From positions 721,687 through 785,686 of the forward strand of contig NZ_CP035425.1 in assembly GCF_006740685.1 (NCBI RefSeq): 64,000 nucleotides of DNA, read 5' to 3'. How positions within the stretch are numbered: position 1 is the stretch's first letter; each line of letters opens with the position of its first letter. Below, one piece after another: positions 1 through 64,000 of the stretch. The stretch is from Candidatus Nitrosopumilus sp. SW (GTDB lineage Archaea; Thermoproteota; Nitrososphaeria; Nitrososphaerales; Nitrosopumilaceae). The position numbers and the translations under genes are program-made. The notes beneath the pieces are model-generated. The model did not search any database. It was not told where the DNA came from and saw only the letters and a list, made by a program, of their open reading frames with translations.

Positions 1-1326
1 GTAAAACCACATGAAATTAAAAAAATTGCATTAGCATTAGGGAGAATTTTAAGGAGTACTAAAAAAGTAAAAAGAGGATTAGGTTCAATTCGACAAGATG
101 TTAATGTTTCAATTAAAGATGGAAATGTTGTAATTGAGGTCAAAGGAGTTCAGCAGCTTGATCAATTAGAAAAAGTGGTAGAATATGAGGCTAAAAGACA
201 ACACGGATTACTAAAAATCTCAAAAAAATTACAGGGTATTGATTGGACTCATGATAATAAAGATCGTAAAGATGTAACAGATCTATTCAAAAAATGTAAA
301 TCAAAAATTATCCAAAATGCTATAAATAAAAATCAGAAAATATTTGGAATTTCATTTAGAAATATGGCAGACATGTTTGGATATTCACCATATGAAGGAA
401 TTAGATTAGGAAAAGAAGTAGCAGAACTAGTACGATTTTTTGGAATAGGAGGAGTTTTTCATTCTGATGAGTTACCAAATTACGGTGTTGAAAATAAAGA
501 CATTAATGATTTGAAAGAAACGTTGGAAATTAACGATAATGATGGATTTTTAATTTTGGCAGCTCCAGACGAGAAAATGGAGGTAGTTATAGATCAGATA
601 GTTTTGAGAATTGAATACATCAGAAATGAAGGAATCCCAATCGACACACGATTAGCAACTCAAAGTGGAGAGACTAAATTTCTGAGACCAAGACCAGGTG
701 CAGCAAGAATGTATCCTGAAACAGACATTCCCCCAATAATAATTTCAAAAACAGAATTAAGTAATGCAATAGAAAACATTCCCAAATCATGGGACGATTC
801 AATTAAAGAATTACAAACAAAATATCAACTAAATCTTCAATTATCAGAACAACTTTTTGATTCAAATTATTTTGAGTTATTTGAAAATGTAGTTGTAAAA
901 ACCAAAGTGAATCCAACGTTTGTTGCATCAGTATTATGTTCAACTATAACAAATTTAGAGAGAAATGGATTAGATTCAAAATTATTAAAAGATGAAGAAA
1001 TAACAAAAACATTTCAATTTTTAGAGGAAGGAAAAATTACTAAAGAATCAGTTGAAATTATTTTTGAGAATATTATGAATGGAAAGTCTCAAACAATAGA
1101 AGAGGCAATGAAAAATGCTTCAATTGAGGCGGTAGATGAATCAGAATTAGAGAGAATCTGTTACCAAGTTGTTGAAAATAACCAGGAAATTATAAAAAAT
1201 CAAAAAGAAAGAGCAATCGGACCTCTAATGGGAATTGCAATGAAGGAGTTAAGAGGCAAAGCATCTGGAGAAACGATCAACAAACTTCTTTTAAAAAATA
1301 TCAAAAATAAATTAGAAAATAACTAA
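1..1326 (+). CDS. gatE: Glu-tRNA(Gln) amidotransferase subunit E, 5'-truncated by window edge
   Basis: The reading frame is open from base 1, so the start lies outside the window; about 441 C-terminal residues are seen out of roughly 620 usual for GatE. The GatB/E core ends in a GLGSIRQDVN-type segment near residue 30. An AspRS-like GAD insertion follows (about residues 130-250, ending in RPRPGAARMYPETD), which separates archaeal GatE from bacterial GatB. The C-terminal YqeY-like helical tail, which presents the tRNA, closes the protein. With GatD (not in the window) it converts Glu-tRNA(Gln) to Gln-tRNA(Gln). A tRNA-Leu gene follows on the other strand. The GTG at 175 is internal and is not the start. 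Confidence 0.95.
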   Translation, partial: VKPHEIKKIALALGRILRSTKKVKRGLGSIRQDVNVSIKDGNVVIEVKGVQQLDQLEKVVEYEAKRQHGLLKISKKLQGIDWTHDNKDRKDVTDLFKKCKSKIIQNAINKNQKIFGISFRNMADMFGYSPYEGIRLGKEVAELVRFFGIGGVFHSDELPNYGVENKDINDLKETLEINDNDGFLILAAPDEKMEVVIDQIVLRIEYIRNEGIPIDTRLATQSGETKFLRPRPGAARMYPETDIPPIIISKTELSNAIENIPKSWDDSIKELQTKYQLNLQLSEQLFDSNYFELFENVVVKTKVNPTFVASVLCSTITNLERNGLDSKLLKDEEITKTFQFLEEGKITKESVEIIFENIMNGKSQTIEEAMKNASIEAVDESELERICYQVVENNQEIIKNQKERAIGPLMGIAMKELRGKASGETINKLLLKNIKNKLENN

Positions 1327-1330
1327 TTAT

Positions 1331-1414
1331 GCGGGAAGTGGGATTTGAACCCACGAACTCCTAAAAGATAAGGATCTGAACCTTACGCCGTTGACCAGGC
1401 TGGGCGACTCCCGC
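1331..1414 (-). tRNA. tRNA-Leu (CAG anticodon)
   Basis: The 84-nt class II tRNA reads on the minus strand. The 7-bp acceptor stem GCGGGAG/TTCCCGC closes with one G-U pair. The anticodon stem TAAGG/CCTTA encloses the loop TTCAGAT (anticodon CAG). A long variable arm is present, and the T arm is GTGGG-TTCAAAT-CCCAC. No intron is apparent and CCA is not encoded. It sits 4 bp after the gatE stop codon, in opposite orientation. Confidence 0.93.
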
Positions 1415-1483
1415 ATTGTAAATTTTTGAAATCTAGAATAAGTTTCTTTATTATACTGAAAGTGTAACATCTATCAATCCAAA

Positions 1484-1654
1484 ATGAAAACTGAATTCAA
1501 AGAAGTTTATTGTATGAATTGTAAAAAAGTGTTAGGACGTTATAATGTTAAATTTTATGATGATGATAAAATTTCAGAGTTGTTTAAGACAACTCATTCT
1601 ACTCATGTCAGAAAGGGGCATCAGATAAATATCAAAAAATTTGTAAAAGATTAA
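1484..1654 (+). CDS. Small zinc-ribbon-like protein (56 aa)
   Basis: A 56-residue ATG ORF between tRNA-Leu and a convergent HAD gene. It carries a CxxC knuckle (C10-M-N-C13) followed by KKVLGRYNVKFYDD and a basic, His-containing C-terminal half with H38 and H41, so a CxxC/HxxH zinc site is possible. A TATA-like stretch (TTTATTATAC, about 1447-1456) lies some 30 bp before the ATG, fitting a leaderless transcript. The stop overlaps the end of the convergent gene by 4 bp. No specific function is recognised. Such mini zinc ribbons are common in thaumarchaea, and this one is supported by composition, promoter placement and snug packing. Confidence 0.6.
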   Translation: MKTEFKEVYCMNCKKVLGRYNVKFYDDDKISELFKTTHSTHVRKGHQINIKKFVKD

Positions 1655-2184
1655 TTTAGTTTTTGAATTACTTCTGAAAGATTTGAAATTCGGTAAATAT
1701 TATTTTCAGTAAGGTGTTGATTCCAGGGTTGAGAGTATAGAATTACACTTTTGTTATTTTCTAGAAATTTTAATGCATTTAAAGGCGAATCGTCAATAAA
1801 AACATCATAATCTAAATCAGCTTTCATAGGACCATCAATTACTGAAACATAATTATCATAAGAGATATCGTGATATTCCAACCAATTCTTTACAAAAGAA
1901 TCAGTGGAACGTTCTCTTGCAGTTACAATATCTACTTGACCAATATCAGAGAGATTTTTTGTAACTGATGATAGGTTTTCTTCAGTAGGAGGGATTGAAG
2001 TCCAATTTTTCCAACATGAGCTTAATTCAGAATAAAAGTCATAACGATTAATTTTAAATTTTTTCCAAAAATTCCAATCAGTAATTTCATGTTTTTGAAT
2101 TTCCCGTCTAATTGAATTATTATAATTCAACCATGATTGAATAACATCAGCAAGTACACCATCAACATCTAAGGCGATCTTCAT
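1651..2184 (-). CDS. HAD-superfamily 5'(3')-deoxyribonucleotidase-like phosphatase
   Basis: This 177-aa protein opens with the HAD motif I, DVDGVLAD (nucleophile D6, acid/base D8). A helical cap segment and a motif II-like VTARERSTDSF follow, then the C-terminal acidic motif VFIDDSPLNAL (about residues 129-138). Size and layout match the NT5C-type nucleotidase family, which dephosphorylates (deoxy)nucleoside monophosphates. The substrate cannot be fixed from sequence. It lies 6 bp downstream of dnaJ on the same strand, so it may be cotranscribed with the chaperone genes. The family is confident, the reaction moderate. Confidence 0.75.
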   Translation of the reverse strand: MKIALDVDGVLADVIQSWLNYNNSIRREIQKHEITDWNFWKKFKINRYDFYSELSSCWKNWTSIPPTEENLSSVTKNLSDIGQVDIVTARERSTDSFVKNWLEYHDISYDNYVSVIDGPMKADLDYDVFIDDSPLNALKFLENNKSVILYSQPWNQHLTENNIYRISNLSEVIQKLN

Positions 2185-2190
2185 AGTTCA

Positions 2191-3276
2191 TTAATCACTA
2201 GTTTGTTTAAATTCATCAAGTAGATTTTTTTGATGTTTGTTGAGTTTTTTAGGAATGTTTACTACAATTCGGACATATTGATCGCCCCTACCTCTGGAAT
2301 TGATATGAGGTACACCTTTTCCTTTTAATTTGATAATTGTGTTTGGTTGACTTCCAGAATCAACTTTGATTTTTTCAGTTCCTTCCAAAGTTGGAACAAC
2401 AACCTCACATCCTAATGCTGCATCAACCATTGAAACATCTTGATCATAGAAAATATCTTTCCCATCTCTGTTGAATTTTGAATGAGGTTGTACTCTAACT
2501 CTAACGATTAGATCACCATTAGAACCTCCAGGCACTTCATTTCCTTCATTTGGTACAGTATAATCACCTGAATCAATTCCAGGTGGAATATCAAATGTAA
2601 CTTTTTTTGAGCCTTTTTTCTTTCCTTGACCGTTACAAACACTACAAGGAGTTTCAATAATTGAGCCTTGGCCCCTACACGAGGAACATGGTGCAGCAGT
2701 TACAAATGAAGCAAATCCCATGTTACGTGTTTGTCTTACTTGACCTTGTCCATTACACGAGGAACATGTCTTTTTATTGGTACCAGGTTTACAACCAGAA
2801 CCACTACATGTATCACATTGGATTTGTTTTTGTAATTCAATTTCCATTTGTTTGCCATGTAAAACATCTTCTAATGTTACTGTTGTTTGATAAAGAATAT
2901 CAGAGCCTCGTTCTTGACTAAATCCAAATCCTCCACCTCCACGACCAAAGATGGATTCAAAAATAGAATCAAATCCTCCACCTCCACGACCAAAAATATC
3001 ACTAAAGTCACCACGTGCACCCTGAAAGATATCTTCACTGGAATATCTTCCATCTACACCTGCATGCCCATGTTGATCATATAGTTGTCTTTTTTCAGTA
3101 TCAGAAAGAACGGCATATGCTTCAGAAATTTCTTTAAAATGTTCTCCAGCCTCAGCAGATTGATTTCTATCAGGATGAAACTTTAATGCTAATTTTCTAT
3201 ATTGTTTTTTAATTTCATCATTAGAAGATGATTTAGACACCCCTAAAACTTCATAATAATCTCGTTTTGCAGACAT
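2191..3276 (-). CDS. dnaJ: Chaperone DnaJ (Hsp40, type I)
   Basis: A 361-aa canonical type I Hsp40. The J domain (residues 5-70) has the HPD motif at 34-36, which stimulates the DnaK ATPase. A Gly/Phe-rich linker follows (about 75-125). Four CxxCxGxG-type zinc repeats ([33 protein letters not shown]) come next, then the substrate-binding C-terminal domains. It delivers unfolded clients to DnaK. It is the third gene of grpE-dnaK-dnaJ, 49 bp after dnaK, and appears to have its own TATA box about 29 bp before the ATG. Archaeal copies are generally regarded as acquired from bacteria. Confidence 0.97.
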
Positions 3277-3300
3277 GAATCATTCCTTTATTCTAATTAC

Positions 3301-3309
3301 TGTATAAAT
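3301..3309 (-). promoter_or_regulatory. TATA-like box for dnaJ
   Basis: On the minus strand the dnaK-dnaJ gap reads CCATTTATACAG, centred about 29 bp upstream of the dnaJ ATG. This is the spacing expected for a leaderless archaeal transcript. It suggests dnaJ can be expressed apart from dnaK. The call rests on motif and spacing only. Confidence 0.4.
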
Positions 3310-3325
3310 GGTTGAATTTTGGAAG

Positions 3326-5218
3326 TTAGTTAGTTTTTGTTTCGTCATTTGAAGAGGATTCTGTTGTTTGTCCATCAGCACCTTGTTGTCCATCAGCACC
3401 TTGTTGTCCATCAGCACCTTGTTGTCCATCAGCACCTTGTTGTCCATCAGCACCTGGGGGAGGAGTAGCATTTTTGTAAAGTTCTGTAGTTACTTCATTT
3501 ACAATAGATTGTAATGCATCAAGTTTTGGCTTTAATTCTTCAGGTTCTTTATCTAAAACTTCTTTTACTTCTTTTACAGCATCAGTAATTTTAATTCCTT
3601 GTTCTTGAGAGATTTTATCTTTAAGATCATGATTGACTAATTTCTCAGTAGTGTAGATGTAACTTTCTGCTTCATTTTTAAGATCAATTTTTTCTTTCTT
3701 CTTTTTATCTTCCTCAGAGAATTTTTCTGCATCTTCTTTTAATTTTTCAATCTCTTCTTCAGATAGTTTTGTTTTTGTTTCAATAGTTATTTTTGCTTCT
3801 TTTTGAGTTCCAAGGTCTTTTGCAGTTACATTAATGATTCCATTTGCATCAATATCGAATTTTACTTCAATTTGAGGAACACCTCTTGGAGCAGGAGGTA
3901 AATCAGTAAGATTAAAGCTGCCCAAGGAGACATTATCTGTTGCCATAGGTCTTTCTCCTTGAACAACATGTATTGTTACAGCTGTTTGATTGTCAGCTGC
4001 AGTTGTAAACACCTTACTCTTTGAAGTTGGAATAGTCGTGTTTCTTTCAATAAGAGGTTCACGAACTCCTCCAAGTGTTTCGATACCCAGAGTTAATGGG
4101 GTTACATCAAGTAGAACAATATCACTTGTAACATCACCAGCAATAATTCCTGCTTGGATTGCTGCTCCCATGGCCACTGCTTCCATAGGATCAACTCCGG
4201 ATTCAACCTCTTTTCCTATAACTTCACTAACAAATTTTTTGACTAATGGAATTCTTGTTGGACCACCAATCATTACTATTTTGTTAATATCAGAATTTGA
4301 GAGTTTTGCATCCTCAAGTGCTTTTTGAATAGAAGGTTTACAGCGTTCAACAATAGGTCCAATTAATTCATCAAGTTTAGATCTGGTTAATCTCAATTCA
4401 AGGTTCTTTGCACCTGATGATGGATCATGTGCAATAAAGGGTAGATTAACATCAGTCTCCATTACAGTAGATAATTCAATTTTTGCTTTTTCTGCGGCTT
4501 CTCTTATTCTTGTCATCGCAGTTGTGTCTTGAGAAAGATCAACTCCTTCTTTTTTCTTGAAATCATCAACAATGTAATCAATCAGAACTTTATCCATATC
4601 AGTTCCACCTAGTTGAGTATCACCTGAAGTACTCATTACTTCAAAAACACCACCACCCATTTCCATGATAGTGACATCTAAAGTACCACCACCAAAATCA
4701 AAAACAAGTATCTTCATGTCTTCTTTTGCTTTATCTAATCCAAATGCCAAAGATGCAGCAGTTGGTTCATTAATTATTCTAACAACTTCAAGACCTGCAA
4801 TTGTTCCTGCGTCCTTTGTTGCTTGACGTTGGTTGTCATCAAAATATGCTGGAACTGTAATAACTGCTTTTTCTACAGATTCACCTACAAACGCTTCGGC
4901 ATCTTTTTTTATTTTTTGTAGAATGAATGAGGAAATTTGTTGAGGTTTGTATTCTTTATCCTGAATTTTAAATGTATAGTCAGAACCCATTTTTCGTTTT
5001 GCGGCAATGATTGTGTTATCTGGATTTGTAACTGCTTGTCTTCTAGCAGGCTCACCAACTAGTAATTCTCCTTCTTTAGAGAAAGCGACTACTGATGGAA
5101 ATGCCTTTCCAGCTGCAGTTTGACCTTCAGCTGCAGGAATAATTGTTGGTTTTCCACCCATCATGACTGCTGCTGCAGAGTTACTTGTTCCTAAATCGAT
5201 ACCTATTACTTTAGTCAT
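3326..5218 (-). CDS. dnaK: Chaperone DnaK (Hsp70) with collagen-like C-terminal tail
   Basis: A 630-aa bacterial-type Hsp70. The ATPase domain starts with [10 protein letters not shown] (phosphate loop 1) and contains [13 protein letters not shown] and [10 protein letters not shown]. The interdomain linker [15 protein letters not shown] leads to the beta-sandwich substrate-binding domain and a Lys/Glu-rich helical lid (about 500-595). The last 35 residues are unusual: five GADGQ(Q) units give an uninterrupted Gly-X-Y triplet run of about ten triplets before the [13 protein letters not shown] end. DnaK refolds clients with DnaJ and the exchange factor GrpE, encoded on either side. A partial SD sequence (GGATGAT) precedes the ATG, 9 bp after the grpE stop. 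Confidence 0.97.
3370..3455 (-). repeat. 18-bp tandem repeat encoding GADGQQ in the dnaK tail
   Basis: Nearly five perfect copies of an 18-bp unit (CACCTTGTTGTCCATCAG on the plus strand) encode GADGQQ repeats. The copies look identical at DNA level, which points to recent slippage or recombination. The unit is a multiple of three, so copy-number changes keep frame. Confidence 0.9.
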
Positions 5219-5227
5219 TTTTAATTA

Positions 5228-5785
5228 TCATCCTTTCTTTGAAATTTCTACTAATGTCGGTCTTATAACCCTCTTTTGAGAAATATATCCCTTCCTGATC
5301 TCTTTGGTAATTGTATTGTCATCTAAATCAGGATCAGTGATGACAGATATTGCTTCATGAAGATTTGGATCAAAGATTTCTCCTAATGCATTAATTGGAG
5401 ACACATCATATTTTTTTAGTAATGAATCCATATTTTTTAAAATTGAATCAAGACCTTCAGTATTGATTTTGTTTTCAGAAAAAACATCTCTTGCACGAAT
5501 GTAATCATCGTATATTTTTAGAAAATCCAATAGAAATTCATCTACTTTAGCATTGACACCGTTTTGAATATCAGACTGTGTTTTTCTAGAAAGATTTTGA
5601 AAATCTGCTAAAATGTGTTTTAATTTTTCTTCACATTCTGAAGTTTTTTGTTTTTCTGCATCTAATAATTCAGATAAGTTTTCTTTCATATGTTCTGACG
5701 ATTCCAATTCCTCAACAGGCTTATCAGTTTCATTATCAGAAACAACATTTACAGGAATTTCATCAGATTCATTATCACGAGACAA
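5228..5785 (-). CDS. grpE: Nucleotide exchange factor GrpE
   Basis: A 185-aa protein starting at TTG. An acidic disordered N-terminus (about 1-40) precedes a long coiled-coil helix (about 38-85, KLKHILADFQNLSRKTQSDI). The C-terminal beta-domain carries the family signature around FDPNLHEAISVITDPDLDDNTI and ends with KGYISQKRVIRPTLVEISK. GrpE releases ADP from DnaK. It is the first gene of the grpE-dnaK-dnaJ operon, with a TATA box at 5809-5819 placed for a leaderless message. Confidence 0.95.
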   Translation of the reverse strand: MSRDNESDEIPVNVVSDNETDKPVEELESSEHMKENLSELLDAEKQKTSECEEKLKHILADFQNLSRKTQSDIQNGVNAKVDEFLLDFLKIYDDYIRARDVFSENKINTEGLDSILKNMDSLLKKYDVSPINALGEIFDPNLHEAISVITDPDLDDNTITKEIRKGYISQKRVIRPTLVEISKKG

Positions 5786-5808
5786 TTCAAACAGAATACT
5801 GGTTTAGC

Positions 5809-5819
5809 TAATTTATACC
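5809..5819 (-). promoter_or_regulatory. TATA box of the grpE-dnaK-dnaJ operon
   Basis: The minus strand reads GGTATAAATTA, centred about 29 bp before the grpE TTG. It lies in the 35-bp gap after the upstream 379-aa gene, next to that gene's stop codon. Spacing suggests a leaderless transcript. No heat-shock operator was recognised. Confidence 0.5.
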
Positions 5820-5820
5820 A

Positions 5821-6960
5821 TTATTGTATTGTTTCACACAAAGGATTTGCTTTGACAATAATTAAATCAGAATCTTGTTTGGTTTTTTCAATATTTGTGA
5901 AATCAGATTTTGAACAAGTCACAACAATTGTTGTCTTATCACTATGAAATAGATCAAAGTTTGGATCTTCATATGCTTCTACATCACCAATGTAATCACG
6001 TAATCGTGAAGTCAAATTTTGAAGCATTTCAATTTTATCCCCACGCATTGAATGCTGATCAAGCGTCCAAGATAATGCAATTTTAGTTCTGCTAGCTTTA
6101 AGATCGTTTTTCTTTAATGTTGCACGTATTTCATCTATCAATCGTTTTATGTAACCATCAATTCCCTTAACACTTCCATTAATCAGATACATCAGTGTAT
6201 TTGCTCCCTCAAAAGATGATCCTAAAGATTTTAGATCTAACAAACCACCAACCATATCATCAAGGAATATTTCTTGAAAATCATCTGAAGATAAATCATT
6301 CTTAGTAATTTCATCTTGTGCGTACTTACAAACTTCTAACACACTACACAAACTTGAAAATCTTGAGAGAATGTTAATTGCATGAAAATGCTCTGAAGAT
6401 GAAATTGCAACAAAGTTTTTCTCTTTTTTCCCAGTAGTTAATAAATCAGACAATGTTGAATCTTTTTTGCCATTAAAAGAACCAACAATTTTTGGTTGCT
6501 GATCAGTACCCTCTAAAGGATAATAAAAATATGAAATATCTTTTCCAACTTCAAGTCCTGTAACATGTTCAAGTAAAGAAATATTTTCATTATTTCCACC
6601 AAACCCTGTCGGCAGTGTAAAAACAACAGAACTTTTTTTCTTTAAAGATGCCACTGCATCTTTAAATTTTGAATGAATTTCAGTTTTAATATCTTGACCA
6701 GTTTTTCTGATTCTAGGAGTGAAGAATAGGTATTGTGCTTTAGATATTGCCACATCAATTGGTTCCATAGCTAATAATGGTTCATCTTCTTTCAAGGATG
6801 AAACATTAGGATAAGTTTTAGCAATTTCTGCTTTTAGCGAAATTGCAGATGGTGTTGATTCATCAATTATGTAAACATCAGCTCCTTTAATGGCCATTTG
6901 TGATGCAATTGCATACCCCTCTGTACTTAGACCATAAACAACAACTTTTGTTCCCCCCAT
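5821..6960 (-). CDS. Nucleotide-sugar-dehydrogenase-like Rossmann protein
   Basis: A 379-aa protein with an N-terminal Rossmann fold (VVVYGLSTEGYAIASQMAIKG, followed by the acidic VYIIDES end of beta-2). A helical middle region follows (about 190-280). The C-terminal segment SRTKIALSWTLDQHSMRGD and then a YEDP motif resemble the UDP-binding third domain of UDP-glucose/GDP-mannose dehydrogenases. I see no clear catalytic GGxC motif, so it may be a non-catalytic or divergent member. The 245-aa protein at 8246 carries such a motif but lacks the third domain. The next gene (DUF354) is divergent. The fold is fairly sure, the function unknown. Confidence 0.6.
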   Translation of the reverse strand: MGGTKVVVYGLSTEGYAIASQMAIKGADVYIIDESTPSAISLKAEIAKTYPNVSSLKEDEPLLAMEPIDVAISKAQYLFFTPRIRKTGQDIKTEIHSKFKDAVASLKKKSSVVFTLPTGFGGNNENISLLEHVTGLEVGKDISYFYYPLEGTDQQPKIVGSFNGKKDSTLSDLLTTGKKEKNFVAISSSEHFHAINILSRFSSLCSVLEVCKYAQDEITKNDLSSDDFQEIFLDDMVGGLLDLKSLGSSFEGANTLMYLINGSVKGIDGYIKRLIDEIRATLKKNDLKASRTKIALSWTLDQHSMRGDKIEMLQNLTSRLRDYIGDVEAYEDPNFDLFHSDKTTIVVTCSKSDFTNIEKTKQDSDLIIVKANPLCETIQ

Positions 6961-7024
6961 TCCACTAAAGCTTAGGATTAGACTAAGAAAAACTTATTGA
7001 ACTAACTTCAGTTATGGAAATTAC

Positions 7025-8053
7025 TTGAAAATATGGATAGATATTCTTACACCAAAACAATTATTGTTTTCTGAAGCAATTATTGAGAAATTAGGTAAAA
7101 AACACGAAATTCTTTGTACATCTAGAGAGTACGATGAAGTCACAAAATTAGCCAAAATACGTGGTTTTAGACTTGTTTTAGTTGGAAAACATGGAGGAGG
7201 AGAAAGAGGAACTAAGCTTAAGGCAAGTATTGACAGAATGGAAAAATTATCTAGTAAAATAAAGTCATTTTCACCAGATCTAGTGATTAGTTTTTGTTCA
7301 CCGGAGGCAGCCAGGATTTCATTTGGGTTGGGAATTAAACATATTGCATTTTGTGATTCTCCACAAGCTAATGCAGTAATGCGATTAACACTACCATTAA
7401 TTCAAAAATTACTTATTCCAAAAACCATATCTAAAGATGACTTTACAAAATTTGGAATAGATAAGAAAAACATTATTTCTTATAACGCAATAGATGCAGC
7501 TACAACTATCAAAAGGAAAATCAAAGGGAAGAAACAATTACCATTTGAAAATAAAAACAAAAATAATATTTTAATTAGAGTTGAAGAACAAGAAGCAGCT
7601 TATGTTTTAAAATCAAATAAAATAATTTCAATAATTAAAAACATCATTAATGATTATTCAGATCAGAATATTGTAATTTTGGGCAGATATTCACATCAGA
7701 TAAAAAAAATACAAAAGATTGTAGGTAAAAAAGCCAAAGTCATAAAGATGTCATTTGATGGAAAAATATTATTAAACAACACAGATGTTTTCATCGGTTC
7801 TGGAGGAACAATGACAGCAGAATCAGCTTTAATGGGAGTTCCAACAATTTCATATAATGCAGTTCCAAATCCAATTGAAAGTTATTTAGTAAAAAAAGCA
7901 TTAGTCAAAAGAGAAACAGATCCCAAAAAAATTAATAGACATATTTCTAGAATTTTTAAATCATCAAATAAAGTAAACCAGAACAGGGCAAAAAAAATTA
8001 CAAATCAAATGGAAGACCCGGTTGAAAAATTAGTCAAGGTAATTAAAGATTGA
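7025..8053 (+). CDS. DUF354 family protein (GT-B-like)
   Basis: A 342-aa protein with a TTG start, beginning KIWIDILTPKQLLFSEAI as is typical of DUF354. DUF354 proteins are predicted to share the GT-B fold of UDP-GlcNAc 2-epimerases and glycosyltransferases. Visible motifs are VISFCSPEAARISFGLGI (about 91-108), NILIRVEEQEA at the start of the second domain, and the C-terminal nucleotide-binding GSGGTMTAESALMGVPTISY (about 258-277). A role in surface glycan synthesis is likely but inferred. It is divergent from the 379-aa Rossmann gene, and tRNA-Gln follows. Confidence 0.75.
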   Translation: MKIWIDILTPKQLLFSEAIIEKLGKKHEILCTSREYDEVTKLAKIRGFRLVLVGKHGGGERGTKLKASIDRMEKLSSKIKSFSPDLVISFCSPEAARISFGLGIKHIAFCDSPQANAVMRLTLPLIQKLLIPKTISKDDFTKFGIDKKNIISYNAIDAATTIKRKIKGKKQLPFENKNKNNILIRVEEQEAAYVLKSNKIISIIKNIINDYSDQNIVILGRYSHQIKKIQKIVGKKAKVIKMSFDGKILLNNTDVFIGSGGTMTAESALMGVPTISYNAVPNPIESYLVKKALVKRETDPKKINRHISRIFKSSNKVNQNRAKKITNQMEDPVEKLVKVIKD

Positions 8054-8109
8054 TCATTGTCATGTTGAAATAAAAAGTTCATTAAGGGAGTTAGCGTGCT
8101 CGATTTAGC

Positions 8110-8181
8110 AGCCCGATAGTGTAGAGGTCAAGCATATGGGCCTTTGGAGCCCGTGACGGCAGTTCGAATCTGCCTCGGGCT
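8110..8181 (+). tRNA. tRNA-Gln (TTG anticodon)
   Basis: A 72-nt tRNA with acceptor stem AGCCCGA/TCGGGCT, anticodon stem TGGGC/GCCCG enclosing CTTTGGA (anticodon TTG), and T arm GGCAG-TTCGAAT-CTGCC. No intron is seen and CCA is not encoded. Shifting the loop by one base would give TGG (Pro), but the 7-nt loop with T33 supports Gln. This tRNA is the substrate of the GatDE transamidation route represented at the window start. Confidence 0.92.
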
Positions 8182-8245
8182 ATTCTAAAAAACAACAAAC
8201 TGTAACACGAATATAGCATGAAGTGTTTTTCTGAAAATAGGTACA

Positions 8246-8983
8246 ATGTCAGATATAGTATTAGGCATGGGAGAAGTGGGGGAAACTCTATTTGGGTTAC
8301 TGGATGAAAGAAATTTTGATTGTATTGGTATTGATATAGAATCTGCAAAATGTAAAAATTATTCACAAAATGATACAATTGAAAATCCAGAATATCTTCA
8401 TGTTTGCTTACCAGGAGAATTAACAGATTTTGTAGAAATCACTATAAGTTGGATTCCAAAGTTAAAGGGTCTAAAAGCAATAGTTATCCATTCTACCGTA
8501 AGACCAGGAACTACAAAAAATATTCAAGAAAAATCCAATGTCCCAGTTTTATTTTCACCAGTTCGTGGCGTTCATAGAAGATTCTTAGATGACATCAAAA
8601 AATATACAAAATTCATTGCTTCAGATGATAATGAAATCAATCCTGAAATTAAGTCGGATTTAGAAAAGAGATTTCAAAAAGTTGATTGGATGTCAACTAC
8701 AAAAACAGGTGAGCTTGCAAAGATTTTAGTTGACACATCATATTATGGATGGCTTATCAATTATGCACAAATAACAAAGATGATTTGTGAAAAAGAAGGC
8801 ATAGATTTTGATGAAATGTGGAAATTTGCAGATGAGATACATGAAAACTTAGGAAACAGACCAAAAATGTATCCAGGGGTTATTGGAGGTCATTGTGTGA
8901 TACCAAATTTGAGTTTAATTGAATATGAAAATCTAGATGTGATTAAAAAAATTAATGAAATGTACGAGAAATTTAAAAAATAA
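8246..8983 (+). CDS. Short nucleotide-sugar-dehydrogenase-like protein
   Basis: A 245-aa protein. The N-terminal Rossmann segment is VLGMGEVGETLFGLLDE, followed by the acidic end of beta-2, CIGIDIE. HSTVRPGTT matches the STVxPGTT loop of UDP-glucose dehydrogenases. The helical middle (TKTGELAKILVDTSYYGWLINYAQ) corresponds to the conserved Lys/Asn helix. GGHCVIPN near residue 215 matches the GGxC catalytic-cysteine motif of UDP-ManNAc-type dehydrogenases. The third (UDP-binding) domain is absent, so the protein is little over half the usual 430 aa without obvious gene damage. It may use a different acyl or sugar substrate, or pair with the 379-aa protein. Function unknown. Confidence 0.6.
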   Translation: MSDIVLGMGEVGETLFGLLDERNFDCIGIDIESAKCKNYSQNDTIENPEYLHVCLPGELTDFVEITISWIPKLKGLKAIVIHSTVRPGTTKNIQEKSNVPVLFSPVRGVHRRFLDDIKKYTKFIASDDNEINPEIKSDLEKRFQKVDWMSTTKTGELAKILVDTSYYGWLINYAQITKMICEKEGIDFDEMWKFADEIHENLGNRPKMYPGVIGGHCVIPNLSLIEYENLDVIKKINEMYEKFKK

Positions 8984-8992
8984 TATTGATTT

Positions 8993-9754
8993 CTAAAAAT
9001 CTAATTTAGTTAGAAGTTTTGATGCAATAACAAATAGTATTGAAGCAATTCCAACAAGTACAAACATTTCAATAATTACAAACTCAGTAATAGTTCCAAA
9101 AATTCCTGCTCTAATTACATCAACCAGATAAGTTAACGGATTTAGATAAAACGCAGTACGTAATGGTTCAGGGACGTTTTCTGCAGGATAAAATGCTGAA
9201 CTAACAAATGCAAAAAATAGAAAAACAGTGTTAATTATTACATTGAATCCTTCACTAGAGCGTAATCTAGTTGAAATTATAGATGCTAGTGAACCAAATA
9301 AAACAGAGCCAGTAATGGCACCAAAAATAATCACAGGGATTGTAACTATTGAAAATTCTACAGACTCAAAAAAGACAGGATAGCCTACCAAAGCGATCAA
9401 AGAAGCACTAACTAAACCAATTATTCCTATAGTGCAAATATTACTAAGAATGTAATGACTTCTTGTAAATGGACCAGACATTATTTGTTCAAACATCCCA
9501 TGTCTTCTATCATTCCAAATTATGATTCCTGAGACAAGCGTACTGTTCATTATGTTAAATCCAATCATACCAGATGCTAGAAATGCAGGATAATCAAGTT
9601 CCTTTGTACCAAAAGGTACATGTTGAATTAATGGAGCATAAGCAAAACCTGCAACAAAAATATAGATCAGAGGAAAAATTACTTGCCAAATTAAGAATCC
9701 CGGATTCAAAGAAATGGTAATGTTTCTATTTACAAGTCTAATTATTGGATGCAT
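8993..9754 (-). CDS. ABC-2 type transporter permease
   Basis: A 253-aa polytopic protein with about six hydrophobic helices. The N-terminal amphipathic segment HPIIRLVNRNITISLNPGFLIWQVIFPL and the downstream SAFYPAENVPEPLRTAFYLNPLTYLVDVIRAGIFG loop are signatures of ABC-2 (DrrB/NodJ-like) permeases. Its 5' end overlaps the ATP-binding gene by 17 bp, so the two are translationally coupled. Together they form an exporter of lipophilic or polysaccharide-type substrate that cannot be named from sequence. Confidence 0.88.
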   Translation of the reverse strand: MHPIIRLVNRNITISLNPGFLIWQVIFPLIYIFVAGFAYAPLIQHVPFGTKELDYPAFLASGMIGFNIMNSTLVSGIIIWNDRRHGMFEQIMSGPFTRSHYILSNICTIGIIGLVSASLIALVGYPVFFESVEFSIVTIPVIIFGAITGSVLFGSLASIISTRLRSSEGFNVIINTVFLFFAFVSSAFYPAENVPEPLRTAFYLNPLTYLVDVIRAGIFGTITEFVIIEMFVLVGIASILFVIASKLLTKLDF

Positions 9755-10676
9755 TTTCTCTCACCATTTTTAAGAATATTTCTTCAAGATTCGTAGGAAC
9801 AGCAGATAAATCTTCTATCTCAATATTATTATCATTTAATATTTTCAAAACTTTTAACAAAACTAATTCAGATTGTTCAGAATGAATAACAATATTTGTA
9901 CCAGATTCAAAATTTATTTTACAATCATCAATTCCATTGAGTAAATTAGAAATTTTAGAATTTTTTTCTAATAAATGAATTTTAATAGTTTTTTCTTTTC
10001 CAAATTTACTTTTTAATGCTTCAGGGGAATCAACAGTAACAATTTTCCCTTTATCAATAATTGCAATCTCATCACAAAGATATTCAGCTTCTGTTAAAAT
10101 GTGAGTGGTGTAAAAAATTGTCAAACCTGTATTGACTTTATTTTTTAAATAATCTAACAGTTTTCTTCGAGCAGTAGGATCTAATCCTACTGTAGGTTCA
10201 TCTAAAAATAGCAAGTCCATATCATGCATGAATTCTCGTGCAACTTGTACTCTTCTTCGTTGACCAATAGAAAGATCTTCATTTCTTTTTTTTCTAATTT
10301 CAACTAGATCAAAATCTTTCAAAAGTTGCTCCATTCTTTTTTTGCGTTCACTTTTTGTAACATTCCACATCATCCCGTACTTGTCAAGTGATTTTTCAAC
10401 TGACAAAGTAGGTTCATAGCTTGGCTGTTGTAAAACTACCCCAATTTTGTGACGTACATCTAATGGGTTTTTGATTGCATCAATCCCCAATATTGTCAGA
10501 GAACCATTTGAAGGAGGAATGAGAGTGGTAAGTAATTTGATAGTAGTTGATTTTCCTGCTCCATTTGGGCCTAAAAATCCAAAAACCTGGCCAGGTTTTA
10601 CGGATAAAACAATATCATCTACTGCTTTGATTGAACCATATGATTTTGATAAATGGCGAACCTCAATACAAGACAT
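9738..10676 (-). CDS. ABC transporter ATP-binding protein (DrrA-like)
   Basis: A 312-aa nucleotide-binding subunit. It has Walker A GPNGAGKST (about 37-45), a Q-loop at GVVLQQPSYEP, an ABC signature LSIGQRRRVQVAREF (the canonical LSGGQ glycine replaced by Ile), Walker B LLFLDEPTVGLDP and a switch His in TTHILTEAEYLCDEI. A DrrA-type C-terminal extension follows (about 220-305). It powers the adjacent ABC-2 permease. Substrate unknown. Confidence 0.92.
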   Translation of the reverse strand: MSCIEVRHLSKSYGSIKAVDDIVLSVKPGQVFGFLGPNGAGKSTTIKLLTTLIPPSNGSLTILGIDAIKNPLDVRHKIGVVLQQPSYEPTLSVEKSLDKYGMMWNVTKSERKKRMEQLLKDFDLVEIRKKRNEDLSIGQRRRVQVAREFMHDMDLLFLDEPTVGLDPTARRKLLDYLKNKVNTGLTIFYTTHILTEAEYLCDEIAIIDKGKIVTVDSPEALKSKFGKEKTIKIHLLEKNSKISNLLNGIDDCKINFESGTNIVIHSEQSELVLLKVLKILNDNNIEIEDLSAVPTNLEEIFLKMVRENASNN

Positions 10677-10889
10677 ATTGAAACTGCGATCATACTACTA
10701 ATTTAGTTAACCAGTTGTTTCATCAGAGACTTTGTTGTAGTTTAGCAAATTATGAAGCAATATCTTCAAAACAAGAAAAATTGAGAATTGATAATTTGAA
10801 ATTGATAATAAAGCGATCTAAATTAGTGGAAAATGAATGTGATGACATAATGAAATTTTTATTAATAGAATAAAGGTAGCAATTATGAA
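10677..10889. other. Intergenic region upstream of the RPA gene (213 bp)
   Basis: The longest gene-free gap in the window. It separates the divergent ABC exporter operon from the RPA gene. Apart from the RPA TATA-like box near its right end I see no ORF over about 25 codons, no tRNA and no clear stem-loop. A GTGATGA string at 10839-10845 resembles a C box but lacks a convincing terminal stem. Confidence 0.5.
10855..10867 (+). promoter_or_regulatory. TATA-like box for the RPA/SSB gene
   Basis: The sequence TTTTTATTAATAG is centred about 29 bp before the TTG start, in the position expected for a leaderless archaeal transcript. Confidence 0.4.
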
Positions 10890-12290
10890 TTGTCTGAATT
10901 TGATAGTCTAATTGAAAAATTAATTGAACAAAAACCAGAACTAACTAGAGAAATCATTGAGGAGCAAATAAAACTAAAAAAAGAAAAAATTGGTGCAGGA
11001 TATCTAACTGATCAAGGGGCATTATTCTTAATTGCATCAGATTATGGGGTAACATTATCAGGACCACTAAAAGTTGAAATGAGTCTAAAAGATCTCTATG
11101 CAGGAGCAAAAGAAATTTCATTAGAAACTAGAGTTTTGAATTTATCCCCTGCAAAACAATTTTCAAGAAAAGATGGTTCTCCATTTTATCTTAGAACAAT
11201 GACAGTGTATGATGATGTAAACTCTACAGCAAGTGTAAAATTATGGGATGAAAAAGCAAACCTTCCAGGAATTGAAAATCTAAAACCAGGAGATTTGATT
11301 AAAATCATCAAGGCTTATGTTAAATCAGATCTTGATGGTTCACCAACAATCAATATCGGTTCAGGTTCTAATTTGGAAACTACTGATTCAGCAAGCGAGA
11401 TTCCAACCATTGACACAATTACAAAAGATGTAAGTGAATTACAAGAAGGTCAAAAAGACCTGGTTGTTTTAGGAGAAATTGATGGTGTTATTAGCAGTAT
11501 GGAATTTACAAACTCTAGAGGCATGCCTGGAAAAGCATTGAGAATGAGGCTAAAAGGCAAAGACGGAAGTGGAATGAGAGTGGTTCTATGGGGAAAAGAT
11601 GAATCATCAATTCCAAATATGATCTCACAGTCAGCTAAAGTAAGATTACTTGGTGTCAAAGTCAAATCAGGAAATCAAGGATTAGAAATTCATGGAAATG
11701 ATGCGACAATTATCGAGATTGAAGGCGGAAAAGAAGCAGAACCAGTAATTGCAAGAGTTCTATCAATATCACCAACAGAAAATGGAAGAAACATGATTTT
11801 AGCTGTAGATAACAAAAAAAATCTATACAACATTAGTGACTCATCAAACTCAACTAGCATTTGTGTAGAAGGAGATATCATAGAATGTATGCCATCAAAA
11901 GTTTACGGAAATTCAATTACGCTTGATGAAAATTCCTTTGTAAGGAAACTAGAAAATGATGAGAATATTCCTTCATTATCTCAAATTAGAACAAAAATCA
12001 ATGATGTTAAAGTTGATGGAAATTACTGCATAGAAGCAATAATTTTAAAAGTTCCAGAACGACGTGAAGTTCAAACAAAAACTGGCGAATCAATTGCACT
12101 TTCAGAAATGTTTGTCGAAGATGATACTGGACAAATTTGGGTAAAAGGATGGAGAAATCAAGCTAGATTAATTGACAAATGTGAATTAGGAGAAATTGTT
12201 TCAATCACAGGTCTCAATGCAAAAGCTGGATTAGAAGGAAGGATAGAGATGTTCTTAACAGCATTTTCTAAAATTACAAAAAAGAATTAA
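10890..12290 (+). CDS. Replication protein A-like ssDNA-binding protein (multi-OB fold)
   Basis: A 466-aa protein with a TTG start. A helical N-terminus (1-60, LIEKLIEQKPELTREIIEEQI) precedes at least three OB-fold segments. The first, about 70-170, has AKQFSRKDGSPFYLRTMTVYDD and ASVKLWDEKANLPG. The second, about 180-275, has RMRLKGKDGSGMRVVLWGKDE. A C-terminal one, about 365-465, has LSEMFVEDDTGQIWVKGW. These VKLWD/VVLWG repeats typify archaeal RPA. It protects single-stranded DNA in replication and repair. Its stop overlaps convergent lhr by 4 bp. I see no zinc finger, and the number of OB folds is approximate. Confidence 0.85.
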   Translation: MSEFDSLIEKLIEQKPELTREIIEEQIKLKKEKIGAGYLTDQGALFLIASDYGVTLSGPLKVEMSLKDLYAGAKEISLETRVLNLSPAKQFSRKDGSPFYLRTMTVYDDVNSTASVKLWDEKANLPGIENLKPGDLIKIIKAYVKSDLDGSPTINIGSGSNLETTDSASEIPTIDTITKDVSELQEGQKDLVVLGEIDGVISSMEFTNSRGMPGKALRMRLKGKDGSGMRVVLWGKDESSIPNMISQSAKVRLLGVKVKSGNQGLEIHGNDATIIEIEGGKEAEPVIARVLSISPTENGRNMILAVDNKKNLYNISDSSNSTSICVEGDIIECMPSKVYGNSITLDENSFVRKLENDENIPSLSQIRTKINDVKVDGNYCIEAIILKVPERREVQTKTGESIALSEMFVEDDTGQIWVKGWRNQARLIDKCELGEIVSITGLNAKAGLEGRIEMFLTAFSKITKKN

Positions 12291-15034
12291 GAATCCCAAA
12301 AACCTCTAGTAACTACATACTGCCTTTCTGCCTCATAGATCTGTTTGAATAAGTGTTCTTCATCAACCATATTCCGAAGAATTCTTGCAGCAGTGTCTGC
12401 ACCCACACCATAACCGGACATGACAATAATAGCAGTTTTACCAAAATTCTCTACTAAAGAAGACACCTTCCAGGCACGATCTGCCTTATGTTTTTCCTCA
12501 CTAGTCAATTTTTTACCCTCATGTTTTTTTCTAATAATTTTTGAGAGATCATAGTCAGAGTAAAATGTTGTAGTAATTTGTCGTCCTTTACAATATGGAC
12601 AAATTAAGATATTCTTTACTTCGTTTGTTTCAACAACACGTTCCCATTTTCCACATCTAGCACAAATTAAACGATGTTTTGTTTTTTCGAGTCTAGCTTT
12701 TACAAGATCTAAAATTCCTTTATCAAGATTTGCAGGAGAAGAATAGTATTTTGACGTATGATCTAAGATAGGCTCTGCCAATTTTGAAAATTGATCAACT
12801 TCTAACCATTTTACATGAATTTGATCTTCACGAATTTCTTTTAAAATTTTATCAGTATTTTTGAGATCATATTTATCATGGAATAATTCACGTAATGCTT
12901 CTTGAACAAGTGCAGTTTTTGAATATCTTTCATACAAAAATCGTGCAGATTTTCTTTCATAAACTGCGCCACGTCCTACAATACCAAACTTTTTTGCAAC
13001 ACACCAAGTTCTCCAATTAACATTATGGGTACCGGCAAGAGATGCACTAACCATAGAAAATAAGTCATAATCATCTTTTAAAACTTCTAGAAATAATTTT
13101 TCAGATATTCTTGAACGTGAAGATAGCACTATACGATAACCATCAGAACGTGAATCTACAACAGAACCCAACATGGAAGACAACATAGAAGAGAGCAATG
13201 TAGAAAGTGTAGAATTAATTTTTGTACCAAAACAAGAGTGAAGCACAATTGATCCTTGAGATCTATTTGATTCAATCACTATGGTATTCTCATCAGAAAT
13301 TTCATTAAAATTTAATTTTTCAATTGTTTTGTTTGTTAATTGAAGTAAGCCTGAACGCACTTTACTTCTAAAATTACCCACTTTTCTAGCAGTCTTATAA
13401 TCAATAGGAATATTTTCACCTTCCCAATATGGAACAGTAATTCCTCCACCTCTAAACGGCTCAACATTTACAGTAAATGATTTCTCATCAACATTTAGAA
13501 TTCTCCATTGTGAGCCTTTTAGAACAAAAATATTTCCAGAATCACCATAATCACCTACAAATCTCTGATCTAAACTTCCGATGATTTTTTTCCCTACACT
13601 ATCAAACACTTTGAATTTGAGAATGTCGGGGATGGTAGAAAGATTTTCAAAATAATATTTGAAAGAACGACCTTTCTTCCAAAAAGTCATCTTTGTTCTA
13701 TCAAAAAATATCAAATAATTTGAATCAAGTAAATCTAGAACACCTACAAGTTCTTCTAATTTTAGATTTCTAAATGGATAAGCTTGAGTAATCAAATCAA
13801 ATGCTTTTTCAATTGAAATTTCTCCAATTTGCATTGCAAGCCCAACAAGATGATGAGCCAGAACGTCAAGTGAACCATCATGAATTTTTTGCTCCTCAAT
13901 AGAACCCTCTTGAATTCTTTGAAGTATTGCTTGCGCTTCGTATTCATCATCAGAGTTATTTGTAATGATTAATCCTTTAGCAGAGGCATTACGATTATGT
14001 CTGCTTCTACCTATTCTTTGAACCAATTTAGACACTTGTCGAGGCGAGCCATAATGAATAACTAATTCAACAGAACCAATATCCAACCCTAATTCAAGAG
14101 AAGAAGTACAAACAACAATTCCTCGTTTTCCTTCACGTAAATTTTGTTCAGTCTCTTCTCTGACTTCTTTTGAAAGAGAACCATGATGCAACTCAATTGG
14201 AATAGTAGATTTTTCTTTAAGTATTGAGGCTAGAAACTCAGATTCTCCTCTGGTGTTTGTAAATAAGAGAATAGGAGAATCTAAATTTAATTCAGACACA
14301 TGTTCAATGATTTTTTCTGCAACATCAGAAATTGTTCCATCTACATATTTTATGTCTACATCATATTTTCTTACAGAAGTATCTCTAATTATTTCACATT
14401 TTCTTTTGGTACCTACAACAAATTTTCCTGCTTCCTCAAAATTCCCAACAGTAGCAGATAAGCCTATTTTTGTAAGTGGGAATTTGGAATTATATTCCAA
14501 TCGCTCAATACTTAGAGAGAGTTGAGTGCCTCGTTCACTAGACAATAATTCATGTACCTCATCAATTACAATCCATTCTAAATCAGATAGTGCCTCAAGA
14601 TATTTGACTTGAGTTAAAAGAATAACCAAAGTTTCAGGAGTTGTAATTAGAACATCAGGAGGATTTTCAGTAATTTTTTTTCTATCTTTTTGTGTTGTGT
14701 CACCATGTCTGATTTCAATACTCAATTCACTTTGATGCGCATATTTTGTAATTCTTCGAAAAACATCTCGATTTAATGCACGCAAAGGAGTAATGTAGAG
14801 AGCTTTTATTTTTCCTGTTTTTTTGGAATTTTTTAATAAAGAGAAAATTGGAATGACAGAGCATTCTGTCTTTCCAGAACCAGTAGGGGCAATAACTAAG
14901 CAATCTTTTTTTTTCAGAATTATAGGAGAAGCCTTTTTTTGAATTTCAGTTAGATTGGAAAAACCAAAATTCTCAAACAGAGATTCAGGAATCAGATTCA
15001 TCTGGTGTTTTAGATCGTGATCTTTCATAAACAA
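12287..15034 (-). CDS. lhr: Lhr-family ATP-dependent helicase
   Basis: A 915-aa superfamily 2 helicase. Motifs in order: Q-motif region FSNLTEIQKKA, motif I APTGSGKTE, Ia TPLRALNRDVF, II DEVH, III LSATVG, V STGLELGLDIGSV-like segment (read as CTSSLELGLDIGSVELV) and VI QRIGRSRHNR. A winged-helix and Lhr core region follows (about 400-760), then a zinc ribbon CARCGKWERV...CPYC and a helix-hairpin tail. Lhr proteins unwind branched DNA or RNA:DNA in repair. The preferred start may be the internal ATG at 15001 (MNLIPESLF), since a mini membrane-protein gene overlaps the first codons. It is in line with that mini-gene and the RadB-like gene. Confidence 0.93.
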   Translation of the reverse strand: MFMKDHDLKHQMNLIPESLFENFGFSNLTEIQKKASPIILKKKDCLVIAPTGSGKTECSVIPIFSLLKNSKKTGKIKALYITPLRALNRDVFRRITKYAHQSELSIEIRHGDTTQKDRKKITENPPDVLITTPETLVILLTQVKYLEALSDLEWIVIDEVHELLSSERGTQLSLSIERLEYNSKFPLTKIGLSATVGNFEEAGKFVVGTKRKCEIIRDTSVRKYDVDIKYVDGTISDVAEKIIEHVSELNLDSPILLFTNTRGESEFLASILKEKSTIPIELHHGSLSKEVREETEQNLREGKRGIVVCTSSLELGLDIGSVELVIHYGSPRQVSKLVQRIGRSRHNRNASAKGLIITNNSDDEYEAQAILQRIQEGSIEEQKIHDGSLDVLAHHLVGLAMQIGEISIEKAFDLITQAYPFRNLKLEELVGVLDLLDSNYLIFFDRTKMTFWKKGRSFKYYFENLSTIPDILKFKVFDSVGKKIIGSLDQRFVGDYGDSGNIFVLKGSQWRILNVDEKSFTVNVEPFRGGGITVPYWEGENIPIDYKTARKVGNFRSKVRSGLLQLTNKTIEKLNFNEISDENTIVIESNRSQGSIVLHSCFGTKINSTLSTLLSSMLSSMLGSVVDSRSDGYRIVLSSRSRISEKLFLEVLKDDYDLFSMVSASLAGTHNVNWRTWCVAKKFGIVGRGAVYERKSARFLYERYSKTALVQEALRELFHDKYDLKNTDKILKEIREDQIHVKWLEVDQFSKLAEPILDHTSKYYSSPANLDKGILDLVKARLEKTKHRLICARCGKWERVVETNEVKNILICPYCKGRQITTTFYSDYDLSKIIRKKHEGKKLTSEEKHKADRAWKVSSLVENFGKTAIIVMSGYGVGADTAARILRNMVDEEHLFKQIYEAERQYVVTRGFWDS

Positions 15035-15104
15035 TTACACCAACTAGTCCTATTGCAAACATCACTATAGTAATAGTTGGAAGATAATCAAAAATATCTG
15101 CCAT
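14985..15104 (-). CDS. Mini membrane protein (39 aa) between radB-like and lhr
   Basis: An ATG ORF of 39 residues. A short N-terminus MADIFDYLPT leads to one strongly hydrophobic helix (TITIVMFAIGLVGVIV, about 11-26), a basic YERSRSK segment and an acidic tail. Predicted topology is one helix with the basic side in the cytoplasm. It starts 22 bp after the RadB-like stop and overlaps the annotated lhr 5' end by 50 bp, or 17 bp if lhr starts at 15001. It was called from hydrophobic pattern and operon spacing; function unknown. Coding status needs comparison with relatives. Confidence 0.5.
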   Translation of the reverse strand: MADIFDYLPTITIVMFAIGLVGVIVYERSRSKTPDESDS

Positions 15105-15126
15105 TGTTTACCTTCTTACAGGAGTG

Positions 15127-15783
15127 TTAAATATCTTCAGGAACACATGATAATCCTGATTTGTTAATTGTATATGAAAATGAATTTTCTACAAAAGGTG
15201 AATAGATTTTTCCATTGAATTTTGAGGAATTTTTTGTAAGATGTATTTTGATATGAGTAAATGGATCGATTGCACTTTTCATATTTTCAATTTCTTTTCC
15301 ATCCAAATTTCTTATCATATTAGTGATGACGACAGGGATTTTGTTAGATATTGCAAAATTAGACAAATCATGCATATATTTCATAAACAAAGAATTTTTT
15401 TCAAAAACAGCTTCATTTTTTTGATATTCATACGAAAACAAATCAGTTACATTATCAATTACAATTAATGAGAAATTTTTGTCAATATTTTTTATTGAGT
15501 TAATTTGTTCAGAGGTGTTAGTTAATCTGGAAACAGTAATTTTGTTAAGAAAATTAAATTGAGGTTCAGATGTTTTTTGGATATCCAATATTCTTTCAGG
15601 TCTAAAACCCCCTGTTGTATCAAAATACAGGACATGGCCCCCATTTTTGATAGAATTTATTGTCAATTGTAATAATAGTTGGGTTTTTCCCGTTCCATTT
15701 TTTCCAAAAATATCTACAATTATTCCATCTGGAATTCCTCCAGATAGAGATTTATCTAATTTTTGTAATCCAGTTGAGATCAT
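15127..15783 (-). CDS. RecA-superfamily ATPase, RadB-like
   Basis: About 218 aa from the ATG at 15783, chosen because residues upstream of MISTGLQKL in the longer frame are not family-like. LDKSLSGGIPDG is the RadA/RadB entry motif, Walker A is GKNGTGKT, and Walker B is FSLIVIDNVTDLF. An N-R loop ITNMIRNLDGKEI follows before a short C-terminus. The N-terminal HhH domain of RadA is missing, so it resembles a RadB-type recombination mediator rather than the main recombinase. It is divergent from the Lsm gene and heads a set with the mini membrane protein and lhr, suggesting DNA repair. Confidence 0.8.
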   Translation of the reverse strand: MISTGLQKLDKSLSGGIPDGIIVDIFGKNGTGKTQLLLQLTINSIKNGGHVLYFDTTGGFRPERILDIQKTSEPQFNFLNKITVSRLTNTSEQINSIKNIDKNFSLIVIDNVTDLFSYEYQKNEAVFEKNSLFMKYMHDLSNFAISNKIPVVITNMIRNLDGKEIENMKSAIDPFTHIKIHLTKNSSKFNGKIYSPFVENSFSYTINKSGLSCVPEDI

Positions 15784-15891
15784 TTGTGTTATTATTAGAA
15801 AAGGAAGAAAAAATTTAAGGAATTTCTGTTTTCTCAAAGGAGGTAAGGCTTTTATTCTAGAGAACAAAGTTGCAAAACAAGTGAACAATTA

Positions 15892-16137
15892 GTGTCTCAA
15901 TCAAATAGCGCAAAAAGACCTCTAACAACTCTTCAAAAAAGCACAAAGAAGAAAGTTACTGTAAGACTGAAAAATGAAGTCGAATACAAAGGTAAAATGG
16001 ATAATGTTGATTCATACATGAATTTGATAATGACAGATGCTGAAGAACTACATGAAGGCAAAACTATCGCAAACTATGGCAGAGTTATCGTAAGAGGTAA
16101 CAATGTATTATTCATCAAACTAGAAAATGAACTCTAG
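15892..16137 (+). CDS. Sm-like (LSm) RNA-binding protein
   Basis: An 81-aa protein with a GTG start. The Sm1 motif is VTVRLKNEVEYKGKMDNVDSYMNLIM and the Sm2 motif is GRVIVRGNNVLFI, with the typical RGNNV RNA-contact sequence. Archaeal LSm proteins form heptameric rings that bind U-rich RNA and tRNA precursors. A TATA-like CTTTTATTC lies about 38 bp upstream. metK follows within 16 bp, so the pair is probably cotranscribed, as in other archaea where lsm precedes unrelated housekeeping genes. Confidence 0.93.
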   Translation: MSQSNSAKRPLTTLQKSTKKKVTVRLKNEVEYKGKMDNVDSYMNLIMTDAEELHEGKTIANYGRVIVRGNNVLFIKLENEL

Positions 16138-16152
16138 TGGGTAGTGAGTTTT

Positions 16153-17319
16153 ATGACAAATAATTTTCTATTTACGTCTGAATCAGTAACAGAAGGACAT
16201 CCAGACAAAATTTGTGATAATATTTCTGATGCGTTTTTAGATGAATTTCTTAAGCAAGATCCAGAATCAAGAGTTGCAGTTGAAACAATGGTTACTACAG
16301 ATTTTGTTGCGGTTGCAGGAGAAGTAACATCTAAAGCAAATTTTGATAAAAAAGCTCAAGAAGAACTTGTCAGAAAAACCATACGAGAAATTGGATATGA
16401 TAATAAAGATTTGATGTTCGATACAGAATCTTGTGAAGTGACTTTACGTCTTCATTCACAAAGTCCAGATATCAGTCAAGGGGTTACAGCTACTGAAGAA
16501 AAGGAACAAGGTGCAGGAGATCAAGGATTGATGTTTGGGTATGCTACAAATGAAACAGAAGAACTTATGCCAATGCCCATATTGCTCTCACAAAAACTTG
16601 CACAAAAATTATCCGAAGTAAGAAAAAATAATACACTACCATGGGCAAGACCAGATGGAAAAACTCAAGTTTCTGTAAGATATGAAGATGACAAACCAAC
16701 TAAAATTGAAACAGTAGTTGTTTCCACTCAACATGCACCAGAAATTTCCCAAGAAGAGATTTCAAAAGAAGTTATTGATAAGGTGATTAAACCAGTATTA
16801 GGAAATCTATGGAATGATGATATCAAAATTCACATCAATCCAACTGGAAAATTTGTAATTGGAGGACCACATGGAGATGCAGGTCTTACTGGAAGAAAGA
16901 TTATTGTGGATACTTATGGGGGATTTGGAAGACATGGAGGAGGAGCTTTCTCTGGTAAAGATCCGTCAAAAGTTGACAGATCAGCTTGTTACATGTGTAG
17001 GTATATTGCAAAAAATTTGGTTGCAGCAGGTCTTGCAGATAGATGTGAAGTTCAACTTGCATACGCAATTGGAGTTGCAGAACCAGTATCATTATACGTC
17101 AACACATTTGGAACAAACAAGATTCCTGAAAATCAAATCGAAGATTTAGTTAGAAAGAATTTTGATATGAAACCATCTGGAATTATTTCACAATTAGACT
17201 TGAAAAGGCCAATTTACAAAAAAACAGCATCATATGGTCATTTTGGAAGAAACGAGCCAGAGTTTGGTTGGGAAAAAACAAACAAAGTTGATGTGCTAAA
17301 GCAAGGCGCCGGTCTTTAA
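16153..17319 (+). CDS. metK: S-adenosylmethionine synthetase, bacterial/eukaryal type
   Basis: About 388 aa from the ATG at 16153 (a GTG three codons upstream is also possible). Motifs are [16 protein letters not shown], the methionine/ATP loop [12 protein letters not shown], the P-loop-like [21 protein letters not shown] and [17 protein letters not shown]. These belong to the classical bacterial/eukaryal MetK, not the separate archaeal MAT family. It makes AdoMet, required by the methylation steps of the cobalamin genes starting 1 kb downstream. The 3' end overlaps the convergent SDR gene by 24 bp. Confidence 0.96.
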
Positions 17320-18165
17320 CAATTCTTTAACTGATTGAAAATTTATTTTTGATAAATTTCTGAGTTTTTCGTGATCTCCAACGAAATTTCCAACCAGAAT
17401 ATTGAGATCATCTACCCCATAATCAAATTTTGAGTCAGTTATTGCAAGATTGTATGCTTTTTCAATATCAACATAACATAGTTTGATTTTTTTCTTTTGT
17501 AGGAATAATTGAATGTATTTTTCAAATGAAATTATTTCAGGACCAACAAGATCTATTATTTTATTTTTAAATTTCTTATCAACAATAGATTGAAAAATTA
17601 TTTTTGTAACATCATTTATTGAAATTGGTTGGATGGAATATTTTCCAGAACCAGGAATAATGATTTCATCTTTTTTAATAGATTTCTTCAAGTATTTAGT
17701 GAAAAGATCATCTTTGCCTACAATATATGAAGGTCGAAAAATTGTATAATCAATTTTTGAATTAATAATAGATTTTTCAGACTTGTATTTTGATATAAAA
17801 TATCCAACACAGGTATCAGAAGATACACCTAATCCACTTGCATAAACAAATTTTTTGATTTTTGCTTTTTTAGATAAGCTAACAATTTTTCGTGTCAGTT
17901 GAAAATTAATTGATTCATAATCAGTGTTTACAGATTGCTTCCCAATTCCTATAAGATGAATTAAAGCATCAGATTTTTTTATTTTGGGAAGAAGTGATTT
18001 TTGATCATAGTTTTTAGAGACAATTTTTGTTTCATTTTTGAAGGATTTAAAATTTTTTCTAGATATTGAAATAAGATGAATGTTTTTTTCAGACAAATAC
18101 TTTCTAAGATTTTTTGCCACAAACCCATTAGCACCAGTAATCACTATTTGAAGAGGTTTATCCAT
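17296..18165 (-). CDS. NAD(P)-binding SDR-type protein (atypical, NDUFA9-like)
   Basis: A 289-aa extended/atypical short-chain dehydrogenase. The nucleotide loop is [13 protein letters not shown] (about 9-21) and LIHLIGIG follows at about 69. [13 protein letters not shown] carries the Ser that replaces the catalytic centre of extended SDRs. The YxxxK-like [12 protein letters not shown] follows, and then [13 protein letters not shown]. This pattern matches complex I NDUFA9-like or NmrA-like NAD(P)H-binding proteins. Substrate unknown. A TATA-like ATTTAAAATAAAAA lies about 20-25 bp upstream in the gap to cbiD. Confidence 0.75.
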
Positions 18166-18239
18166 AAGAATTTCAAGTAGTTTTTATTTTAAATCTATTT
18201 GGAAAATAAAAAATGCTAAACAAGAGTTAATACAGCAAA

Positions 18240-19340
18240 ATGAATACACCAGTTGTGGCAGAAGAAAAAAAGCTAAGAACAGGGTATACAACAGGAAGTT
18301 CTGCTACTGCAGCATCGAAAGCAGCATTGTTATCAATTATCAAACAACAAAATATTGAAGAAGTTGGAATTACCTTACCTAAAAAATCTACAATTAAGAT
18401 TCCCGTTAATTCATGTAAATTTGAAAAAAATAAGGCAAAATGTTCTGTGATAAAGGATGGAGGAGATGATCCAGATGTCACACATGGTGCTGAAATCATA
18501 GTTGAAGTAACACTCAATGATAACAAAAATCAAATTGAAATCGATGGTGGAGAAGGAGTAGGCATAGTAACTAAACCAGGTTTAGGTTTAGAAATCAACA
18601 AACCGGCTATTAACCCAGTTCCAAAAAAAATGATTACAGAAAATCTTCAAGAAATAGGAGAAAACATCCTAAAAGAAAAAGGAATTAGAGTTGTAATATC
18701 AGTTCCAAAAGGTAAAGAATTAGGACCAAAAACAGACAATCCTAGATTAGGTATCAAAGATGGAATTTCGATTTTAGGTACAAGTGGTATAGTAATTCCA
18801 TTTTCAACTGCATCATATGCTGCATCAATTAGACAAAATTTGGATGTTTCAATTGCTATGGGAAATGATACAGTAGTGTTAACAACTGGAGGACGAAGTG
18901 AAGATTTTGCAAAAAAGATCATAGATCTACCAGAACATTGTTTTGTACAGATGGGAGACTTTTCTGGATATACAATTCAACAATGTGGTAAAAAGAATAT
19001 CAAAAAAGCATATGTTGTTGGATTTATTGGAAAACTTGCAAAGATGGCAGCAGGAGTTAAACAAACTCATGTCAAAGGTTCAAAAGTGGATATGAATTTT
19101 CTAGCAGAATTAGCAAAAAAAGTCAATGCAGATGAAAAAATTATTGATATTATTAAAAAAGCAAATACAGCAAGACATGTATCAGAAATTATTCAAGAAA
19201 ATAACATAGAGGGATTTTTTGAATTAATATGTGCTGAAGTGTATAGGCATATGAGAAAACACAGTGAAGAAAAAGTTCCAATCGATGTAATATTGTTTGA
19301 TTTTGAAGGAAATATCTTGGCAAGAGAACCAAGAGGGTAA
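18240..19340 (+). CDS. cbiD: Cobalt-precorrin-5B C1-methyltransferase CbiD
   Basis: A 366-aa protein starting ATG. The CbiD signature LRTGYTTGSSATAASKAAL lies near the N-terminus, DDPDVTHG at about 79, GEGVGIVTKPGLGLE at about 104, and STASYAASIRQ in the middle. It methylates C1 of cobalt-precorrin-5B in the anaerobic B12 route. It heads cobalamin cluster I on the plus strand (cbiD-cbiG-cbiX-cbiC), divergent from the SDR gene. Confidence 0.95.
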   Translation: MNTPVVAEEKKLRTGYTTGSSATAASKAALLSIIKQQNIEEVGITLPKKSTIKIPVNSCKFEKNKAKCSVIKDGGDDPDVTHGAEIIVEVTLNDNKNQIEIDGGEGVGIVTKPGLGLEINKPAINPVPKKMITENLQEIGENILKEKGIRVVISVPKGKELGPKTDNPRLGIKDGISILGTSGIVIPFSTASYAASIRQNLDVSIAMGNDTVVLTTGGRSEDFAKKIIDLPEHCFVQMGDFSGYTIQQCGKKNIKKAYVVGFIGKLAKMAAGVKQTHVKGSKVDMNFLAELAKKVNADEKIIDIIKKANTARHVSEIIQENNIEGFFELICAEVYRHMRKHSEEKVPIDVILFDFEGNILAREPRG

Positions 19341-19365
19341 GGTATTTTATTAAATCAACAAAGTT

Positions 19366-20424
19366 TTGAGTATGGAAAGAATTTCAGTTCTTGCAATTAC
19401 CAAAAATGGCATAAATATTGGTCAAAACATCAAAAAATTTTTTCCAAAATGGACTATTTTTGCGCCATCTAAGTTTTCTAACCGAGATGATTCTATAACA
19501 TGGTATTCAGAGCCTACATCAGAGAAAATTGTTGAACTTTTCAAGAAAAATGATGCCTTAATCTGTCTATTTTCTCTAGGAGCAGTAATTCGATTAATTG
19601 CACCTTATCTTAAAGACAAAAAGACAGATCCTGCAGTAATTGTAATTGATGATAAAACAAATTTTGTAATTAGTGTATTATCAGGACACATAGGTGGCGC
19701 AAATGAGCTTACTGAAAAAATTGCAGAAAAATTACAAGCGCAACCAGTAATCACTACAGCTGCAGATGTAAACAAGACTATTGCTGTAGATTTACTTGGA
19801 AAAAATTTTGGGTGGGAGATTGAAGATGATTCAAGTGTTACTAGAATTAGTGCACATATGGTAAATGAAGAACCAATAGGGGTTTTTCAAGATGCAGGAG
19901 AAAAAAATTGGTATAAACAATTACCAAAAAATGTTTCATTATACAATACGATAGAAGAATTAAAAAATTCAAAATCGAAATCAAATTTAATAATTTCAGA
20001 TAAAATTATTGAAAATGATTTAGTATCTGAATCAATTATTTACAGGCCTCTTAGTTTAGTGATTGGGATTGGTCTACACTGGGATACTTCAAAAGAAACG
20101 ATCATGGATGGCATCAATGATTGTCTGAAAAAATTCAAACTTAGTTCAAAATCAATAGCAAAACTGGTTTCTATAAAAAAACCTGAAGACGTACAAGGTT
20201 TGATAGACGCAGGAAAACAAATGGGAATTCCAGTTGAATATGTAGAAAGAGAAGATTTAGCTAAAGTTACAGCCCCCAATCCTTCGGATACTGTAAAAGC
20301 ATTTGAGGGAACATCTAGTGTTTCAGAAGCAGCAGCAATTCTAGTATCAAAGGGTAAATTAATTGTAGAAAAGCAGAAATTCCCGCCAAATTTGACTATA
20401 GCCATAGCGAGGATTGAAAATTGA
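19366..20424 (+). CDS. cbiG: Cobalt-precorrin-5A hydrolase CbiG
   Basis: A 352-aa protein. The N-terminal domain has LAITKNGINIGQNI and the middle has the conserved LSGHIGGANELTEKIA (about 105-120). The C-terminal domain begins RPLSLVIGIGLHWDTSKETI and ends in TSSVSEAAAIL. The His/Thr in GLHWDTS vary the usual GxGCxxGT pattern. CbiG opens the delta-lactone of cobalt-precorrin-5A, losing acetaldehyde. The start is 25 bp after cbiD; the stop overlaps the TTG start of cbiX by 4 bp. Confidence 0.95.
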   Translation: MSMERISVLAITKNGINIGQNIKKFFPKWTIFAPSKFSNRDDSITWYSEPTSEKIVELFKKNDALICLFSLGAVIRLIAPYLKDKKTDPAVIVIDDKTNFVISVLSGHIGGANELTEKIAEKLQAQPVITTAADVNKTIAVDLLGKNFGWEIEDDSSVTRISAHMVNEEPIGVFQDAGEKNWYKQLPKNVSLYNTIEELKNSKSKSNLIISDKIIENDLVSESIIYRPLSLVIGIGLHWDTSKETIMDGINDCLKKFKLSSKSIAKLVSIKKPEDVQGLIDAGKQMGIPVEYVEREDLAKVTAPNPSDTVKAFEGTSSVSEAAAILVSKGKLIVEKQKFPPNLTIAIARIEN

Positions 20425-21173
20425 AACGAGGGTTATTGATTATCGATAGAGGAAGTAGAGAAAGAGAAGCTTCTGAGGAATTAGAGACTATTTGTGTAGG
20501 CATCAAGGCTAAAGGAGACTACGTTTTTACAGATTATTGCTTTTTAGAGGTAGAACCACCATTTATTGAAGATGGTATTTCAAAATGCCTCAAAGAGGAT
20601 ATTGATTCTTTAACAATAGTTCCATATTTTCTGTATCCAGGAAAAAAAGTAAAAATTGCAGTTACTGATGTAATGAAATTACAGAAAGATACTGAAGTAA
20701 AATTCTTAGTAACAAAACCAATGAGCATGCACAAAACTTTGGTAGATATTGTTGAGAGCAGAATTGCAACTACTCTTAAAGAAAATAATATTACATTACC
20801 TAACAAAGATGTTGATGTAATGATAATTGGTCATGGTAGTAAAGATCCAAATGCTCAAAGATCATTAAGTTACATTGTAGACGAGTTACAAAATTCTTAC
20901 AGAAATGTAAGTCGTTGTTGGTTAGAGATTGAACAACCAGATATTTTTGAAGGAATTAAAAAATGCAAAAAAGATCAACCAAAGGTATTGATAATTGTAT
21001 TTTATTTCTTACATGAAGGTGCACATGTTAAAACTGACATCAATAATGATTTAATTCCAGCACTAAAAGATTCAAATCTTAAAGATACTTTTATTACAAA
21101 ACATATTGGAACTGATGAAAAAATTATTGATTTAATTATTGAGAGGGCAAAAGAGGTAGAAGATGCAAACTAA
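20421..21173 (+). CDS. cbiX: Sirohydrochlorin cobaltochelatase CbiX (two-domain form)
   Basis: A 250-aa TTG-start protein built from two similar chelatase halves. The C-terminal half has the metal-site motifs IIGHGSKDPN (H138) and FLHEGAHVKTDIN (H202). In the N-terminal half the matching positions are IIDRGSRERE (R10) and FLYPGKKVKIAVTD, so both metal-binding His positions are lost. It inserts cobalt into sirohydrochlorin, the entry to anaerobic B12 synthesis. It overlaps cbiG by 4 bp and cbiC by 11 bp. The C-terminal half presumably carries the activity. Confidence 0.9.
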   Translation: MKRGLLIIDRGSREREASEELETICVGIKAKGDYVFTDYCFLEVEPPFIEDGISKCLKEDIDSLTIVPYFLYPGKKVKIAVTDVMKLQKDTEVKFLVTKPMSMHKTLVDIVESRIATTLKENNITLPNKDVDVMIIGHGSKDPNAQRSLSYIVDELQNSYRNVSRCWLEIEQPDIFEGIKKCKKDQPKVLIIVFYFLHEGAHVKTDINNDLIPALKDSNLKDTFITKHIGTDEKIIDLIIERAKEVEDAN

Positions 21174-21803
21174 GAAAGGTCAATCAATTGAAGATGCAAG
21201 TATGCAAATGATTGAAGATGAAATTGGTTCTCATTCATATAATGAAAAAGAATGGCCTATTGTAAGAAGAATCATTCACTCTACAGCGGATTTTGATTTT
21301 GCAGATAAAAATAAAATAATTTTTCATAAAGATGCAATTGAAAGTGGAATGAAAGCTTTGAAGAATGGTTGCAGTATTGTTGTTGATGTTAATGGAGTAA
21401 TTGGGGGCTAAACAAACAAAATCCTAAAGATTTTGGGAATGAAATTGTTTGTAATATATCAAAGCCTGAAATTATGGAATTGGCAAAGAGAGAGAGAGAA
21501 ACACGATCTCAGGTATCAATGAGGGCTGCAAAATCAGAAATTGATGGAGGAATTGTAGCCATAGGAAATGCACCTACAGCCCTACAAGAGGTGATAAAAA
21601 TGGTAAAAGAAGGGGTTGTCAAGCCTGCACTCATCATAGGGATTCCAGTAGGTTTCATTTGTGCTGCAGAATCAAAGGAAGAATTATCTAAATTAGAGGA
21701 AGTTCCATTTATCACAAATTTAGGAAGAAAAGGTGGTAGTTCTTCAGCTTCTGCAATAATTAATGCAATTTTCAAGTTAATTCGAGCAGAATCAGCTTCT
21801 TGA
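21163..21803 (+). CDS. cbiC: Precorrin-8X methylmutase CbiC, interrupted by a frameshift
   Basis: Two adjacent frames together give a full CbiC. The first (21163-21411) carries RIIHSTADFDF, with the methylmutase His in its usual context, and ends VDVNGVIGG then TAA. In the -1 frame the protein continues at once as LNKQNPKDFGNEI and then SQVSMRAAKSEIDGG, AIGNAPTAL and NLGRKGGSSSASAI. Adding one G to the five-G run at 21403-21407 restores a single frame of about 213 codons. CbiC moves the C11 methyl to C12, giving (cobalt-)hydrogenobyrinate. Family is certain; whether the break is real, a base-calling error or recoded is open. Confidence 0.88.
21403..21411 (+). other. Frameshift point in cbiC (five-G run before TAA)
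   Basis: The sequence ATT GGG GGC TAA ends the first frame. Reading GGG CTA AAC from the third G gives Gly-Leu-Asn, exactly the expected continuation. The lesion is therefore equivalent to loss of one G from a run of six. Confidence 0.85.
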
Positions 21804-23159
21804 GTACTTTATACAGTTTTTAACAAAGTCTCTTGCATAATTAGAACTATCAAAATAAAGATGGCCATATGAGGCAAGAGAATTGTATTGAATTAATCCA
21901 TCTTTGTGATTCTTTATTCCGTCACCAATTTCTAACTCATAAGCAAACTTTGAGTCAGAAGATACAGAATCTAATTTAGAATAATGAAATTCATGACCTT
22001 GAATACCATGTGGTTTTTCAGAAATTATTGAATGATTAATTTTTCCTTTAGTATAATTTAGTTTCATCCGTTTTGTCATAGAAGTTTCTGCATCAAAGAT
22101 ACCAACCATTTTATGTTTTTTATTTTCTGATGAAATGGATTTTGTAAGATACATTAATCCTCCACATTCTGCATAAATTGGATGATTGTCTTCAGCAAGA
22201 TTTTTGATAAGTTTTTTCATAGTTTGATTTTTTGCTAATTTTGATCCTAAAATTTCTGGGAATCCACCACCAATGTATAATCCATCACATTTGGGAATTC
22301 TTTTGTCATTTACAGGACTAAAAAACTTCAAGGATGCGCCTTCTCTTCGAAGAGATTCTAAATTATCTTGATAATAGAAATTAAATGATGTATCTAATGC
22401 TACTGCAATTGTTGTTTTTTGTTTTTTGTAAGTAGGTTTTGAGATTCTTTGAAGTTCAGAAGTATTTTTTGAGATTTTTATAATTTGTTGAATGTCTAAA
22501 TTTTTTGAAATTATTTTTGAGATTTTTTGAATTTTAGCATATAGTGTTTTGCTATCTAAAGTAGAGAACAATCCCAAATGTCTTGAGTCTAGGCTAAGAA
22601 GAGGGTCTTTTGGTATTATGCCTACTATTGGAAGTTTTGTTTTTAGTAGAGCTTGCCTACATAAATTTTCATGTTTTTTACTTCCTATTTTATTAAGAAT
22701 AATGGCTGAAATTCTAGAATTTCTATGAAATTTTTGAAATCCTAATGCAGTTGCAGCAATAGAGCGAGCAGTTTTACTGGCATCAAGAATCAAAATTACA
22801 GGTGATTTTGTTATAGAAGATACATGATGTGTACTAGCATAGTTTGAGTCACCGCCAAACCCATCATAGAATCCCATTACACCTTCAATTACAGATACAT
22901 TGGATTTTGAGTTTGAAATAAAACTAGACAACAAATGATTTTTTCCCATTAACCAAACATCCAAGTTGAATGTTTCATTTTTAGAAATACTTGAAAGATA
23001 ACTTGGATCTATATAATCAGGACCTACTTTGAATGGTTGAACAGAAAGTCCTTGTTTTTGAAGTGCATGTATTATTGAACATGTTATGGATGTTTTTCCA
23101 ACTCCACTACTGGCACCTGCTAAAACAATTCTTGGAATTTTCAATTGCATGAATACCAT
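21792..23159 (-). CDS. cbiA: Cobyrinate a,c-diamide synthase CbiA
   Basis: A 455-aa protein; the ATG at 23150 (MQLKIPRIVL) is an equally good start. The N-terminal P-loop is GASSGVGKTSI. FKVGPDYIDPSYL and VIEGVMGFYDG are CbiA signatures. The C-terminal class I glutamine amidotransferase domain has GGFPEILG and the nucleophile motif YAECGGLMYL, with the catalytic His near GHEFHYSKL. It amidates the a and c acetates using Gln and ATP. It is convergent with cbiC (12-bp overlap) and divergent from cobO; an ATTTAAAT TATA-like box lies about 22 bp before 23150. Confidence 0.95.
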   Translation of the reverse strand: MVFMQLKIPRIVLAGASSGVGKTSITCSIIHALQKQGLSVQPFKVGPDYIDPSYLSSISKNETFNLDVWLMGKNHLLSSFISNSKSNVSVIEGVMGFYDGFGGDSNYASTHHVSSITKSPVILILDASKTARSIAATALGFQKFHRNSRISAIILNKIGSKKHENLCRQALLKTKLPIVGIIPKDPLLSLDSRHLGLFSTLDSKTLYAKIQKISKIISKNLDIQQIIKISKNTSELQRISKPTYKKQKTTIAVALDTSFNFYYQDNLESLRREGASLKFFSPVNDKRIPKCDGLYIGGGFPEILGSKLAKNQTMKKLIKNLAEDNHPIYAECGGLMYLTKSISSENKKHKMVGIFDAETSMTKRMKLNYTKGKINHSIISEKPHGIQGHEFHYSKLDSVSSDSKFAYELEIGDGIKNHKDGLIQYNSLASYGHLYFDSSNYARDFVKNCIKYSRS

Positions 23160-23230
23160 TATTTTTTTATTTAAATCGATGTATTTAGAAAATACTCAAT
23201 GTTTTTAGTTAGATAATCAAATTGAATATC

Positions 23231-23761
23231 ATGAGCGGGGGTTTAACAATTGTTTACACTGGAAAGGGTAAAGGTAAAACAACTGCAGCGTTGGGACTAG
23301 CATTAAGAGCATCAGGTTATGATAAAAAGATCTGCATGATCCAATTTATCAAAGGTTCATGGCATTATGGGGAAATGGATTCAACAAAAAAACTCGAACC
23401 AGGATTTGAGATGGTTGCAGTTGGAAAAGGATTTGTAGGAATTATTGATGACAAAAGCCCAAAAGAAGATCATGAAAAAGTTGCCAAAGAAGCAATTAAA
23501 ATCAGTAATGAAAAAATTCAATCAGGAAAATATGATATTGTGATTTTAGATGAAATCAACTATGCAGTAAATTTGAACTTGATTGCTGTAGATGATGTGT
23601 TAAAATTGATAAAATCAAAGCCGGAGAACATAGATTTGGTTCTAACAGGAAATTATGCAAAAGAAGAAGTAATAGAAATTGCAGATCTAGTCACAGAAAT
23701 GAAGGAGGTTAAGCATCCATTTCAGAAAGGAATCAAAGCAAAGAAAGGGATAGATTTCTAG
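23231..23761 (+). CDS. cobO: Cob(I)yrinate a,c-diamide adenosyltransferase (CobO/BtuR family)
   Basis: About 176 aa from the ATG at 23231; a TTG nine bases upstream would add three residues. The P-loop near the N-terminus is YTGKGKGKTTAALGLALRA, followed by MIQFIKGSWHYGE, the Walker B-like YDIVILDEINYAV, and LVTEMKEVKHPFQKGIKAKKGIDF at the C-terminus. It transfers the adenosyl group from ATP to the corrin cobalt to form coenzyme B12. It lies back to back with cbiA. Confidence 0.94.
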   Translation: MSGGLTIVYTGKGKGKTTAALGLALRASGYDKKICMIQFIKGSWHYGEMDSTKKLEPGFEMVAVGKGFVGIIDDKSPKEDHEKVAKEAIKISNEKIQSGKYDIVILDEINYAVNLNLIAVDDVLKLIKSKPENIDLVLTGNYAKEEVIEIADLVTEMKEVKHPFQKGIKAKKGIDF

Positions 23762-23770
23762 CCAGCAACA

Positions 23771-23779
23771 TTAATTTAC
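23771..23779 (+). promoter_or_regulatory. TATA-like box for the aIF2 alpha-nop10 operon
   Basis: TTAATTTAC is centred about 27 bp before the aIF2 alpha ATG, ten bases after the cobO stop. This fits a leaderless start independent of cobO. Confidence 0.45.
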
Positions 23780-23801
23780 ACAGTTAGGAGTTTTAGAAGA
23801 A

Positions 23802-24599
23802 ATGTCTACAGAAGTTCAAGAGATGCCTGAACAGGGAGAAATTGTTCTTGCCACAGTAACTAAAGTCATGGATCATGGCGCATATGTTACACTAGATGAA
23901 TATGATAATTTACAAGGATTTTTACATATTTCAGAGATTGCTCCAGGTTGGATAAGATCAGTTAATAGATTTGTAAAAGATGGAGAGAAGAAAGTCCTTC
24001 TTGTAAAAAAAGTAAATCCACAAAGAGGTGATATTGATCTTTCATTGAAACAAGTTTCAAAAGATCAGAAAAAACAAAAACTAAAAGAAGTTAAAAAATT
24101 TGAGAAAGGAAAAACTCTATTACAGAATGTTCAAGAAAAAGCAAAATTATCCGATGAGGATGTTGAAAAACTAGAAGACAGTATTTATTCAAAATATGAT
24201 TCAGTATATGATGCATTCATTGATATTGGAAGAAATGGAATTAATTCAGTCAAGGAGTTAAAGATTCCAAAGAAAACTGCAACTGTTATTGAAGAAATTT
24301 GTTCAAAAATCAAACTTCCATCTGTAGAAATTAGAGGAATTATGGAGATTACAAATTCAAAATCAGATGGGATTGAAATTATTAAGAAAACTCTTTTAGA
24401 TGAATTAAAAAAAGACTCTACGATAGATATAACATATTTGGGTGCACCAAAATACAGGTTATCAATAACTTCAGAAGATTTTAAATCTGCAGAAAAGTCA
24501 TTAAAACCAATAATTGCAGATATCCAATCTAACATAGAAAAGAAAAAAGGATCATTCAAATTCACTAGAGAAGAGTCAAAGAAAACTCGAGAGAATTAA
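23802..24599 (+). CDS. Translation initiation factor aIF2 alpha
   Basis: A 265-aa protein in three domains. An N-terminal S1/OB fold (about 10-85) has GEIVLATVTKVMDHGAYVTLDEYDNLQGFLHISEI and the RGDIDLSLKQV end. A helical domain spans about 90-170. The C-terminal alpha-beta domain (about 175-255) contacts aIF2 gamma and has the GAPKYRLSI segment. With aIF2 beta and gamma it delivers initiator Met-tRNA. nop10 begins 1 bp after its stop, a common archaeal pair. Confidence 0.95.
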   Translation: MSTEVQEMPEQGEIVLATVTKVMDHGAYVTLDEYDNLQGFLHISEIAPGWIRSVNRFVKDGEKKVLLVKKVNPQRGDIDLSLKQVSKDQKKQKLKEVKKFEKGKTLLQNVQEKAKLSDEDVEKLEDSIYSKYDSVYDAFIDIGRNGINSVKELKIPKKTATVIEEICSKIKLPSVEIRGIMEITNSKSDGIEIIKKTLLDELKKDSTIDITYLGAPKYRLSITSEDFKSAEKSLKPIIADIQSNIEKKKGSFKFTREESKKTREN

Positions 24600-24600
24600 A

Positions 24601-24756
24601 ATGCGATTTCAATTAAGAAAATGTACCAAATGTTTTCAATATACACTTAAAGAAAAATGTCCCAAATGTAATGAACAAACAGTTTCTGCACATCCAGCAA
24701 AGTTTTCACCTGATGATAAATACATGAGATATAGATTAGCTGAAAGATACAATTAA
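24601..24756 (+). CDS. nop10: H/ACA RNP protein Nop10
   Basis: A 51-aa ORF starting ATG directly after aIF2 alpha. The N-terminal zinc ribbon has LRKCTKC and EKCPKCNEQT (C8, C11, C20, C23). The extended Nop10 tail is HPAKFSPDDKYMRYRL. Nop10 binds Cbf5 and helps position H/ACA guide RNAs for rRNA pseudouridylation. Size, motifs and the aIF2 alpha linkage make the call firm. Confidence 0.95.
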   Translation: MRFQLRKCTKCFQYTLKEKCPKCNEQTVSAHPAKFSPDDKYMRYRLAERYN

Positions 24757-24760
24757 AAAA

Positions 24761-26899
24761 TTAATCTAATGGGACATAATCTTTGTTAATTTCATAAATG
24801 AAAATGCCTATAACAGCTTCACCCTTTGATGCATCGTAACTTGGTGAAGAGTAAACTAGTCTTAATGGACCATCACCATCCTGAGGAAATTTTATATCTT
24901 TTTCATAAATTGCAGTAAAACCAGGTTGATATGATAATGATTGTTGGTTTGTTTGGAAATTAACATAGCCTAGTAAATTAAATGGAATCATTTTTCCTAG
25001 TAAGGTGTTATTCCAAAAATGATCGGTTCCACTAATACCGTCATTCTGAAGGTGTTTATCCAAAGGTTCACCTGCTATTCTCATAAACCATTGTTTCTTT
25101 GATTCATCACCACCTCCATCCAAAATATAGAGGGGTTGATTTTCATTTCCATCAAGAGTCAACCTTTGTCCAGCTACAAAAATTACAAAATAATCTGCTT
25201 CCATCTCTTGTAACATTCTCCAACTCTCATTAGGGGAAGAAAGGAAAATCTTTGCAATTTTCTCAATTATCCAAGTATGAATTGTTGAATTATCAGCCAA
25301 AGTAGCTCTGTCAGATTTTGTTTGAATCCAATATCCATAATCCCACCACGATGCAACAACAGAATTTGTAGGAGTATTATTTTTGATCCAGTCTAAAGAA
25401 TCATTCCAGTCATTAGTAGTTACAGCATAAGTTGTTCCACCATTAAGCATGGTGAATGGATTATCACCAACTTGAAATACATTTAGAGGTGAGGCAGAAG
25501 TTAGTGGAAGAATTAATAATATTATGACTCCAATTCCAAAAGATAGTTGTAAAACTATATTTTTTAAATTATTAAATTTAGTTGTATTTGAAAAGAATAA
25601 TTTACATAGAATTGATATTCCTAATGAAGCCAATATTATAACAGATAATGAAGCAAATACTTCTAATCTAAGAAATGCAGATGCAATATAAACACCAGTA
25701 ATTCCTAGAATTAATGAAAAAGATTTCATGTCATTTTGAATAGTCAAGTATTTAGAATTTTTTAACAACATCCAAATTCCAATAGCAGAAAAAATCATCA
25801 GAACTGAATGGAATAAGAAGGAATTTTGAAGCGTAGTAGTGGCATGTTCAGAAACTGAATCGACTAATGCATCATCTGTTGTCAAAAATGGATTTATTGC
25901 ATTAAGATATCTATGAGATGGTAGTTGAATGAATTCTTCTGATGAGTTCATCACAAGAAAAGTTGAGGCAACGATTAGAAAAGATGCAAGAAAGATCAAG
26001 CCATTCCGCATTTTATGTTTTTCATTACTTTTAATTTGAATAATTATGCACAATACAAGAAAAATTGTTGGTAGAAGTAATGCAAATCCACCCAACCCCA
26101 CTAAGAAATTAGATGTAATTCTTTCAAAGCCTAGAGAGGTAGCAGTTGCAGATAAACTGAAAATTGGAATAGCCCATATCAAAAATTTATGATCTTTTCG
26201 TAAGAAAGGTAAAGTTAGGAAAAAAATACCCAGAGGAATTATGAAAAATTGGTTTCCACCCCATGCAGATAAACTCAATATTATAAAAAATCCACTAGAA
26301 ATAAGTTTAGGTATAGCAATCTTTTGATTTTTTGAATTAATTCCACTTAAGAGAAGGTACAGAGATAAAATAGCAAAAAACAAACCAAGTGGTTCAGATT
26401 TAAACCATCCAATAGCACCCCTTGTTAAAATCGGAATAGATATTGAGAATAATAATGCAGATAATAATCCAGCAGAAGTTCCAGCGATTACTCTAACTAA
26501 TGCAAAAATGACTATAGTTGTCAAAGAACCAAAAATTGCAGGAAAAATGATTGTGAAATCATATAGATTTCCTCCACCGCCAAAAATCCAATAAGTTATA
26601 GCAGCAGTAAGATGTAATGCTACTTGTGAAGTTTCAGATACATCTCTACCAATTGGATGCCAACTTAATTCATCATTCCATTCAAAATATGCATCAATTC
26701 CATTGTTAACTAAATATTCAGTAGATCTATAATTGAAAAAAGGATCAAATTCATGCAGTTCCCAACCCCATTCTGCAGGTTGAGAACGTACCAAAAAAGA
26801 GATTGAAAAAGATAATGAAAGAATGCCAATTACTAATAGATGATTCAATTTAAAATCAAAATTTCCAATCGATATTAAAGTAGAATTAGAATTCAACAT
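24761..26899 (-). CDS. aglB: Oligosaccharyltransferase AglB/STT3
   Basis: A 712-aa membrane enzyme. Some 11-13 hydrophobic helices cover about residues 15-460. The first external loop has WGWELHEFDPFFNYRST, whose DPFFNYR corresponds to the D-x-D/N catalytic metal region. A soluble C-terminal domain follows, with the acceptor-binding signature WWDYGYWI at about 510. It transfers lipid-linked glycans to Asn in N-x-S/T sequons of exported proteins. The giant surface protein downstream is extremely rich in NST sequons and would be an obvious substrate (inference). It is convergent with nop10. Confidence 0.95.
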   Translation of the reverse strand: MLNSNSTLISIGNFDFKLNHLLVIGILSLSFSISFLVRSQPAEWGWELHEFDPFFNYRSTEYLVNNGIDAYFEWNDELSWHPIGRDVSETSQVALHLTAAITYWIFGGGGNLYDFTIIFPAIFGSLTTIVIFALVRVIAGTSAGLLSALLFSISIPILTRGAIGWFKSEPLGLFFAILSLYLLLSGINSKNQKIAIPKLISSGFFIILSLSAWGGNQFFIIPLGIFFLTLPFLRKDHKFLIWAIPIFSLSATATSLGFERITSNFLVGLGGFALLLPTIFLVLCIIIQIKSNEKHKMRNGLIFLASFLIVASTFLVMNSSEEFIQLPSHRYLNAINPFLTTDDALVDSVSEHATTTLQNSFLFHSVLMIFSAIGIWMLLKNSKYLTIQNDMKSFSLILGITGVYIASAFLRLEVFASLSVIILASLGISILCKLFFSNTTKFNNLKNIVLQLSFGIGVIILLILPLTSASPLNVFQVGDNPFTMLNGGTTYAVTTNDWNDSLDWIKNNTPTNSVVASWWDYGYWIQTKSDRATLADNSTIHTWIIEKIAKIFLSSPNESWRMLQEMEADYFVIFVAGQRLTLDGNENQPLYILDGGGDESKKQWFMRIAGEPLDKHLQNDGISGTDHFWNNTLLGKMIPFNLLGYVNFQTNQQSLSYQPGFTAIYEKDIKFPQDGDGPLRLVYSSPSYDASKGEAVIGIFIYEINKDYVPLD

Positions 26900-26962
26900 T
26901 TTTCAACATAAAACTAGGCTTATTACTCTTTATATGAAAATATTATTTATTAGAAATTTTTC

Positions 26963-27412
26963 TTATTGAGGAGAATATCTTCCCGTTAATTTTGTTTCAG
27001 CAATAATATGATCTTTTATAGAATTTTCAAGATCTGATTTGGTTGAACCTTTACTTAGTTCAAGCATAATATCAAGTGCATATAATTTGAAGACGTAAGT
27101 ATGTTCTTTGTCAGGAGGAGCTGGACCACCATAACCAATTTCTCCAAAGTCAGTTTTTCCTTCAATGGAATTTTCAGGTATAGAGTTTTCGTCAATTTTT
27201 TTGATATCGCTAGGAATATTCCATAAGACCCAGTGTACCCAAACTTTTCCAACTGCTCCCATCGCATCAGGATCATCCATAATTAAAGCCAGAGATTTAG
27301 TTGATTCTGGAACGTCACTAATAATTAAGGAGGGGCTAACATTTCCATTTTTGTAACCAAATTTTTTTGGTATTGTTTCACCATTTTTAAAAGATGAGCT
27401 TTCTAATTTCAT
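26963..27412 (-). CDS. PEBP / YbhB-YbcL family protein
   Basis: A 149-aa phosphatidylethanolamine-binding-protein fold. Signatures are FKNGETIPKKFGYKNGN, then SLALIMDDPDA and VHWVLWNIP (the DPD and HW ligand-pocket residues), and GYGGPAPPDKEHTYVFKLYALD, which matches the family GxxPP...HxYxF motif. The protein is cytosolic with no signal peptide. Family members bind anionic ligands, and the archaeal role is unknown. It lies downstream of the PIN gene on the same strand. Confidence 0.92.
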   Translation of the reverse strand: MKLESSSFKNGETIPKKFGYKNGNVSPSLIISDVPESTKSLALIMDDPDAMGAVGKVWVHWVLWNIPSDIKKIDENSIPENSIEGKTDFGEIGYGGPAPPDKEHTYVFKLYALDIMLELSKGSTKSDLENSIKDHIIAETKLTGRYSPQ

Positions 27413-27448
27413 ATTTTTAATGAGTTTAAAGCTTCAAGTTAAATTTTT

Positions 27449-27817
27449 CTAAGATTCTAAAATTATTTTATCGTTAGAAAAAGACAGTATTGAACCTCCA
27501 ACATGTTTAATTTGCTTTTTTAGTTCTTTATCCATTGTACCAATAATAGATTTTTTGGATTTTGTAAATTCTATTAATTCTTTATCTGCAAAGGAACCTG
27601 ATAGTGGAATTGTTTTAAAATTTTTGATAAAATCTAATGTTTTTTCAATATCATATTTTTTTTCAGGAATTTTTTGTAATTTCAATAGTTCCGTTTTTAC
27701 AACTTCAGGAACAACAAAAGAAATAATACCTATTTCCACATCAAGGTTATCAATATTTTTTATTCTTCTAGTAGCAAGATTAATGAGAAAACTAGTATCA
27801 CAGATAACTTCAACCAA
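27449..27817 (-). CDS. PIN-domain nuclease (Fcf1/Utp23-like)
   Basis: A 122-aa single PIN domain with acidic residues in CDTSFLINLA (D7), the VPEVVKTEL segment (Glu) and GTMDKELKKQ (Asp), matching the metal-binding set of PIN ribonucleases. It overlaps the aIF2 gamma stop by 8 bp, a linkage widespread in archaea. That argues for an rRNA-processing type PIN protein rather than a toxin; no antitoxin partner is present. The RNA target is inferred only. Confidence 0.82.
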   Translation of the reverse strand: MVEVICDTSFLINLATRRIKNIDNLDVEIGIISFVVPEVVKTELLKLQKIPEKKYDIEKTLDFIKNFKTIPLSGSFADKELIEFTKSKKSIIGTMDKELKKQIKHVGGSILSFSNDKIILES

Positions 27818-29072
27818 CTATTCCTGCACCAATTAGTCTCCATCGTTCATCAATTCTTCTACTTAGTGCAACATTTCCACCTTCAAAAATGCATGCAGGT
27901 CTTCTTAATTCAATCTCTACATTTTTTGATTTCACTTTAGATACTTTACCTAATAATGGAGCAGTACCAATGTTTACTCTTAGTAGCTCACCTGGTTGTA
28001 TTGGTTGAACTTTAATATCTTCAGTAGTTCCTACTGCTGAATCAAACAATGTCACATCTAGTTTCAACTGTGTAGAATTTTCAGGTAGTGTTCCGGGTTT
28101 TCCAATAACTGAGCCAATGAATGAATCACTACGAGTCATTGAAGGATCTAGTTTAGTACCAATAGCAACCAATCCACCAGGTTTTACTGATTCAACAATT
28201 CCTGCAGCAGTTCCCAAAGAAGTAATTTCTGTAATTAATGGTTCATAGATTTTTTTCTTTTCATTTAAGATTCCAGGCTTGATTTCAATTTCATCACCTA
28301 TGTTAAAAACACCTTGAGTTAAGCTGCCGCCAATAACACCTCCTTTGATATTTTTTAATTTAGTTCCTGGTTTGTTAACATCAAATGAACGTAAAACATG
28401 CATGACTGTATCTTGTTTCTCATCTCTTTCAGGAGTTTTGATATTAGATTCTATTGAACCAATTAATGCATCAATGTTTAAGCCAGATTGAGCGGAGATT
28501 GGAATGATTGGTGCTTTTGCAGCATGAGTTCCTTTGACAAATTTTGTAATATCTTGATAATTTGTAAGTGCTTCTTTGTAAGACAACAGATCAACTTTAT
28601 TTTGAACAACTACAATTTGTTGAATTCCAAGTGTTTGTAATGCTAGAAGATGTTCTTTTGTTTGGGGTTTTGGAACTTTTTCGTTTGCTGCAACCAATAA
28701 TAATGCACCATCCATTAATGCAGAACCAGATAACATGTTTGCCATCAAACTTTCGTGTCCTGGACTATCAACAAAGCTAACAACTCGAGATAATTCACTT
28801 TCTCCTCCACAATTGTTACATTTTGGTGTTGTAGAATATCCTAATGGTTCTTCACAGTTTTTACATTTGTAAAATGCTGCATCAGAATAACCAACTCTAA
28901 TTGTAATTCCACGTTTTAGTTCTTGACTATGAACACTTGTCCACGAACCAGTTAATGCTTGGATGAGAGTAGTTTTTCCATGATCTACATGACCTGCGGT
29001 TCCAATGTTAACACATGGTTGATATCCATATTTTTCAATATACCAATCAGGAAGTGTATCTCTCCAATGCAT
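27810..29072 (-). CDS. Translation initiation factor aIF2 gamma (GTPase)
   Basis: A 420-aa translational GTPase. G1 is GHVDHGKT, switch 1 follows with RGITIRVGY, and a zinc knuckle CKNC...CNNC sits between switch 1 and G3 (diagnostic of aIF2 gamma). G3 is DSPGH, G4 is NKVD and G5 is SAQSG. Domains II and III follow, with GGVIGGSLTQGVF and the ELRRPACIFEGG end. It binds Met-tRNAi and GTP in the aIF2 trimer. It follows the S6e gene by 31 bp on the same strand. Confidence 0.97.
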   Translation of the reverse strand: MHWRDTLPDWYIEKYGYQPCVNIGTAGHVDHGKTTLIQALTGSWTSVHSQELKRGITIRVGYSDAAFYKCKNCEEPLGYSTTPKCNNCGGESELSRVVSFVDSPGHESLMANMLSGSALMDGALLLVAANEKVPKPQTKEHLLALQTLGIQQIVVVQNKVDLLSYKEALTNYQDITKFVKGTHAAKAPIIPISAQSGLNIDALIGSIESNIKTPERDEKQDTVMHVLRSFDVNKPGTKLKNIKGGVIGGSLTQGVFNIGDEIEIKPGILNEKKKIYEPLITEITSLGTAAGIVESVKPGGLVAIGTKLDPSMTRSDSFIGSVIGKPGTLPENSTQLKLDVTLFDSAVGTTEDIKVQPIQPGELLRVNIGTAPLLGKVSKVKSKNVEIELRRPACIFEGGNVALSRRIDERWRLIGAGIVG

Positions 29073-29103
29073 GAGTCAAAATGTAGAATCGGTATATGTT
29101 AAG

Positions 29104-29514
29104 TTATTCTTTTTTATCTTCAGATTTTTCTTCTGTAGACTCTGCTGCATCTTCTGCAGGAGTTTCAACAGGTAATTCACCATCAAATTTACAATTAATT
29201 TGATAAATTTCTTCAGAGATAGTATTTCCGCGCATTAATTTTCTTACTCTTTGTCCTTTCTCTGCATCTTGCAAACCTACACCTTTAGAAAGTAGAACAT
29301 ATTTTCTTGCAGCCCCATGAATGTCGTTTCTCATTGGAACACCAGATTTGTCACTGCCTCCAGTAAGTTTTAGTTTTCCATTTAGACCAACAACAGAAGC
29401 ATCAGTTTCATGTCCTAATTCAAGACCCAAAAGTGGATTGGCATCGCTATCTTTGAGTTCTTTTGACATTGATTTTCCTTTAATGTCGGAAATGGTTATC
29501 TTGAAGTTTGCCAA
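29104..29514 (-). CDS. rps6e: Ribosomal protein S6e
   Basis: A 136-aa TTG-start protein with FKITISDIKGKSMSKEL, GLELGHETDASVVGL, GGSDKSGVPMRNDIHG and RVRKLMRGNTISEEIYQIN, all typical of archaeal/eukaryotic eS6. An acidic low-complexity tail (about 113-136, Glu/Asp/Lys/Ala) is added at the C-terminus. It is a small-subunit protein, first in the S6e-aIF2 gamma-PIN operon. Confidence 0.95.
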   Translation of the reverse strand: MANFKITISDIKGKSMSKELKDSDANPLLGLELGHETDASVVGLNGKLKLTGGSDKSGVPMRNDIHGAARKYVLLSKGVGLQDAEKGQRVRKLMRGNTISEEIYQINCKFDGELPVETPAEDAAESTEEKSEDKKE

Positions 29515-29588
29515 GTATTCGAAAAAAATCTAAAACGACTAATTAACCTTTGGACATTATTTTTAAATTAATAATAACAAAGATGTGC

Positions 29589-29711
29589 ATGGCTGAAGAT
29601 ATACGATGTCCTAAATGCGATAATAAGATGGTGGACATGCAAGCCTGTCACATGTTTTGCCCAAATTGTGGATCACATCTAGATTGCTCAGATAAAGGAA
29701 ATTTTTGGTAG
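29589..29711 (+). CDS. Mini zinc-ribbon protein (40 aa)
   Basis: A 40-residue ATG ORF with two CxxC pairs, RCPKCD (C7, C10) and FCPNCG (C24, C27), an extra C20/H21 and a C33. It probably folds as a small zinc ribbon. It is divergent from the S6e gene and convergent, one base apart, with another mini zinc ribbon. No function recognised; strong Cys patterning supports it as a real gene. Confidence 0.68.
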   Translation: MAEDIRCPKCDNKMVDMQACHMFCPNCGSHLDCSDKGNFW

Positions 29712-29712
29712 A

Positions 29713-29886
29713 TTACAGTCCAGGTCTATCAGGAATATATTCAGAAGACATGTTAATTGCTTGATCTTTCATGATTTCAAGATATGTATCATAATCTGCT
29801 TCAAAATTACAATGAGGGCATTTTACATTTGTTACATTATCATCCAAAACTGCAACTTTTTCACATTCAGGACATCTTGCATCCAT
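29713..29886 (-). CDS. Small zinc-ribbon protein (57 aa)
   Basis: A 57-residue ATG ORF with MDARCPEC at the start and KCPHCNFEADYDTY after 15 residues (C5, C8, C23, C26), resembling the zinc ribbons of transcription and translation proteins. The C-terminal half, IMKDQAINMSSEYIPDRPG, is non-repetitive. It faces the 40-aa zinc ribbon tail to tail with a 1-bp gap. Function unknown. Confidence 0.68.
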   Translation of the reverse strand: MDARCPECEKVAVLDDNVTNVKCPHCNFEADYDTYLEIMKDQAINMSSEYIPDRPGL

Positions 29887-29909
29887 ATACCAACTTGTGA
29901 ATCAAGATA

Positions 29910-29920
29910 TTTAATTATAA
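29910..29920 (+). promoter_or_regulatory. TATA box for tRNA-Gly
   Basis: TTTAATTATAA is centred about 24 bp before the 5' end of tRNA-Gly, where an archaeal TATA box is expected. Confidence 0.5.
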
Positions 29921-29938
29921 TTAATGAAGATGGTTCAA

Positions 29939-30011
29939 GCGGAGTTAGTTTAGTCCGGTATGACGTCAGCTTCCCAAGCTGAAGGCCGCGGGTTCAAATC
30001 CCGCACTCCGC
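29939..30011 (+). tRNA. tRNA-Gly (CCC anticodon)
   Basis: A 73-nt tRNA with acceptor GCGGAGT/ACTCCGC, anticodon stem TCAGC/GCTGA enclosing TTCCCAA (anticodon CCC), and T arm GCGGG-TTCAAAT-CCCGC. No intron is seen and CCA is not encoded. The TPR gene ends 2 bp downstream on the other strand. Confidence 0.93.
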
Positions 30012-30012
30012 A

Positions 30013-30975
30013 TCATAATTCACGAATTGCTTGTTCGATAATTCCTCTATCAGGAGCCTTTGGAAAATATTTCAGATAATTTTTGAGATCATCTTTTGCA
30101 TCATTGTTCTTGTTTTGTTGTTCTCTAAGATAAGCACGATTTTTGTAAATTTTTGCAGAACGTTTGGGATTAATTTCAATTGCTTTTGTGTAACAATCTT
30201 CTGCCTTTTCAAAATCATTTGTTTTAAGATAAAAATTCCCAAGGCCATTATAGGTCAAATAAGAACGATTATTGAGTTCTAAACATTGTTCATAAAAATT
30301 AATGCATTCAGAAGATTTTTGTTCATTCATCACAGTACCTAAAAGATGAAGTGCAGTTGAATTTTTTGGATTCAATTCTATTGCTTGCTTCAATAAATTA
30401 ACTGCTTCAGAGTGATTTTTAAGAATACTTTGTCTTTCAGATTCAAAGCATAGTCGATTTGATTTGTTAAAAGAATCATTTTCAAGTGTGATAGAAGATG
30501 CAACATCTTCAGGTGCAAGTATTATCAGTAATTTGCCTTCTTCAGACCACTCTTTTTCAAATATTTCTTCAGGAATTGCACCTTCTTGCATTTCACCTTC
30601 TTTATTTCCTGTTTGAATATAATGCAGAATTGTTTTTTCTTCATCATTGTAACCTGTAATAATTGAGGCATGTTGAGTAACTTCAGGGATTCCTGGAAGA
30701 ATTACTATTGGAGGAATTCCTGAATCAATAATTTTTTTTAATTCATTCAAAGAGGAATGTACGATTTTGCACACTAATCCATGTCTTTCTGCAGATTCGA
30801 TACCTTCAATGAGTATACTTCCGTTAAATCCTGCATATTTTTTTGCAGTTTCCACAGCTTCAGCCATAGGTAAATCAATATTCCAATATTTTGAAACCAC
30901 ATTAACGGGTAATGGAAGACAAATATTTTCTTCCTCAACTAATGGTAAAAGTAATTCATGATCCTCTTGTTCCAT
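30013..30975 (-). CDS. C39-like peptidase-fold domain plus TPR repeats
   Basis: A 320-aa cytosolic protein. The N-terminal part (about 1-150) resembles C39-like papain-fold domains: NICLPLPVNVVSKYWN (C18 before a helix) and, about 85 residues later, TQHASIITGYNDEE (His with a following Asn/Asp). The C-terminal half has about four TPRs (AVNLLKQAIELNPKNSTALHLLG, YLTYNGLGNFYLKTNDFEKAEDCYTKAIEINPK). No export signal is present. It could be a peptidase or a non-catalytic peptide-binding module, and the Cys-His assignment is by eye. It is convergent with tRNA-Gly. Confidence 0.65.
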   Translation of the reverse strand: MEQEDHELLLPLVEEENICLPLPVNVVSKYWNIDLPMAEAVETAKKYAGFNGSILIEGIESAERHGLVCKIVHSSLNELKKIIDSGIPPIVILPGIPEVTQHASIITGYNDEEKTILHYIQTGNKEGEMQEGAIPEEIFEKEWSEEGKLLIILAPEDVASSITLENDSFNKSNRLCFESERQSILKNHSEAVNLLKQAIELNPKNSTALHLLGTVMNEQKSSECINFYEQCLELNNRSYLTYNGLGNFYLKTNDFEKAEDCYTKAIEINPKRSAKIYKNRAYLREQQNKNNDAKDDLKNYLKYFPKAPDRGIIEQAIREL

Positions 30976-31010
30976 GATTTAAGTAATTTTTCCAGAGTAA
31001 TTAAAATGAT

Positions 31011-31553
31011 TCAGAGCATACAGAATTTTTCAATCATATTGTTTCCATCCAAACTCATTTCTGGATGAAATTGGGTTCCAAAAATGGGCTTGTTCACATG
31101 CTTAACAATTTCATATTTGCAATTAACAGATTCACCAATAGAGATCAAATCAGAGGGCAATTTAGATATCTCAAAATTATGACTTTCAAAAACCAATAAA
31201 AAATTATTTTTAATTAGATTATTTTCAAAAACCTTTACAGTTTCATTCCCTTTTTGAAGGGAAAAACTTTTTTTGATTGTGCCTCCCAAAGTAAGGGCTA
31301 AAATTTCAGCACCATAACAAATACCAAGTAATTTAGAATTATTTTTAATAGAATATTTTACAATTTTTGAATTTATTTCATTAATTTTTTTTTCATTCTT
31401 TCTTCTACCAGATAAAATAAAAGAATCATAATCAGATAATGAATCAATATCTAAATTGTTTGGAGTTTGAATTTCAAATGAAATATTTTTTTCAGTAAGA
31501 AAATTAGTTAGGTTTTTTGTGTAAACAGATCCATTATCTACAACTAAGAGCAA
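31011..31553 (-). CDS. Class I glutamine amidotransferase-like protein
   Basis: A 180-aa stand-alone GATase with a TTG start directly abutting the preceding stop codon. LVVDNGSVYTKNLTNFL opens the domain, LGICYGAEILALTLGG holds the nucleophile Cys (about residue 79), and FGTQFHPEMS holds the catalytic His-x-Glu. The size matches GuaA-type glutaminase subunits or PabA/TrpG. The partner synthase is not in the window, so the pathway is unclear; an archaeal GMP-synthase glutaminase-like role is possible. Confidence 0.78.
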   Translation of the reverse strand: MLLVVDNGSVYTKNLTNFLTEKNISFEIQTPNNLDIDSLSDYDSFILSGRRKNEKKINEINSKIVKYSIKNNSKLLGICYGAEILALTLGGTIKKSFSLQKGNETVKVFENNLIKNNFLLVFESHNFEISKLPSDLISIGESVNCKYEIVKHVNKPIFGTQFHPEMSLDGNNMIEKFCML

Positions 31554-34415
31554 TTAGTTGCCTACCTCAATTGAGACATAGTGAATCTCAGATATACCAT
31601 CTTTGACAAATATTGTTCCAATGTTGAGGTTATTCTCTTCTTGCCACATGAATACCCTATCACTTCTTGGCTGTACAAAGTCATCAATGAATTGTGATAG
31701 GAACTCTACAGTGTCCTCACGATCATTTTCAGTAAAGAAGAATAATTCTCCTTCATTAAATGATAATGGAATTTGTATTGATGTGGGTTCTGATACGGTA
31801 ATGTCATTTTCTTCAAAGACTTTTTTGATAATTTCTATTCTATCATCTCTGTCTAATTCAACATAATCTTCATCAGCAACAGTAATTGAACCCGCAACAC
31901 CTGACACTTTCTTCAAATAGGCTTCAAATGCTTTTTCTTGAGTATCACCTAGTCCTACAAAATATTCTCCATTGAATGCTGCACCTACAGCTGCAATTGT
32001 TCCTAATTGTGCAACTACACCTCCAGCACCAGCAGTATAAACAGGAATAAAGTAAACATCATGCACACCTACACGATATAAAATATTATCACCAATTCTT
32101 GGATTTCTCAATAATGTCTTTAATTGAGCAAATTCAGGATCTCTATCAAGTGCTTCTCTAACAGCAGTTGGACCAATTAATTTGGTTGTAGAATTGAGAG
32201 GAACTTCATAAAATTGTAAATTACCTAAATTAGTAAGATCATTTTCAACTACCATATATCCTGCAAGATTTCTTCCTTGAGAACCTCTCAGTTCTAATGA
32301 TAGTAATCCTAGGAATTCAGTTTGATCAAATCCTGGAGGTTTTGCTTCAACATAATAGGTATCAAGACCACGAGGAATTTCATAGAATTCATTTGCTTGA
32401 ATGAATGTTTCAACATTTGTCACATGATAAACATTGTACATTTCAGTTTTCCAATTAAATAATTCAACAGGATACCTAATTTGTTCTTCTAGCCATGCAG
32501 GCATTGGTTGGAATTGTTCCTCATACTGACTAGCAAACATTTCTGTAAAGAAATCATCTCCAGTCTTTAGTAATTGAATATCACCATCGTATGAATCAAC
32601 AAGGGCGTATCCAACTAGACGCAAGTATGGATTTCCAACAGACCAAGGAACATCTCTTGTATCAAATCCAATGATTAGTGGAATTAACCAATAGGAGTTT
32701 TCACCATCGGTAACCGGAAGTGAATCTAATTCTTTTCCAAATAGGTCATATAGGAAATAAGGATACAAGGTTTGCATTCTATCATGTACATCTTTGTATC
32801 TCATTATGTGAACAGATTCTCCTGGAAATGAGAGCAAAAAGTTTGGCTCAAATATCCAACTCAAAGGAGGCGAAACGTCTAATCCTCCCAATCCAGAATA
32901 GGATACACCGCCAAGTTCTGCACTTTCAGAACCTCTGGAATTTGGATAAGCAGACCATGTTTGCTCAAATAAACCGCCTTCACCATAGTAAATTTCTCTT
33001 TGTTTGAAAAATTGGTCACTTTCAACAATTTGTCCATCTGTAGCTTCCAAAGTAAGGAATCCTTCTGGAACATGTGTGTATACAAGGTGTTCGTTATACC
33101 ATCTATTTTCAAGACTAACAGATGTTGGAAGAATTGGTTTCATTGAGGCAGTCCAATACAAAGTGTTGTTAAATCTCAAAATATCATTATCTTCAAAATC
33201 CACATAAGGAATCAAACCAATTTCAGGCTTTAATTTAGCAAAAGCTGCTTCCCAGTCCCAAACACGAATTACATCTAAAACATCACTATTTTGAGAAACA
33301 TAGTTTTTGATATTGTTTGGAGAAACAGAGGTTAATTGAACATCATGAGTATTTTCTTGGACATTATTTAGTTCACCTAGGTATCTATTTACTCCAATTT
33401 GTTGAGCAGTATATGGTCCCAAAAATTCAATCTTTTTTGCATCTGCAATGCTGTTATTGACAGAAACAACTCCTGCTATAATTATTGCAATTGTAATTAT
33501 TGTAAGTATTCTAATGTATACATCTCTCTTAAACATATGAGTTAGAACACGTGCCCTAATTCGATCAACTACTGAAAATGCAATTAATGCAGAACCAATT
33601 ACAAGTGTGCCACCAATTACATATCTTGTGTTATAATCAATTTGATCAGTAAAAAATAAGTTAAATCCTGCCCAAAGTATTCCAATTCCAATTATTCCTT
33701 CAATAGTTGAAACATAGTTTAGGTATCGTGGTTTGCCGTCATTAGAGTCTTGAAGGAATGAAGTGATTACATGGATTATTCTGTGTAACCCAACATACAA
33801 AACCAAACGTAATCCAATTGCTGCAAGAATTGGAGGAATCAGAATTACTAATGCAGGCACCATTGGAACTACATTTTCTGCAGCATAGTTTGGATCAGTT
33901 TCAGGAGTGACAAATGGTAATGAAAATAATTTTGGCAGATTTTCTATTCCAAGATAATTACCATCAATAAAGGACATTGCAGCAAATCCAAACATAATAT
34001 TTGCAAAGAATGCACCAAAGAGGAAGATTTTGGTAATTTGCCAGATGACAAATTGAGCTGAACTTAATTTGTAATCTCTAAAACTTGGTACTACATTGGA
34101 TATTGGTTGTTGTCCACTTTTGCCTAAAAATCCAATTGCAGTATTAATTGCATACCAGAAAATAGAAGAACGTCCTGAAATATTTACACGAACTAATGCA
34201 ATGGCAGATAGAATAATGGTAGAAACAAGCGTGTAATAGAGAGGCTTGGTAAATTGATCGCCAAATTCTGTGAAATTCATCGATAAAATGACTGCTTGAT
34301 TTCCTACAATTGCAAAAATAACAATACCAATGATTGCAATAATGCCTAATCTGATGTATTTTCCAGCATCAGTAGGAGGAGTCTGCTTATCAGTAGAGGC
34401 GCTATACAAAATCAA
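31554..34415 (-). CDS. UPF0182 family membrane protein
   Basis: A 953-aa protein with about seven N-terminal membrane helices (residues 20-320). A very long extracytoplasmic domain follows, with YLGELNNVQENTHDVQLTSVSPNNI, VIRVWDWEAAFAKLKPEIGLIPYVDFED and a late FNGEYFVGLGDTQEKAFEAYL segment. This layout is that of UPF0182/COG1615, a family found in actinobacteria, cyanobacteria and some archaea with no known function. The GATase gene starts at its stop codon, suggesting coupling. Confidence 0.85.
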   Translation of the reverse strand: MILYSASTDKQTPPTDAGKYIRLGIIAIIGIVIFAIVGNQAVILSMNFTEFGDQFTKPLYYTLVSTIILSAIALVRVNISGRSSIFWYAINTAIGFLGKSGQQPISNVVPSFRDYKLSSAQFVIWQITKIFLFGAFFANIMFGFAAMSFIDGNYLGIENLPKLFSLPFVTPETDPNYAAENVVPMVPALVILIPPILAAIGLRLVLYVGLHRIIHVITSFLQDSNDGKPRYLNYVSTIEGIIGIGILWAGFNLFFTDQIDYNTRYVIGGTLVIGSALIAFSVVDRIRARVLTHMFKRDVYIRILTIITIAIIIAGVVSVNNSIADAKKIEFLGPYTAQQIGVNRYLGELNNVQENTHDVQLTSVSPNNIKNYVSQNSDVLDVIRVWDWEAAFAKLKPEIGLIPYVDFEDNDILRFNNTLYWTASMKPILPTSVSLENRWYNEHLVYTHVPEGFLTLEATDGQIVESDQFFKQREIYYGEGGLFEQTWSAYPNSRGSESAELGGVSYSGLGGLDVSPPLSWIFEPNFLLSFPGESVHIMRYKDVHDRMQTLYPYFLYDLFGKELDSLPVTDGENSYWLIPLIIGFDTRDVPWSVGNPYLRLVGYALVDSYDGDIQLLKTGDDFFTEMFASQYEEQFQPMPAWLEEQIRYPVELFNWKTEMYNVYHVTNVETFIQANEFYEIPRGLDTYYVEAKPPGFDQTEFLGLLSLELRGSQGRNLAGYMVVENDLTNLGNLQFYEVPLNSTTKLIGPTAVREALDRDPEFAQLKTLLRNPRIGDNILYRVGVHDVYFIPVYTAGAGGVVAQLGTIAAVGAAFNGEYFVGLGDTQEKAFEAYLKKVSGVAGSITVADEDYVELDRDDRIEIIKKVFEENDITVSEPTSIQIPLSFNEGELFFFTENDREDTVEFLSQFIDDFVQPRSDRVFMWQEENNLNIGTIFVKDGISEIHYVSIEVGN

Positions 34416-34456
34416 GTTGAGTTAGGATTTGGTAAATTAATGTCTTACCAGCAAAA

Positions 34457-35578
34457 TTAGGCAATTGTTGCTAATTTTTTACATATCATATAGACTGCAG
34501 CAAATGTTGGAATACTTACTTTTTCGTTATTGTATGGACCAAATTTTTTATTTTTTAGTTTAAACTCAATTGGACAATTTGCTAATATTTCGACAGTATC
34601 ATCACTTAGAAAAGAGGAATCTGCATATGCATCAAATTTTTCCAGGTCTTTACAATGAATTTTTGTAAGACCACTTTTACTGTTGATAGAACCAGGTAAA
34701 CGAAAGATTCTATGTATATCCATTGTAACATTAGGATCAATTTTTGTTCCAATATTTTCAGAAACATCATCCAAAGTTTTTTGAAATGATGAATAACCAT
34801 TTGAAAGTAATTCTGATATGATTTTTGATCTCTTTGATTTTGAACCATATACATATTTTGAGAATCTTCCTCTCCATCCAGATTCACCAAAGTCAGGGAA
34901 TTGATTTCTATTTGGTTTGAATTTTTTCATCCCAAATTTTTCAGGAATTGCACCATTAAACATGATGTAATCAACAAGTTCGGATCTTTCTCGAGATCCA
35001 TTTTGTTGGAATTGAGAATTATACACATAGATGTGAAACCCTTCATTGCCAGAAAAATACACTTGAATATTTTTTTTATCTATTGAAAAATCATCAGTTA
35101 AAATTTCTGATAGTTTTAAAACTTCAGTTTTTGATGAGTCAATACAATTTTTACATGGTAGAGATTTTTTTTCTAATTTTGTTGAATTGCATTTCAAACA
35201 TTTTTCAGAATTCTTTGAAATTTCATTACATTCATTGCAAACAGATAATGTATGATTTGCTCTACAAGCTAAATTAAGATCCTTTGCATCAATATCAAAA
35301 ATCAGATCAGCTTCCTTCCAATCTTTCTCATTCATAGGTAAATTTGGAAATGAGTAATATGCATTTGAACAATATACATCAGATGGGACATTTTGCATTA
35401 ATAATAAATGCAATTCTTTGTCGTCTTTGACTGAAATATGACGGGTCATTCCAGAATTAAATTTTTGATATCCGAATTCCCTTTCAGATGTACGTTCAGG
35501 TACTCGAATTAAATCAAATTGTTCAAAATAATATTTTTTGAACGCACTTTCTAGAAATTTTATGTCAGTTTCTTTCAT
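34457..35578 (-). CDS. priS: DNA primase small (catalytic) subunit
   Basis: A 373-aa archaeo-eukaryotic primase. The catalytic DIFDID-type motif is DLIFDIDAKDL (D95, D97), and SGNEGFHIYVY carries the conserved SGxxGxH. FRLPGSINSKSGL holds the RxPxSxxxKxG signature near the C-terminus. A zinc knuckle CNECNEISKNSEKCLKC lies between the acidic motif and SGNEGFH. It makes RNA/DNA primers with PriL. The ATG overlaps the priL stop by 1 bp. Confidence 0.95.
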   Translation of the reverse strand: MKETDIKFLESAFKKYYFEQFDLIRVPERTSEREFGYQKFNSGMTRHISVKDDKELHLLLMQNVPSDVYCSNAYYSFPNLPMNEKDWKEADLIFDIDAKDLNLACRANHTLSVCNECNEISKNSEKCLKCNSTKLEKKSLPCKNCIDSSKTEVLKLSEILTDDFSIDKKNIQVYFSGNEGFHIYVYNSQFQQNGSRERSELVDYIMFNGAIPEKFGMKKFKPNRNQFPDFGESGWRGRFSKYVYGSKSKRSKIISELLSNGYSSFQKTLDDVSENIGTKIDPNVTMDIHRIFRLPGSINSKSGLTKIHCKDLEKFDAYADSSFLSDDTVEILANCPIEFKLKNKKFGPYNNEKVSIPTFAAVYMICKKLATIA

Positions 35579-36603
35579 TATTTTTTCTTCTTTCCAAATT
35601 GTAAGGGAGTAATTATGCCATCACACTCAGATGTTGCAAAACAAAGACTTTGTGTTTTTAGTTTTTCACACGAAGGACAAGAGTATTGAGTGCCACTACC
35701 CGATGTTCCAGCTAGATGATTAAGTTGGTAAAGGGTTACACGTTCATTATAGTCTGGAGCATTTTTGAATAATGGTGCAATTTGTTGCACAGATTGTCCT
35801 TTTGAGAGAAGAAAGGTTGCCAACATGAATCTACCTGAATGTGGAAGGTTTTCGCCTTTTTCAAGTATTTCAATTGCATGTTTAATGCATGGAGGATATT
35901 CTCCAGTTGTGACGGTAAAAGTTGAGAATTTTTTTGATAACATTACAAGTTTGTTTACAGAATCTTCAAAACCAGGAATCATTGTTGGTGTTTTTGCATT
36001 TACTATTTTTGAATTGATATAAGTGCCAAGTTCTTTTCTGATTAATCTTACAGTTTCGTGAGGAGTAAGAAAGACTTGGCCATTTTCTACATGTCTGTTA
36101 ACTAACTTCCATTCTCTTTCATGAAAATTAATAGAATGTTTTAGATAATCAGACACTGGAATTACAAAGTAATCATCTAGTTTTTCTATTTGAACTGAAA
36201 ACAAATCATCAATTACACGAATCGCTAATTGTTTTTTTGATTCATCTGAAATATTTGCCAAGTCTTTTTCTAGATATTTTTCAGCACGTCTTGCCTCAGC
36301 AAGTGCAAATCTCTTGATTAAAGTATGCATACCGCTTAATTTTAACAAGACTATGGCAAGCAGAAATGAGAAAACCTCTCTGGGAAGTGCTGCTTCTTTT
36401 GATACCTGATCCTCAATCAGGTCAGATTTGTAGATCTTTCCATCTGCTGCAACCTGAATTCTTTCATATGCTTTAGTTATCAGTTCTTTTAGATCAGGAT
36501 CAGTTCCAAATTGTTCTAAAGTGAATCCCTTGTCTTTTAGATATTGACCAGCATCTGCTAAAAAGGGATATTTTGCAATTTCATCTTGTCCAAGTGCTAG
36601 CAT
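35578..36603 (-). CDS. priL: DNA primase large subunit
   Basis: A 341-aa protein. A helical N-terminal half begins YPFLADAGQYLKDKGFTLEQF. The C-terminal Fe-S domain has cysteines at YPPCIKHAIEIL, TQYSCPSCEKLKTQSLCF and a later C. The HSGRFMLATFLLSKG and YNERVTLYQLNHLAG segments are PriL signatures. It binds PriS and template and regulates primer synthesis. It is translationally coupled to priS and divergent from endonuclease IV. Confidence 0.94.
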   Translation of the reverse strand: MLALGQDEIAKYPFLADAGQYLKDKGFTLEQFGTDPDLKELITKAYERIQVAADGKIYKSDLIEDQVSKEAALPREVFSFLLAIVLLKLSGMHTLIKRFALAEARRAEKYLEKDLANISDESKKQLAIRVIDDLFSVQIEKLDDYFVIPVSDYLKHSINFHEREWKLVNRHVENGQVFLTPHETVRLIRKELGTYINSKIVNAKTPTMIPGFEDSVNKLVMLSKKFSTFTVTTGEYPPCIKHAIEILEKGENLPHSGRFMLATFLLSKGQSVQQIAPLFKNAPDYNERVTLYQLNHLAGTSGSGTQYSCPSCEKLKTQSLCFATSECDGIITPLQFGKKKK

Positions 36604-36688
36604 ATTAGTAAATTACCTAGTTTACTTAAAAATCTGGTTTCAGTATATTTGATGCTAATTTAAATTATGTTTGGATGAAATTTGAAAT

Positions 36689-37528
36689 ATGCAGATTGGT
36701 TGTCATGTATCAATTTCAGGTTCCATTGACAAGGCAGTAGATAATGCAGTTGAGAGAGAATGTTCAGCATTTCAAATTTTTACTAGAAATCCAAGAGGAT
36801 GGCATGCAAAGCCACTTACAAAAGAAGACATTACTAATTTTAAATCAAAATTAAAAGAAAGTAAAATTGATAGATTTGCAACCTGTGCACACATGCCATA
36901 TCTTCCAAATTTAGCTACTCCCAAAGAAGACGGATTTGAAAAATCAGTAAAAACTTTGGTTGATGAAGTTGAGAGATGTGCACAGTTAGGAATTCCATAT
37001 CTTGTAACCCATTTGGGAAGCCATTTAGGAACTGGTGAAGAATCTGGAATTAAGAGATTAGTCAAAGGGTTAACCCAAGCAGGTAAAACAAAAAATGATG
37101 TAATGATTCTATTAGAAAATACAGCAGGACAAAAAAATTCTGTGGGTTCAGATTTTAAACAACTAGGAGAAATATTCAAGCAGTTAAAACCTACAAAAAA
37201 ATTTGGTGTTTGTTTAGATTCATGCCATGCATTTGTTTCAGGATACGATTTGAGGACTGAAAAAACAGTGAAAGAAACTTTTGCTGAATTTGATAAATAT
37301 GTAGGAATAGATAACTTGAAAATTCTTCATCTAAATGATGCCAAAGGTGAAATTGGATGTAATCTTGATAGACATTATCATTTAGGAATGGGAGGGATTG
37401 GAGAAGAAGGAATTTCTGCTATTGTAAAGTATGCAAATAAAAAGAAAATACCAATAGTTTTAGAGACACCTATTGATGATGACAGAGATGACTTTGAGAA
37501 CATTAGAAAAGCAAAAGAATTTGCGTAG
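36689..37528 (+). CDS. nfo: Endonuclease IV (AP endonuclease)
   Basis: A 279-aa TIM-barrel enzyme with IGCHVSISGSIDKAVDNA at the N-terminus, FTRNPRGWHAKPL, VTHLGSHLGTGEE (zinc His), LLENTAGQKNSVGSDF (zinc Glu), CLDSCHAFVSGYDLRT (Asp, His), HLNDAKGEIGCNLDRHYHLGMG and VLETPIDDD at the end. All three zinc-site motifs are intact. It incises abasic sites in base excision repair. Endonuclease III is at the other end of the window. Confidence 0.97.
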   Translation: MQIGCHVSISGSIDKAVDNAVERECSAFQIFTRNPRGWHAKPLTKEDITNFKSKLKESKIDRFATCAHMPYLPNLATPKEDGFEKSVKTLVDEVERCAQLGIPYLVTHLGSHLGTGEESGIKRLVKGLTQAGKTKNDVMILLENTAGQKNSVGSDFKQLGEIFKQLKPTKKFGVCLDSCHAFVSGYDLRTEKTVKETFAEFDKYVGIDNLKILHLNDAKGEIGCNLDRHYHLGMGGIGEEGISAIVKYANKKKIPIVLETPIDDDRDDFENIRKAKEFA

Positions 37529-37558
37529 AAATTTATTCAATGGTTTTTGTGAATAGAT

Positions 37559-39016
37559 ATGGACTATGAAACAGTAATGAAATTAGCACTTGAGCGTGGA
37601 TTTTACTTTCCAAGTTGTGAGGTTTATGCAGATGCTCAAGCTGGTTTTTGGGAATATGGTCCAACAGGGGTGGGTTTAAAAAATAAATTTTTAGAATTAT
37701 GGAGAAGAGAATTAATCAGAAGAGATGGAATGCTAGAGATTGATGGTTCTCAAATAATGTCAAAATCAGTGTTTGAAGCATCAGGGCATTTAGGAAATTT
37801 TGCAGATCCAATTATAAAATGTACAAAATGTAACTCAACATTTAGAGCTGATAGAACAATTGCAGAGTTAACACAAATTGAAATTCCCGAAAGTGCAGAT
37901 TTGGAGGAATTTGATAATGCAATTAATCAAAATAACATAAAGTGTCCAAAGTGTAAAGGAGAATTTGATAAAACAAAGAATTTCAATATGATGTTTAAAG
38001 TAGGAATTGGTCCTGAAGAAGAAGAGGCATATCTTAGACCAGAGACATGTCAATCAATCTTTGTTGATTTTCCTAGATTATACAAAACTATGAGGGGGAA
38101 ACTTCCTTTAGGGATTGCTCAGGTTGGAAAAAGTTTTAGAAACGAAATTGCGCCAAGACAAAGTCTCTTACGTTTAAGAGAATTTTATCAGGCAGAAATT
38201 GAAGTATTTTGTAACCCATCAAAACTAGATGAGATGGAAAAATTTGTAGAGATTCAAGATACGGTAATCAGAGTACAAACAGACGCTGAGCCAATTTCAA
38301 TGACATGTAAGGAAGCAATAGAATCAGGAACAGTCCCGAACAAGTTTGTTGCATATTATTTAGGAATACTGACTGAGTTTTATGAGAAAACAGGAATAGA
38401 TATCTCAAAGAGCAGATTTAGAAAGTTAGGAGACAAGGAAAAAGCATTCTATGCAGAAGTTGCATTTGATTTTGAAGTAGAAACGACAATCGGATGGTTA
38501 GAACTGGTTGCATGTAATTACAGATCAGACTATGACTTGTCCAGTCATGCAAACAAGAGTAAAGAGAAATTTGAAGTGATGGATAATGATGATAAAGTCT
38601 TACCACATGTTTTTGAGATTTCAATGGGAATTGATAGAAGTCTATACACAATTTTAGAGCATTCATTAAAAGATGATAAAGAACATGAAAGAGTTGTATT
38701 ATCATTAAAACCATATCTCTCACCTATTCATGTAGGGATTTTATCCTTAGTAAAAAAAGACGGGTTGAAAGAAAAAACAGATGAGATTTATCTTTCCATA
38801 AAAAGAAAATTTGATGCATTTTTAGATCATTCTGGTGCAATCGGTAGAAGATATAGAAGATTAGATGAAATTGGAGCTCCGTTTGCAGTTACAGTTGATC
38901 ATCAAACATTAGAAGATGACACCGTTACTATAAGAAAAAGAGATTCTATGGAACAGACAAGAATAAAAATTTCAGAAATTGATCCAATTCTTTTAGAATC
39001 AGTTGCATTCCCATAG
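37559..39016 (+). CDS. glyS: Glycyl-tRNA synthetase (archaeal/eukaryotic class II)
   Basis: A 485-aa homodimeric-type GlyRS. ALERGFYFPSCEVYADAQAGFWEYGPTG is the N-terminal motif 1 region. Zinc-type cysteines follow at KCTKCNSTFRAD and KCPKCKGEF. Motif 2 is VGKSFRNEIAPRQSLLRLREFYQAEIEVF, motif 3 is EISMGIDRSLYTILEHS, and an HGTP anticodon-binding domain spans about 390-475. It charges tRNA-Gly, including the CCC isoacceptor at 29939. It follows nfo by 30 bp with a TATA-like AATTTATTC about 25-30 bp upstream. Confidence 0.96.
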   Translation: MDYETVMKLALERGFYFPSCEVYADAQAGFWEYGPTGVGLKNKFLELWRRELIRRDGMLEIDGSQIMSKSVFEASGHLGNFADPIIKCTKCNSTFRADRTIAELTQIEIPESADLEEFDNAINQNNIKCPKCKGEFDKTKNFNMMFKVGIGPEEEEAYLRPETCQSIFVDFPRLYKTMRGKLPLGIAQVGKSFRNEIAPRQSLLRLREFYQAEIEVFCNPSKLDEMEKFVEIQDTVIRVQTDAEPISMTCKEAIESGTVPNKFVAYYLGILTEFYEKTGIDISKSRFRKLGDKEKAFYAEVAFDFEVETTIGWLELVACNYRSDYDLSSHANKSKEKFEVMDNDDKVLPHVFEISMGIDRSLYTILEHSLKDDKEHERVVLSLKPYLSPIHVGILSLVKKDGLKEKTDEIYLSIKRKFDAFLDHSGAIGRRYRRLDEIGAPFAVTVDHQTLEDDTVTIRKRDSMEQTRIKISEIDPILLESVAFP

Positions 39017-39017
39017 A

Positions 39018-42000
39018 CTAGTCTGAGTAGATGGTAATCATTTCAGAGAGTATCTTTTGTTTCACTTTAACAGTCAGGTCCTTGATTGCTTGTGCTTCTG
39101 GAATTAGTCCTTGTTCAGTTTCTAAAGTAACTGTCCAATCTCCAACAATTGGATCAATTGAAGTGATAGAGAATCTTTCTAATGCACTATCAGCACCACT
39201 ATACTTTACTCTAAGTATCTGTCCATCATATTCCACACTTTGTAATCCACCTCTATTCTGTCTAGTACTATCTTGAATTGAACATTCATCAGATGCACCG
39301 ATAATACATTGACCATTTGGTGCAATCACATTGAATTTGAATTCATCTTGAGAATCAGATGCATAAATCAATACGGGTTCAGACAATACTTTTCCATCAA
39401 TTTTTATTGGTTGTATGGTCTTCATATCATAGGCAGACATTGAAACTGTCTTTGGATAGTTGTAAAGCACTCCTGAATCAGTAACTTTAGAAATTCCATA
39501 CAAATCTACTTTAGCTTGAATATCATATGATGAGAGACCATCATTAAATGGAGTCTTCCAGTCAAATGATACTTTGGTTTGTCCGTTATCAAAGAACTGA
39601 GCTTGTTTTGATACAACTTCACCATCAACTAACAGAGATACAATACCATATGCTGGTGCTTGTTCATTTTCTATGTAGATATTTGGTCTCACTATTGAGT
39701 TGCTTGCCTGAATAGATGGAACATCTAACTCTAGAGATACATCTGGTTCTGTGATTGGTTTAACGCCCATGGTGTAATGTTTTGATTCAACTTCACTAAG
39801 TTCCTCATCAATTACATGTATCCAATAACTTACTGCTGGATCTTGCAGTAGGAAAGAAGGTATGCTTGCAGATACTTGGTATGCAGAATCAGTATAGATG
39901 AGTGGTTCAACATTCATTTTCATAGCAATGTATTCATCATCAGATTGTCCTAGTGTGATAGTTCTTAGTTCAACTCTCTTGAGTGGCGTCTTGCTATCAA
40001 TAATTGCTGAAATGTTCAAGTCTTGTTCAGATACATAGAAGTATTCTGAATCAACATCGGCAATGTGTTGCGTTCCGTTCTCAATTTGGAATTTGACATC
40101 AAATATTCTAGGCACTCCAAATGAAATTTCACCTGTTTCGCCTTCTGGAATATCAGAAATTACAACAACACCATCACATGAAGGAGTGTTTATTGCAGCA
40201 TTAACGGTATTTTGTACTGTGCCTTTTTCTTCAGTAACAGTAACCATCAAGAATGTTTCATTAGATGTTATTGGAATTTCATACAGATATTTGTCAACTC
40301 TGGTAATCTTGTTTAGTTCTTCATATGGCTGTTCATCAGATAGTACTGCTATGACAGTTCCAGTCTTTGTAGTATGAATTGTAACTACTGGAGGTTTTTC
40401 AGCATCACTAGAGACAAGGATCTTTGCGATATTTTCATCACATTTGTCATATGATACTTCGTTAATTGTGAGTGGAGTGCCTAAAATACCACCAAATCCA
40501 CCTAAGCCTCTACCACTTGGGCCCACACCAACATTACCTCCACCTCCAGATTTACCTTCACTTGGACTAGTAGACGATGAGCTCTTTGATGCACCAAACT
40601 TTGTAAAGTGATTAGTCCACACAACAAGATCACCGCCAACATCGATTTTACATTCATTGTTTGAACCCAAACCTGCAGCAGAATCCGAAGTACATGTTTC
40701 AGTGATAAATGTAAGAGTGCCTGCAGAATTTACAAATACTGGAATAAATCCAGCGTCATTAGTAAATTCAATTCTTGCAGGTTTAGAAAGTGAAATTGAC
40801 TCAGTACTAAGGCCTATCTCAAATGCTGCAATCTCAGAGTAAGAAGTAGTTGTTCTTCCAGATATTTCATCAGGTATTGATATTTCAGTGTCTCCCCAAT
40901 CGAAATTACCTTTGAATACTCCTGCAGATCCAGTAGCAACAGTACCATTAGATAATCGAATATTACCTAAAGATGCTTGGGAATTATTATTTTCTACTTG
41001 ATCATGAGGGACATTGAAGTTTATTATAAGATTTTCAGATCCAGATGTTGTTATTGTAGTTGATGATTTACTTCCAGTAGTAGTTAAACCTGCTGAAAAG
41101 TCAAATGTAATTGATTCTTGGACATCACTTGCTATAGTAATAGATGTAACATTTGTGGTAGATTGCATAATTACTTTTGTATTTTCTTTTGTTACATTAA
41201 CTGTCTCAGTGTCAGTTGTAGTAGTAATGAACGTAGTTCCACTAGAGGAGCTAATTGTAACAGAAGTTGCAGGTGAATTTCCAGAGGTGTTATTAGATGT
41301 GTCTGTTTGTGTAGCAGTAAATGAGTAAGTACCATCAGAAAGTGTAGTTATTGTTACACTCCAATTTCCGCTACTATCAGCAGTTCCTGTTCCAATTGAA
41401 TTAATACCCTCACGAACTGTAATTGATGAGCCTGGTTCAGATGTTCCTGATACGGTATATGGTGCATTATTAGTGGATATGATAAGGACTTTTGGTGGAA
41501 CTACTGTAGTATCAGATGATACTGCAATTCCGGATTGAGTTTCTGCATCAACACCATCAGTACTAGTTACAGTACCAACTAGGTTGAGGGTTGGAGATAT
41601 ACTTGCACCAAGAGCAGGAGATACTGTTAGGGTTACAACATTATCATTTACAGATACTGAAGTGACAGTTATTCCTGATGGGCTAGTTATTGTAAAGTCA
41701 GATGTAGATACTGTTGAAGCACTTAGATCTTGTGAGAATGTTACCTTAATGGTATTTTGTGTGATTACTTCGGCAGATTCTATTGCCATTGTTATTTTAG
41801 CATTAACAGCATCAATTACAGAGATAGAATCAGAAAGCATCAAAGTTTGAGAGAATATCTTAGTAAATGGAGCAGATAGTGTAATGGAGTCAGAGAGTTG
41901 TATGGTTTGAGAGGCGGTGTTGGCAATAGTGTCAGATATTGTGATAGAGTCAGAGAGTGACTGGACAAATGTTGCTGCTGTAACTAAGGTGTCAGTGATT

Positions 42001-45000
42001 GTAATAGAGTCAGAGAGTTGTATGGTTTGAGAGGCGGTGTTGGCAATAGTGTCAGATACTGTGATAGAGTCAGAGAAAGTCTTGGTTATTGATGCTTCAG
42101 TTGCAAAGGTGTCAGTGATTGTAATAGAGTCAGAGAGTTGTATGGTTTGGAATGAGTTGGTTGCGACAGTGTCAGATACTGTGATAGAGTCAGAGAAAGT
42201 CTTGGTTATTGATGCTTCAGTTGCAAAGGTGTCAGTGATTGTAATAGAGTCAGAGAGTTGTATGGTTTGAGAGGCGGTGTTGGCAATAGTGTCAGATACT
42301 GTGATAGAGTCAGAGAGTGACTGGACAAATGTTGCTGCTGTAACTAAGGTGTCAGTAACTCCTACAGAGTCAGAGAGTGGTTGTGTTTGGAATGAGTTGG
42401 TTGCGACAGTGTCAGATACTGTTATTGAATCTGAAAGTGACTGGACAAATGTTGCTGCTGTAACTAAGGTGTCAGTGATTGTAATAGAGTCAGAGAGTTG
42501 TATGGTTTGAGTGGCGGTGTTGGCAATAGTGTCAGATACTGTGATAGAGTCAGAGAAAGTCTTGGTTATTGATGCTTCAGTTGCAAAGGTGTCAGTGATT
42601 GTAATAGAGTCAGAGAGTTGTATGGTTTGGAATGAGTTGGTTGCGACAGTGTCAGATACTGTGATAGAGTCAGAGAAAGTCTTGGTTATTGATGCTTCAG
42701 TTGCAAAGGTGTCAGTGATTGTAATAGAGTCAGAGAGTTGTATGGTTTGAGAGGCGGTGTTGGCAATAGTGTCAGATACTGTGATAGAGTCAGAGAGTGA
42801 CTGGACAAATGTTGCTGCTGTAACTAAGGTGTCAGTAACTCCTACAGAGTCAGAGAGTGGTTGTGTTTGGAATGAGTTGGTTGCGACAGTGTCAGATACT
42901 GTTATTGAATCTGAAAGTGACTGGACAAATGTTGCTGCTGTAACTAAGGTGTCAGTGATTGTAATAGAGTCAGAGAGTTGTATGGTTTGAGAGGCGGTGT
43001 TGGCAATAGTGTCAGATACTGTGATAGAGTCAGAGAAAGTCTTGGTTATTGATGCTTCAGTTGCAAAGGTGTCAGTGATTGTAATAGAGTCAGAGAGTTG
43101 TATGGTTTGGAATGAGTTGGTTGCGACAGTGTCAGATACTGTGATAGAGTCAGAGAAAGTCTTGGTTATTGATGCTTCAGTTGCAAAGGTGTCAGTGATT
43201 GTAATAGAGTCAGAGAGTTGTATGGTTTGAGAGGCGGTGTTGGCAATAGTGTCAGATACTGTGATAGAGTCAGAGAGTGACTGGACAAATGTTGCTGCTG
43301 TAACTAAGGTGTCAGTAACTCCTACAGAGTCAGAGAGTGGTTGTGTTTGGGAAACGGTTTCGGTTACAGTATCAGATACTGTTATTGAATCTGAAAGTGT
43401 CTTGGTTATTGATGCTTCAGTTGCAAAGGTGTCAGTGATTGTAATAGAGTCAGAGAGTTGTATGGTTTGAGAGGCGGTGTTGGCAATAGTGTCAGATACT
43501 GTGATAGAGTCAGAGAGTGACTGGACAAATGTTGCTGCTGTAACTAAGGTGTCAGTAACTCCTACAGAGTCAGAGAGTGGTTGTGTTTGGGAAACGGTTT
43601 CGGTTACAGTATCAGATACTGTTATTGAATCTGAAAGTGACTGGACAAATGTTGCTGCTGTAACTAAGGTGTCAGTAACTCCTACAGAGTCAGAGAGTTG
43701 TATGGTTTGAGAGGCGGTGTTGGCAATAGTGTCAGATACTGTGATAGAGTCAGAGAGTGACTGGACAAATGTTGCTGCTGTAACTAAGGTGTCAGTAACT
43801 CCTACAGAGTCAGAGAGTGGTTGTGTTTGGGAAACGGTTTCGGTTACAGTATCAGATACTGTTATTGAATCTGAAAGTGACTGGACAAATGTTGCTGCTG
43901 TAACTAAGGTGTCAGTAACTCCTACAGAGTCAGAGAGTTGTATGGTTTGAGAGGCGGTGTTGGCAATAGTGTCAGATACTGTGATAGAGTCAGAGAGTGA
44001 CTGGACAAATGTTGCTGCTGTAACTAAGGTGTCAGTAACTCCTACAGAGTCAGAGAGTGGTTGTGTTTGGGAAACGGTTTCGGTTACAGTATCAGATACT
44101 GTTATTGAATCTGAAAGTGTCTTGGTTATTGATGCTTCAGTTGCAAAGGTGTCAGTGATTGTAATAGAGTCAGAGAGTTGTATGGTTTGAGAGGCGGTGT
44201 TGGCAATAGTGTCAGATACTGTGATAGAGTCAGAGAGTGACTGGACAAATGTTGCTGCTGTAACTAAGGTGTCAGTAACTCCTACAGAGTCAGAGAGTGG
44301 TTGTGTTTGGGAAACGGTTTCGGTTACAGTATCAGATACTGTTATTGAATCTGAAAGTGACTGGACAAATGTTGCTGCTGTAACTAAGGTGTCAGTGATT
44401 GTAATAGAGTCAGAGAGTTGTATGGTTTGAGTGGCGGTGTTGGCAATAGTGTCAGATACTGTGATAGAGTCAGAGAGTGACTGGACAAATGTTGCTGCTG
44501 TAACTAAGGTGTCAGTAACTCCTACAGAGTCAGAGAGTGGTTGTGTTTGGGAAACGGTTTCGGTTACAGTATCAGATACTGTTATTGAATCTGAAAGTGT
44601 CTTGGTTATTGATGCTTCAGTTGCAAAGGTGTCAGTGATTGTAATAGAGTCAGAGAGTTGTATGGTTTGAGTGGCGGTGTTGGCAATAGTGTCAGATACT
44701 GTGATAGAGTCAGAGAGTGACTGGACAAATGTTGCTGCTGTAACTAAGGTGTCAGTAACTCCTACAGAGTCAGAGAGTGGTTGTGTTTGGGAAACGGTTT
44801 CGGTTACAGTATCAGATACTGTTATTGAATCTGAAAGTGACTGGACAAATGTTGCTGCTGTAACTAAGGTGTCAGTGATTGTAATAGAGTCAGAGAGTTG
44901 TATGGTTTGAGTGGCGGTGTTGGCAATAGTGTCAGATACTGTGATAGAGTCAGAGAGTTGTATGGTTTGAGTGGCGGTGTTGGTAATAGTGTCAGATACT

Positions 45001-48000
45001 GTGATAGAGTCAGAGAGTTGTATGGTTTGAGTGGCGGTGTTGGTTAGATCATCAGATACTGTGATAGAGTCAGAGAGTTGTATGGTTTGAGAGGCGGTGT
45101 TGGCAATAGTGTCAGATACTGTGATAGAGTCAGAGAGTTGTATGGTTTGAGAGGTGGTGTTGGCAATAGTGTCAGATACTGTGATAGAGTCAGAGAGTTG
45201 TATGGTTTGAGAGGCGGTGTTGGCAATAGTGTCAGATACTGTGATAGAGTCAGAGAGATATTTGAATACTTGTGATGCATAGTTTACTTCAATTGCTTTT
45301 TCAAGTGTTTTTGTACCTCCTGGTAAAGTCCAACTGTGTGTAACAGTAACGTCACCTTGATTAACAGAATATTGAGCATCATAGAAATCAGTACCTACCT
45401 GATCCATCCATGAAGTGCCTCCTAATGGTGTCGTAGGATTTTTGTTTGCAACCATTCCTGAAATCATCGCATCGCCTGCATCTACAAGAATAGCCATACT
45501 TCCATCATCACCAGCATCAGCAACGATGGCACCAACAGTATTTGCAGCATCAGATAATGCTGTGTTATCCTGTTGAACCCCACTCAAAACTATTGCACCT
45601 ACAGAAATATCAGATGCAGCAGTGGTAGTGACTTGAACATCAAAAGCTTGTCCAATAGGGATATTATTTTGTTCTAGTGTGGCAGTGTAAAATCCTGATA
45701 CAGCGTTTGATTGAGAATCTGAAGTAAGTGTACCAGTAACTAGTGTTGGAGTTGCTAAGGAATTGCTTGTTCCATCTGTAACAATATCTACACTAGAGAT
45801 TGTAACAGTGCTTGGATCAGCGGCAACAAAAATTATCACTGCAGGGTTGATGGTATCTGCAGATATTGTAAAAGAATTGGCGGTAGTTGCAGAAGTTACA
45901 GTACCAGTAGCAATACCTACTTGAGATGCAAGAAATCCAGTTACAGGGTCATTTGCAACATACCAGGGTCTTGCTTCAACAAATACAATGTCTCCATCAC
46001 TAATTTCAAGTGGGCCTAATGGGTATAATTGTGGGAATACTAGTGGAACAGAATAGGTATACTCTAGAGTTGTTCTATCATTAATCAAGTCTTTATTCCA
46101 AGTGAGAACTTTTCTATCTCCAACTGTTATGATATTTGCATCAGTATCAGATATTTCAAAGACTGAAGGTACAGTTTCTGTTATTGTGATTGTATCTTTG
46201 TCTGTAAATGACTCTATGTCAATTTTAACATTAAAGGAGTTTGGATCTGTAATTGGATCAATTTTACTTTGAGCAGTTCTGATGATGTCGTACTCTACAA
46301 ATGATGCGACATCAAATGTTGTGTTAAAATTAGTATGAATTTGATATGCTTTTGCGTTTACACTAATTTGATATGTTCCTTCTATTCCTGTTGGATAAGT
46401 TGCCTCATAGAGTCCAATTTCTTTACCACTTGTAATTTCATCACCTGTTTCTAGTTCAGTTATTTCACCATTTGGACTAGTTACAGTCATGAGGATATCA
46501 GCACCGCCAATTGGATGACCTTCTGAATCCAAAACTACAATAGTAAACTCTGCATCATCACCTGGATAGTAAGTGCTCTTTGCAGTGTTAAGTGATACCA
46601 ATCCCCATGCAAATTCTTCTTCAACTGTGTGAGTTTCACCATTTACGGTAAATGTTGTCTTTAGTTTGTAGAGACCAGGTGTGGTAATATCATCAGGAAG
46701 TAATGTTATAGTGAATTTACCATCTCTGTTTTTCTGAATTTCAGATTTAATGTCTACCTTGTTTCCTTTGGAATCAAAAACTTCTGTATTGATTTCGGTT
46801 TCATCATCTTGCCATTTTCCATTTTGTTTCTTGTCAAATGTATCAACATCTACAATTTTTTTTGCATTATGACTTGATTTGTCTAGTTTTACTGCTTGTG
46901 CTTTGTCATTTGCGTTTAGTTTGTTTGCAGTTGACTTGATATCATTTAGTATTGATTTTAGTTGTTTCTTTAGATCTTTGACTGATTCTTCATCGAGATT
47001 ACCTGATTGTTTTAGGGATGCTGTTTGAATCTTTAGAGATTCTAGTTGTTGTTTTAGGGATTCAAGTTCTGTTTTAGTTTGTTCAACATCATTTCCATTT
47101 GCAGCATCAACACTTGGTAAGAATAATTCAATTGAAAAGATCATTCCAAGAACTGCAGCAAATGATTGCGTAGATAGTGCCGGATCATTTAATTCTGTAA
47201 GACTAGATTCTGTTTCAGTTAAGAGTATTTGTGCAGCTGATTCAATCTCTTCAATCTCAGATAGTAATGCATCATATTCATCAAAGAACTCTAACTCAAA
47301 TGTTGCATCCTCAGATAGTTCGAATGTTTGTTCAGTTGAATCAAGAATTGGAGTAGAAATTATTTCTGGTTCTGAGATGGGTGTTGGTTCAGGAATCAAT
47401 TCTCCAGTTGGTTCTGCAGAAATTATTTCAACTGATGTGGAGTTTGATTGTATGGCTGTGGATGTGGAGTTTTCAGAATTTGCTAGTTGTTCTGCTTCAA
47501 TTTGAGCAAGAATCTCTTCTAGGCTGAGCTCAGGCACGATTTTAGCATAAGCAGCCTTTGTTTGCTCATACATTGCCAAAATTTGTTCATCTTCTAGAAC
47601 ATAGTCATACAAGGATACATCATCAATTTCACCTGAGAACTGATTGCTTGCTTTTGATACTTCCTTTTTAACGGTAACAGTTGCACCAATTACAATATCT
47701 TCTTCAGATGTTAGATTTTCAACAGTTGTTGTTTCTAATTTTCCATTTGTGGTAAGTGTTGGCACACCTACAACTTTTTGAGTTGCTTCTCTTGTACCAT
47801 TTACAAAAATTCCTATGTTATCACCATCAAACGTTGATGATAAAAAGTTCCAGTTTTCAGTTATTACACTAGTAGATTCTACAGTAGTCCATTTTATTCC
47901 ATCAAATACAGAGAACTTTGCAGTATTATCAGATAGGAAATTGTTACTAATTGTAAGGGAAAATGATTTGTCCTTGCTTACAACTGTAAATTCTGAAGAA

Positions 48001-48212
48001 CCTGATGAATAATCTGGTTTAACCCATGCAGTTACGGTTAATCCGTCTACATCATCAGTTACAGTAGCATTTTCAATTTGAATAAAATCATCTTGTCCAT
48101 TTAACTCAAGGGATGTAATTTCCGGTTCAATAGAGGTAGCATTGGTGACAATTATTCCTGTGGCTGTGGAGTTACTTTCAGATGTATCTAATTCTTCAAA
48201 TTCAAAAGACAA
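39018..48212 (-). CDS. Giant repetitive surface protein, main (C-terminal) part of a split gene
   Basis: A frame of 3064 codons from a TTG; it is really open further upstream, to about 48447, and lacks its own signal peptide. In order: a LamG/concanavalin-like domain (about 35-215); linkers with NST repeats; a coiled coil (about 380-450); a long beta-rich region typical of thaumarchaeal surface proteins (about 470-980); about 57 tandem 20-residue repeats (SDSITVSDT core, about 985-2115); an SwmB/Big-like Ig pair (SGTSEPGSSITVREG); a Gly-rich hinge (SGGGGNVGVGPSGRG); and a C-terminal beta-rich region with no clear membrane anchor. It is Ser/Thr/Asp rich. Role inferred: adhesin or S-layer-associated. 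The signal peptide is in the 48241-49818 ORF. Confidence 0.85.
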   Translation of the reverse strand: MSFEFEELDTSESNSTATGIIVTNATSIEPEITSLELNGQDDFIQIENATVTDDVDGLTVTAWVKPDYSSGSSEFTVVSKDKSFSLTISNNFLSDNTAKFSVFDGIKWTTVESTSVITENWNFLSSTFDGDNIGIFVNGTREATQKVVGVPTLTTNGKLETTTVENLTSEEDIVIGATVTVKKEVSKASNQFSGEIDDVSLYDYVLEDEQILAMYEQTKAAYAKIVPELSLEEILAQIEAEQLANSENSTSTAIQSNSTSVEIISAEPTGELIPEPTPISEPEIISTPILDSTEQTFELSEDATFELEFFDEYDALLSEIEEIESAAQILLTETESSLTELNDPALSTQSFAAVLGMIFSIELFLPSVDAANGNDVEQTKTELESLKQQLESLKIQTASLKQSGNLDEESVKDLKKQLKSILNDIKSTANKLNANDKAQAVKLDKSSHNAKKIVDVDTFDKKQNGKWQDDETEINTEVFDSKGNKVDIKSEIQKNRDGKFTITLLPDDITTPGLYKLKTTFTVNGETHTVEEEFAWGLVSLNTAKSTYYPGDDAEFTIVVLDSEGHPIGGADILMTVTSPNGEITELETGDEITSGKEIGLYEATYPTGIEGTYQISVNAKAYQIHTNFNTTFDVASFVEYDIIRTAQSKIDPITDPNSFNVKIDIESFTDKDTITITETVPSVFEISDTDANIITVGDRKVLTWNKDLINDRTTLEYTYSVPLVFPQLYPLGPLEISDGDIVFVEARPWYVANDPVTGFLASQVGIATGTVTSATTANSFTISADTINPAVIIFVAADPSTVTISSVDIVTDGTSNSLATPTLVTGTLTSDSQSNAVSGFYTATLEQNNIPIGQAFDVQVTTTAASDISVGAIVLSGVQQDNTALSDAANTVGAIVADAGDDGSMAILVDAGDAMISGMVANKNPTTPLGGTSWMDQVGTDFYDAQYSVNQGDVTVTHSWTLPGGTKTLEKAIEVNYASQVFKYLSDSITVSDTIANTASQTIQLSDSITVSDTIANTTSQTIQLSDSITVSDTIANTASQTIQLSDSITVSDDLTNTATQTIQLSDSITVSDTITNTATQTIQLSDSITVSDTIANTATQTIQLSDSITITDTLVTAATFVQSLSDSITVSDTVTETVSQTQPLSDSVGVTDTLVTAATFVQSLSDSITVSDTIANTATQTIQLSDSITITDTFATEASITKTLSDSITVSDTVTETVSQTQPLSDSVGVTDTLVTAATFVQSLSDSITVSDTIANTATQTIQLSDSITITDTLVTAATFVQSLSDSITVSDTVTETVSQTQPLSDSVGVTDTLVTAATFVQSLSDSITVSDTIANTASQTIQLSDSITITDTFATEASITKTLSDSITVSDTVTETVSQTQPLSDSVGVTDTLVTAATFVQSLSDSITVSDTIANTASQTIQLSDSVGVTDTLVTAATFVQSLSDSITVSDTVTETVSQTQPLSDSVGVTDTLVTAATFVQSLSDSITVSDTIANTASQTIQLSDSVGVTDTLVTAATFVQSLSDSITVSDTVTETVSQTQPLSDSVGVTDTLVTAATFVQSLSDSITVSDTIANTASQTIQLSDSITITDTFATEASITKTLSDSITVSDTVTETVSQTQPLSDSVGVTDTLVTAATFVQSLSDSITVSDTIANTASQTIQLSDSITITDTFATEASITKTFSDSITVSDTVATNSFQTIQLSDSITITDTFATEASITKTFSDSITVSDTIANTASQTIQLSDSITITDTLVTAATFVQSLSDSITVSDTVATNSFQTQPLSDSVGVTDTLVTAATFVQSLSDSITVSDTIANTASQTIQLSDSITITDTFATEASITKTFSDSITVSDTVATNSFQTIQLSDSITITDTFATEASITKTFSDSITVSDTIANTATQTIQLSDSITITDTLVTAATFVQSLSDSITVSDTVATNSFQTQPLSDSVGVTDTLVTAATFVQSLSDSITVSDTIANTASQTIQLSDSITITDTFATEASITKTFSDSITVSDTVATNSFQTIQLSDSITITDTFATEASITKTFSDSITVSDTIANTASQTIQLSDSITITDTLVTAATFVQSLSDSITISDTIANTASQTIQLSDSITLSAPFTKIFSQTLMLSDSISVIDAVNAKITMAIESAEVITQNTIKVTFSQDLSASTVSTSDFTITSPSGITVTSVSVNDNVVTLTVSPALGASISPTLNLVGTVTSTDGVDAETQSGIAVSSDTTVVPPKVLIISTNNAPYTVSGTSEPGSSITVREGINSIGTGTADSSGNWSVTITTLSDGTYSFTATQTDTSNNTSGNSPATSVTISSSSGTTFITTTTDTETVNVTKENTKVIMQSTTNVTSITIASDVQESITFDFSAGLTTTGSKSSTTITTSGSENLIINFNVPHDQVENNNSQASLGNIRLSNGTVATGSAGVFKGNFDWGDTEISIPDEISGRTTTSYSEIAAFEIGLSTESISLSKPARIEFTNDAGFIPVFVNSAGTLTFITETCTSDSAAGLGSNNECKIDVGGDLVVWTNHFTKFGASKSSSSTSPSEGKSGGGGNVGVGPSGRGLGGFGGILGTPLTINEVSYDKCDENIAKILVSSDAEKPPVVTIHTTKTGTVIAVLSDEQPYEELNKITRVDKYLYEIPITSNETFLMVTVTEEKGTVQNTVNAAINTPSCDGVVVISDIPEGETGEISFGVPRIFDVKFQIENGTQHIADVDSEYFYVSEQDLNISAIIDSKTPLKRVELRTITLGQSDDEYIAMKMNVEPLIYTDSAYQVSASIPSFLLQDPAVSYWIHVIDEELSEVESKHYTMGVKPITEPDVSLELDVPSIQASNSIVRPNIYIENEQAPAYGIVSLLVDGEVVSKQAQFFDNGQTKVSFDWKTPFNDGLSSYDIQAKVDLYGISKVTDSGVLYNYPKTVSMSAYDMKTIQPIKIDGKVLSEPVLIYASDSQDEFKFNVIAPNGQCIIGASDECSIQDSTRQNRGGLQSVEYDGQILRVKYSGADSALERFSITSIDPIVGDWTVTLETEQGLIPEAQAIKDLTVKVKQKILSEMITIYSD
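41871..45260 (-). repeat. 60-bp tandem array (about 57 copies) in the giant surface gene
   Basis: Each 60-bp unit encodes a SDSITVSDT-like core plus a ten-residue spacer. Five spacer types recur: IANTASQTIQ, LVTAATFVQS, FATEASITKT, VATNSFQTIQ and VTETVSQTQP, with small variants. Cores alternate between SDSITVSDT and SDSITITDT/SDSVGVTDT, giving a 120-bp dimer nested in a 240-bp higher-order period. The register is exact at 60 bp across almost the whole array, and many units are identical at DNA level. No spacer-like unique sequence exists, so it is not CRISPR. Confidence 0.95.
47435..47471 (-). repeat. Isolated remnant of the 21-bp NSTAIQS repeat
   Basis: The sequence matching the 21-bp unit (GTGGAGTTTGATTGTATGGC on the plus strand) recurs here about 800 bp from the main array, inside the giant ORF. 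Sharing this unit ties the two split ORFs together as one ancestral gene. Confidence 0.75.
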
Positions 48213-48287
48213 AGATGCTTTTGGAACAACAATTTCCGGTTCAATAGAGGTAGCATTGGTGACAATTATTCCTGTGGCTGTGGAGTT
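48117..48287 (-). repeat. Direct duplication, two 57-bp copies 114 bp apart
   Basis: Copies at 48117-48173 and 48231-48287 appear identical and encode NSTATGIIVTNATSIEPEI twice. The 114-bp offset (38 codons) keeps frame. It lies at the edge of the 21-bp array, as if a larger block had been duplicated there. Confidence 0.85.
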
Positions 48288-49818
48288 TGATTGTATGGCT
48301 GTGGAGTTTGATTGTATGGCTGTGGAGTTTGATTGTATGGCTGTGGAGTTTGATTGTATGGCTGTGGAGTTTGATTGTATGGCTGTGGAGTTTGATTGTA
48401 TGGCTGTGGAGTTTGATTGTATGGCTGTGGAGTTTGATTGTATGGCTTGATTGTATGGCTGTGGAGTTTGATTGTATGGCTGTGGAGTTTGATTGTATGG
48501 CTGTGGAGTTTGATTGTATGGCTGTGGAGTTTGATTGTATGGCTGTGGAGTTTGATTGTATGGCTGTGGAGTTTGATTGTATGGCTGTGGAGTTTGATTG
48601 TATGGCTGTGGAGTTTGATTGTATGGCTGTGGAGTTTGATTGTATGGCTGTGGAGTTTGATTGTATGGCTGTGGAGTTTGATTGTATGGCTGTGGAGTTT
48701 GATTGTATGGCTGTGGAGTTTGATTGTATGGCTGTGGAGTTTGATTGTATGGCTGTGGAGTTTGATTGTATGGCTGTGGAGTTTGATTGTATGGCTGTGG
48801 AGTTTGATTGTATGGCTGTGGAGTTTGATTGTATGGCTGTGGAGTTTGATTGTATGGCTGTGGAGTTTGATTGTATGGCTGTGGAGTTTGATTGTATGGC
48901 TGTGGAGTTTGATTGTATGGCTGTGGAGTTTGATTTTGTTGTTGTAGAATTTTCTAAATTAAAATTATTTTGAGAATCCTGAATTATACCATCAAAAGAA
49001 AATTCCTCACCAAAAGCAACAGGCAGTTCCCAATAATTTGTTGAAATTAAGAATGGTGTGCTTATAGTAGATAATAATATTAAAACGAATAAACTTGAAC
49101 ACTGAATTTGTTTAGGAAATTTAGGATTAATTTTAATTTGTTCTGATTTAATTAAGACAATTCCTGCAAGAGGAACCAACAACAATGAGATGGTAGGATT
49201 AGAGAGAATAGAAATCTCTTTTTCAAAAGATGGTGGAATGAATTGGTAGGTTTCTTCATTTAATTCAAGGGATATTATGTTATTTGGTTTGTCTTGAAAA
49301 TAATTTGAAAGAACTTGTTGGATTTCTTCGTTGTGAATGTTTTCATTAAAAATCACTTTAGATGAATCTGACAAGAAGTTTTCTATAGAATTGTATGAAT
49401 CAATATCATTTTCAGATAACTGAAGATTTTTTCCATCAAATTTCATTTTTTCAGAATTTGTTATTCTTGTTAATGATGCATACTTGTCAGTTTCATAATT
49501 GACATAAACCTCTGGTGGAATTTCATAAGGTTGTGTTAAAACACTAATTTTTTCATTGAAATGTATTACATTAAGTACTTTGGGGGCAACAGAATTTTTT
49601 GATGTTGGTGAATCATCTAATGCTACATTGATGTTTTCATTTAATTTTAGAATATATGCTTTCTCTGCATTTTCAAGAAATTGTTCAGAGCTCATAGAAT
49701 TTTGAAATTCAAGAGAAATTTCTTTTTCACTGGTTCCATTTGCAGACGGAATTGAAAATGTAATACCGATGACAAAAAATAACATCAGTATTTTAGTAAT
49801 TCCTACTTTCTCTTTCAT
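48241..49818 (-). CDS. Giant surface protein, N-terminal part of the split gene
   Basis: A 525-codon frame starting ATG. A signal peptide (residues 1-28, MLFFVIGITFSIPSANG) precedes an alpha/beta region (30-200). A hydrophobic helix (about 206-224) and a second signal-like hydrophobic stretch (CSSLFVLILLSTISTPFLIST, about 242-262) lead to LPVAFGEE, and then 23 NSTAIQS repeats. After the 8-bp deletion at 48447/48448 the frame turns into LHSHTIK nonsense and stops. Restoring 8 bp joins it to the 3064-codon ORF: 10801 + 8 = 10809 bp, a 3602-aa protein. The secretion signal therefore belongs to the giant protein. Confidence 0.8.
   Translation of the reverse strand: MKEKVGITKILMLFFVIGITFSIPSANGTSEKEISLEFQNSMSSEQFLENAEKAYILKLNENINVALDDSPTSKNSVAPKVLNVIHFNEKISVLTQPYEIPPEVYVNYETDKYASLTRITNSEKMKFDGKNLQLSENDIDSYNSIENFLSDSSKVIFNENIHNEEIQQVLSNYFQDKPNNIISLELNEETYQFIPPSFEKEISILSNPTISLLLVPLAGIVLIKSEQIKINPKFPKQIQCSSLFVLILLSTISTPFLISTNYWELPVAFGEEFSFDGIIQDSQNNFNLENSTTTKSNSTAIQSNSTAIQSNSTAIQSNSTAIQSNSTAIQSNSTAIQSNSTAIQSNSTAIQSNSTAIQSNSTAIQSNSTAIQSNSTAIQSNSTAIQSNSTAIQSNSTAIQSNSTAIQSNSTAIQSNSTAIQSNSTAIQSNSTAIQSNSTAIQSNSTAIQSNSTAIQSSHTIKLHSHTIKLHSHTIKLHSHTIKLHSHTIKLHSHTIKLHSHTIKLHSHTIKLHSHRNNCHQCYLY
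48276..48934 (-). repeat. 21-bp tandem array (about 31 copies) encoding NSTAIQS
   Basis: About 8 units precede and 23 units follow one defective 13-bp unit (plus-strand order). Every normal unit is AACTCCACAGCCATACAATCA on the coding strand, encoding NSTAIQS, so each copy adds an N-glycosylation sequon. At 48447/48448 one unit lacks the 8 bp GTGGAGTT, shifting the frame. Units look identical, implying recent expansion. Confidence 0.95.
48447..48448 (-). other. 8-bp deletion junction splitting the giant surface gene
   Basis: The plus strand reads TATGGCT|TGATTGTATGGC where every other unit reads TATGGCT-GTGGAGTT-TGATTG. Losing 8 bp puts upstream NSTAIQS and downstream NSTAIQS in different frames. 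Confidence 0.9.
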
Positions 49819-49964
49819 AAAGTAATTTCAGATGTTTAGATTATCTGTTAGGAGGAAATAATCTTCAAAAAAAGAGACCAAAACGGTAAATGATCGTTAT
49901 GCACATACCATTGTGGAAATCATCTATTTTAGTGGATTTTTGATTAATTCTTTGAGTTTAGGAA

Positions 49965-51152
49965 TTAGCACCAGGTTTTTTCTTTGAAAGTAAATTTTTT
50001 GTTAAGGATAAAATTTCCAAAAGCAGCAGACAACACTGCAAGCAACAAAACAATAGGATAATCTAGTTGATAATTATCTACTAGAGAAAATACCATTCCA
50101 AGTTGTATTGCTGCACCAATAGAACTGAAAGTTAAGAATTTTGTAAATTGTGTTATAGTTTTTCGTGGTTTGAAATCTTTATCTTCAAAAGTCCAAGTTT
50201 TATTTAAAATAAAATTAGAAATTATTGAAGCTAAAATTCCAAATACATTTGCTTGAACATACCATAATTCAGGAATATTATTTGAAAGAAAAAGAGATAC
50301 GATATAATTTACAATAAACCCAGAAGCTCCAACAGTGTAAAATCTTCCAGCTTTTGAAATAAATTTTATTGATTTTCTTGTTTCATTTTTTGAAAATTGT
50401 TTGCCATACCGATAAAGCTTAAAAACAGATTTTCCAAAATCGAAAATAGTTTTTGTGTCTAACTTACTAGAACCGAATTTTCTATCAGTGAAAGTATATG
50501 GCACTTCTTTGATCTTAACATCCTTAGTTTTAACAATCAATTCTAAGAGAATTTTAAATCCTAAACCATCAAAATGTAAACCATTTATAATATTTTTTTT
50601 AAAAATAAAAAATCCAGACATTGGATCATTTACAGATACTTTGAGACTAAATTTTGCAATCTTTGTTGCAAACTTGCTAATTACTTTTCTTTTCAATGTC
50701 CAGTCTTTAATCTTTCCACCAGAGACATATCTTGATGCAATTACAACATCATACTGATATTTTCTCAAGGTTTCTAACATTTTTGGAATAATTTGTGGCG
50801 GATGTGAGAAATCACTATCCATAACCACAATTGTTTCTCCAGAAGATTGTTGTATACCTTTAATGATTGCAGAAGACAATCCATTTTTTGTAGTACGATG
50901 AATTAGTTTTATAGATTGATTTGCAACATCTTTAAAAGATTTGATATAATCCTCCACAATTTTTCCAGTTCCATCAGGGGAATTATCATCAACAATTATT
51001 GTTTCATATTTAAGATATTTTGGAAGATTTTCCCTTATCGATTCGATAATTTGTATGATATTTTTTGATTCATTGTATGTAGGCAATATTATTGATATAG
51101 TATCATCATTATTTTTTGAGGTTTTAGACAATGAATACATATTCTGACTCAA
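49965..51152 (-). CDS. Dolichyl-phosphate sugar synthase fused to GtrA membrane domain
   Basis: A 395-aa fusion. The N-terminal GT2 (GT-A) domain has ISIILPTYNESKNI, IIVDDNSPDGTGKI, VVMDSDFSHPP (the DxD-type metal motif), VIASRYVSGGKIKDW and DPMSGFFIFKK, all DPM1-like (about 15-240). The C-terminal GtrA domain (about 265-393) has four hydrophobic helices, with NFILNKTWTFEDKDF and NFILNKKFTF signatures. It loads a sugar onto a polyprenyl phosphate and may help flip it, feeding AglB-type N-glycosylation of surface proteins. The start is chosen as the only strong ATG/GTG before the GT2 motif. Confidence 0.9.
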   Translation of the reverse strand: MSQNMYSLSKTSKNNDDTISIILPTYNESKNIIQIIESIRENLPKYLKYETIIVDDNSPDGTGKIVEDYIKSFKDVANQSIKLIHRTTKNGLSSAIIKGIQQSSGETIVVMDSDFSHPPQIIPKMLETLRKYQYDVVIASRYVSGGKIKDWTLKRKVISKFATKIAKFSLKVSVNDPMSGFFIFKKNIINGLHFDGLGFKILLELIVKTKDVKIKEVPYTFTDRKFGSSKLDTKTIFDFGKSVFKLYRYGKQFSKNETRKSIKFISKAGRFYTVGASGFIVNYIVSLFLSNNIPELWYVQANVFGILASIISNFILNKTWTFEDKDFKPRKTITQFTKFLTFSSIGAAIQLGMVFSLVDNYQLDYPIVLLLAVLSAAFGNFILNKKFTFKEKTWC

Positions 51153-51172
51153 AACAGTGACGATATTAATTT

Positions 51173-51943
51173 TTAATTAAATTTATTCACAAATACAGAA
51201 AATTTCTTTGTCAACACAGTCATGAAAAGTAATACACTAAAGATTAGAACTACATTATGAAATTCAGGCATGGATTTATCAATTGAGATTATTTCACCCC
51301 ATAATGCTGGTGAAGGAATCTGACGTACATGTTCTTTTATTCCATTAGGCCATGTATAAAATGAATAAGAATTTGCATCAAAAACTTCAATATATACACC
51401 ATATTTACTTGAACGTTCGAGTAAATTTAGTGGAATTTTAAATTCATAACTTACATGAGGGTTTTTATCATACCGATCGTTTTCATCTGAAATTCCCCCT
51501 ATTGCAATAAACCCATTCACATTAGGGATTTTTTGTAGATTAGATAATGAAGTGTATGGATAACCTCCTTGATAAGAAAGCCCAGATTCTCTTCCAAGTG
51601 TTGCTGTAAAACAATAGTCATTTTTATCAAGGATAAAATTTTTATCATTTTTTGAATCAAAACAAATTGTTGCCCTATCTAATCCAAGATCCATTGTGCG
51701 ATCAACAGTATTATCAATTAATGCGTAGATATAATCACCATAATGAGCTATTCTAAGAATAACTCCACCTTCAATAGTATCTAAAGTCGATTCTTTCCAT
51801 TCATGAAAAAATGTCCATTTCCCATCAAAATTAACAAGATTCATGTCTTCTGAAAATGTAATGAAAATTTCATTATCTGCAAAAACAAATGGAAATGAAA
51901 TTGGTAGAACCAATATCAAAAAAAGGATTTTCATAGTAAACAT
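51173..51943 (-). CDS. Secreted, C-terminally anchored protein with CBM9/DOMON-like domain
   Basis: A 256-aa protein. Signal peptide 1-22 (MKILFLILVLPISFPFVFA) is followed by a beta-sandwich domain: GKWTFFHEWKEST, ILRIAHYGDYIYALIDNTVD, LDRATICFDSKND and YEFKIPLNLL. That pattern resembles family 9 carbohydrate-binding/DOMON-like domains. A C-terminal helix (VVLIFSVLLFMTVLTKKFSV, about 231-250) anchors it with a basic cytoplasmic end. Two cysteines (C93, C107) could form a disulfide. It is 20 bp from the Dol-P synthase gene on the same strand. Ligand unknown. Confidence 0.65.
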   Translation of the reverse strand: MFTMKILFLILVLPISFPFVFADNEIFITFSEDMNLVNFDGKWTFFHEWKESTLDTIEGGVILRIAHYGDYIYALIDNTVDRTMDLGLDRATICFDSKNDKNFILDKNDYCFTATLGRESGLSYQGGYPYTSLSNLQKIPNVNGFIAIGGISDENDRYDKNPHVSYEFKIPLNLLERSSKYGVYIEVFDANSYSFYTWPNGIKEHVRQIPSPALWGEIISIDKSMPEFHNVVLIFSVLLFMTVLTKKFSVFVNKFN

Positions 51944-51981
51944 AATCCATAATAATTAATGGTATTATTAATTAAATACAG

Positions 51982-52764
51982 TTGAAAAATTTTAAAATAA
52001 TAATTATATTTTTGTTAACCGTTTCTATTGTTGGGATTTTTGATAGTTTTGCTGTAAACATTGATTTTTTAGAAGAAAAAGTCGTTGATAATATTAAGAA
52101 TCAAGATTATGATAAAGCTGTTGTTGATTTAAGAACAATTTTAGAAATTGAGCCCGATAATAAATTTGCTTTAAATAATATCACTGGAGTGCTTATTGAA
52201 TTAGATAAATTTGAAGAATCTATTGAATATGCAGACATATTATTAGAAATTGATCCAAATAATACAAAAGCAATGAATAACAAAGCAATAGCAAGTTTAG
52301 AACTAGAGGACTGGATAGAAGCATTCAGAAATTTTAAAAAGGCGATAGATACCGATCCAGAAAATAAAATTGCTTTTGAAAATCTGAAAAAACTTGGTGA
52401 AGATATACCATGGGCAATTGAAACAGATGCATATGCTATAGCTAAAATATATGATAAAAATGATGCACTGATCGGATACACAACTCATAATCAGATTACT
52501 ATACAAGCTCCTTTAGGATTTTGGCATCTTAAAGAATTTGGTTCAATTAATGATGTGATGTATAATGGGAAAAATGTACAATATATTACATTTATTGATT
52601 CAGCAGTATTTGATGAAAGTCAATTTTTAGGAGTTGTCAATTTAGATTTAATTTATCCTCAAGGGCGAATTCATATCCTTGAATTAGTTTTAGCAAATGG
52701 GTTTATTGTTTCAGAGGGAGATAAAGTAATTTATGAGATAATCATTTTTGACCCAAAATTTTAG
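51982..52764 (+). CDS. Exported TPR-repeat protein
   Basis: A 260-aa protein starting TTG. An N-terminal hydrophobic segment (IIIIFLLTVSIVGIFDSFA, about 5-24) looks like a signal peptide or anchor. About three TPRs follow at 35-135 (YDKAVVDLRTILEIEPDNKFALNNI, WIEAFRNFKKAIDTDPENKIAFENL). A C-terminal beta-rich domain (about 150-260) has no family I recognise. It probably scaffolds extracytoplasmic partners. Its 3' end overlaps the convergent membrane gene by 23 bp. Confidence 0.7.
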   Translation: MKNFKIIIIFLLTVSIVGIFDSFAVNIDFLEEKVVDNIKNQDYDKAVVDLRTILEIEPDNKFALNNITGVLIELDKFEESIEYADILLEIDPNNTKAMNNKAIASLELEDWIEAFRNFKKAIDTDPENKIAFENLKKLGEDIPWAIETDAYAIAKIYDKNDALIGYTTHNQITIQAPLGFWHLKEFGSINDVMYNGKNVQYITFIDSAVFDESQFLGVVNLDLIYPQGRIHILELVLANGFIVSEGDKVIYEIIIFDPKF

Positions 52765-53926
52765 GATTTGAAAATAGCATTCCAAATGAAATAGAAATCA
52801 TTACTAATAGTGGAACTATTCTATAAGGCATACTTGTCATATCTATTACTCCATATGTAATTGGATTTGAGATGAATAAGAAAAATATGCCAAACAATAC
52901 CAGTTCAATATTTTTGTAATTCATCCATTTCTTAGTAGCTAAAATAGTTATAGTTGGAATTGTGATTAACAGAATTAGGCTATCAAATCGTATAAAATTA
53001 CTAAATGAAACAAATCCAACAATGATTTTTGTTAAATCAAAATTTATTTTTTCTTGATGTACAAAATTATTCGAAAATAAAGCAAAAATCAGGATCACAA
53101 CTAAGATACCATATCCAATCAATAATTTAAGGGAAAATTGTTTTGTTCTAAATATTGCAAATAAATTGATCGGAAAATAGGTTATTGTAAGAGCTTTAGA
53201 GAGAATAGAACAAAAATATGAAATTGAAGACGGAAATGAGTTTTTTAAAATTAGATATAAAGATAGAAAATAAAAAAGGGTCCAAAAATTTTCATATGTA
53301 GCTGTAGTGTCAAAAAGGAGAAACATATTACTTTGTAAAAGGGTTACAAATGCTACGATTCCTGAAAGACGTTTTTTTGTTAGTTCTAATGTTAAAAGAT
53401 ATGTAATTAATAATAATCCAATACTCGCAAAAAATGGTAGAATTCGAATATTATCAAATAATAATAAAGATACGTAAAGAAGCCCATATCTTAGGTGATG
53501 GGTAATTAACGTATTAGAAAATTCTAACTCTTCCACAGATTTTTTAACTCCAGCATAATCACCTAACTCAAATTCTTCATGGTTGAATTCATCAATACTA
53601 AAAATAATATAGAATGTTAACAGTATTATTAAAACCAGAAAAGCTGTTTTTGATGAAATATCATTTTTTGTTAGATATGTTGTGATTTTATTAATAATTG
53701 AAGGTAGTTTTTTTGCTTTATTTGCAAAATATAGTGAAAAAAATATTAAATTTGTTAAAAGTAAAGGAATTGTCCAAGCTCCGATTTCAAAATAGTTTAC
53801 ATCTCTTACTTGAAGTAAAACTGTATTCTCAATTAGCAAAGCAGGAAAAATTAATGGTATGAAACTAAATGCTACAACAGCAAAACATGGAATAGATATT
53901 AGAATTGTAGCTTTCTGATACGTCAT
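52742..53926 (-). CDS. Polytopic membrane protein, GT-C glycosyltransferase-like
   Basis: A 394-aa protein with about ten to eleven hydrophobic helices. An acidic first large loop (SIDEFNHEEFELGDYAGVKK, about 110-130) sits after a hydrophobic helix, as in GT-C enzymes that use polyprenyl-phosphate sugars. LLFDTTATYENFWTLFYFLSLYLILKN also resembles that class. No specific transfer can be assigned. It lies in the surface-glycan region and is convergent with the TPR gene. Confidence 0.55.
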   Translation of the reverse strand: MTYQKATILISIPCFAVVAFSFIPLIFPALLIENTVLLQVRDVNYFEIGAWTIPLLLTNLIFFSLYFANKAKKLPSIINKITTYLTKNDISSKTAFLVLIILLTFYIIFSIDEFNHEEFELGDYAGVKKSVEELEFSNTLITHHLRYGLLYVSLLLFDNIRILPFFASIGLLLITYLLTLELTKKRLSGIVAFVTLLQSNMFLLFDTTATYENFWTLFYFLSLYLILKNSFPSSISYFCSILSKALTITYFPINLFAIFRTKQFSLKLLIGYGILVVILIFALFSNNFVHQEKINFDLTKIIVGFVSFSNFIRFDSLILLITIPTITILATKKWMNYKNIELVLFGIFFLFISNPITYGVIDMTSMPYRIVPLLVMISISFGMLFSNPKILGQK

Positions 53927-53975
53927 ATTACCTCTAAAAGATAGTAAAATAAAAAATTAATAAAAAATGAATGGT

Positions 53976-54557
53976 CTAGCTTCCATCAACTGTAATAGTC
54001 CATTGTACAGTTAGATCATCATTAGCACCAAGGCTAATAGCACTAAACTGTTGTAATGCTAATCTATCGGCAGAAGCACTTGTTGCACTGTTTATCAATG
54101 CTGCTTCACCAATTGCTGCATTTACATCTATGAAGTTTGCAGTTAATGTAGCTGATGTTCCTGCTTGTGTGGTTGAAGATATGTTACTACCCCATGAACC
54201 ACCAGTTTGTCGATGGAATGCACCTAATCCAGTAGAAGTCTCAGTAAAGGTTGCAGTAGCCGTTCCAATTTGAACAACAGAATATGCTGCAGTTGGAGAA
54301 GTACATCCTCCAAGGGATTGACCTGTCAGGTTTTCCATAATACAAACATCTGCCTGATTTACAACAGTATTATCTAGTTGTCTATAGGCAATGACATTTC
54401 CATCTTCATCAGTTGCAGTAAGAGTAACATGTCCCATCATTCCAGCAGTGCTCTTTAGAACATTACTTGAATCAGATGAATCAGTAAATGCATAATTTAG
54501 TGTTAATGCACCACCCATGATTACTGATGCCACAACTATAGCTAGCTGAAGTTTCAT
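53976..54557 (-). CDS. Secreted pilin-like or surface protein
   Basis: A 193-aa protein with an N-terminal hydrophobic helix (LAIVVASVIMGGALTLNYAF, about 4-23) directly after MKLQ. A Ser/Thr/Ala-rich beta-type body follows: HVTLTATDEDGNVIAYRQLDNTVVNQADVC, a C-x-C pair (C72 and about C84) and AFHRQTGGSWGS. The end TVQWTITVDGS is beta-like. Short cytoplasmic head, hydrophobic helix and a polar body suggest a pilin-like or secreted surface protein. There is no certain prepilin cleavage site, and the family is not recognised. Confidence 0.6.
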   Translation of the reverse strand: MKLQLAIVVASVIMGGALTLNYAFTDSSDSSNVLKSTAGMMGHVTLTATDEDGNVIAYRQLDNTVVNQADVCIMENLTGQSLGGCTSPTAAYSVVQIGTATATFTETSTGLGAFHRQTGGSWGSNISSTTQAGTSATLTANFIDVNAAIGEAALINSATSASADRLALQQFSAISLGANDDLTVQWTITVDGS

Positions 54558-54636
54558 TAGAAGTAGTTGTTCATAAGAGTATTAGAACATATTGGTCAAT
54601 GATAGCCTCAAGTTCAACCATTTTGGCAATTTTTTG

Positions 54637-54822
54637 TTATGGGGTTACCGCTGCGGTAACTGTATCAGATAATTCTAAAACGTATGTTTTTCCTTCAGAT
54701 TCTAAATCAATTTCATCTGGTTCCATCACTTTAATTTCTCCTGTTTCAAAATTAGATAAACCAAAGACAAGAGAGATAATTACAATTCCAACAATTACTG
54801 GAATAATTATTTTTGTTTTCAC
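54637..54822 (-). CDS. Small membrane-anchored protein (61 aa)
   Basis: A 61-aa ATG ORF: basic MKTK, one hydrophobic helix (IIIPVIVGIVIISLVFGLS, about 5-23), then an acidic external tail ETGEIKVMEPDEIDLESEGKTY and a beta-like end. The signal-anchor layout is convincing, and an overlapping plus-strand frame lacks such features. It sits between the pilin-like gene and cdvB on the same strand. Function unknown. Confidence 0.6.
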   Translation of the reverse strand: MKTKIIIPVIVGIVIISLVFGLSNFETGEIKVMEPDEIDLESEGKTYVLELSDTVTAAVTP

Positions 54823-54906
54823 TGATCTCTTTAGAGAATAATATGATTTAAGCTTACTGTAAGTAATTTGTTAAAATAAAAAGAAACGACTGACGTCTTT
54901 TCCCAA

Positions 54907-55557
54907 CTACTCAAAGGTAGAAGTAGAGGTTCCTGACGAAAGTCCGGTTGATGAAGGTACAGATGGGAATTTATCACCAATCTGTTGTTCAGCTACTGCA
55001 GATGCTTCTTGCAAGATTTTCTCAGTTTCTTCACTAGAAACGTCTGACTCCATGTTAAACGAGTCTCCTGCTAGTGAATCCATCATTAGTCCATTGAGCG
55101 TTTGAGTCATTGTATTCAATTCTGAGTCTGCTTCTGGCATGAATCTTCCTAGCGATGACTTCAATCCCTTCATTGTAGACATTGCTGGTCCAATTGCTAC
55201 CATAGCATCACCAAGATCATGAATAGTCGTGAGTCTTAGCTGGACTTGTTCTAATGACATTCTTGCGTTGCCGAGCATCTTTGTAACTTTACGAATTTCA
55301 GCTAATTCGTTAGACAAAACTCTACTTGTGCTAGTATCATGTTGCTGCATTGCAGTCACCACTCTCTGAAAGAGTTGCGCATCTCTTTCATGCAGTTTAC
55401 CTAACATAGAGTCCATTTTTGAGATTTGGACTTGTAGTTTGTTTACTGCAGTTTGAATTCGTGGTTTTAATGCACCTTGAGGCTTTACTGCTTCTCGGAG
55501 TTTGCCAGTTACGCTTTGGGTCTCTTGTCGAGCCCAAGTCTTATCGAAGTTTGGCAT
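54907..55557 (-). CDS. cdvB: ESCRT-III-like protein, CdvB family
   Basis: A 216-aa Snf7-type helical protein: a basic N-terminal half (FDKTWARQETQSVTGKLREAVKPQGALKPRIQTAVNKLQVQI, about 4-45) and long helices to about 165 (KMDSMLGKLHERDAQLFQRVV, LSNELAEIRKVTKMLGNARMSLEQVQLRL). An acidic, Ser-rich tail contains EETEKILQEASAVAEQQI before the end. CdvB proteins polymerise at the membrane during crenarchaeal/thaumarchaeal division, remodelled by the CdvC ATPase. Neither cdvA nor cdvC is nearby, so this is probably one of several paralogues. Confidence 0.88.
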   Translation of the reverse strand: MPNFDKTWARQETQSVTGKLREAVKPQGALKPRIQTAVNKLQVQISKMDSMLGKLHERDAQLFQRVVTAMQQHDTSTSRVLSNELAEIRKVTKMLGNARMSLEQVQLRLTTIHDLGDAMVAIGPAMSTMKGLKSSLGRFMPEADSELNTMTQTLNGLMMDSLAGDSFNMESDVSSEETEKILQEASAVAEQQIGDKFPSVPSSTGLSSGTSTSTFE

Positions 55558-55662
55558 GATTTAGATTTAGAAATTTGGTCTTAATGTCGGGTGTAAATTT
55601 AGATCAGTTTTTGGGTAAAATTAGCTAACAAACTATTATTCTGAGATTATTTTTGTAATGTT

Positions 55663-56418
55663 GTGGTTAGAATTGTAGTATTTGATTCAGGATTAGGCTC
55701 ATTATCTGTAATCCAAGAGATGAAAAAAGTATTCAAATCTGAAATCATCTATTTTGCAGACCAAGAAAATTACCCATATGGCAAAAAGTCTCAGGCTCAA
55801 TTGAAAAAAATCACGCATAAATCTATTAAGTTATTGGAAAAGTTTTCACCTGATTTCATAGTTGTTGCATCAAATACGCCTAGTCTCATGCTGAATATAT
55901 CTTCATCAAAAATTTTTGATATAAAACCACCACTAAAGGAAGCAAAAAAACTTTCAAAATCAAAGCAAATTGGAATTCTTGCAACAGAGTCTGCAACAAA
56001 AAGTAAAGGATTGTCAAAATATATTCAAAAAAATATTCCAGAATTTTTTAAAATTTTTAAAATTAATGGATCAAAATTAGTGGATTTAGTTGAATCAGGA
56101 AAATTTCTAACAGAAAAAAAATATTGTGAAAAAATCATTAAAAAAGAATTACAGATATTAAATAAAAATCAAATTGATGTTGTTACACTCTCTAGTACAC
56201 ATTTACTATTTTTAAAAAAATATTTACAAAAAGAATTTCCAAATACACAATTTATTGATCCAGGAAAAATTGTAGCTCAAAAAATCTATTCCAAAATAAA
56301 AAACAAACAATCAAAAAGAAATTCTTTGAAAATTTTTGCTTCTGGAAACACAAAAGACTTTCAATCAAAATTATTAAAAATTGGAATTAAAAACAAAGTT
56401 AGTTCTTTGTCTTTTTAG
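55663..56418 (+). CDS. Asp/Glu racemase-like protein lacking both catalytic cysteines
   Basis: A 251-aa GTG-start protein of the MurI fold: FDSGLGSLSVIQEM, ENYPYGKKS (PYG motif), FIVVASNTPSLM (about 65-76) and VVTLSSTHLLFL (about 173-184). Glutamate racemases have ACNT and GCTH at the last two places; here both catalytic Cys are Ser (S70, S178). The Asp-Ser motif D8-S9 and the His after the second motif are kept. The protein is unlikely to be a normal racemase. Archaea of this group have no murein. It overlaps convergent cbiF by 20 bp. Confidence 0.8.
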   Translation: MVRIVVFDSGLGSLSVIQEMKKVFKSEIIYFADQENYPYGKKSQAQLKKITHKSIKLLEKFSPDFIVVASNTPSLMLNISSSKIFDIKPPLKEAKKLSKSKQIGILATESATKSKGLSKYIQKNIPEFFKIFKINGSKLVDLVESGKFLTEKKYCEKIIKKELQILNKNQIDVVTLSSTHLLFLKKYLQKEFPNTQFIDPGKIVAQKIYSKIKNKQSKRNSLKIFASGNTKDFQSKLLKIGIKNKVSSLSF

Positions 56419-57169
56419 CTTTTCTATAACCATGACTAAATTTTTTGTCATATAGTTTAGAATACTCATATGTTTCAGGATCAATTACATCACTGATTAT
56501 TATAATTGCAGTTCTAGTAATTTTTTCTTCTTTGAGTTTTTTTGCAATGTCTCCAAGTGTTCCTTTAATGATTTTTTGATCTTTCCAGCTTGCTCTATAC
56601 ACAACAGCAACTGGTGTTTTCTTTTTGTATCCGCCTGCAATTGCTTCTTTAACTAAATTAGAAATCAAATGAACGCTAAGATAGAAAATTAGTGTTGCTT
56701 TGTGTTTTGCAAGCTCTGAAATTTTTTCTCTTTTTGGAACTTTGGTTCTAGATTCTGCTCTAGTTACAATTATTGTTTGGGTAACTCCAGGGAGAGTCAA
56801 TTGTGTCCCTAATGCAGCAGCTGAGGCTAAAAATGCAGTTACTCCAGGCACAACTGTAGATTTTATTCCCTTTTTTGTGAGATTATCAATTTGCTCTTTA
56901 ATTGCACCATATATTGAGGGATCACCATCATGTAGTCTTACAACAAGTTTGTCTTTTTTTGCATTTTTGTACAATACATCAAAAATTTCTTCTCTAACCA
57001 TTCCAGCTGCATCATAGAGTTTTCCTTTTTTACATAATTTCAAAATAGGCTTAGGAATTAATGACCCAGAATAAACAACAACATCTGCTTTTTGAATTAG
57101 TTTTTTTGCTTTAACTGTAATTAGTTCAGGATCACCTGGTCCACAACCAACAAAAAATACATCAGACAC
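56399..57169 (-). CDS. cbiF: Precorrin-4/cobalt-precorrin-4 C11-methyltransferase
   Basis: A 256-aa class III SAM methyltransferase with a GTG start. GCGPGDPELITVKA (AdoMet site), SGSLIPKPILKLC, LHDGDPSIYGAIKEQI, PGVTAFLASAAALGTQLTLPGV and VYRASWKDQKII are CbiF/CobM signatures. It methylates C11 in B12 synthesis. It overlaps the cbiL stop by 8 bp; cbiT-cbiL-cbiF form cobalamin cluster II. Confidence 0.95.
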   Translation of the reverse strand: MSDVFFVGCGPGDPELITVKAKKLIQKADVVVYSGSLIPKPILKLCKKGKLYDAAGMVREEIFDVLYKNAKKDKLVVRLHDGDPSIYGAIKEQIDNLTKKGIKSTVVPGVTAFLASAAALGTQLTLPGVTQTIIVTRAESRTKVPKREKISELAKHKATLIFYLSVHLISNLVKEAIAGGYKKKTPVAVVYRASWKDQKIIKGTLGDIAKKLKEEKITRTAIIIISDVIDPETYEYSKLYDKKFSHGYRKAKKTKN

Positions 57170-57884
57170 GTTTTACCACCAATATAGAGAAATATTTTGT
57201 AGTTAATGTATCATTATTTACTTCACCCAGAGTCATCTTTCTAATTATTTCATTTTCAGTTCCCAAGTCTTGTCCTATTGCAAAAATAGAATTATCAGGA
57301 AATCCTGATTCCTTTAAAACATCAATGACTTGATCAAAATATCTACCGTCTTTTAGAAATATCATAGATTCAGAATTTTTTGCAATCTCTTTAACACTAC
57401 TTAAATCATAACATGAAGGAATAATTGCAACTTTTTCTGCACCTTCTGCAATACTTACACCAACCTTTGAAGCAAAAGTAAACATAGAAACAATTCCAGG
57501 AATAACACTAATGTTCATCTCAGGATATTTTTCTGTAAGATCTTTGTGCATGTAAATCCAAGTGCTATACAAAAATGGATCACCTACTGTTAGATAGACA
57601 ACGTTTTTTCCAGATTGTACAGTTTCAGCCATAATCTTTGCATTTTTTTTCCAGGTTTCTTTAAGAACATCTTGGTCTTTAGTCATAGGAAAAATCAACT
57701 TTACAATCTCTTGATTCTTTGATTTATCAATAATAGAATCAACTACAGATAATGCAATACTAGGTCTGTCTTCTTTTGAGGCAGGACACATGATAATATC
57801 AGCATCTTGAATTGCCTTTACAGCCTTGACCGTAAGAAGTTCAGGATCCCCAGGGCCAACACCAATTCCTATCAAACCAGGCAT
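57162..57884 (-). CDS. cbiL: Precorrin-2/cobalt-factor II C20-methyltransferase
   Basis: A 240-aa class III methyltransferase starting GIGVGPGDPELLTVKAV. It has IMCPASKEDRPSIALSVV, LTVGDPFLYSTWIYM and VIPGIVSMFTFASKVGVSI, matching the CbiL/CobI family. It adds the C20 methyl early in the pathway. It sits between cbiT and cbiF, coupled to cbiF by overlap. Confidence 0.93.
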   Translation of the reverse strand: MPGLIGIGVGPGDPELLTVKAVKAIQDADIIMCPASKEDRPSIALSVVDSIIDKSKNQEIVKLIFPMTKDQDVLKETWKKNAKIMAETVQSGKNVVYLTVGDPFLYSTWIYMHKDLTEKYPEMNISVIPGIVSMFTFASKVGVSIAEGAEKVAIIPSCYDLSSVKEIAKNSESMIFLKDGRYFDQVIDVLKESGFPDNSIFAIGQDLGTENEIIRKMTLGEVNNDTLTTKYFSILVVKRV

Positions 57885-57919
57885 GAGATGACTGGGTTTT
57901 CTCCCAATTAAAAGCTAGA

Positions 57920-58510
57920 TTAGGCCTTAGTTGCAGAAATTATTGTTACTGGGTTTCGTGCAAGCATCATAGTGCCAGTAGTGGTTTTTCTACTTTTAGA
58001 TACGGTTACTTGAGTAATATCCACATCTTTGAACTGCAATTTGTCCATGACTTGTATTACAGAATATAGTGTTTCAATTAATATAATTCCAATTACAATT
58101 CTACCTTTAGATTTTAGTTTTTTTTCTGATAATTCAACAATTTCTTTTGTATCTCCACCAGTACCACCAACAAATATTGCATCTGCTTCTTCAAGTTCTA
58201 AAATCTTTTCTTTGGCATTACCAAAAATAACTGAAACATTAGAAAGTTCAAATTTTTGTAAATTCTTTTTTGTCAAATCTACTGCATTTTGATCATAATC
58301 AATTGCAAGTATTTTTCCAGTAGACTCAACTTGTAATGCAGCTTCAACAGAAATAGAACCAGAACCACAACCAATATCATATACAATTTGTCCAGGATTT
58401 AGCCTAGCTTTGCTAATTTGAACAGCTCTGACTTCTTCTTTAGTGATAGGAACTTTATCAGTTCTTTCAAATTCTTCATCAGGTATTCCAGGAGTTTTAT
58501 AATTCCACAT
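57920..58510 (-). CDS. cbiT: Cobalt-precorrin-6B C15-methyltransferase (decarboxylating) CbiT
   Basis: A 196-aa class I methyltransferase. GIPDEEFERTDKVPITKEEVRAVQISKARL is the CbiT N-terminal signature. VYDIGCGSGSISVEAALQ is the AdoMet motif I, and ADAIFVGGTGGDTKEIVE and GRIVIGIILIETLYSV follow. It methylates C15 and decarboxylates the C12 acetate. It heads cluster II; the separate CbiE partner is not in the window. Confidence 0.95.
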   Translation of the reverse strand: MWNYKTPGIPDEEFERTDKVPITKEEVRAVQISKARLNPGQIVYDIGCGSGSISVEAALQVESTGKILAIDYDQNAVDLTKKNLQKFELSNVSVIFGNAKEKILELEEADAIFVGGTGGDTKEIVELSEKKLKSKGRIVIGIILIETLYSVIQVMDKLQFKDVDITQVTVSKSRKTTTGTMMLARNPVTIISATKA

Positions 58511-58533
58511 TAGATTATCGCCTTGAGAATCTA

Positions 58534-59010
58534 TTAGATGTTAATTCCAGTAGAAACAGTTGCAGTATGAACTAGAGTATATGTTACAATCCATGTAAAC
58601 AAATACAAGAAGATATAGCTACCAATTGCTTGCGTAACAATTTTCTTTCTATCAGATGAGGGTAATTGCATCTTCATTCCTTTTGCTACAATAATTGTCG
58701 CAAAGAATACTATAATCATAAATCCAATAGATGCCCATCGTCTTTCTTCACCTTCAATATCTTCAAAGATAAAAGTAGCAGCAGTACCTGCAATTACTGC
58801 AAGGGCAACACGTAACCAAAATAATTTATTTAATTTTCTATCTTTCTCACTTTTTTCAACCTCACTTATTGGAGGTTCTTTTGATGCCTCAGGAGTTGAT
58901 TCAGTTTTTTCTGTTTCAGGAATATCAACTGGCTCTTCTTGAGGAGATTCTTTCTTAGAGTCCTCAGGCTCAGGCGTAGGTTTTGATTTTTTCTTTTTGA
59001 ATTTGGCCAA
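58534..59010 (-). CDS. Three-helix membrane protein with charged N-terminal tail
   Basis: A 158-aa protein: a Lys-rich start (AKFKKKKSK), then a Pro/Glu/Ser-rich disordered segment to about residue 55. Three hydrophobic helices follow (about 70-84 LRVALAVIAGTAATF, 93-110 ASIGFMIIVFFATIIVAKG, 128-152 IGSYIFLYLFTWIVTYTLVHTA). The helix number and position loosely resemble EMC6-type membrane proteins, but I cannot confirm that. It precedes cbiT on the same strand. Function unknown. Confidence 0.65.
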   Translation of the reverse strand: MAKFKKKKSKPTPEPEDSKKESPQEEPVDIPETEKTESTPEASKEPPISEVEKSEKDRKLNKLFWLRVALAVIAGTAATFIFEDIEGEERRWASIGFMIIVFFATIIVAKGMKMQLPSSDRKKIVTQAIGSYIFLYLFTWIVTYTLVHTATVSTGINI

Positions 59011-59104
59011 TTAAATTTCTAGCGTGTCTCAAGCAAACCATGTTTAATATCTTTGGTCAAAAACTAAGCATGTCATAGCAAGGGTATAATTTTAGATGTA
59101 AAAT

Positions 59105-61063
59105 ATGATAGGCATGACATTATCAGGAATTGAATTACGATATTTAGTTGATAAAATTTCAAAACAAGTTGAGGACTACTATGTCAGCAATATCTATGGA
59201 ATAACAAAAGATAGCATACTCTTCAAATTACACCATACTGAGAAAAGTGATCTCTTTATGATGATCTCGACTTCAGGAGTTTGGTTAACTGAAGTAAAAA
59301 TTGATCAAGTTGAACCAAATAAATTACTCAAAAGATTACGTAGTGATCTTCTTAGATTAAAATTAAAAAAAATAGAACAAATTGGTGCTGAAAGAATTGC
59401 ATATTTTATCTTTGAAGGGTTTGGAAAAGAATTTGTTTTAGTTGGTGAATTTTTTGGAGATGGAAATATTTTACTTTGTAATAATGAGATGAAGATTCTT
59501 GCACTACAGCATTCAATTGATGTAAGACATAGAAAACTAAGTGTAGGATTAGAATATACTCAACCGCCACAAAGCGGATTAGATATTTTCAATTTATCTG
59601 AAAATGATTTTCAAAGTATTAAAACAACAGAATTGGTTGCTGCAAAATGGTTTGGACGTACTTTGGGGTTACCAAAAAAATATGTAGAGGGTATTTTTGA
59701 AATTGCAAAGGTTGATCCAAAAAAAATTGGAAATCTTTTAACTAATGAAGAAATTATGAAAATTTTTGAGACTACAAAGAAAATTGTTTCAGATATTGTT
59801 TCAGAAAATCATGATCCCATAATTGTAAGAAATGAAAAAACAGAAGTTCTTCCAATTCAACTTGGAAAAATCGAAGGAGAAATTATCAAAGTAAAAAGCT
59901 TCATAGAAGGACTTGATACTGTTTTTACACAAAACATTGTAGAAAGAGGAAAGTCAATTCAAACTAGTGGTTCAGATAAAAAAATAAAAGAACTTCAAAC
60001 CCAAATTTCTGAGCAAGAAAAGGCAATTCAGACAGTAAAAGATAGGTCAAAAAACATCACAAATGTTGCAAATTCTCTTTTTGAAATGATTTCAAAAGGA
60101 ATCATATCAATTGAAGATAAAACTGCGCAAGAAATTTTGGCAAATAACAATGCAAAATTGATTACTGAAAAAGGAATTCCATTAATTGTTATTCAAGATG
60201 AAAAAATAAAGATAGACACAAAAGCATCTTTACAGTCAATTGCATCTACATTATTTAATGAAGCAAAGAAACAGTCAGGTGCAATTAGTTCGATTGAAAA
60301 TATCAAAGATAAAACTTTGAAGAAATTAGAAAAACTACAAAACAAAACAGAATCTGAAAAAGATTCGATCCTAGTTTCTGAGATCAGAAAGAAGAATTGG
60401 TATGAAAGATACAGATGGTTCTATACTACTGACGGATTTTTAGTAATTGGGGGCAGAGATGCTGCATCAAACTCTGCTGTTGTAAGAAAGCATTTGGATA
60501 AAAATGATAAAATTTTTCATGGTGATATTTTTGGTTCTCCGTTTTTTATCATCAAAGATGCACAAAACGTACCAGATACTAGTATGAACGAAGTTGCACA
60601 TGCAACAGTTTGTTTTAGTCGTGCATGGAGAGAAGGAATGTACGGTGTTAGTGCGTATTGGGTAAATCCCGATCAAGTTAAAAAATCAGCTCCCAGTGGA
60701 GAATTTCTTCCAAAAGGATCATTTACAATTGAAGGACAGAGGAATTTCATTAAAAGTGGGAATCTCAAATTAGCTGTTGGAATAATTCCACAAGAAGATG
60801 GTTATGCATTAACTTGTGGTCCTCCTGAAACAATCAAGAAAAATTCTATCTGTTATGCAATAATTGAGCCTCAGGGAATTGAAATGGTAGATGCTGCAAA
60901 GAAAATTAGAATAGAATTTTCAAAAATTCATGAAGAAATTACTAAAAAAATCAGTATTGATGAATTTGTTCGTGTGATGCCTGCCGGAAAAAGTCAGGTA
61001 AAAGATGTTAACAGAGGAGAAGCAGATATTCAAAAATTCATTGATACTGAAGAGGACGACTAG
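59105..61063 (+). CDS. NFACT/RqcH (NEMF-like) ribosome quality control protein
   Basis: A 652-aa protein; the ATG at 59114 (MTLSGIEL) is also plausible. NFACT-N spans about 1-180 (MTLSGIELRYLVDKI, DVRHRKLSVGLEYTQPP), a HhH region about 180-230, a coiled-coil arm about 290-425 and NFACT-R about 430-590 (KNWYERYRWFYTTDGFLVIGGRDAASNSAVVRKHL, GEFLPKGSFTIEG, AWREGMYGVSAYWV). NFACT proteins bind split 60S/50S subunits with stalled peptidyl-tRNA and may add C-terminal tails. No nearby partner is obvious. Confidence 0.93.
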   Translation: MIGMTLSGIELRYLVDKISKQVEDYYVSNIYGITKDSILFKLHHTEKSDLFMMISTSGVWLTEVKIDQVEPNKLLKRLRSDLLRLKLKKIEQIGAERIAYFIFEGFGKEFVLVGEFFGDGNILLCNNEMKILALQHSIDVRHRKLSVGLEYTQPPQSGLDIFNLSENDFQSIKTTELVAAKWFGRTLGLPKKYVEGIFEIAKVDPKKIGNLLTNEEIMKIFETTKKIVSDIVSENHDPIIVRNEKTEVLPIQLGKIEGEIIKVKSFIEGLDTVFTQNIVERGKSIQTSGSDKKIKELQTQISEQEKAIQTVKDRSKNITNVANSLFEMISKGIISIEDKTAQEILANNNAKLITEKGIPLIVIQDEKIKIDTKASLQSIASTLFNEAKKQSGAISSIENIKDKTLKKLEKLQNKTESEKDSILVSEIRKKNWYERYRWFYTTDGFLVIGGRDAASNSAVVRKHLDKNDKIFHGDIFGSPFFIIKDAQNVPDTSMNEVAHATVCFSRAWREGMYGVSAYWVNPDQVKKSAPSGEFLPKGSFTIEGQRNFIKSGNLKLAVGIIPQEDGYALTCGPPETIKKNSICYAIIEPQGIEMVDAAKKIRIEFSKIHEEITKKISIDEFVRVMPAGKSQVKDVNRGEADIQKFIDTEEDD

Positions 61064-61424
61064 AACCAGTATCAAGTGATAATTTCATTCCATTTTTTAT
61101 TGAAGAAAATTCTTCATTAGATAAAATTATCAAAGGAATATTTGCTAGTGCACATCCAGTCGCTACTGTAAGATCAGCTTTTTGACAAATCATTGCAAGT
61201 GGCGCCGTTCCATTTGATTTTATAGAATAAATTGTGTATGCACCAACACTACTTCCAACACCTGAAGGAAAAACTAGAATTGTGTCTTTAATTGATTTTT
61301 TATATAGTTCATGATTTTTGTCACTAATTATTCCAGTTTTTTTATCAACTGTTCCTAAAAAATTAATTGCGTCTTTTGATTTTAGAACTGTACCTTCAAC
61401 TTTTCCTGAAACTAGAATTTTCAT
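61038..61424 (-). CDS. Phosphomevalonate dehydratase small subunit (AcnX-S, DUF126)
   Basis: A 128-aa swivelling domain: VSGKVEGTVLKSKDAINFLGTVDKKTGII, then the loop FPSGVGSSVGAYTIYSI (Ser catalytic region) and NGTAPLAMICQKAD, all typical of AcnX small subunits. With the large subunit it dehydrates mevalonate-5-phosphate to trans-anhydromevalonate phosphate in the archaeal mevalonate pathway. The genes overlap by 4 bp. It is convergent with NFACT (26-bp overlap). Confidence 0.9.
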   Translation of the reverse strand: MKILVSGKVEGTVLKSKDAINFLGTVDKKTGIISDKNHELYKKSIKDTILVFPSGVGSSVGAYTIYSIKSNGTAPLAMICQKADLTVATGCALANIPLIILSNEEFSSIKNGMKLSLDTGSSRPLQYQ

Positions 61425-62575
61425 CTTGTCTCATCTTCTATAATTTGTGATAATGATTTTAAATTCACTCCAACACCATTAGAGTTTTTTAAATAAAATG
61501 CACCCTTGATGCTATTAGTGGTTACTGCATCGACATTATCTTTGTTAATCAATGGAGTAAGACAAGTACAACAATCTGAAAGAATTTCACATCCTGCTCG
61601 TTCTAATTCATTTGTATAGCCAATTTTGTTTGCTTGTTCTTTTACAGTTCTAGGGGTAAATATCATACATCTCTTCTCAAATATTCTTCCCTTTAGTTTT
61701 CCGGCAAGTTCTGAAATTTCTTCCAATCCCAATTGAGGACTACCAAGAGTAATGATGTCACCTTTTTCAGATGTGTTTAATTCATCATGAACATTTTGCA
61801 TTGCTTTTTCATCAAAATCAATTTTTTCAGAGTTTGAATCTCCCTCTCCAAAAATAAATTTGGCACATGTTCCAGAAGTTCCCATTCCTCCACACATTGC
61901 CTTACATTGACGATTATCCATTTCGCCTAAACCAGAAACATTTACAGAAATATCTCCAACTTTTCCTGCAAAAAATCCCAACATCCCATATGTTAGTTCA
62001 TTTGGATTATTGACTTTCATTCTAATTGTTACATTTGGGGAATCTTCTTTTCGTAATGAAGAGTAAGGGCTTTTTCCAGTTAATGCGCTAGCTAAAGCAC
62101 TAAATGCACTTTCCTTGTTTGTTTTCAAATTATCATAAGAATTTGCATGAATTGCAGCATTACTCTCTGCAAATGCAACTTGGGTTCCATCTTTTGGGAT
62201 ATCAAAAATTTCGTAAGGAATACACGAAAAAGATGGAATAACACCCATTGTTTCATATGAATTTCTAATAGAGAGTTGTTTTGAGATAAAATTCTCATCT
62301 AAGCCATAGTTTGATACATTATCAATGTCAAATCCCATTGGATTAAGAGTGGTCTTTACCTTAACTCGAGCATCTTTGCTAATGCTAGAAAGAAATTCTT
62401 CACCTGCATCACCTATAGTGTTATAATTTACTCCTGAAAGATGTGCCCATTCAATTGGAACTAGTTTTTCTGCATCTGTTGCCTCACCGGTTGCAACAAG
62501 AATTCTGTATGCCATCTGCATGATTTCGCCTTGTTCGCCCTTTAGTGCAGATTCTTCTTCTCTAGTTAGTTCCAA
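61421..62575 (-). CDS. Phosphomevalonate dehydratase large subunit (AcnX-L, DUF521)
   Basis: A 384-aa aconitase-superfamily protein with a TTG start: LTREEESALKGEQGEIMQMAYRIL, then EWAHLSGVNYNTIGDAG and TTLNPMGFDID. Fe-S ligand-type cysteines lie near PSFSCIPYEI, CKAMCGGMGTSGTCAKF and LSDCCTCL. It carries the [4Fe-4S] site of the dehydratase. A TATA-like GTATTATAA about 27 bp before the start is shared with nth. This supports the archaeal mevalonate route to isoprenoid lipids. Confidence 0.92.
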   Translation of the reverse strand: MELTREEESALKGEQGEIMQMAYRILVATGEATDAEKLVPIEWAHLSGVNYNTIGDAGEEFLSSISKDARVKVKTTLNPMGFDIDNVSNYGLDENFISKQLSIRNSYETMGVIPSFSCIPYEIFDIPKDGTQVAFAESNAAIHANSYDNLKTNKESAFSALASALTGKSPYSSLRKEDSPNVTIRMKVNNPNELTYGMLGFFAGKVGDISVNVSGLGEMDNRQCKAMCGGMGTSGTCAKFIFGEGDSNSEKIDFDEKAMQNVHDELNTSEKGDIITLGSPQLGLEEISELAGKLKGRIFEKRCMIFTPRTVKEQANKIGYTNELERAGCEILSDCCTCLTPLINKDNVDAVTTNSIKGAFYLKNSNGVGVNLKSLSQIIEDETR

Positions 62576-62595
62576 TGTGATTGATTTGGATTTAC

Positions 62596-62606
62596 AGTTA
62601 TAATAC
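62596..62606. promoter_or_regulatory. Shared TATA-like box between acnX-L and nth
   Basis: The sequence AGTTATAATAC reads as a TATA box on both strands. It is centred about 24 bp before the nth ATG (62625) and about 27 bp before the acnX-L TTG (62575). Both spacings fit leaderless starts. Confidence 0.45.
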
Positions 62607-62624
62607 TTGTACGTAGTTTTTCAT

Positions 62625-63281
62625 ATGAAAATGGAAAAAATTCTAAGCAAAATGATGGATACAATGAATTCTGTAAAGACACCACGAATAACTGCACTAC
62701 GAGATCTTCATGATGCTGAGACAGGTCCATTTAGTATTTTGATTGGAACCATACTTTCTGCTAGAACAAAAGATGAGAGTACAACGAAGGTAGTTAAGGT
62801 GTTATTCTCAAAATACAAAAACCCAAAACAACTTGCAAATGCAAAACTAAAAGATGTTGAAAAAATCATCAAACCAATTGGATTCTATCATGTAAAATCC
62901 AAAAGAATTATCGAAGTTGCAAAGATAATTGATTCAAAATACAAGGGTAAAGTACCTGAAGATCTGGATACTTTAGTAGAATTGCCAGGAGTGGGAAGAA
63001 AAACTGCAAATTGTGTTTTAGTTTATGCATTTGAAAAACCTGCAATTCCAGTTGATATTCACGTTCATAGAATTTCAAATAGATTAGGATTAGTTGAAAC
63101 AAAGAATCCTGAAGAGACAGAACAAGAATTAATGAAAAAAGTAGACAAGAAATTTTGGATTGACATTAATGATACTTTTGTTATGTATGGACAAAACATT
63201 TGCAAACCAATATCTCCAATGTGTGATGTATGCAAGATTAAGAGAAGCTGCAAGTTTTACAAATCTAAGAACGTTTCTTAG
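62625..63281 (+). CDS. nth: Endonuclease III (base excision DNA glycosylase)
   Basis: About 218 aa from the ATG at 62625. The HhH is LVELPGVGRKTANCVL. The catalytic Lys region is ILSARTKDESTTKVVKVLF in the family's TxD...N/K context and the catalytic Asp is in IPVDIHVHRISNRLG. The C-terminal Fe-S cluster is C-x6-C-x2-C-x5-C (ICKPISPMCDVCKIKRSC). It removes oxidised pyrimidines and cleaves the abasic site. It is divergent from the AcnX genes. Confidence 0.95.
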   Translation: MKMEKILSKMMDTMNSVKTPRITALRDLHDAETGPFSILIGTILSARTKDESTTKVVKVLFSKYKNPKQLANAKLKDVEKIIKPIGFYHVKSKRIIEVAKIIDSKYKGKVPEDLDTLVELPGVGRKTANCVLVYAFEKPAIPVDIHVHRISNRLGLVETKNPEETEQELMKKVDKKFWIDINDTFVMYGQNICKPISPMCDVCKIKRSCKFYKSKNVS

Positions 63282-63930
63282 TTAGAAACAACACTCCAAC
63301 TATAACACCAATTCCTGCTGCAACATAAAATGGAAACAATGCAAATGCATTCTTTGAAGGATCACCTGAAAGAAATTCTAAAAGAAGACTGCCCGAATTA
63401 ACTGCAGGAGGATCAGTAGAACCTTCCATTCCATGTACAGAGTAAGAAGCAATTGCAAATTCACCAATATTCAAATTGCTAACTACAATTCTTGCTCCAT
63501 TATTTACAGTGAGTCCGGCTCTATCAGTAAAGGATATGATTGATTTTGCTTGTGGATACCAACCTCTTTCCAAGTCACTATGAACTACAATGTATCCTTC
63601 TTTTGGAGTCTGTACTGCAACCCAGAACTTATTATCAGGAATTGAACCCATCCCAACTTCAATAAATTCATCTTCAGAATTTACATCATAGAGTCTAAAG
63701 ACTGCATTTCCATTAGGATTTGCATAAAGAAGATTGTTATCAATTGTTACTTGCCAGCTGACTGCATGAACATCATCTAGTGGAACAATAGGTGCATCAC
63801 GTAGTACTCTGTTAAATTCTTCAGCAGGAATCTCTATTGAATCAATGATTAATGATGGATTTACTTCCTGAGCAAATGCAGGAGTAATGAAAAATCCAGA
63901 AAGTAAAATTATTGTAAATAGGTATCTCAT
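63265..63930 (-). CDS. Secreted protein with C-terminal membrane anchor
   Basis: About 221 aa from the ATG at 63930 (MRYLFTIILLSGFF), preferred over an upstream Met because it begins at the signal peptide (cleavage near AFAQE). A beta-rich external domain follows, with VSWQVTIDNNLLYANPNGNAVFRLYDVN, GYIVVHSDLERGWYPQAKSIISF and NLNIGEFAIASYSVHG. The C-terminal helix (FPFYVAAGIGVIVGVLFLT) and basic KKRS end anchor it. The family is unrecognised. It overlaps nth by 17 bp. Confidence 0.68.
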   Translation of the reverse strand: MRYLFTIILLSGFFITPAFAQEVNPSLIIDSIEIPAEEFNRVLRDAPIVPLDDVHAVSWQVTIDNNLLYANPNGNAVFRLYDVNSEDEFIEVGMGSIPDNKFWVAVQTPKEGYIVVHSDLERGWYPQAKSIISFTDRAGLTVNNGARIVVSNLNIGEFAIASYSVHGMEGSTDPPAVNSGSLLLEFLSGDPSKNAFALFPFYVAAGIGVIVGVLFLTKKRS

Positions 63931-64000
63931 TGAGCTATTCCAAGATTGATTGAATAAATATCTAATCAACAAAAGGTTTTGGGTGATTCAAGATTACTTG

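Follow-up and report, generated by a model that had tools for sequence, protein, structure and literature searches.

A giant surface-protein gene of Candidatus Nitrosopumilus sp. SW, intact in relatives, is split in a 21-bp repeat by a recent frame break or an assembly slip

Two adjacent open reading frames of Candidatus Nitrosopumilus sp. SW, ORF1 and ORF2, are the pieces of one giant exported surface-protein gene, and the reading we prefer, with a probability of roughly 45%, is that a recent lesion broke its frame within a stalk of variable length. The relatives of the gene are intact, so that the break seen here either arose recently and can probably be reversed, or is a slip of assembly in a repeat that is hard to read; a built-in switch is not supported. 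The window analysed is a stretch of 64,000 nucleotides. Its host genome is a single contig of 1,499,620 bp, with kin in Nitrosopumilus and other Nitrosopumilaceae, and the features discussed below are collected in Table 1.

Table 1. Features of the split gene and its repeats, in window positions
Feature	Position	Strand	Description or basis
ORF1	48241-49818	minus	525 aa: signal peptide, N-terminal module, two-helix hairpin, (NSTAIQS)23, out-of-frame (LHSHTIK)n tail
Signal peptide-like N-terminus	49735-49818	minus	Hydropathy alone; residues 5-23 are hydrophobic
Conserved N-terminal module, ~180 aa	49207-49734	minus	No Pfam match, no clear PDB match
Two hydrophobic helices, Lys-rich loop, AFG-E end	49009-49206	minus	Hydropathy and relatives
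Stalk array	48275-48935	minus	Perfect 21-bp units, NSTAIQS, one N-X-T sequon each, 661 bp
Frame-shifting 13-bp unit	48435-48447	minus	Single; loss of 8 bp, or 13 bp duplicated in tandem
Two in-frame copies of NSTATGIIVTNATSIEPEI	48151-48280	minus	3' edge of the array
ORF2	39018-48212	minus	3064 aa, TTG start
LamG / concanavalin A-like domain	47556-48119	minus	PF13385, E = 2.6e-18; PDB match 4qvs, E = 2.1e-8
Second in-frame NST repeat copy	47433-47471	minus	Sequence
771-bp tract	46603-47373	minus	100% identical to a paralogous giant gene, genome C1:7409-8179
3.3-kb array of 120-bp units, SDSITVSDT-type	41880-45198	minus	TRF; frame intact throughout
Conserved C-terminal segment	39021-39506	minus	Common to two other loci of the host genome

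An earlier note on this DNA had described two adjacent minus-strand ORFs, of which the upstream one alone carried a signal peptide, and this is what was found: by hydropathy, ORF1 begins with a signal peptide-like stretch and ORF2 has none. The NSTAIQS frame lies in ORF1 before the lesion and in the frame of ORF2 after it. Past the lesion, ORF1 reads the final units as LHSHTIK and reaches its stop at 48241. The frame of ORF2 is open upstream to 48953, giving 3311 open codons from the upstream stop at 48954-48956, and it holds no start codon there: the first ATG, GTG or TTG is the TTG at 48212, 29 nt past the ORF1 stop, and the first ATG is at 47573, close to the end of the LamG domain. The two ORFs span 10801 bp, which is 1 mod 3, so that the restored frame of 10809 bp quoted in the earlier note is consistent with the sequence.

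The break itself is confined to one unit. Read on the minus strand, the array has 30 exact copies of AACTCCACAGCCATACAATCA: 23 stand before the 13-bp unit, 7 full copies plus a partial one stand after it, and these 30 are the only copies in the whole genome (1.5 Mb). TRF reports a period of 13 at 48434-48460, with 100% identity. The earlier description of an 8-bp deletion was right about the shift of frame and too specific about its cause, since a 13-bp tandem duplication would leave an identical sequence. The junction has 1 bp of homology, while elsewhere 3 bp are on offer for an equal shift. None of the three sense frames of the 21-bp unit contains a stop codon; the other simple coding units tested differ in this. 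A frame break therefore does not stop translation within the array. When did the break occur? The full units are all identical, and the 3311-codon frame, including its 3.3-kb array, contains no other lesion, which argues that the lesion is recent. The recurrence of the NST repeat in the downstream ORF, reported earlier at 47435, was also recovered, in frame.

Comparison with relatives bears on whether there is one gene or two. Among the loci examined, 23 distinct genomes or records have the N-terminal module and LamG in the same ORF, as expected from the earlier proposal that ORF1 and ORF2 are a single gene, and the two parts fall in separate ORFs only in the window genome, G083 and G149 (G084 is masked there). 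Relatives with two separate signal-peptide genes, which the earlier note had named as counter-evidence, were looked for and not found. Both flanks of the locus are conserved in G149, taken here as SCGC AAA799-D11 (JOSY01000077.1), and in the PfA MAG; the downstream neighbours are conserved also in G072, G254 and G232. At the conserved place, PfA has one frame that holds both the N-terminal module and LamG, and G072 has a single 3219-aa ORF beginning with the module, in which LamG was not detected by the LamG profile. Because the two parts occur in one ORF in relatives, syntenic genes included, the split is derived and not ancestral, and it is a well-supported reading of these comparisons that ORF1 and ORF2 are one gene.

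Could the two ORFs nevertheless be two real genes, or be joined into the full protein by a programmed ribosomal frameshift? The TTG start so soon after the ORF1 stop fits such a proposal, but the downstream product would lack a signal peptide, relatives have one ORF, and no classical slippery heptamer was recognised by eye in the repeat. Both variants are hardly credible.

The gene belongs to a family of LamG giant surface proteins of Nitrosopumilaceae, with 2300-5200 aa in G200, G143, G072, G254, G203, G202, G232 and G220. Several of these are syntenic with it, and all have in common with it the order of modules and the conserved N- and C-terminal segments; they differ in having the N-terminal module and LamG in one ORF and linkers of other repeat sequences. 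By sequence, module order and synteny the window gene is a member, as a broken copy whose parts do not share one frame: it has the N-terminal module with signal peptide and hairpin, PF13385 after a linker, the C-terminal segment and the neighbourhood. The nearest C-terminal segment found is that of SCGC AAA799-D11, at 88% identity, and LamG is about 80-90% identical to the same genome.

What would the protein look like? Relatives of the N-terminal module were found by profile in 73 of 250 Nitrosopumilaceae genomes. The two helices that follow it occupy residues 205-223 and 240-258 of ORF1. Shortly past the second helix, A-[FY]-A-[ED] or a near variant is found in most relatives and is represented in the window gene by AFG-E; this motif looks like an internal signal-peptidase site. 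The stalk repeats would lie outside the cell, to judge from hydropathy. The LamG-like part seen earlier now has a Pfam assignment (Table 1); in this gene it sits after a Ser/Thr/Asn-rich linker and is followed by a coiled-coil-like stretch and then by an MG2-like part that is under its Pfam cut-off. Matches to TFIIB and SMC in the repeats were discarded as low-complexity. As for the sequons, proof that N-X-S/T sites are N-glycosylated exists for the soil ammonia oxidiser Ns. viennensis, and there was no clear evidence of N-glycosylation for the S-layer protein of Np. piranensis (PMC12153357). Bacterial fibrillar adhesins and archaeal adhesin-like proteins combine a long repeat stalk with a carbohydrate-binding-like domain, as the window gene does (PMC8286594, PMC11532034). 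The likeness to these adhesins is one of sequence, and the window gene differs in its unnamed N-terminal module.

With a recent lesion, events could be pictured as follows. The VNTR would normally vary in copy number only, making the stalk longer or shorter, with one N-glycosylation sequon per unit, until a rare illegitimate event, either the loss of 8 bp or the duplication of 13 bp, recently broke the frame. The lesion allele would yield only a membrane-anchored stub of ~525 aa in which module and hairpin are followed by about 23 sequon units and an off-frame tail; such cells would export no LamG/Ig/repeat part. Exchange between a unit before the lesion (any of 23) and one after it (about 8) may remove it. 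Because such an exchange would delete the lesion and restore the frame, reversion should be easy, though the array is not built as a switch; the forward, frame-breaking event would be rare. Against a recent lesion, related giant genes elsewhere also have 1-bp frame breaks, several of which resemble sequencing errors.

The similarity of this arrangement to bacterial contingency loci invites a bolder proposal, namely that frames in the stalk are frequently broken and repaired under selection, so that cells that have the giant protein and cells that lack it coexist in one population. Like those loci, the window gene encodes a surface protein, has an array near its 5' end and suffers a frame break that cuts off the export signal. 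The lesion separates the export module from all that is exported, which is the best position for a switch; every sense frame of the unit is open, unit exchange makes repair easy, and G083 and G149 are also split in the same stalk. However, contingency loci have repeat units not divisible by three, or homopolymers, while the window has a 21-bp unit and a lesion that is a partial unit. As the earlier note had recognised, slippage of whole units is neutral to the frame, because 21 bp is divisible by three, and a unit of this size does not suit frame switching by slippage. There is a single odd unit in the array, the junction homology is minimal, and no second state has been seen in this strain. 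G083 is split by a 1-bp insertion, and G149, a single-cell genome, carries a second lesion; neither is the same event. The ON/OFF switch suggested in the earlier note is not borne out by the unit length, the junction or the one allele seen, and a selected switch is improbable. The two other readings of that note, inactivation or an assembly artefact, are still plausible. The general form of the idea, in which stalk arrays of giant Nitrosopumilaceae proteins would be contingency sites turned OFF by partial-unit events and ON by unit exchange, giving stochastic surface variation in free-living marine archaea, is likewise unlikely. Among the titles and abstracts listed by literature searches on phase variation and archaea, no archaeal repeat-driven case came up, which is weak evidence of absence.

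Frame breaks in G007, G036, G083, G149 and BD3 were weighed as a possible sign of recurrent switching, and this reading was set aside. In the four genomes inspected at base level (G007, G036, G083 and G149), the breaks are for the most part 1-bp indels, and one gene often has several of them, which is what sequencing error or decay would give; BD3 was seen by its ORF breaks only. G007 has three 1-bp changes near repeats, and G036 a short out-of-frame stretch within repeats; in G083 a 93-bp repeat has gained 1 bp, with further breaks after it, and in G149 one break is at the end of the array and another near the C-terminus. These giant genes are often broken in public assemblies; the breaks are other events than the one in the window gene and are no proof of switching.

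Repeats elsewhere in the genome follow a simple rule. With strict TRF settings, all coding arrays found in 484 kb of the window genome have units divisible by three and open frames, and the only three units not divisible by three (32, 26 and 52 bp) are all intergenic. The aaTR proteins of Borgs are encoded by perfect, recent tandem repeats that are enriched in extracellular proteins, with units divisible by three in ORFs and often not divisible by three in intergenic regions (PMC9879509). The window genome is like them in that its coding units are divisible by three and the exceptions intergenic (PMC9879509), and the window array itself has a unit divisible by three, near-perfect copies and, as hydropathy indicates, an extracellular region. 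Unlike the Borg repeats, it belongs to a gene on the chromosome of an ammonia oxidiser, and one partial unit breaks its frame.

Is the break present in the cells at all? The array may be intact and in frame, perhaps in mixed copy number, with groups of reads joined off-register so that a 13-bp unit was left behind. This is quite possible: the array amounts to 661 bp of perfect repeats, and in many relatives the contig stops only a few bases from where the N-module ORF ends. The accuracy of the genome as a whole speaks against it. When 190 ORFs of N. adriaticus were matched against the window genome (154 kb), no frame break was found in the latter; the same-genus genome used, of 1,803,090 bp, is presumably N. 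adriaticus NF5, and the reverse comparison gave two frame breaks, both in N. adriaticus. The lesion is not a random base-call error, since these 190 orthologues are free of frame breaks and the lesion is not a homopolymer indel. Other long perfect arrays of the window genome (18 bp x 24.6, 27 bp x 8.7, 18 bp x 18.2, 30 bp x 14.8, and arrays of 120 bp and 171 bp) are also all in frame. Tandem repeats are a documented source of assembly errors (PMC6868369).

A separate observation is that the stalk is a recurrent assembly breakpoint. Contigs end exactly there in many fragmented relatives, and it is thus hard to assemble.

The two outcomes have different consequences. If the lesion is real, an ammonia-oxidising archaeon offers a testable case in which a major surface protein is lost, and probably regained, stochastically. 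Should it be an artefact, frame calls in these giant genes are not trustworthy without reads, and many assemblies break at this same place. Either way, a conserved export module that is absent from Pfam stands ahead of giant surface proteins in many Nitrosopumilaceae genomes, and this gene family and its N-terminal module are of wider interest than the lesion.

A last alternative is a long-standing pseudogene, dead and decaying. Related giant genes look decayed or broken in some genomes, such as G240 with its in-frame TGA repeats, and the PfA giant gene has a large deletion. The window gene, in contrast, has one lesion in 10.8 kb and a downstream frame that stays open over its full length, its LamG and C-terminus have kept the identity to SCGC AAA799-D11 given above, and its 771-bp tract is identical to an intact paralogue. 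Long decay is therefore very improbable.

The paralogue in question is a giant surface-protein gene of 2488 aa at genome C1:5673-13139, about 0.76 Mb away. The complete identity over 771 bp and the abrupt upstream edge of the tract are best read as recent gene conversion. Because the tract is less similar to SCGC AAA799-D11 than LamG and the C-terminus are, the comparison suggests that the window gene was the recipient.

Just upstream of the paralogue, at genome C1:3786-5608, four near-perfect arrays follow one another: 32 bp x 5.7, 26 bp x 22, 52 bp x 5.4 and 12 bp x 40. The unit of the last is ATTATTTTCTAA, and this array ends about 65 bp before the ATG of the paralogue; this may be a VNTR that tunes expression. 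The window genome is unusually rich in perfect tandem arrays. At a TRF score of at least 100 and equal settings, 25 arrays were counted in genome C1:1-400000 and 7 in 380 kb of N. adriaticus.

Other giant or repetitive genes gave two further observations. In G240 (L080:8308-12531), a giant-gene unit that contains an in-frame TGA has multiplied to cover about 4.2 kb, so that the gene is stopped in every unit. In N. adriaticus (G143, C1 about 251100-251430), one unit of a 96-bp coding array has A3 and not A4, and the frame is broken.

Follow-up and report, generated by a model that had tools for sequence, protein, structure and literature searches.

Within the window, the 64,000-nucleotide stretch of DNA from a Nitrosopumilus/Nitrosarchaeum-type archaeon that was analysed as a whole, an array of 60-bp units grew by the copying of whole four- or eight-unit blocks, and not of single units. 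We consider it probable that this was a recent enlargement, in which blocks of four and then of eight units were duplicated via homologous recombination in the stalk of a surface protein.

The array is probably the stalk of a giant surface protein with a probable membrane anchor. A cell-surface location is suggested by a hydrophobic N-terminus and by LamG/Ig-like domains recognized in the sequence. The gene and its parts are as follows.

39018-48212, minus strand: body ORF of the predicted giant surface protein, 3064 aa (the open frame extends to 48953)
48241-49818, minus strand: upstream ORF with the hydrophobic N-terminus and NSTAIQS repeats, in a frame that differs from that of the body ORF
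47580-48101, minus strand: LamG-like domain (Laminin_G_3, E 2e-15)
46335-46586, minus strand: MG2-like domain, under the Pfam curated cut-off (29.2 bits against 32.8)
41835-45254, minus strand: 60-bp (20 aa) array of 57 units, each an SDS core plus a spacer, inside the body ORF
41268-41471, minus strand: Big_6 Ig-like domain, directly after the 60-bp array (E 2.5e-10)
39018-40400, minus strand: conserved C-terminal 460 aa, predicted to form tandem beta-sandwich domains

The protein would thus be laid out as N-terminal hydrophobic segments, LamG, the MG2-like domain, the stalk of 20-aa repeats and Ig-like C-terminal domains. Several database labels on the two ORFs were rejected as matches to repeat composition. 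For the Pfam label TFIIB, no single stretch was over the threshold, although the score of the whole protein exceeded the cut-off. The labels from NCBIfam ('serine-rich protein', SMC and autotransporter) scored far below their cut-offs.

Units were numbered from position 45254, from which the array descends on the minus strand to 41835. The exact 60-bp register that had been claimed for about 57 units was confirmed, with SDS cores exactly 20 aa apart in 57 of 57 spacings (the last leading to a decayed 58th core after unit 57), and the reading frame is intact across all 57 units. The 56 regular units comprise only 15 distinct 60-mers, while the two slots immediately upstream of unit 1 match them at only 24-25/60. 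As the original prediction had stated, the spacers are of five types, and the cores belong to two classes that alternate. The alternation is exact over units 7-56, but does not extend to units 1-6, which are of a single type. The array can be divided as follows.

44895-45254, minus strand: units 1-6, a monomeric stretch of IANT-type units that carry private point variants
43215-44894, minus strand: units 7-34, seven 240-bp tetramers (class order a b a b c c b)
42015-43214, minus strand: units 35-54, a domain of 480-bp octamers (class order d e d e d)
41775-41894, minus strand: units 57 and 58, degenerate edge (best identity to another unit 38/60 and 32/60, respectively)

The periodicity of the 56 regular units was then examined. 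Base identity was 0.595 at a lag of 60 bp, 0.794 at 120 bp, 0.875 at 240 bp, 0.915 at 480 bp and 0.875 at 960 bp, and TRF also gave its highest score at 480 bp. Adjacent units are therefore far less alike than units 480 bp apart (0.595 versus 0.915), as expected of a higher-order repeat, and the order of units exceeds both chance and alternation. In units 7-56, the lag-4 identity was reached by none of 20000 free shuffles and by 26 of 20000 shuffles that kept the alternation, and the lag-8 identity by none of 20000 shuffles of either kind. On the contrary, 19857 of 20000 alternation-kept shuffles reached the observed lag-2 identity, indicating that this value is low rather than high. Since it lies below the alternation-kept expectation, the 120-bp dimer was rejected as an amplified block. 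Of the proposed nesting of 60, 120 and 240 bp, the 240-bp level thus stands, the 120-bp level reflects alternation only, and the strongest period, 480 bp, had been missed. Only 32 of 47 four-unit words were distinct, whereas none of 5000 alternation-kept shuffles had fewer than 39. Distinct eight-unit words (43 of 43) did not differ from shuffles, as single-base variants make each exact octamer unique.

From unit 7 onward, twelve successive 240-bp tetramers can be sorted into five classes, which follow one another as a b a b c c b d e d e d. Members of one class differ by 0 or 1 bp in 240, and tetramers of different classes by 6 to 62 bp. The sequence also repeats itself exactly over 479, 471, 435 and 434 bp, at lags of 480, 720, 960 and 240 bp, respectively. 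In addition, a synonymous marker was found: SDS is written TCAGATTCA, not TCTGACTCT, in units 8, 12, 16, 20, 24, 28, 32, 40 and 48, giving spacings of 4,4,4,4,4,4,8,8 units. As this purely synonymous marker travels with the blocks, the DNA itself was copied, and selection on the alternation of the protein was not the only force. These three lines of evidence bear out the prediction of expansion by multi-unit blocks. A random order of units with no sharing at multiples of 240 bp, which would have spoken against this prediction, was also checked for; sharing was found to be block-wise.

The conserved core residues and the exact alternation of units 7-56 would also fit an expansion of single units, with selection on protein structure imposing the alternation. 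The block-wise distribution of the synonymous SDS variant and the difference of only 0-1 bp between whole 240-bp blocks make this explanation scarcely credible. The pN/pS ratio was 0.24 for core codons and 0.76 for spacers (45 pairs of recurrent unit types), pointing to constrained cores and freer spacers, and hence to a coding stalk whose conserved core is being copied.

As a mechanism, misaligned copies probably recombined so that blocks of four units were duplicated first and blocks of eight thereafter, while gene conversion over short patches mixed the unit types. The alternating cores would be a by-product of a four-unit block A-B-A'-B', which makes a separate amplification of dimers unnecessary. 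Unequal recombination is likely to lie behind the block copying, although replication slippage over several units would be expected to give this pattern as well. We regard slippage as the source of the copied blocks as possible but rather doubtful. The copies do lie head to tail and adjacent to one another, always in the 60-bp register, as slippage would have them. On the other hand, exact sharing is also seen between non-adjacent blocks, at lags of 720 and 960 bp; unit type 12 is a mosaic, namely type 6 with an internal patch from type 11; and the same gene has undergone an ectopic exchange of 771 bp. Each of these observations is more easily accommodated by recombination. We infer that unequal exchange of the RecA-family kind, and not slippage, was at work, and that a stalk of adjustable length would be the biological outcome. 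The exchanged tract and a second array in the gene are the following.

46603-47373, minus strand: tract of 771 bp that the paralogue carries in identical form (G000:C1 7409-8179)
48275-48935, minus strand: 21-bp array in which one 13-bp unit near 48447 shifts the frame

The paralogue sharing the 771-bp tract is a distant one, and the identity of the tract points to a recent ectopic exchange in this genome. As for the second array, the single 13-bp unit among the 21-bp units splits the upstream ORF from the body ORF; in this one genome, the gene therefore displays the frame break at a tandem repeat that characterizes phase-variable (contingency) genes.

Assembly across 480-bp repeats is difficult, and contigs of relatives often end in such arrays, raising the question of an assembly artefact. 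Taking into account that the genome is a single contig, that all 57 units stay in frame, that the blocks carry private variants and that the same kind of pattern is present in independent genomes, we consider an artefact very unlikely. In genome collections with a single genome per species, the closest relative found, AAA799-D11, displays 92% identity in the C-terminal region (90-92%). At the place of the array it harbours only about six or seven different units, mostly of 18 aa, although its name marks AAA799-D11 as a single-cell genome, and the array could be collapsed if assembled from short reads. Across ten arrays, 76 of 79 unit types had their nearest relative within the same array, which indicates concerted, lineage-private amplification.

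The new element of this analysis is the recurrence of periods of 3, 4 or 8 units across the arrays of the window, its paralogue and relatives. We started from 66 arrays on both strands at all loci examined, of which 24 had at least 15 units. An antisense row (L083 +) and a second row of the same gene (L120) were removed and G012, of which the filtering of duplicates had retained just a short part, was added, leaving 23 arrays. A significant higher-order period, defined as z > 3 at a best period of at least 2, was present in 12 of the 23, and all 12 had periods of 3, 4 or 8 units, a set that was picked after seeing the data; five of the 12 come from one genus, and two of these five from one genome. 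They are distributed as follows.

Period 8: the window and G036
Period 4: G007, G130, G204, G211, G259 and G012
Period 3: the paralogue, G201, G144 and G238

The remaining 11 arrays had a period of 1 or z < 3, including periods of 3, 4, 4, 5 and 5 at z 2.2-2.9. In one analysis G118 resembled a weak tetramer (k=4, z 4.5), but most of its other lags were raised too; in another it was monomeric, and it was not counted. Contrary cases with z > 3 occurred among shorter arrays, namely G229 (period 2, 12 units), G203 (period 2, 10 units) and G121 (period 5, 13 units, with masked letters). When the shorter family arrays are included, periods of 3, 4 or 8 make up 12 of 15; L049 + and L098 - were excluded from this count as they are not family sense arrays. 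In simulations with free block sizes, periods were scattered and 3, 4 or 8 accounted for 22-44%. Neutral copying with free block size alone does not account for the dominance of 4 and 8. Blocks of three or four units span 162-267 bp, with unit lengths of 17-23 aa, and are doubled to eight in the window and G036. We tentatively raise the possibility that surface-stalk arrays of Nitrosopumilaceae repeatedly and independently form three- or four-unit higher-order repeats, whatever the length or sequence of the unit.

Such a recurrence might also arise if three to four units made up one folded stalk module, so that selection retained only whole-module duplications while recombination supplied the variation. 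The periods of the 12 significant arrays, at unit lengths of 17-23 aa, would agree with this. However, several arrays have no higher-order period (k = 1 in G118, G246, G061 and G220, and likewise G240, whose 54-bp array is long and near-uniform), and the structure model of the array was weak (mean pLDDT 58.7), with no Foldseek match in the PDB at E 0.001 or better and low TM-scores throughout those listed. Profile searches of the PDB gave a designed helical repeat as the best match to the array (E 0.066) and a best E of 0.08 with the C-terminal part. A folded module thus seems unlikely, and we retain recombination of blocks as the preferred explanation.

Studies of higher-order repeats usually concern eukaryotic centromeres, which are free of coding constraint and in which rates are difficult to measure. 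The array described here has this organization within 3.4 kb of coding sequence in a small archaeal genome, where synonymous sites allow DNA copying to be told from protein selection and many independent arrays are available in relatives. If the preference for three- or four-unit blocks holds, the cause of block size becomes directly testable. A true recurrence would imply either a preferred block length of recombination or replication in these archaea or a hidden protein module of three to four units, and would make these genes a natural test bed for the origin of higher-order repeats. For assemblers and annotators, the organization explains the frequent contig breaks in this gene among these archaea.

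In alpha satellite, diverged monomers are grouped in blocks with nearly identical copies, and the DNA is non-coding and centromeric. The array resembles its higher-order repeats in consisting of near-identical blocks (0-1 bp in 240) of diverged monomers, but is short, protein-coding and in frame within a gene. The likeness to higher-order satellite repeats that had been suggested therefore applies to the organization in ordered near-identical blocks, and not to coding status or centromeric location; a centromeric satellite of the alpha type was rejected, as the array is an in-frame part of an archaeal ORF of 3064 aa. With giant bacterial fibrillar adhesins (RTX type, antigen I/II) the protein shares a very long repetitive stalk, and its predicted C-terminal domains match the C-terminus of antigen I/II in Foldseek (E 6.2e-8, but with a TM-score of 0.23). 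It differs from them in that a Pfam search of the protein found no adhesin family and the stalk unit does not match an Ig domain by sequence. In the portions consulted of the literature on giant repeat surface proteins of ammonia-oxidising archaea and on higher-order repeats in bacterial proteins (including PMC9704523, PMC6749651 and PMC3711429), nothing concerned this array. Coding satellites, tandem repeats whose length is divisible by three, are known from archaeal surface-protein genes such as the surface-layer genes of Methanosarcina (PMC6749651), and the array is similar in this respect; the main text of that paper contains neither the term 'higher order' nor any name beginning with 'Nitroso'. 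Periscope Proteins are bacterial surface proteins with tandem repeats of > 50 residues that are near-identical at the DNA level, and their length changes are thought to be due to homologous recombination (PMC9704523). The protein described here likewise has a stalk, predicted to lie at the surface, of repeats near-identical at the DNA level, but its host is an archaeon, its array is known from one genome and its unit is 20 aa. While this monomer is below the length of > 50 residues, the higher-order units of 80 and 160 aa reach it.

The array lies in the giant gene of a probable surface protein, and its presence was confirmed.

41871-45260, minus strand: the 60-bp array as first noted, coding DNA
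39018-48212, minus strand: body ORF of 3064 aa, containing the array

From 45254 to 41835, all 57 spacings between successive SDS motifs measured exactly 20 residues, and a decayed 58th core stands after the 57 regularly spaced SDS units. Fifteen distinct 60-mers accounted for all 56 regular units.

Unit types of the array in reading order
Units 1-6: 0,1,0,2,3,4
Next seven tetramers: 5674 / 8674 / 5670 / 8670 / 9670 / 9670 / 8670
Remainder: 10,11,10,0 / 5,12,7,0 / 10,11,10,4 / 5,12,7,0 / 10,11,10,0 / 13,14

The five spacer types of the original prediction were confirmed. The two core classes that it described were also present and alternated exactly, but only beyond units 1-6, which display no alternation.

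Base identity within the array was 0.595 at a lag of 60 bp, 0.794 at 120 bp, 0.875 at 240 bp and 0.915 at 480 bp, and the top score in TRF was that of a 480-bp period. Units 7-56 were then shuffled 20000 times, either freely or with the two-class alternation kept. Among free shuffles, the observed identity was reached in none at lags 4 and 8 and in three at lag 2. With alternation kept, it was reached in 26 at lag 4, in none at lag 8 and in 19857 at lag 2. We thus rejected 120 bp as an amplified block; the alternation is exact, yet the identity at lag 2 is matched by nearly all of these shuffles. Distinct words of 2, 3, 4 and 6 units were fewer than in every one of 5000 alternation-kept shuffles; this was not the case for 8-unit words. 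Taking into account the lag identities and the shuffle outcomes, the amplified blocks are those of 240 and 480 bp. Of the suggested 60/120/240-bp hierarchy, the 240-bp level therefore stands, and the main period of the array is 480 bp.

The copying of blocks is also visible in the DNA. The twelve tetramers that follow one another from unit 7 sorted into five classes (a b a b c c b d e d e d); members of one class differed at 0-1 of 240 bp, members of different classes at 6-62. Exact repeats of 479, 471, 435, 434 and 358 bp were found, and a codon variant of the invariant SDS recurred in units 8, 12, 16, 20, 24, 28, 32, 40 and 48. As this variant is synonymous, selection at the protein level could not have placed it. 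These three observations support growth of the array by multi-unit blocks. Unit type 12 is type 6 carrying an inner stretch of type 11, a mosaic that points to gene conversion or a double exchange inside one unit. Over 45 pairs of recurrent unit types, pN/pS was 0.24 in core codons and 0.76 in spacers.

This genome has another giant gene of the family (L034, G000:C1 5673-13136), about 0.76 Mb distant on the numbered contig, as a full-length in-frame ORF of 2488 aa. A 771-bp tract at 46603-47373 is identical to G000:C1 7409-8179 within this paralogue. Identity drops immediately to 24-38% on the left of the tract, and is 66-80% over 200 bp on the right before being lost; outside the tract the two genes have diverged. 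The tract is best read as the product of a recent ectopic event, either gene conversion or segmental exchange. In the paralogue, the array has a 171-bp trimer built from units of 18, 19 and 20 aa, and an SVNATSVG repeat region lies in the N-terminal part of the protein.

We found a significant higher-order period (z > 3) in 12 of 23 arrays of at least 15 units, and in all 12, from 11 genomes and six genera, the period was 3, 4 or 8 units.

Higher-order lags, among others, by genome
162 bp: G238
171 bp: paralogue
174 bp: G144
216 bp: G036, G211
240 bp: window, G007, G012
243 bp: G204
246 bp: G130
267 bp: G259
480 bp: window

When neutral evolution was simulated under six distributions of free block size, a fraction of 0.22-0.44 of significant periods fell in {3,4,8}; this became 0.91-0.93 when only blocks of 3-4 units, or of 1, 3 and 4 units, were allowed. 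The formal odds for the excess (1e-8 to 6e-5) cannot be taken literally, because the set was picked post hoc, the genes are related by descent, and shorter arrays add periods of 2, 2 and 5, giving 12 of 15 across all sizes. The range of unit lengths is too narrow to show whether it is the base-pair length of the block or its unit count that is constant. Blocks of 3-4 units may have emerged repeatedly and independently in the family. It is this apparent recurrence that raises the array above the ordinary.

Units of the relatives all share the build [ST][DE]xx..xD (14-segment alignment), and their sequences are private: in ten arrays, with the higher-order arrays of G201 and G259 left out, the nearest unit type lay within the own array for 76 of 79 types. 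The paralogue mixes units of 18, 19 and 20 aa, G130 of 20 and 22 aa, and G036 of 18 and 21 aa, so that an exact 60-bp register is no family rule. In G036 (L036, near 6940-6980), stops lie between two parts of the array, with the same frame number on both sides. Contigs of related genomes (G066, G141 and others), even near-complete ones, often begin or stop inside the array. The nearest named record was Marine Group I thaumarchaeote SCGC AAA799-D11, followed by Nitrosarchaeum MAGs; AAA799-D11 is 92% identical in the C-terminal region, and where the array here has 57 units it has only some six or seven, most of them 18 aa long.

Around the array, Pfam domains LamG, MG2-like (below the Pfam cut-off) and Big_6 were detected. 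The C-terminal 460 aa are conserved and are predicted to form beta-sandwich domains (mean pLDDT 80.9); in Foldseek, the predicted C-terminal part matched antigen I/II adhesins and other Ig-like chains with low TM-scores. Matches to this region at E 0.001 or better occurred in 201 of 250 family genomes, but many of these matches are short and weak and lie in a separate protein, about 1100 aa long. This protein, present in most genomes (for example G000:C1 291524-291808), has about 90 residues in common with the C-terminal part.

Upstream of the giant gene: GT2/GtrA glycosyltransferase
Downstream, convergent: class II aminoacyl-tRNA synthetase

The latter resembles glycyl-tRNA synthetase. Elsewhere in the window, the ORF at 3326-5218 contains a perfect 18-bp repeat of 4.9 copies (3368-3455).

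The N-terminus is held by an upstream ORF (48241-49818) whose frame differs from that of the body ORF. Of the 30 spacings in a 21-bp array at 48275-48935, 29 measure 21 bp. The remaining one is a 13-bp unit, near 48434-48460, that separates the two frames; NSTAIQS is encoded by both, each on its own side. AAA799-D11 (L045) also changes frame at the same place in the gene, at a 24-bp array of its own, and G007 has three breaks in the N-terminal part. In the paralogue and eleven other relatives, the N-terminal start reads through to the C-terminal part; no such full ORF was found in five further relatives, and one starts inside the array. The break may reflect a switch in its off state, decay of the gene or an error in the sequence. 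In bacteria, surface genes have been described that phase-vary at tandem repeats (PMC3711429).

By kind, the array is a higher-order repeat in coding DNA, and its product is probably the stalk of a surface protein. In this respect it is comparable to the periscope-type proteins (PMC9704523).
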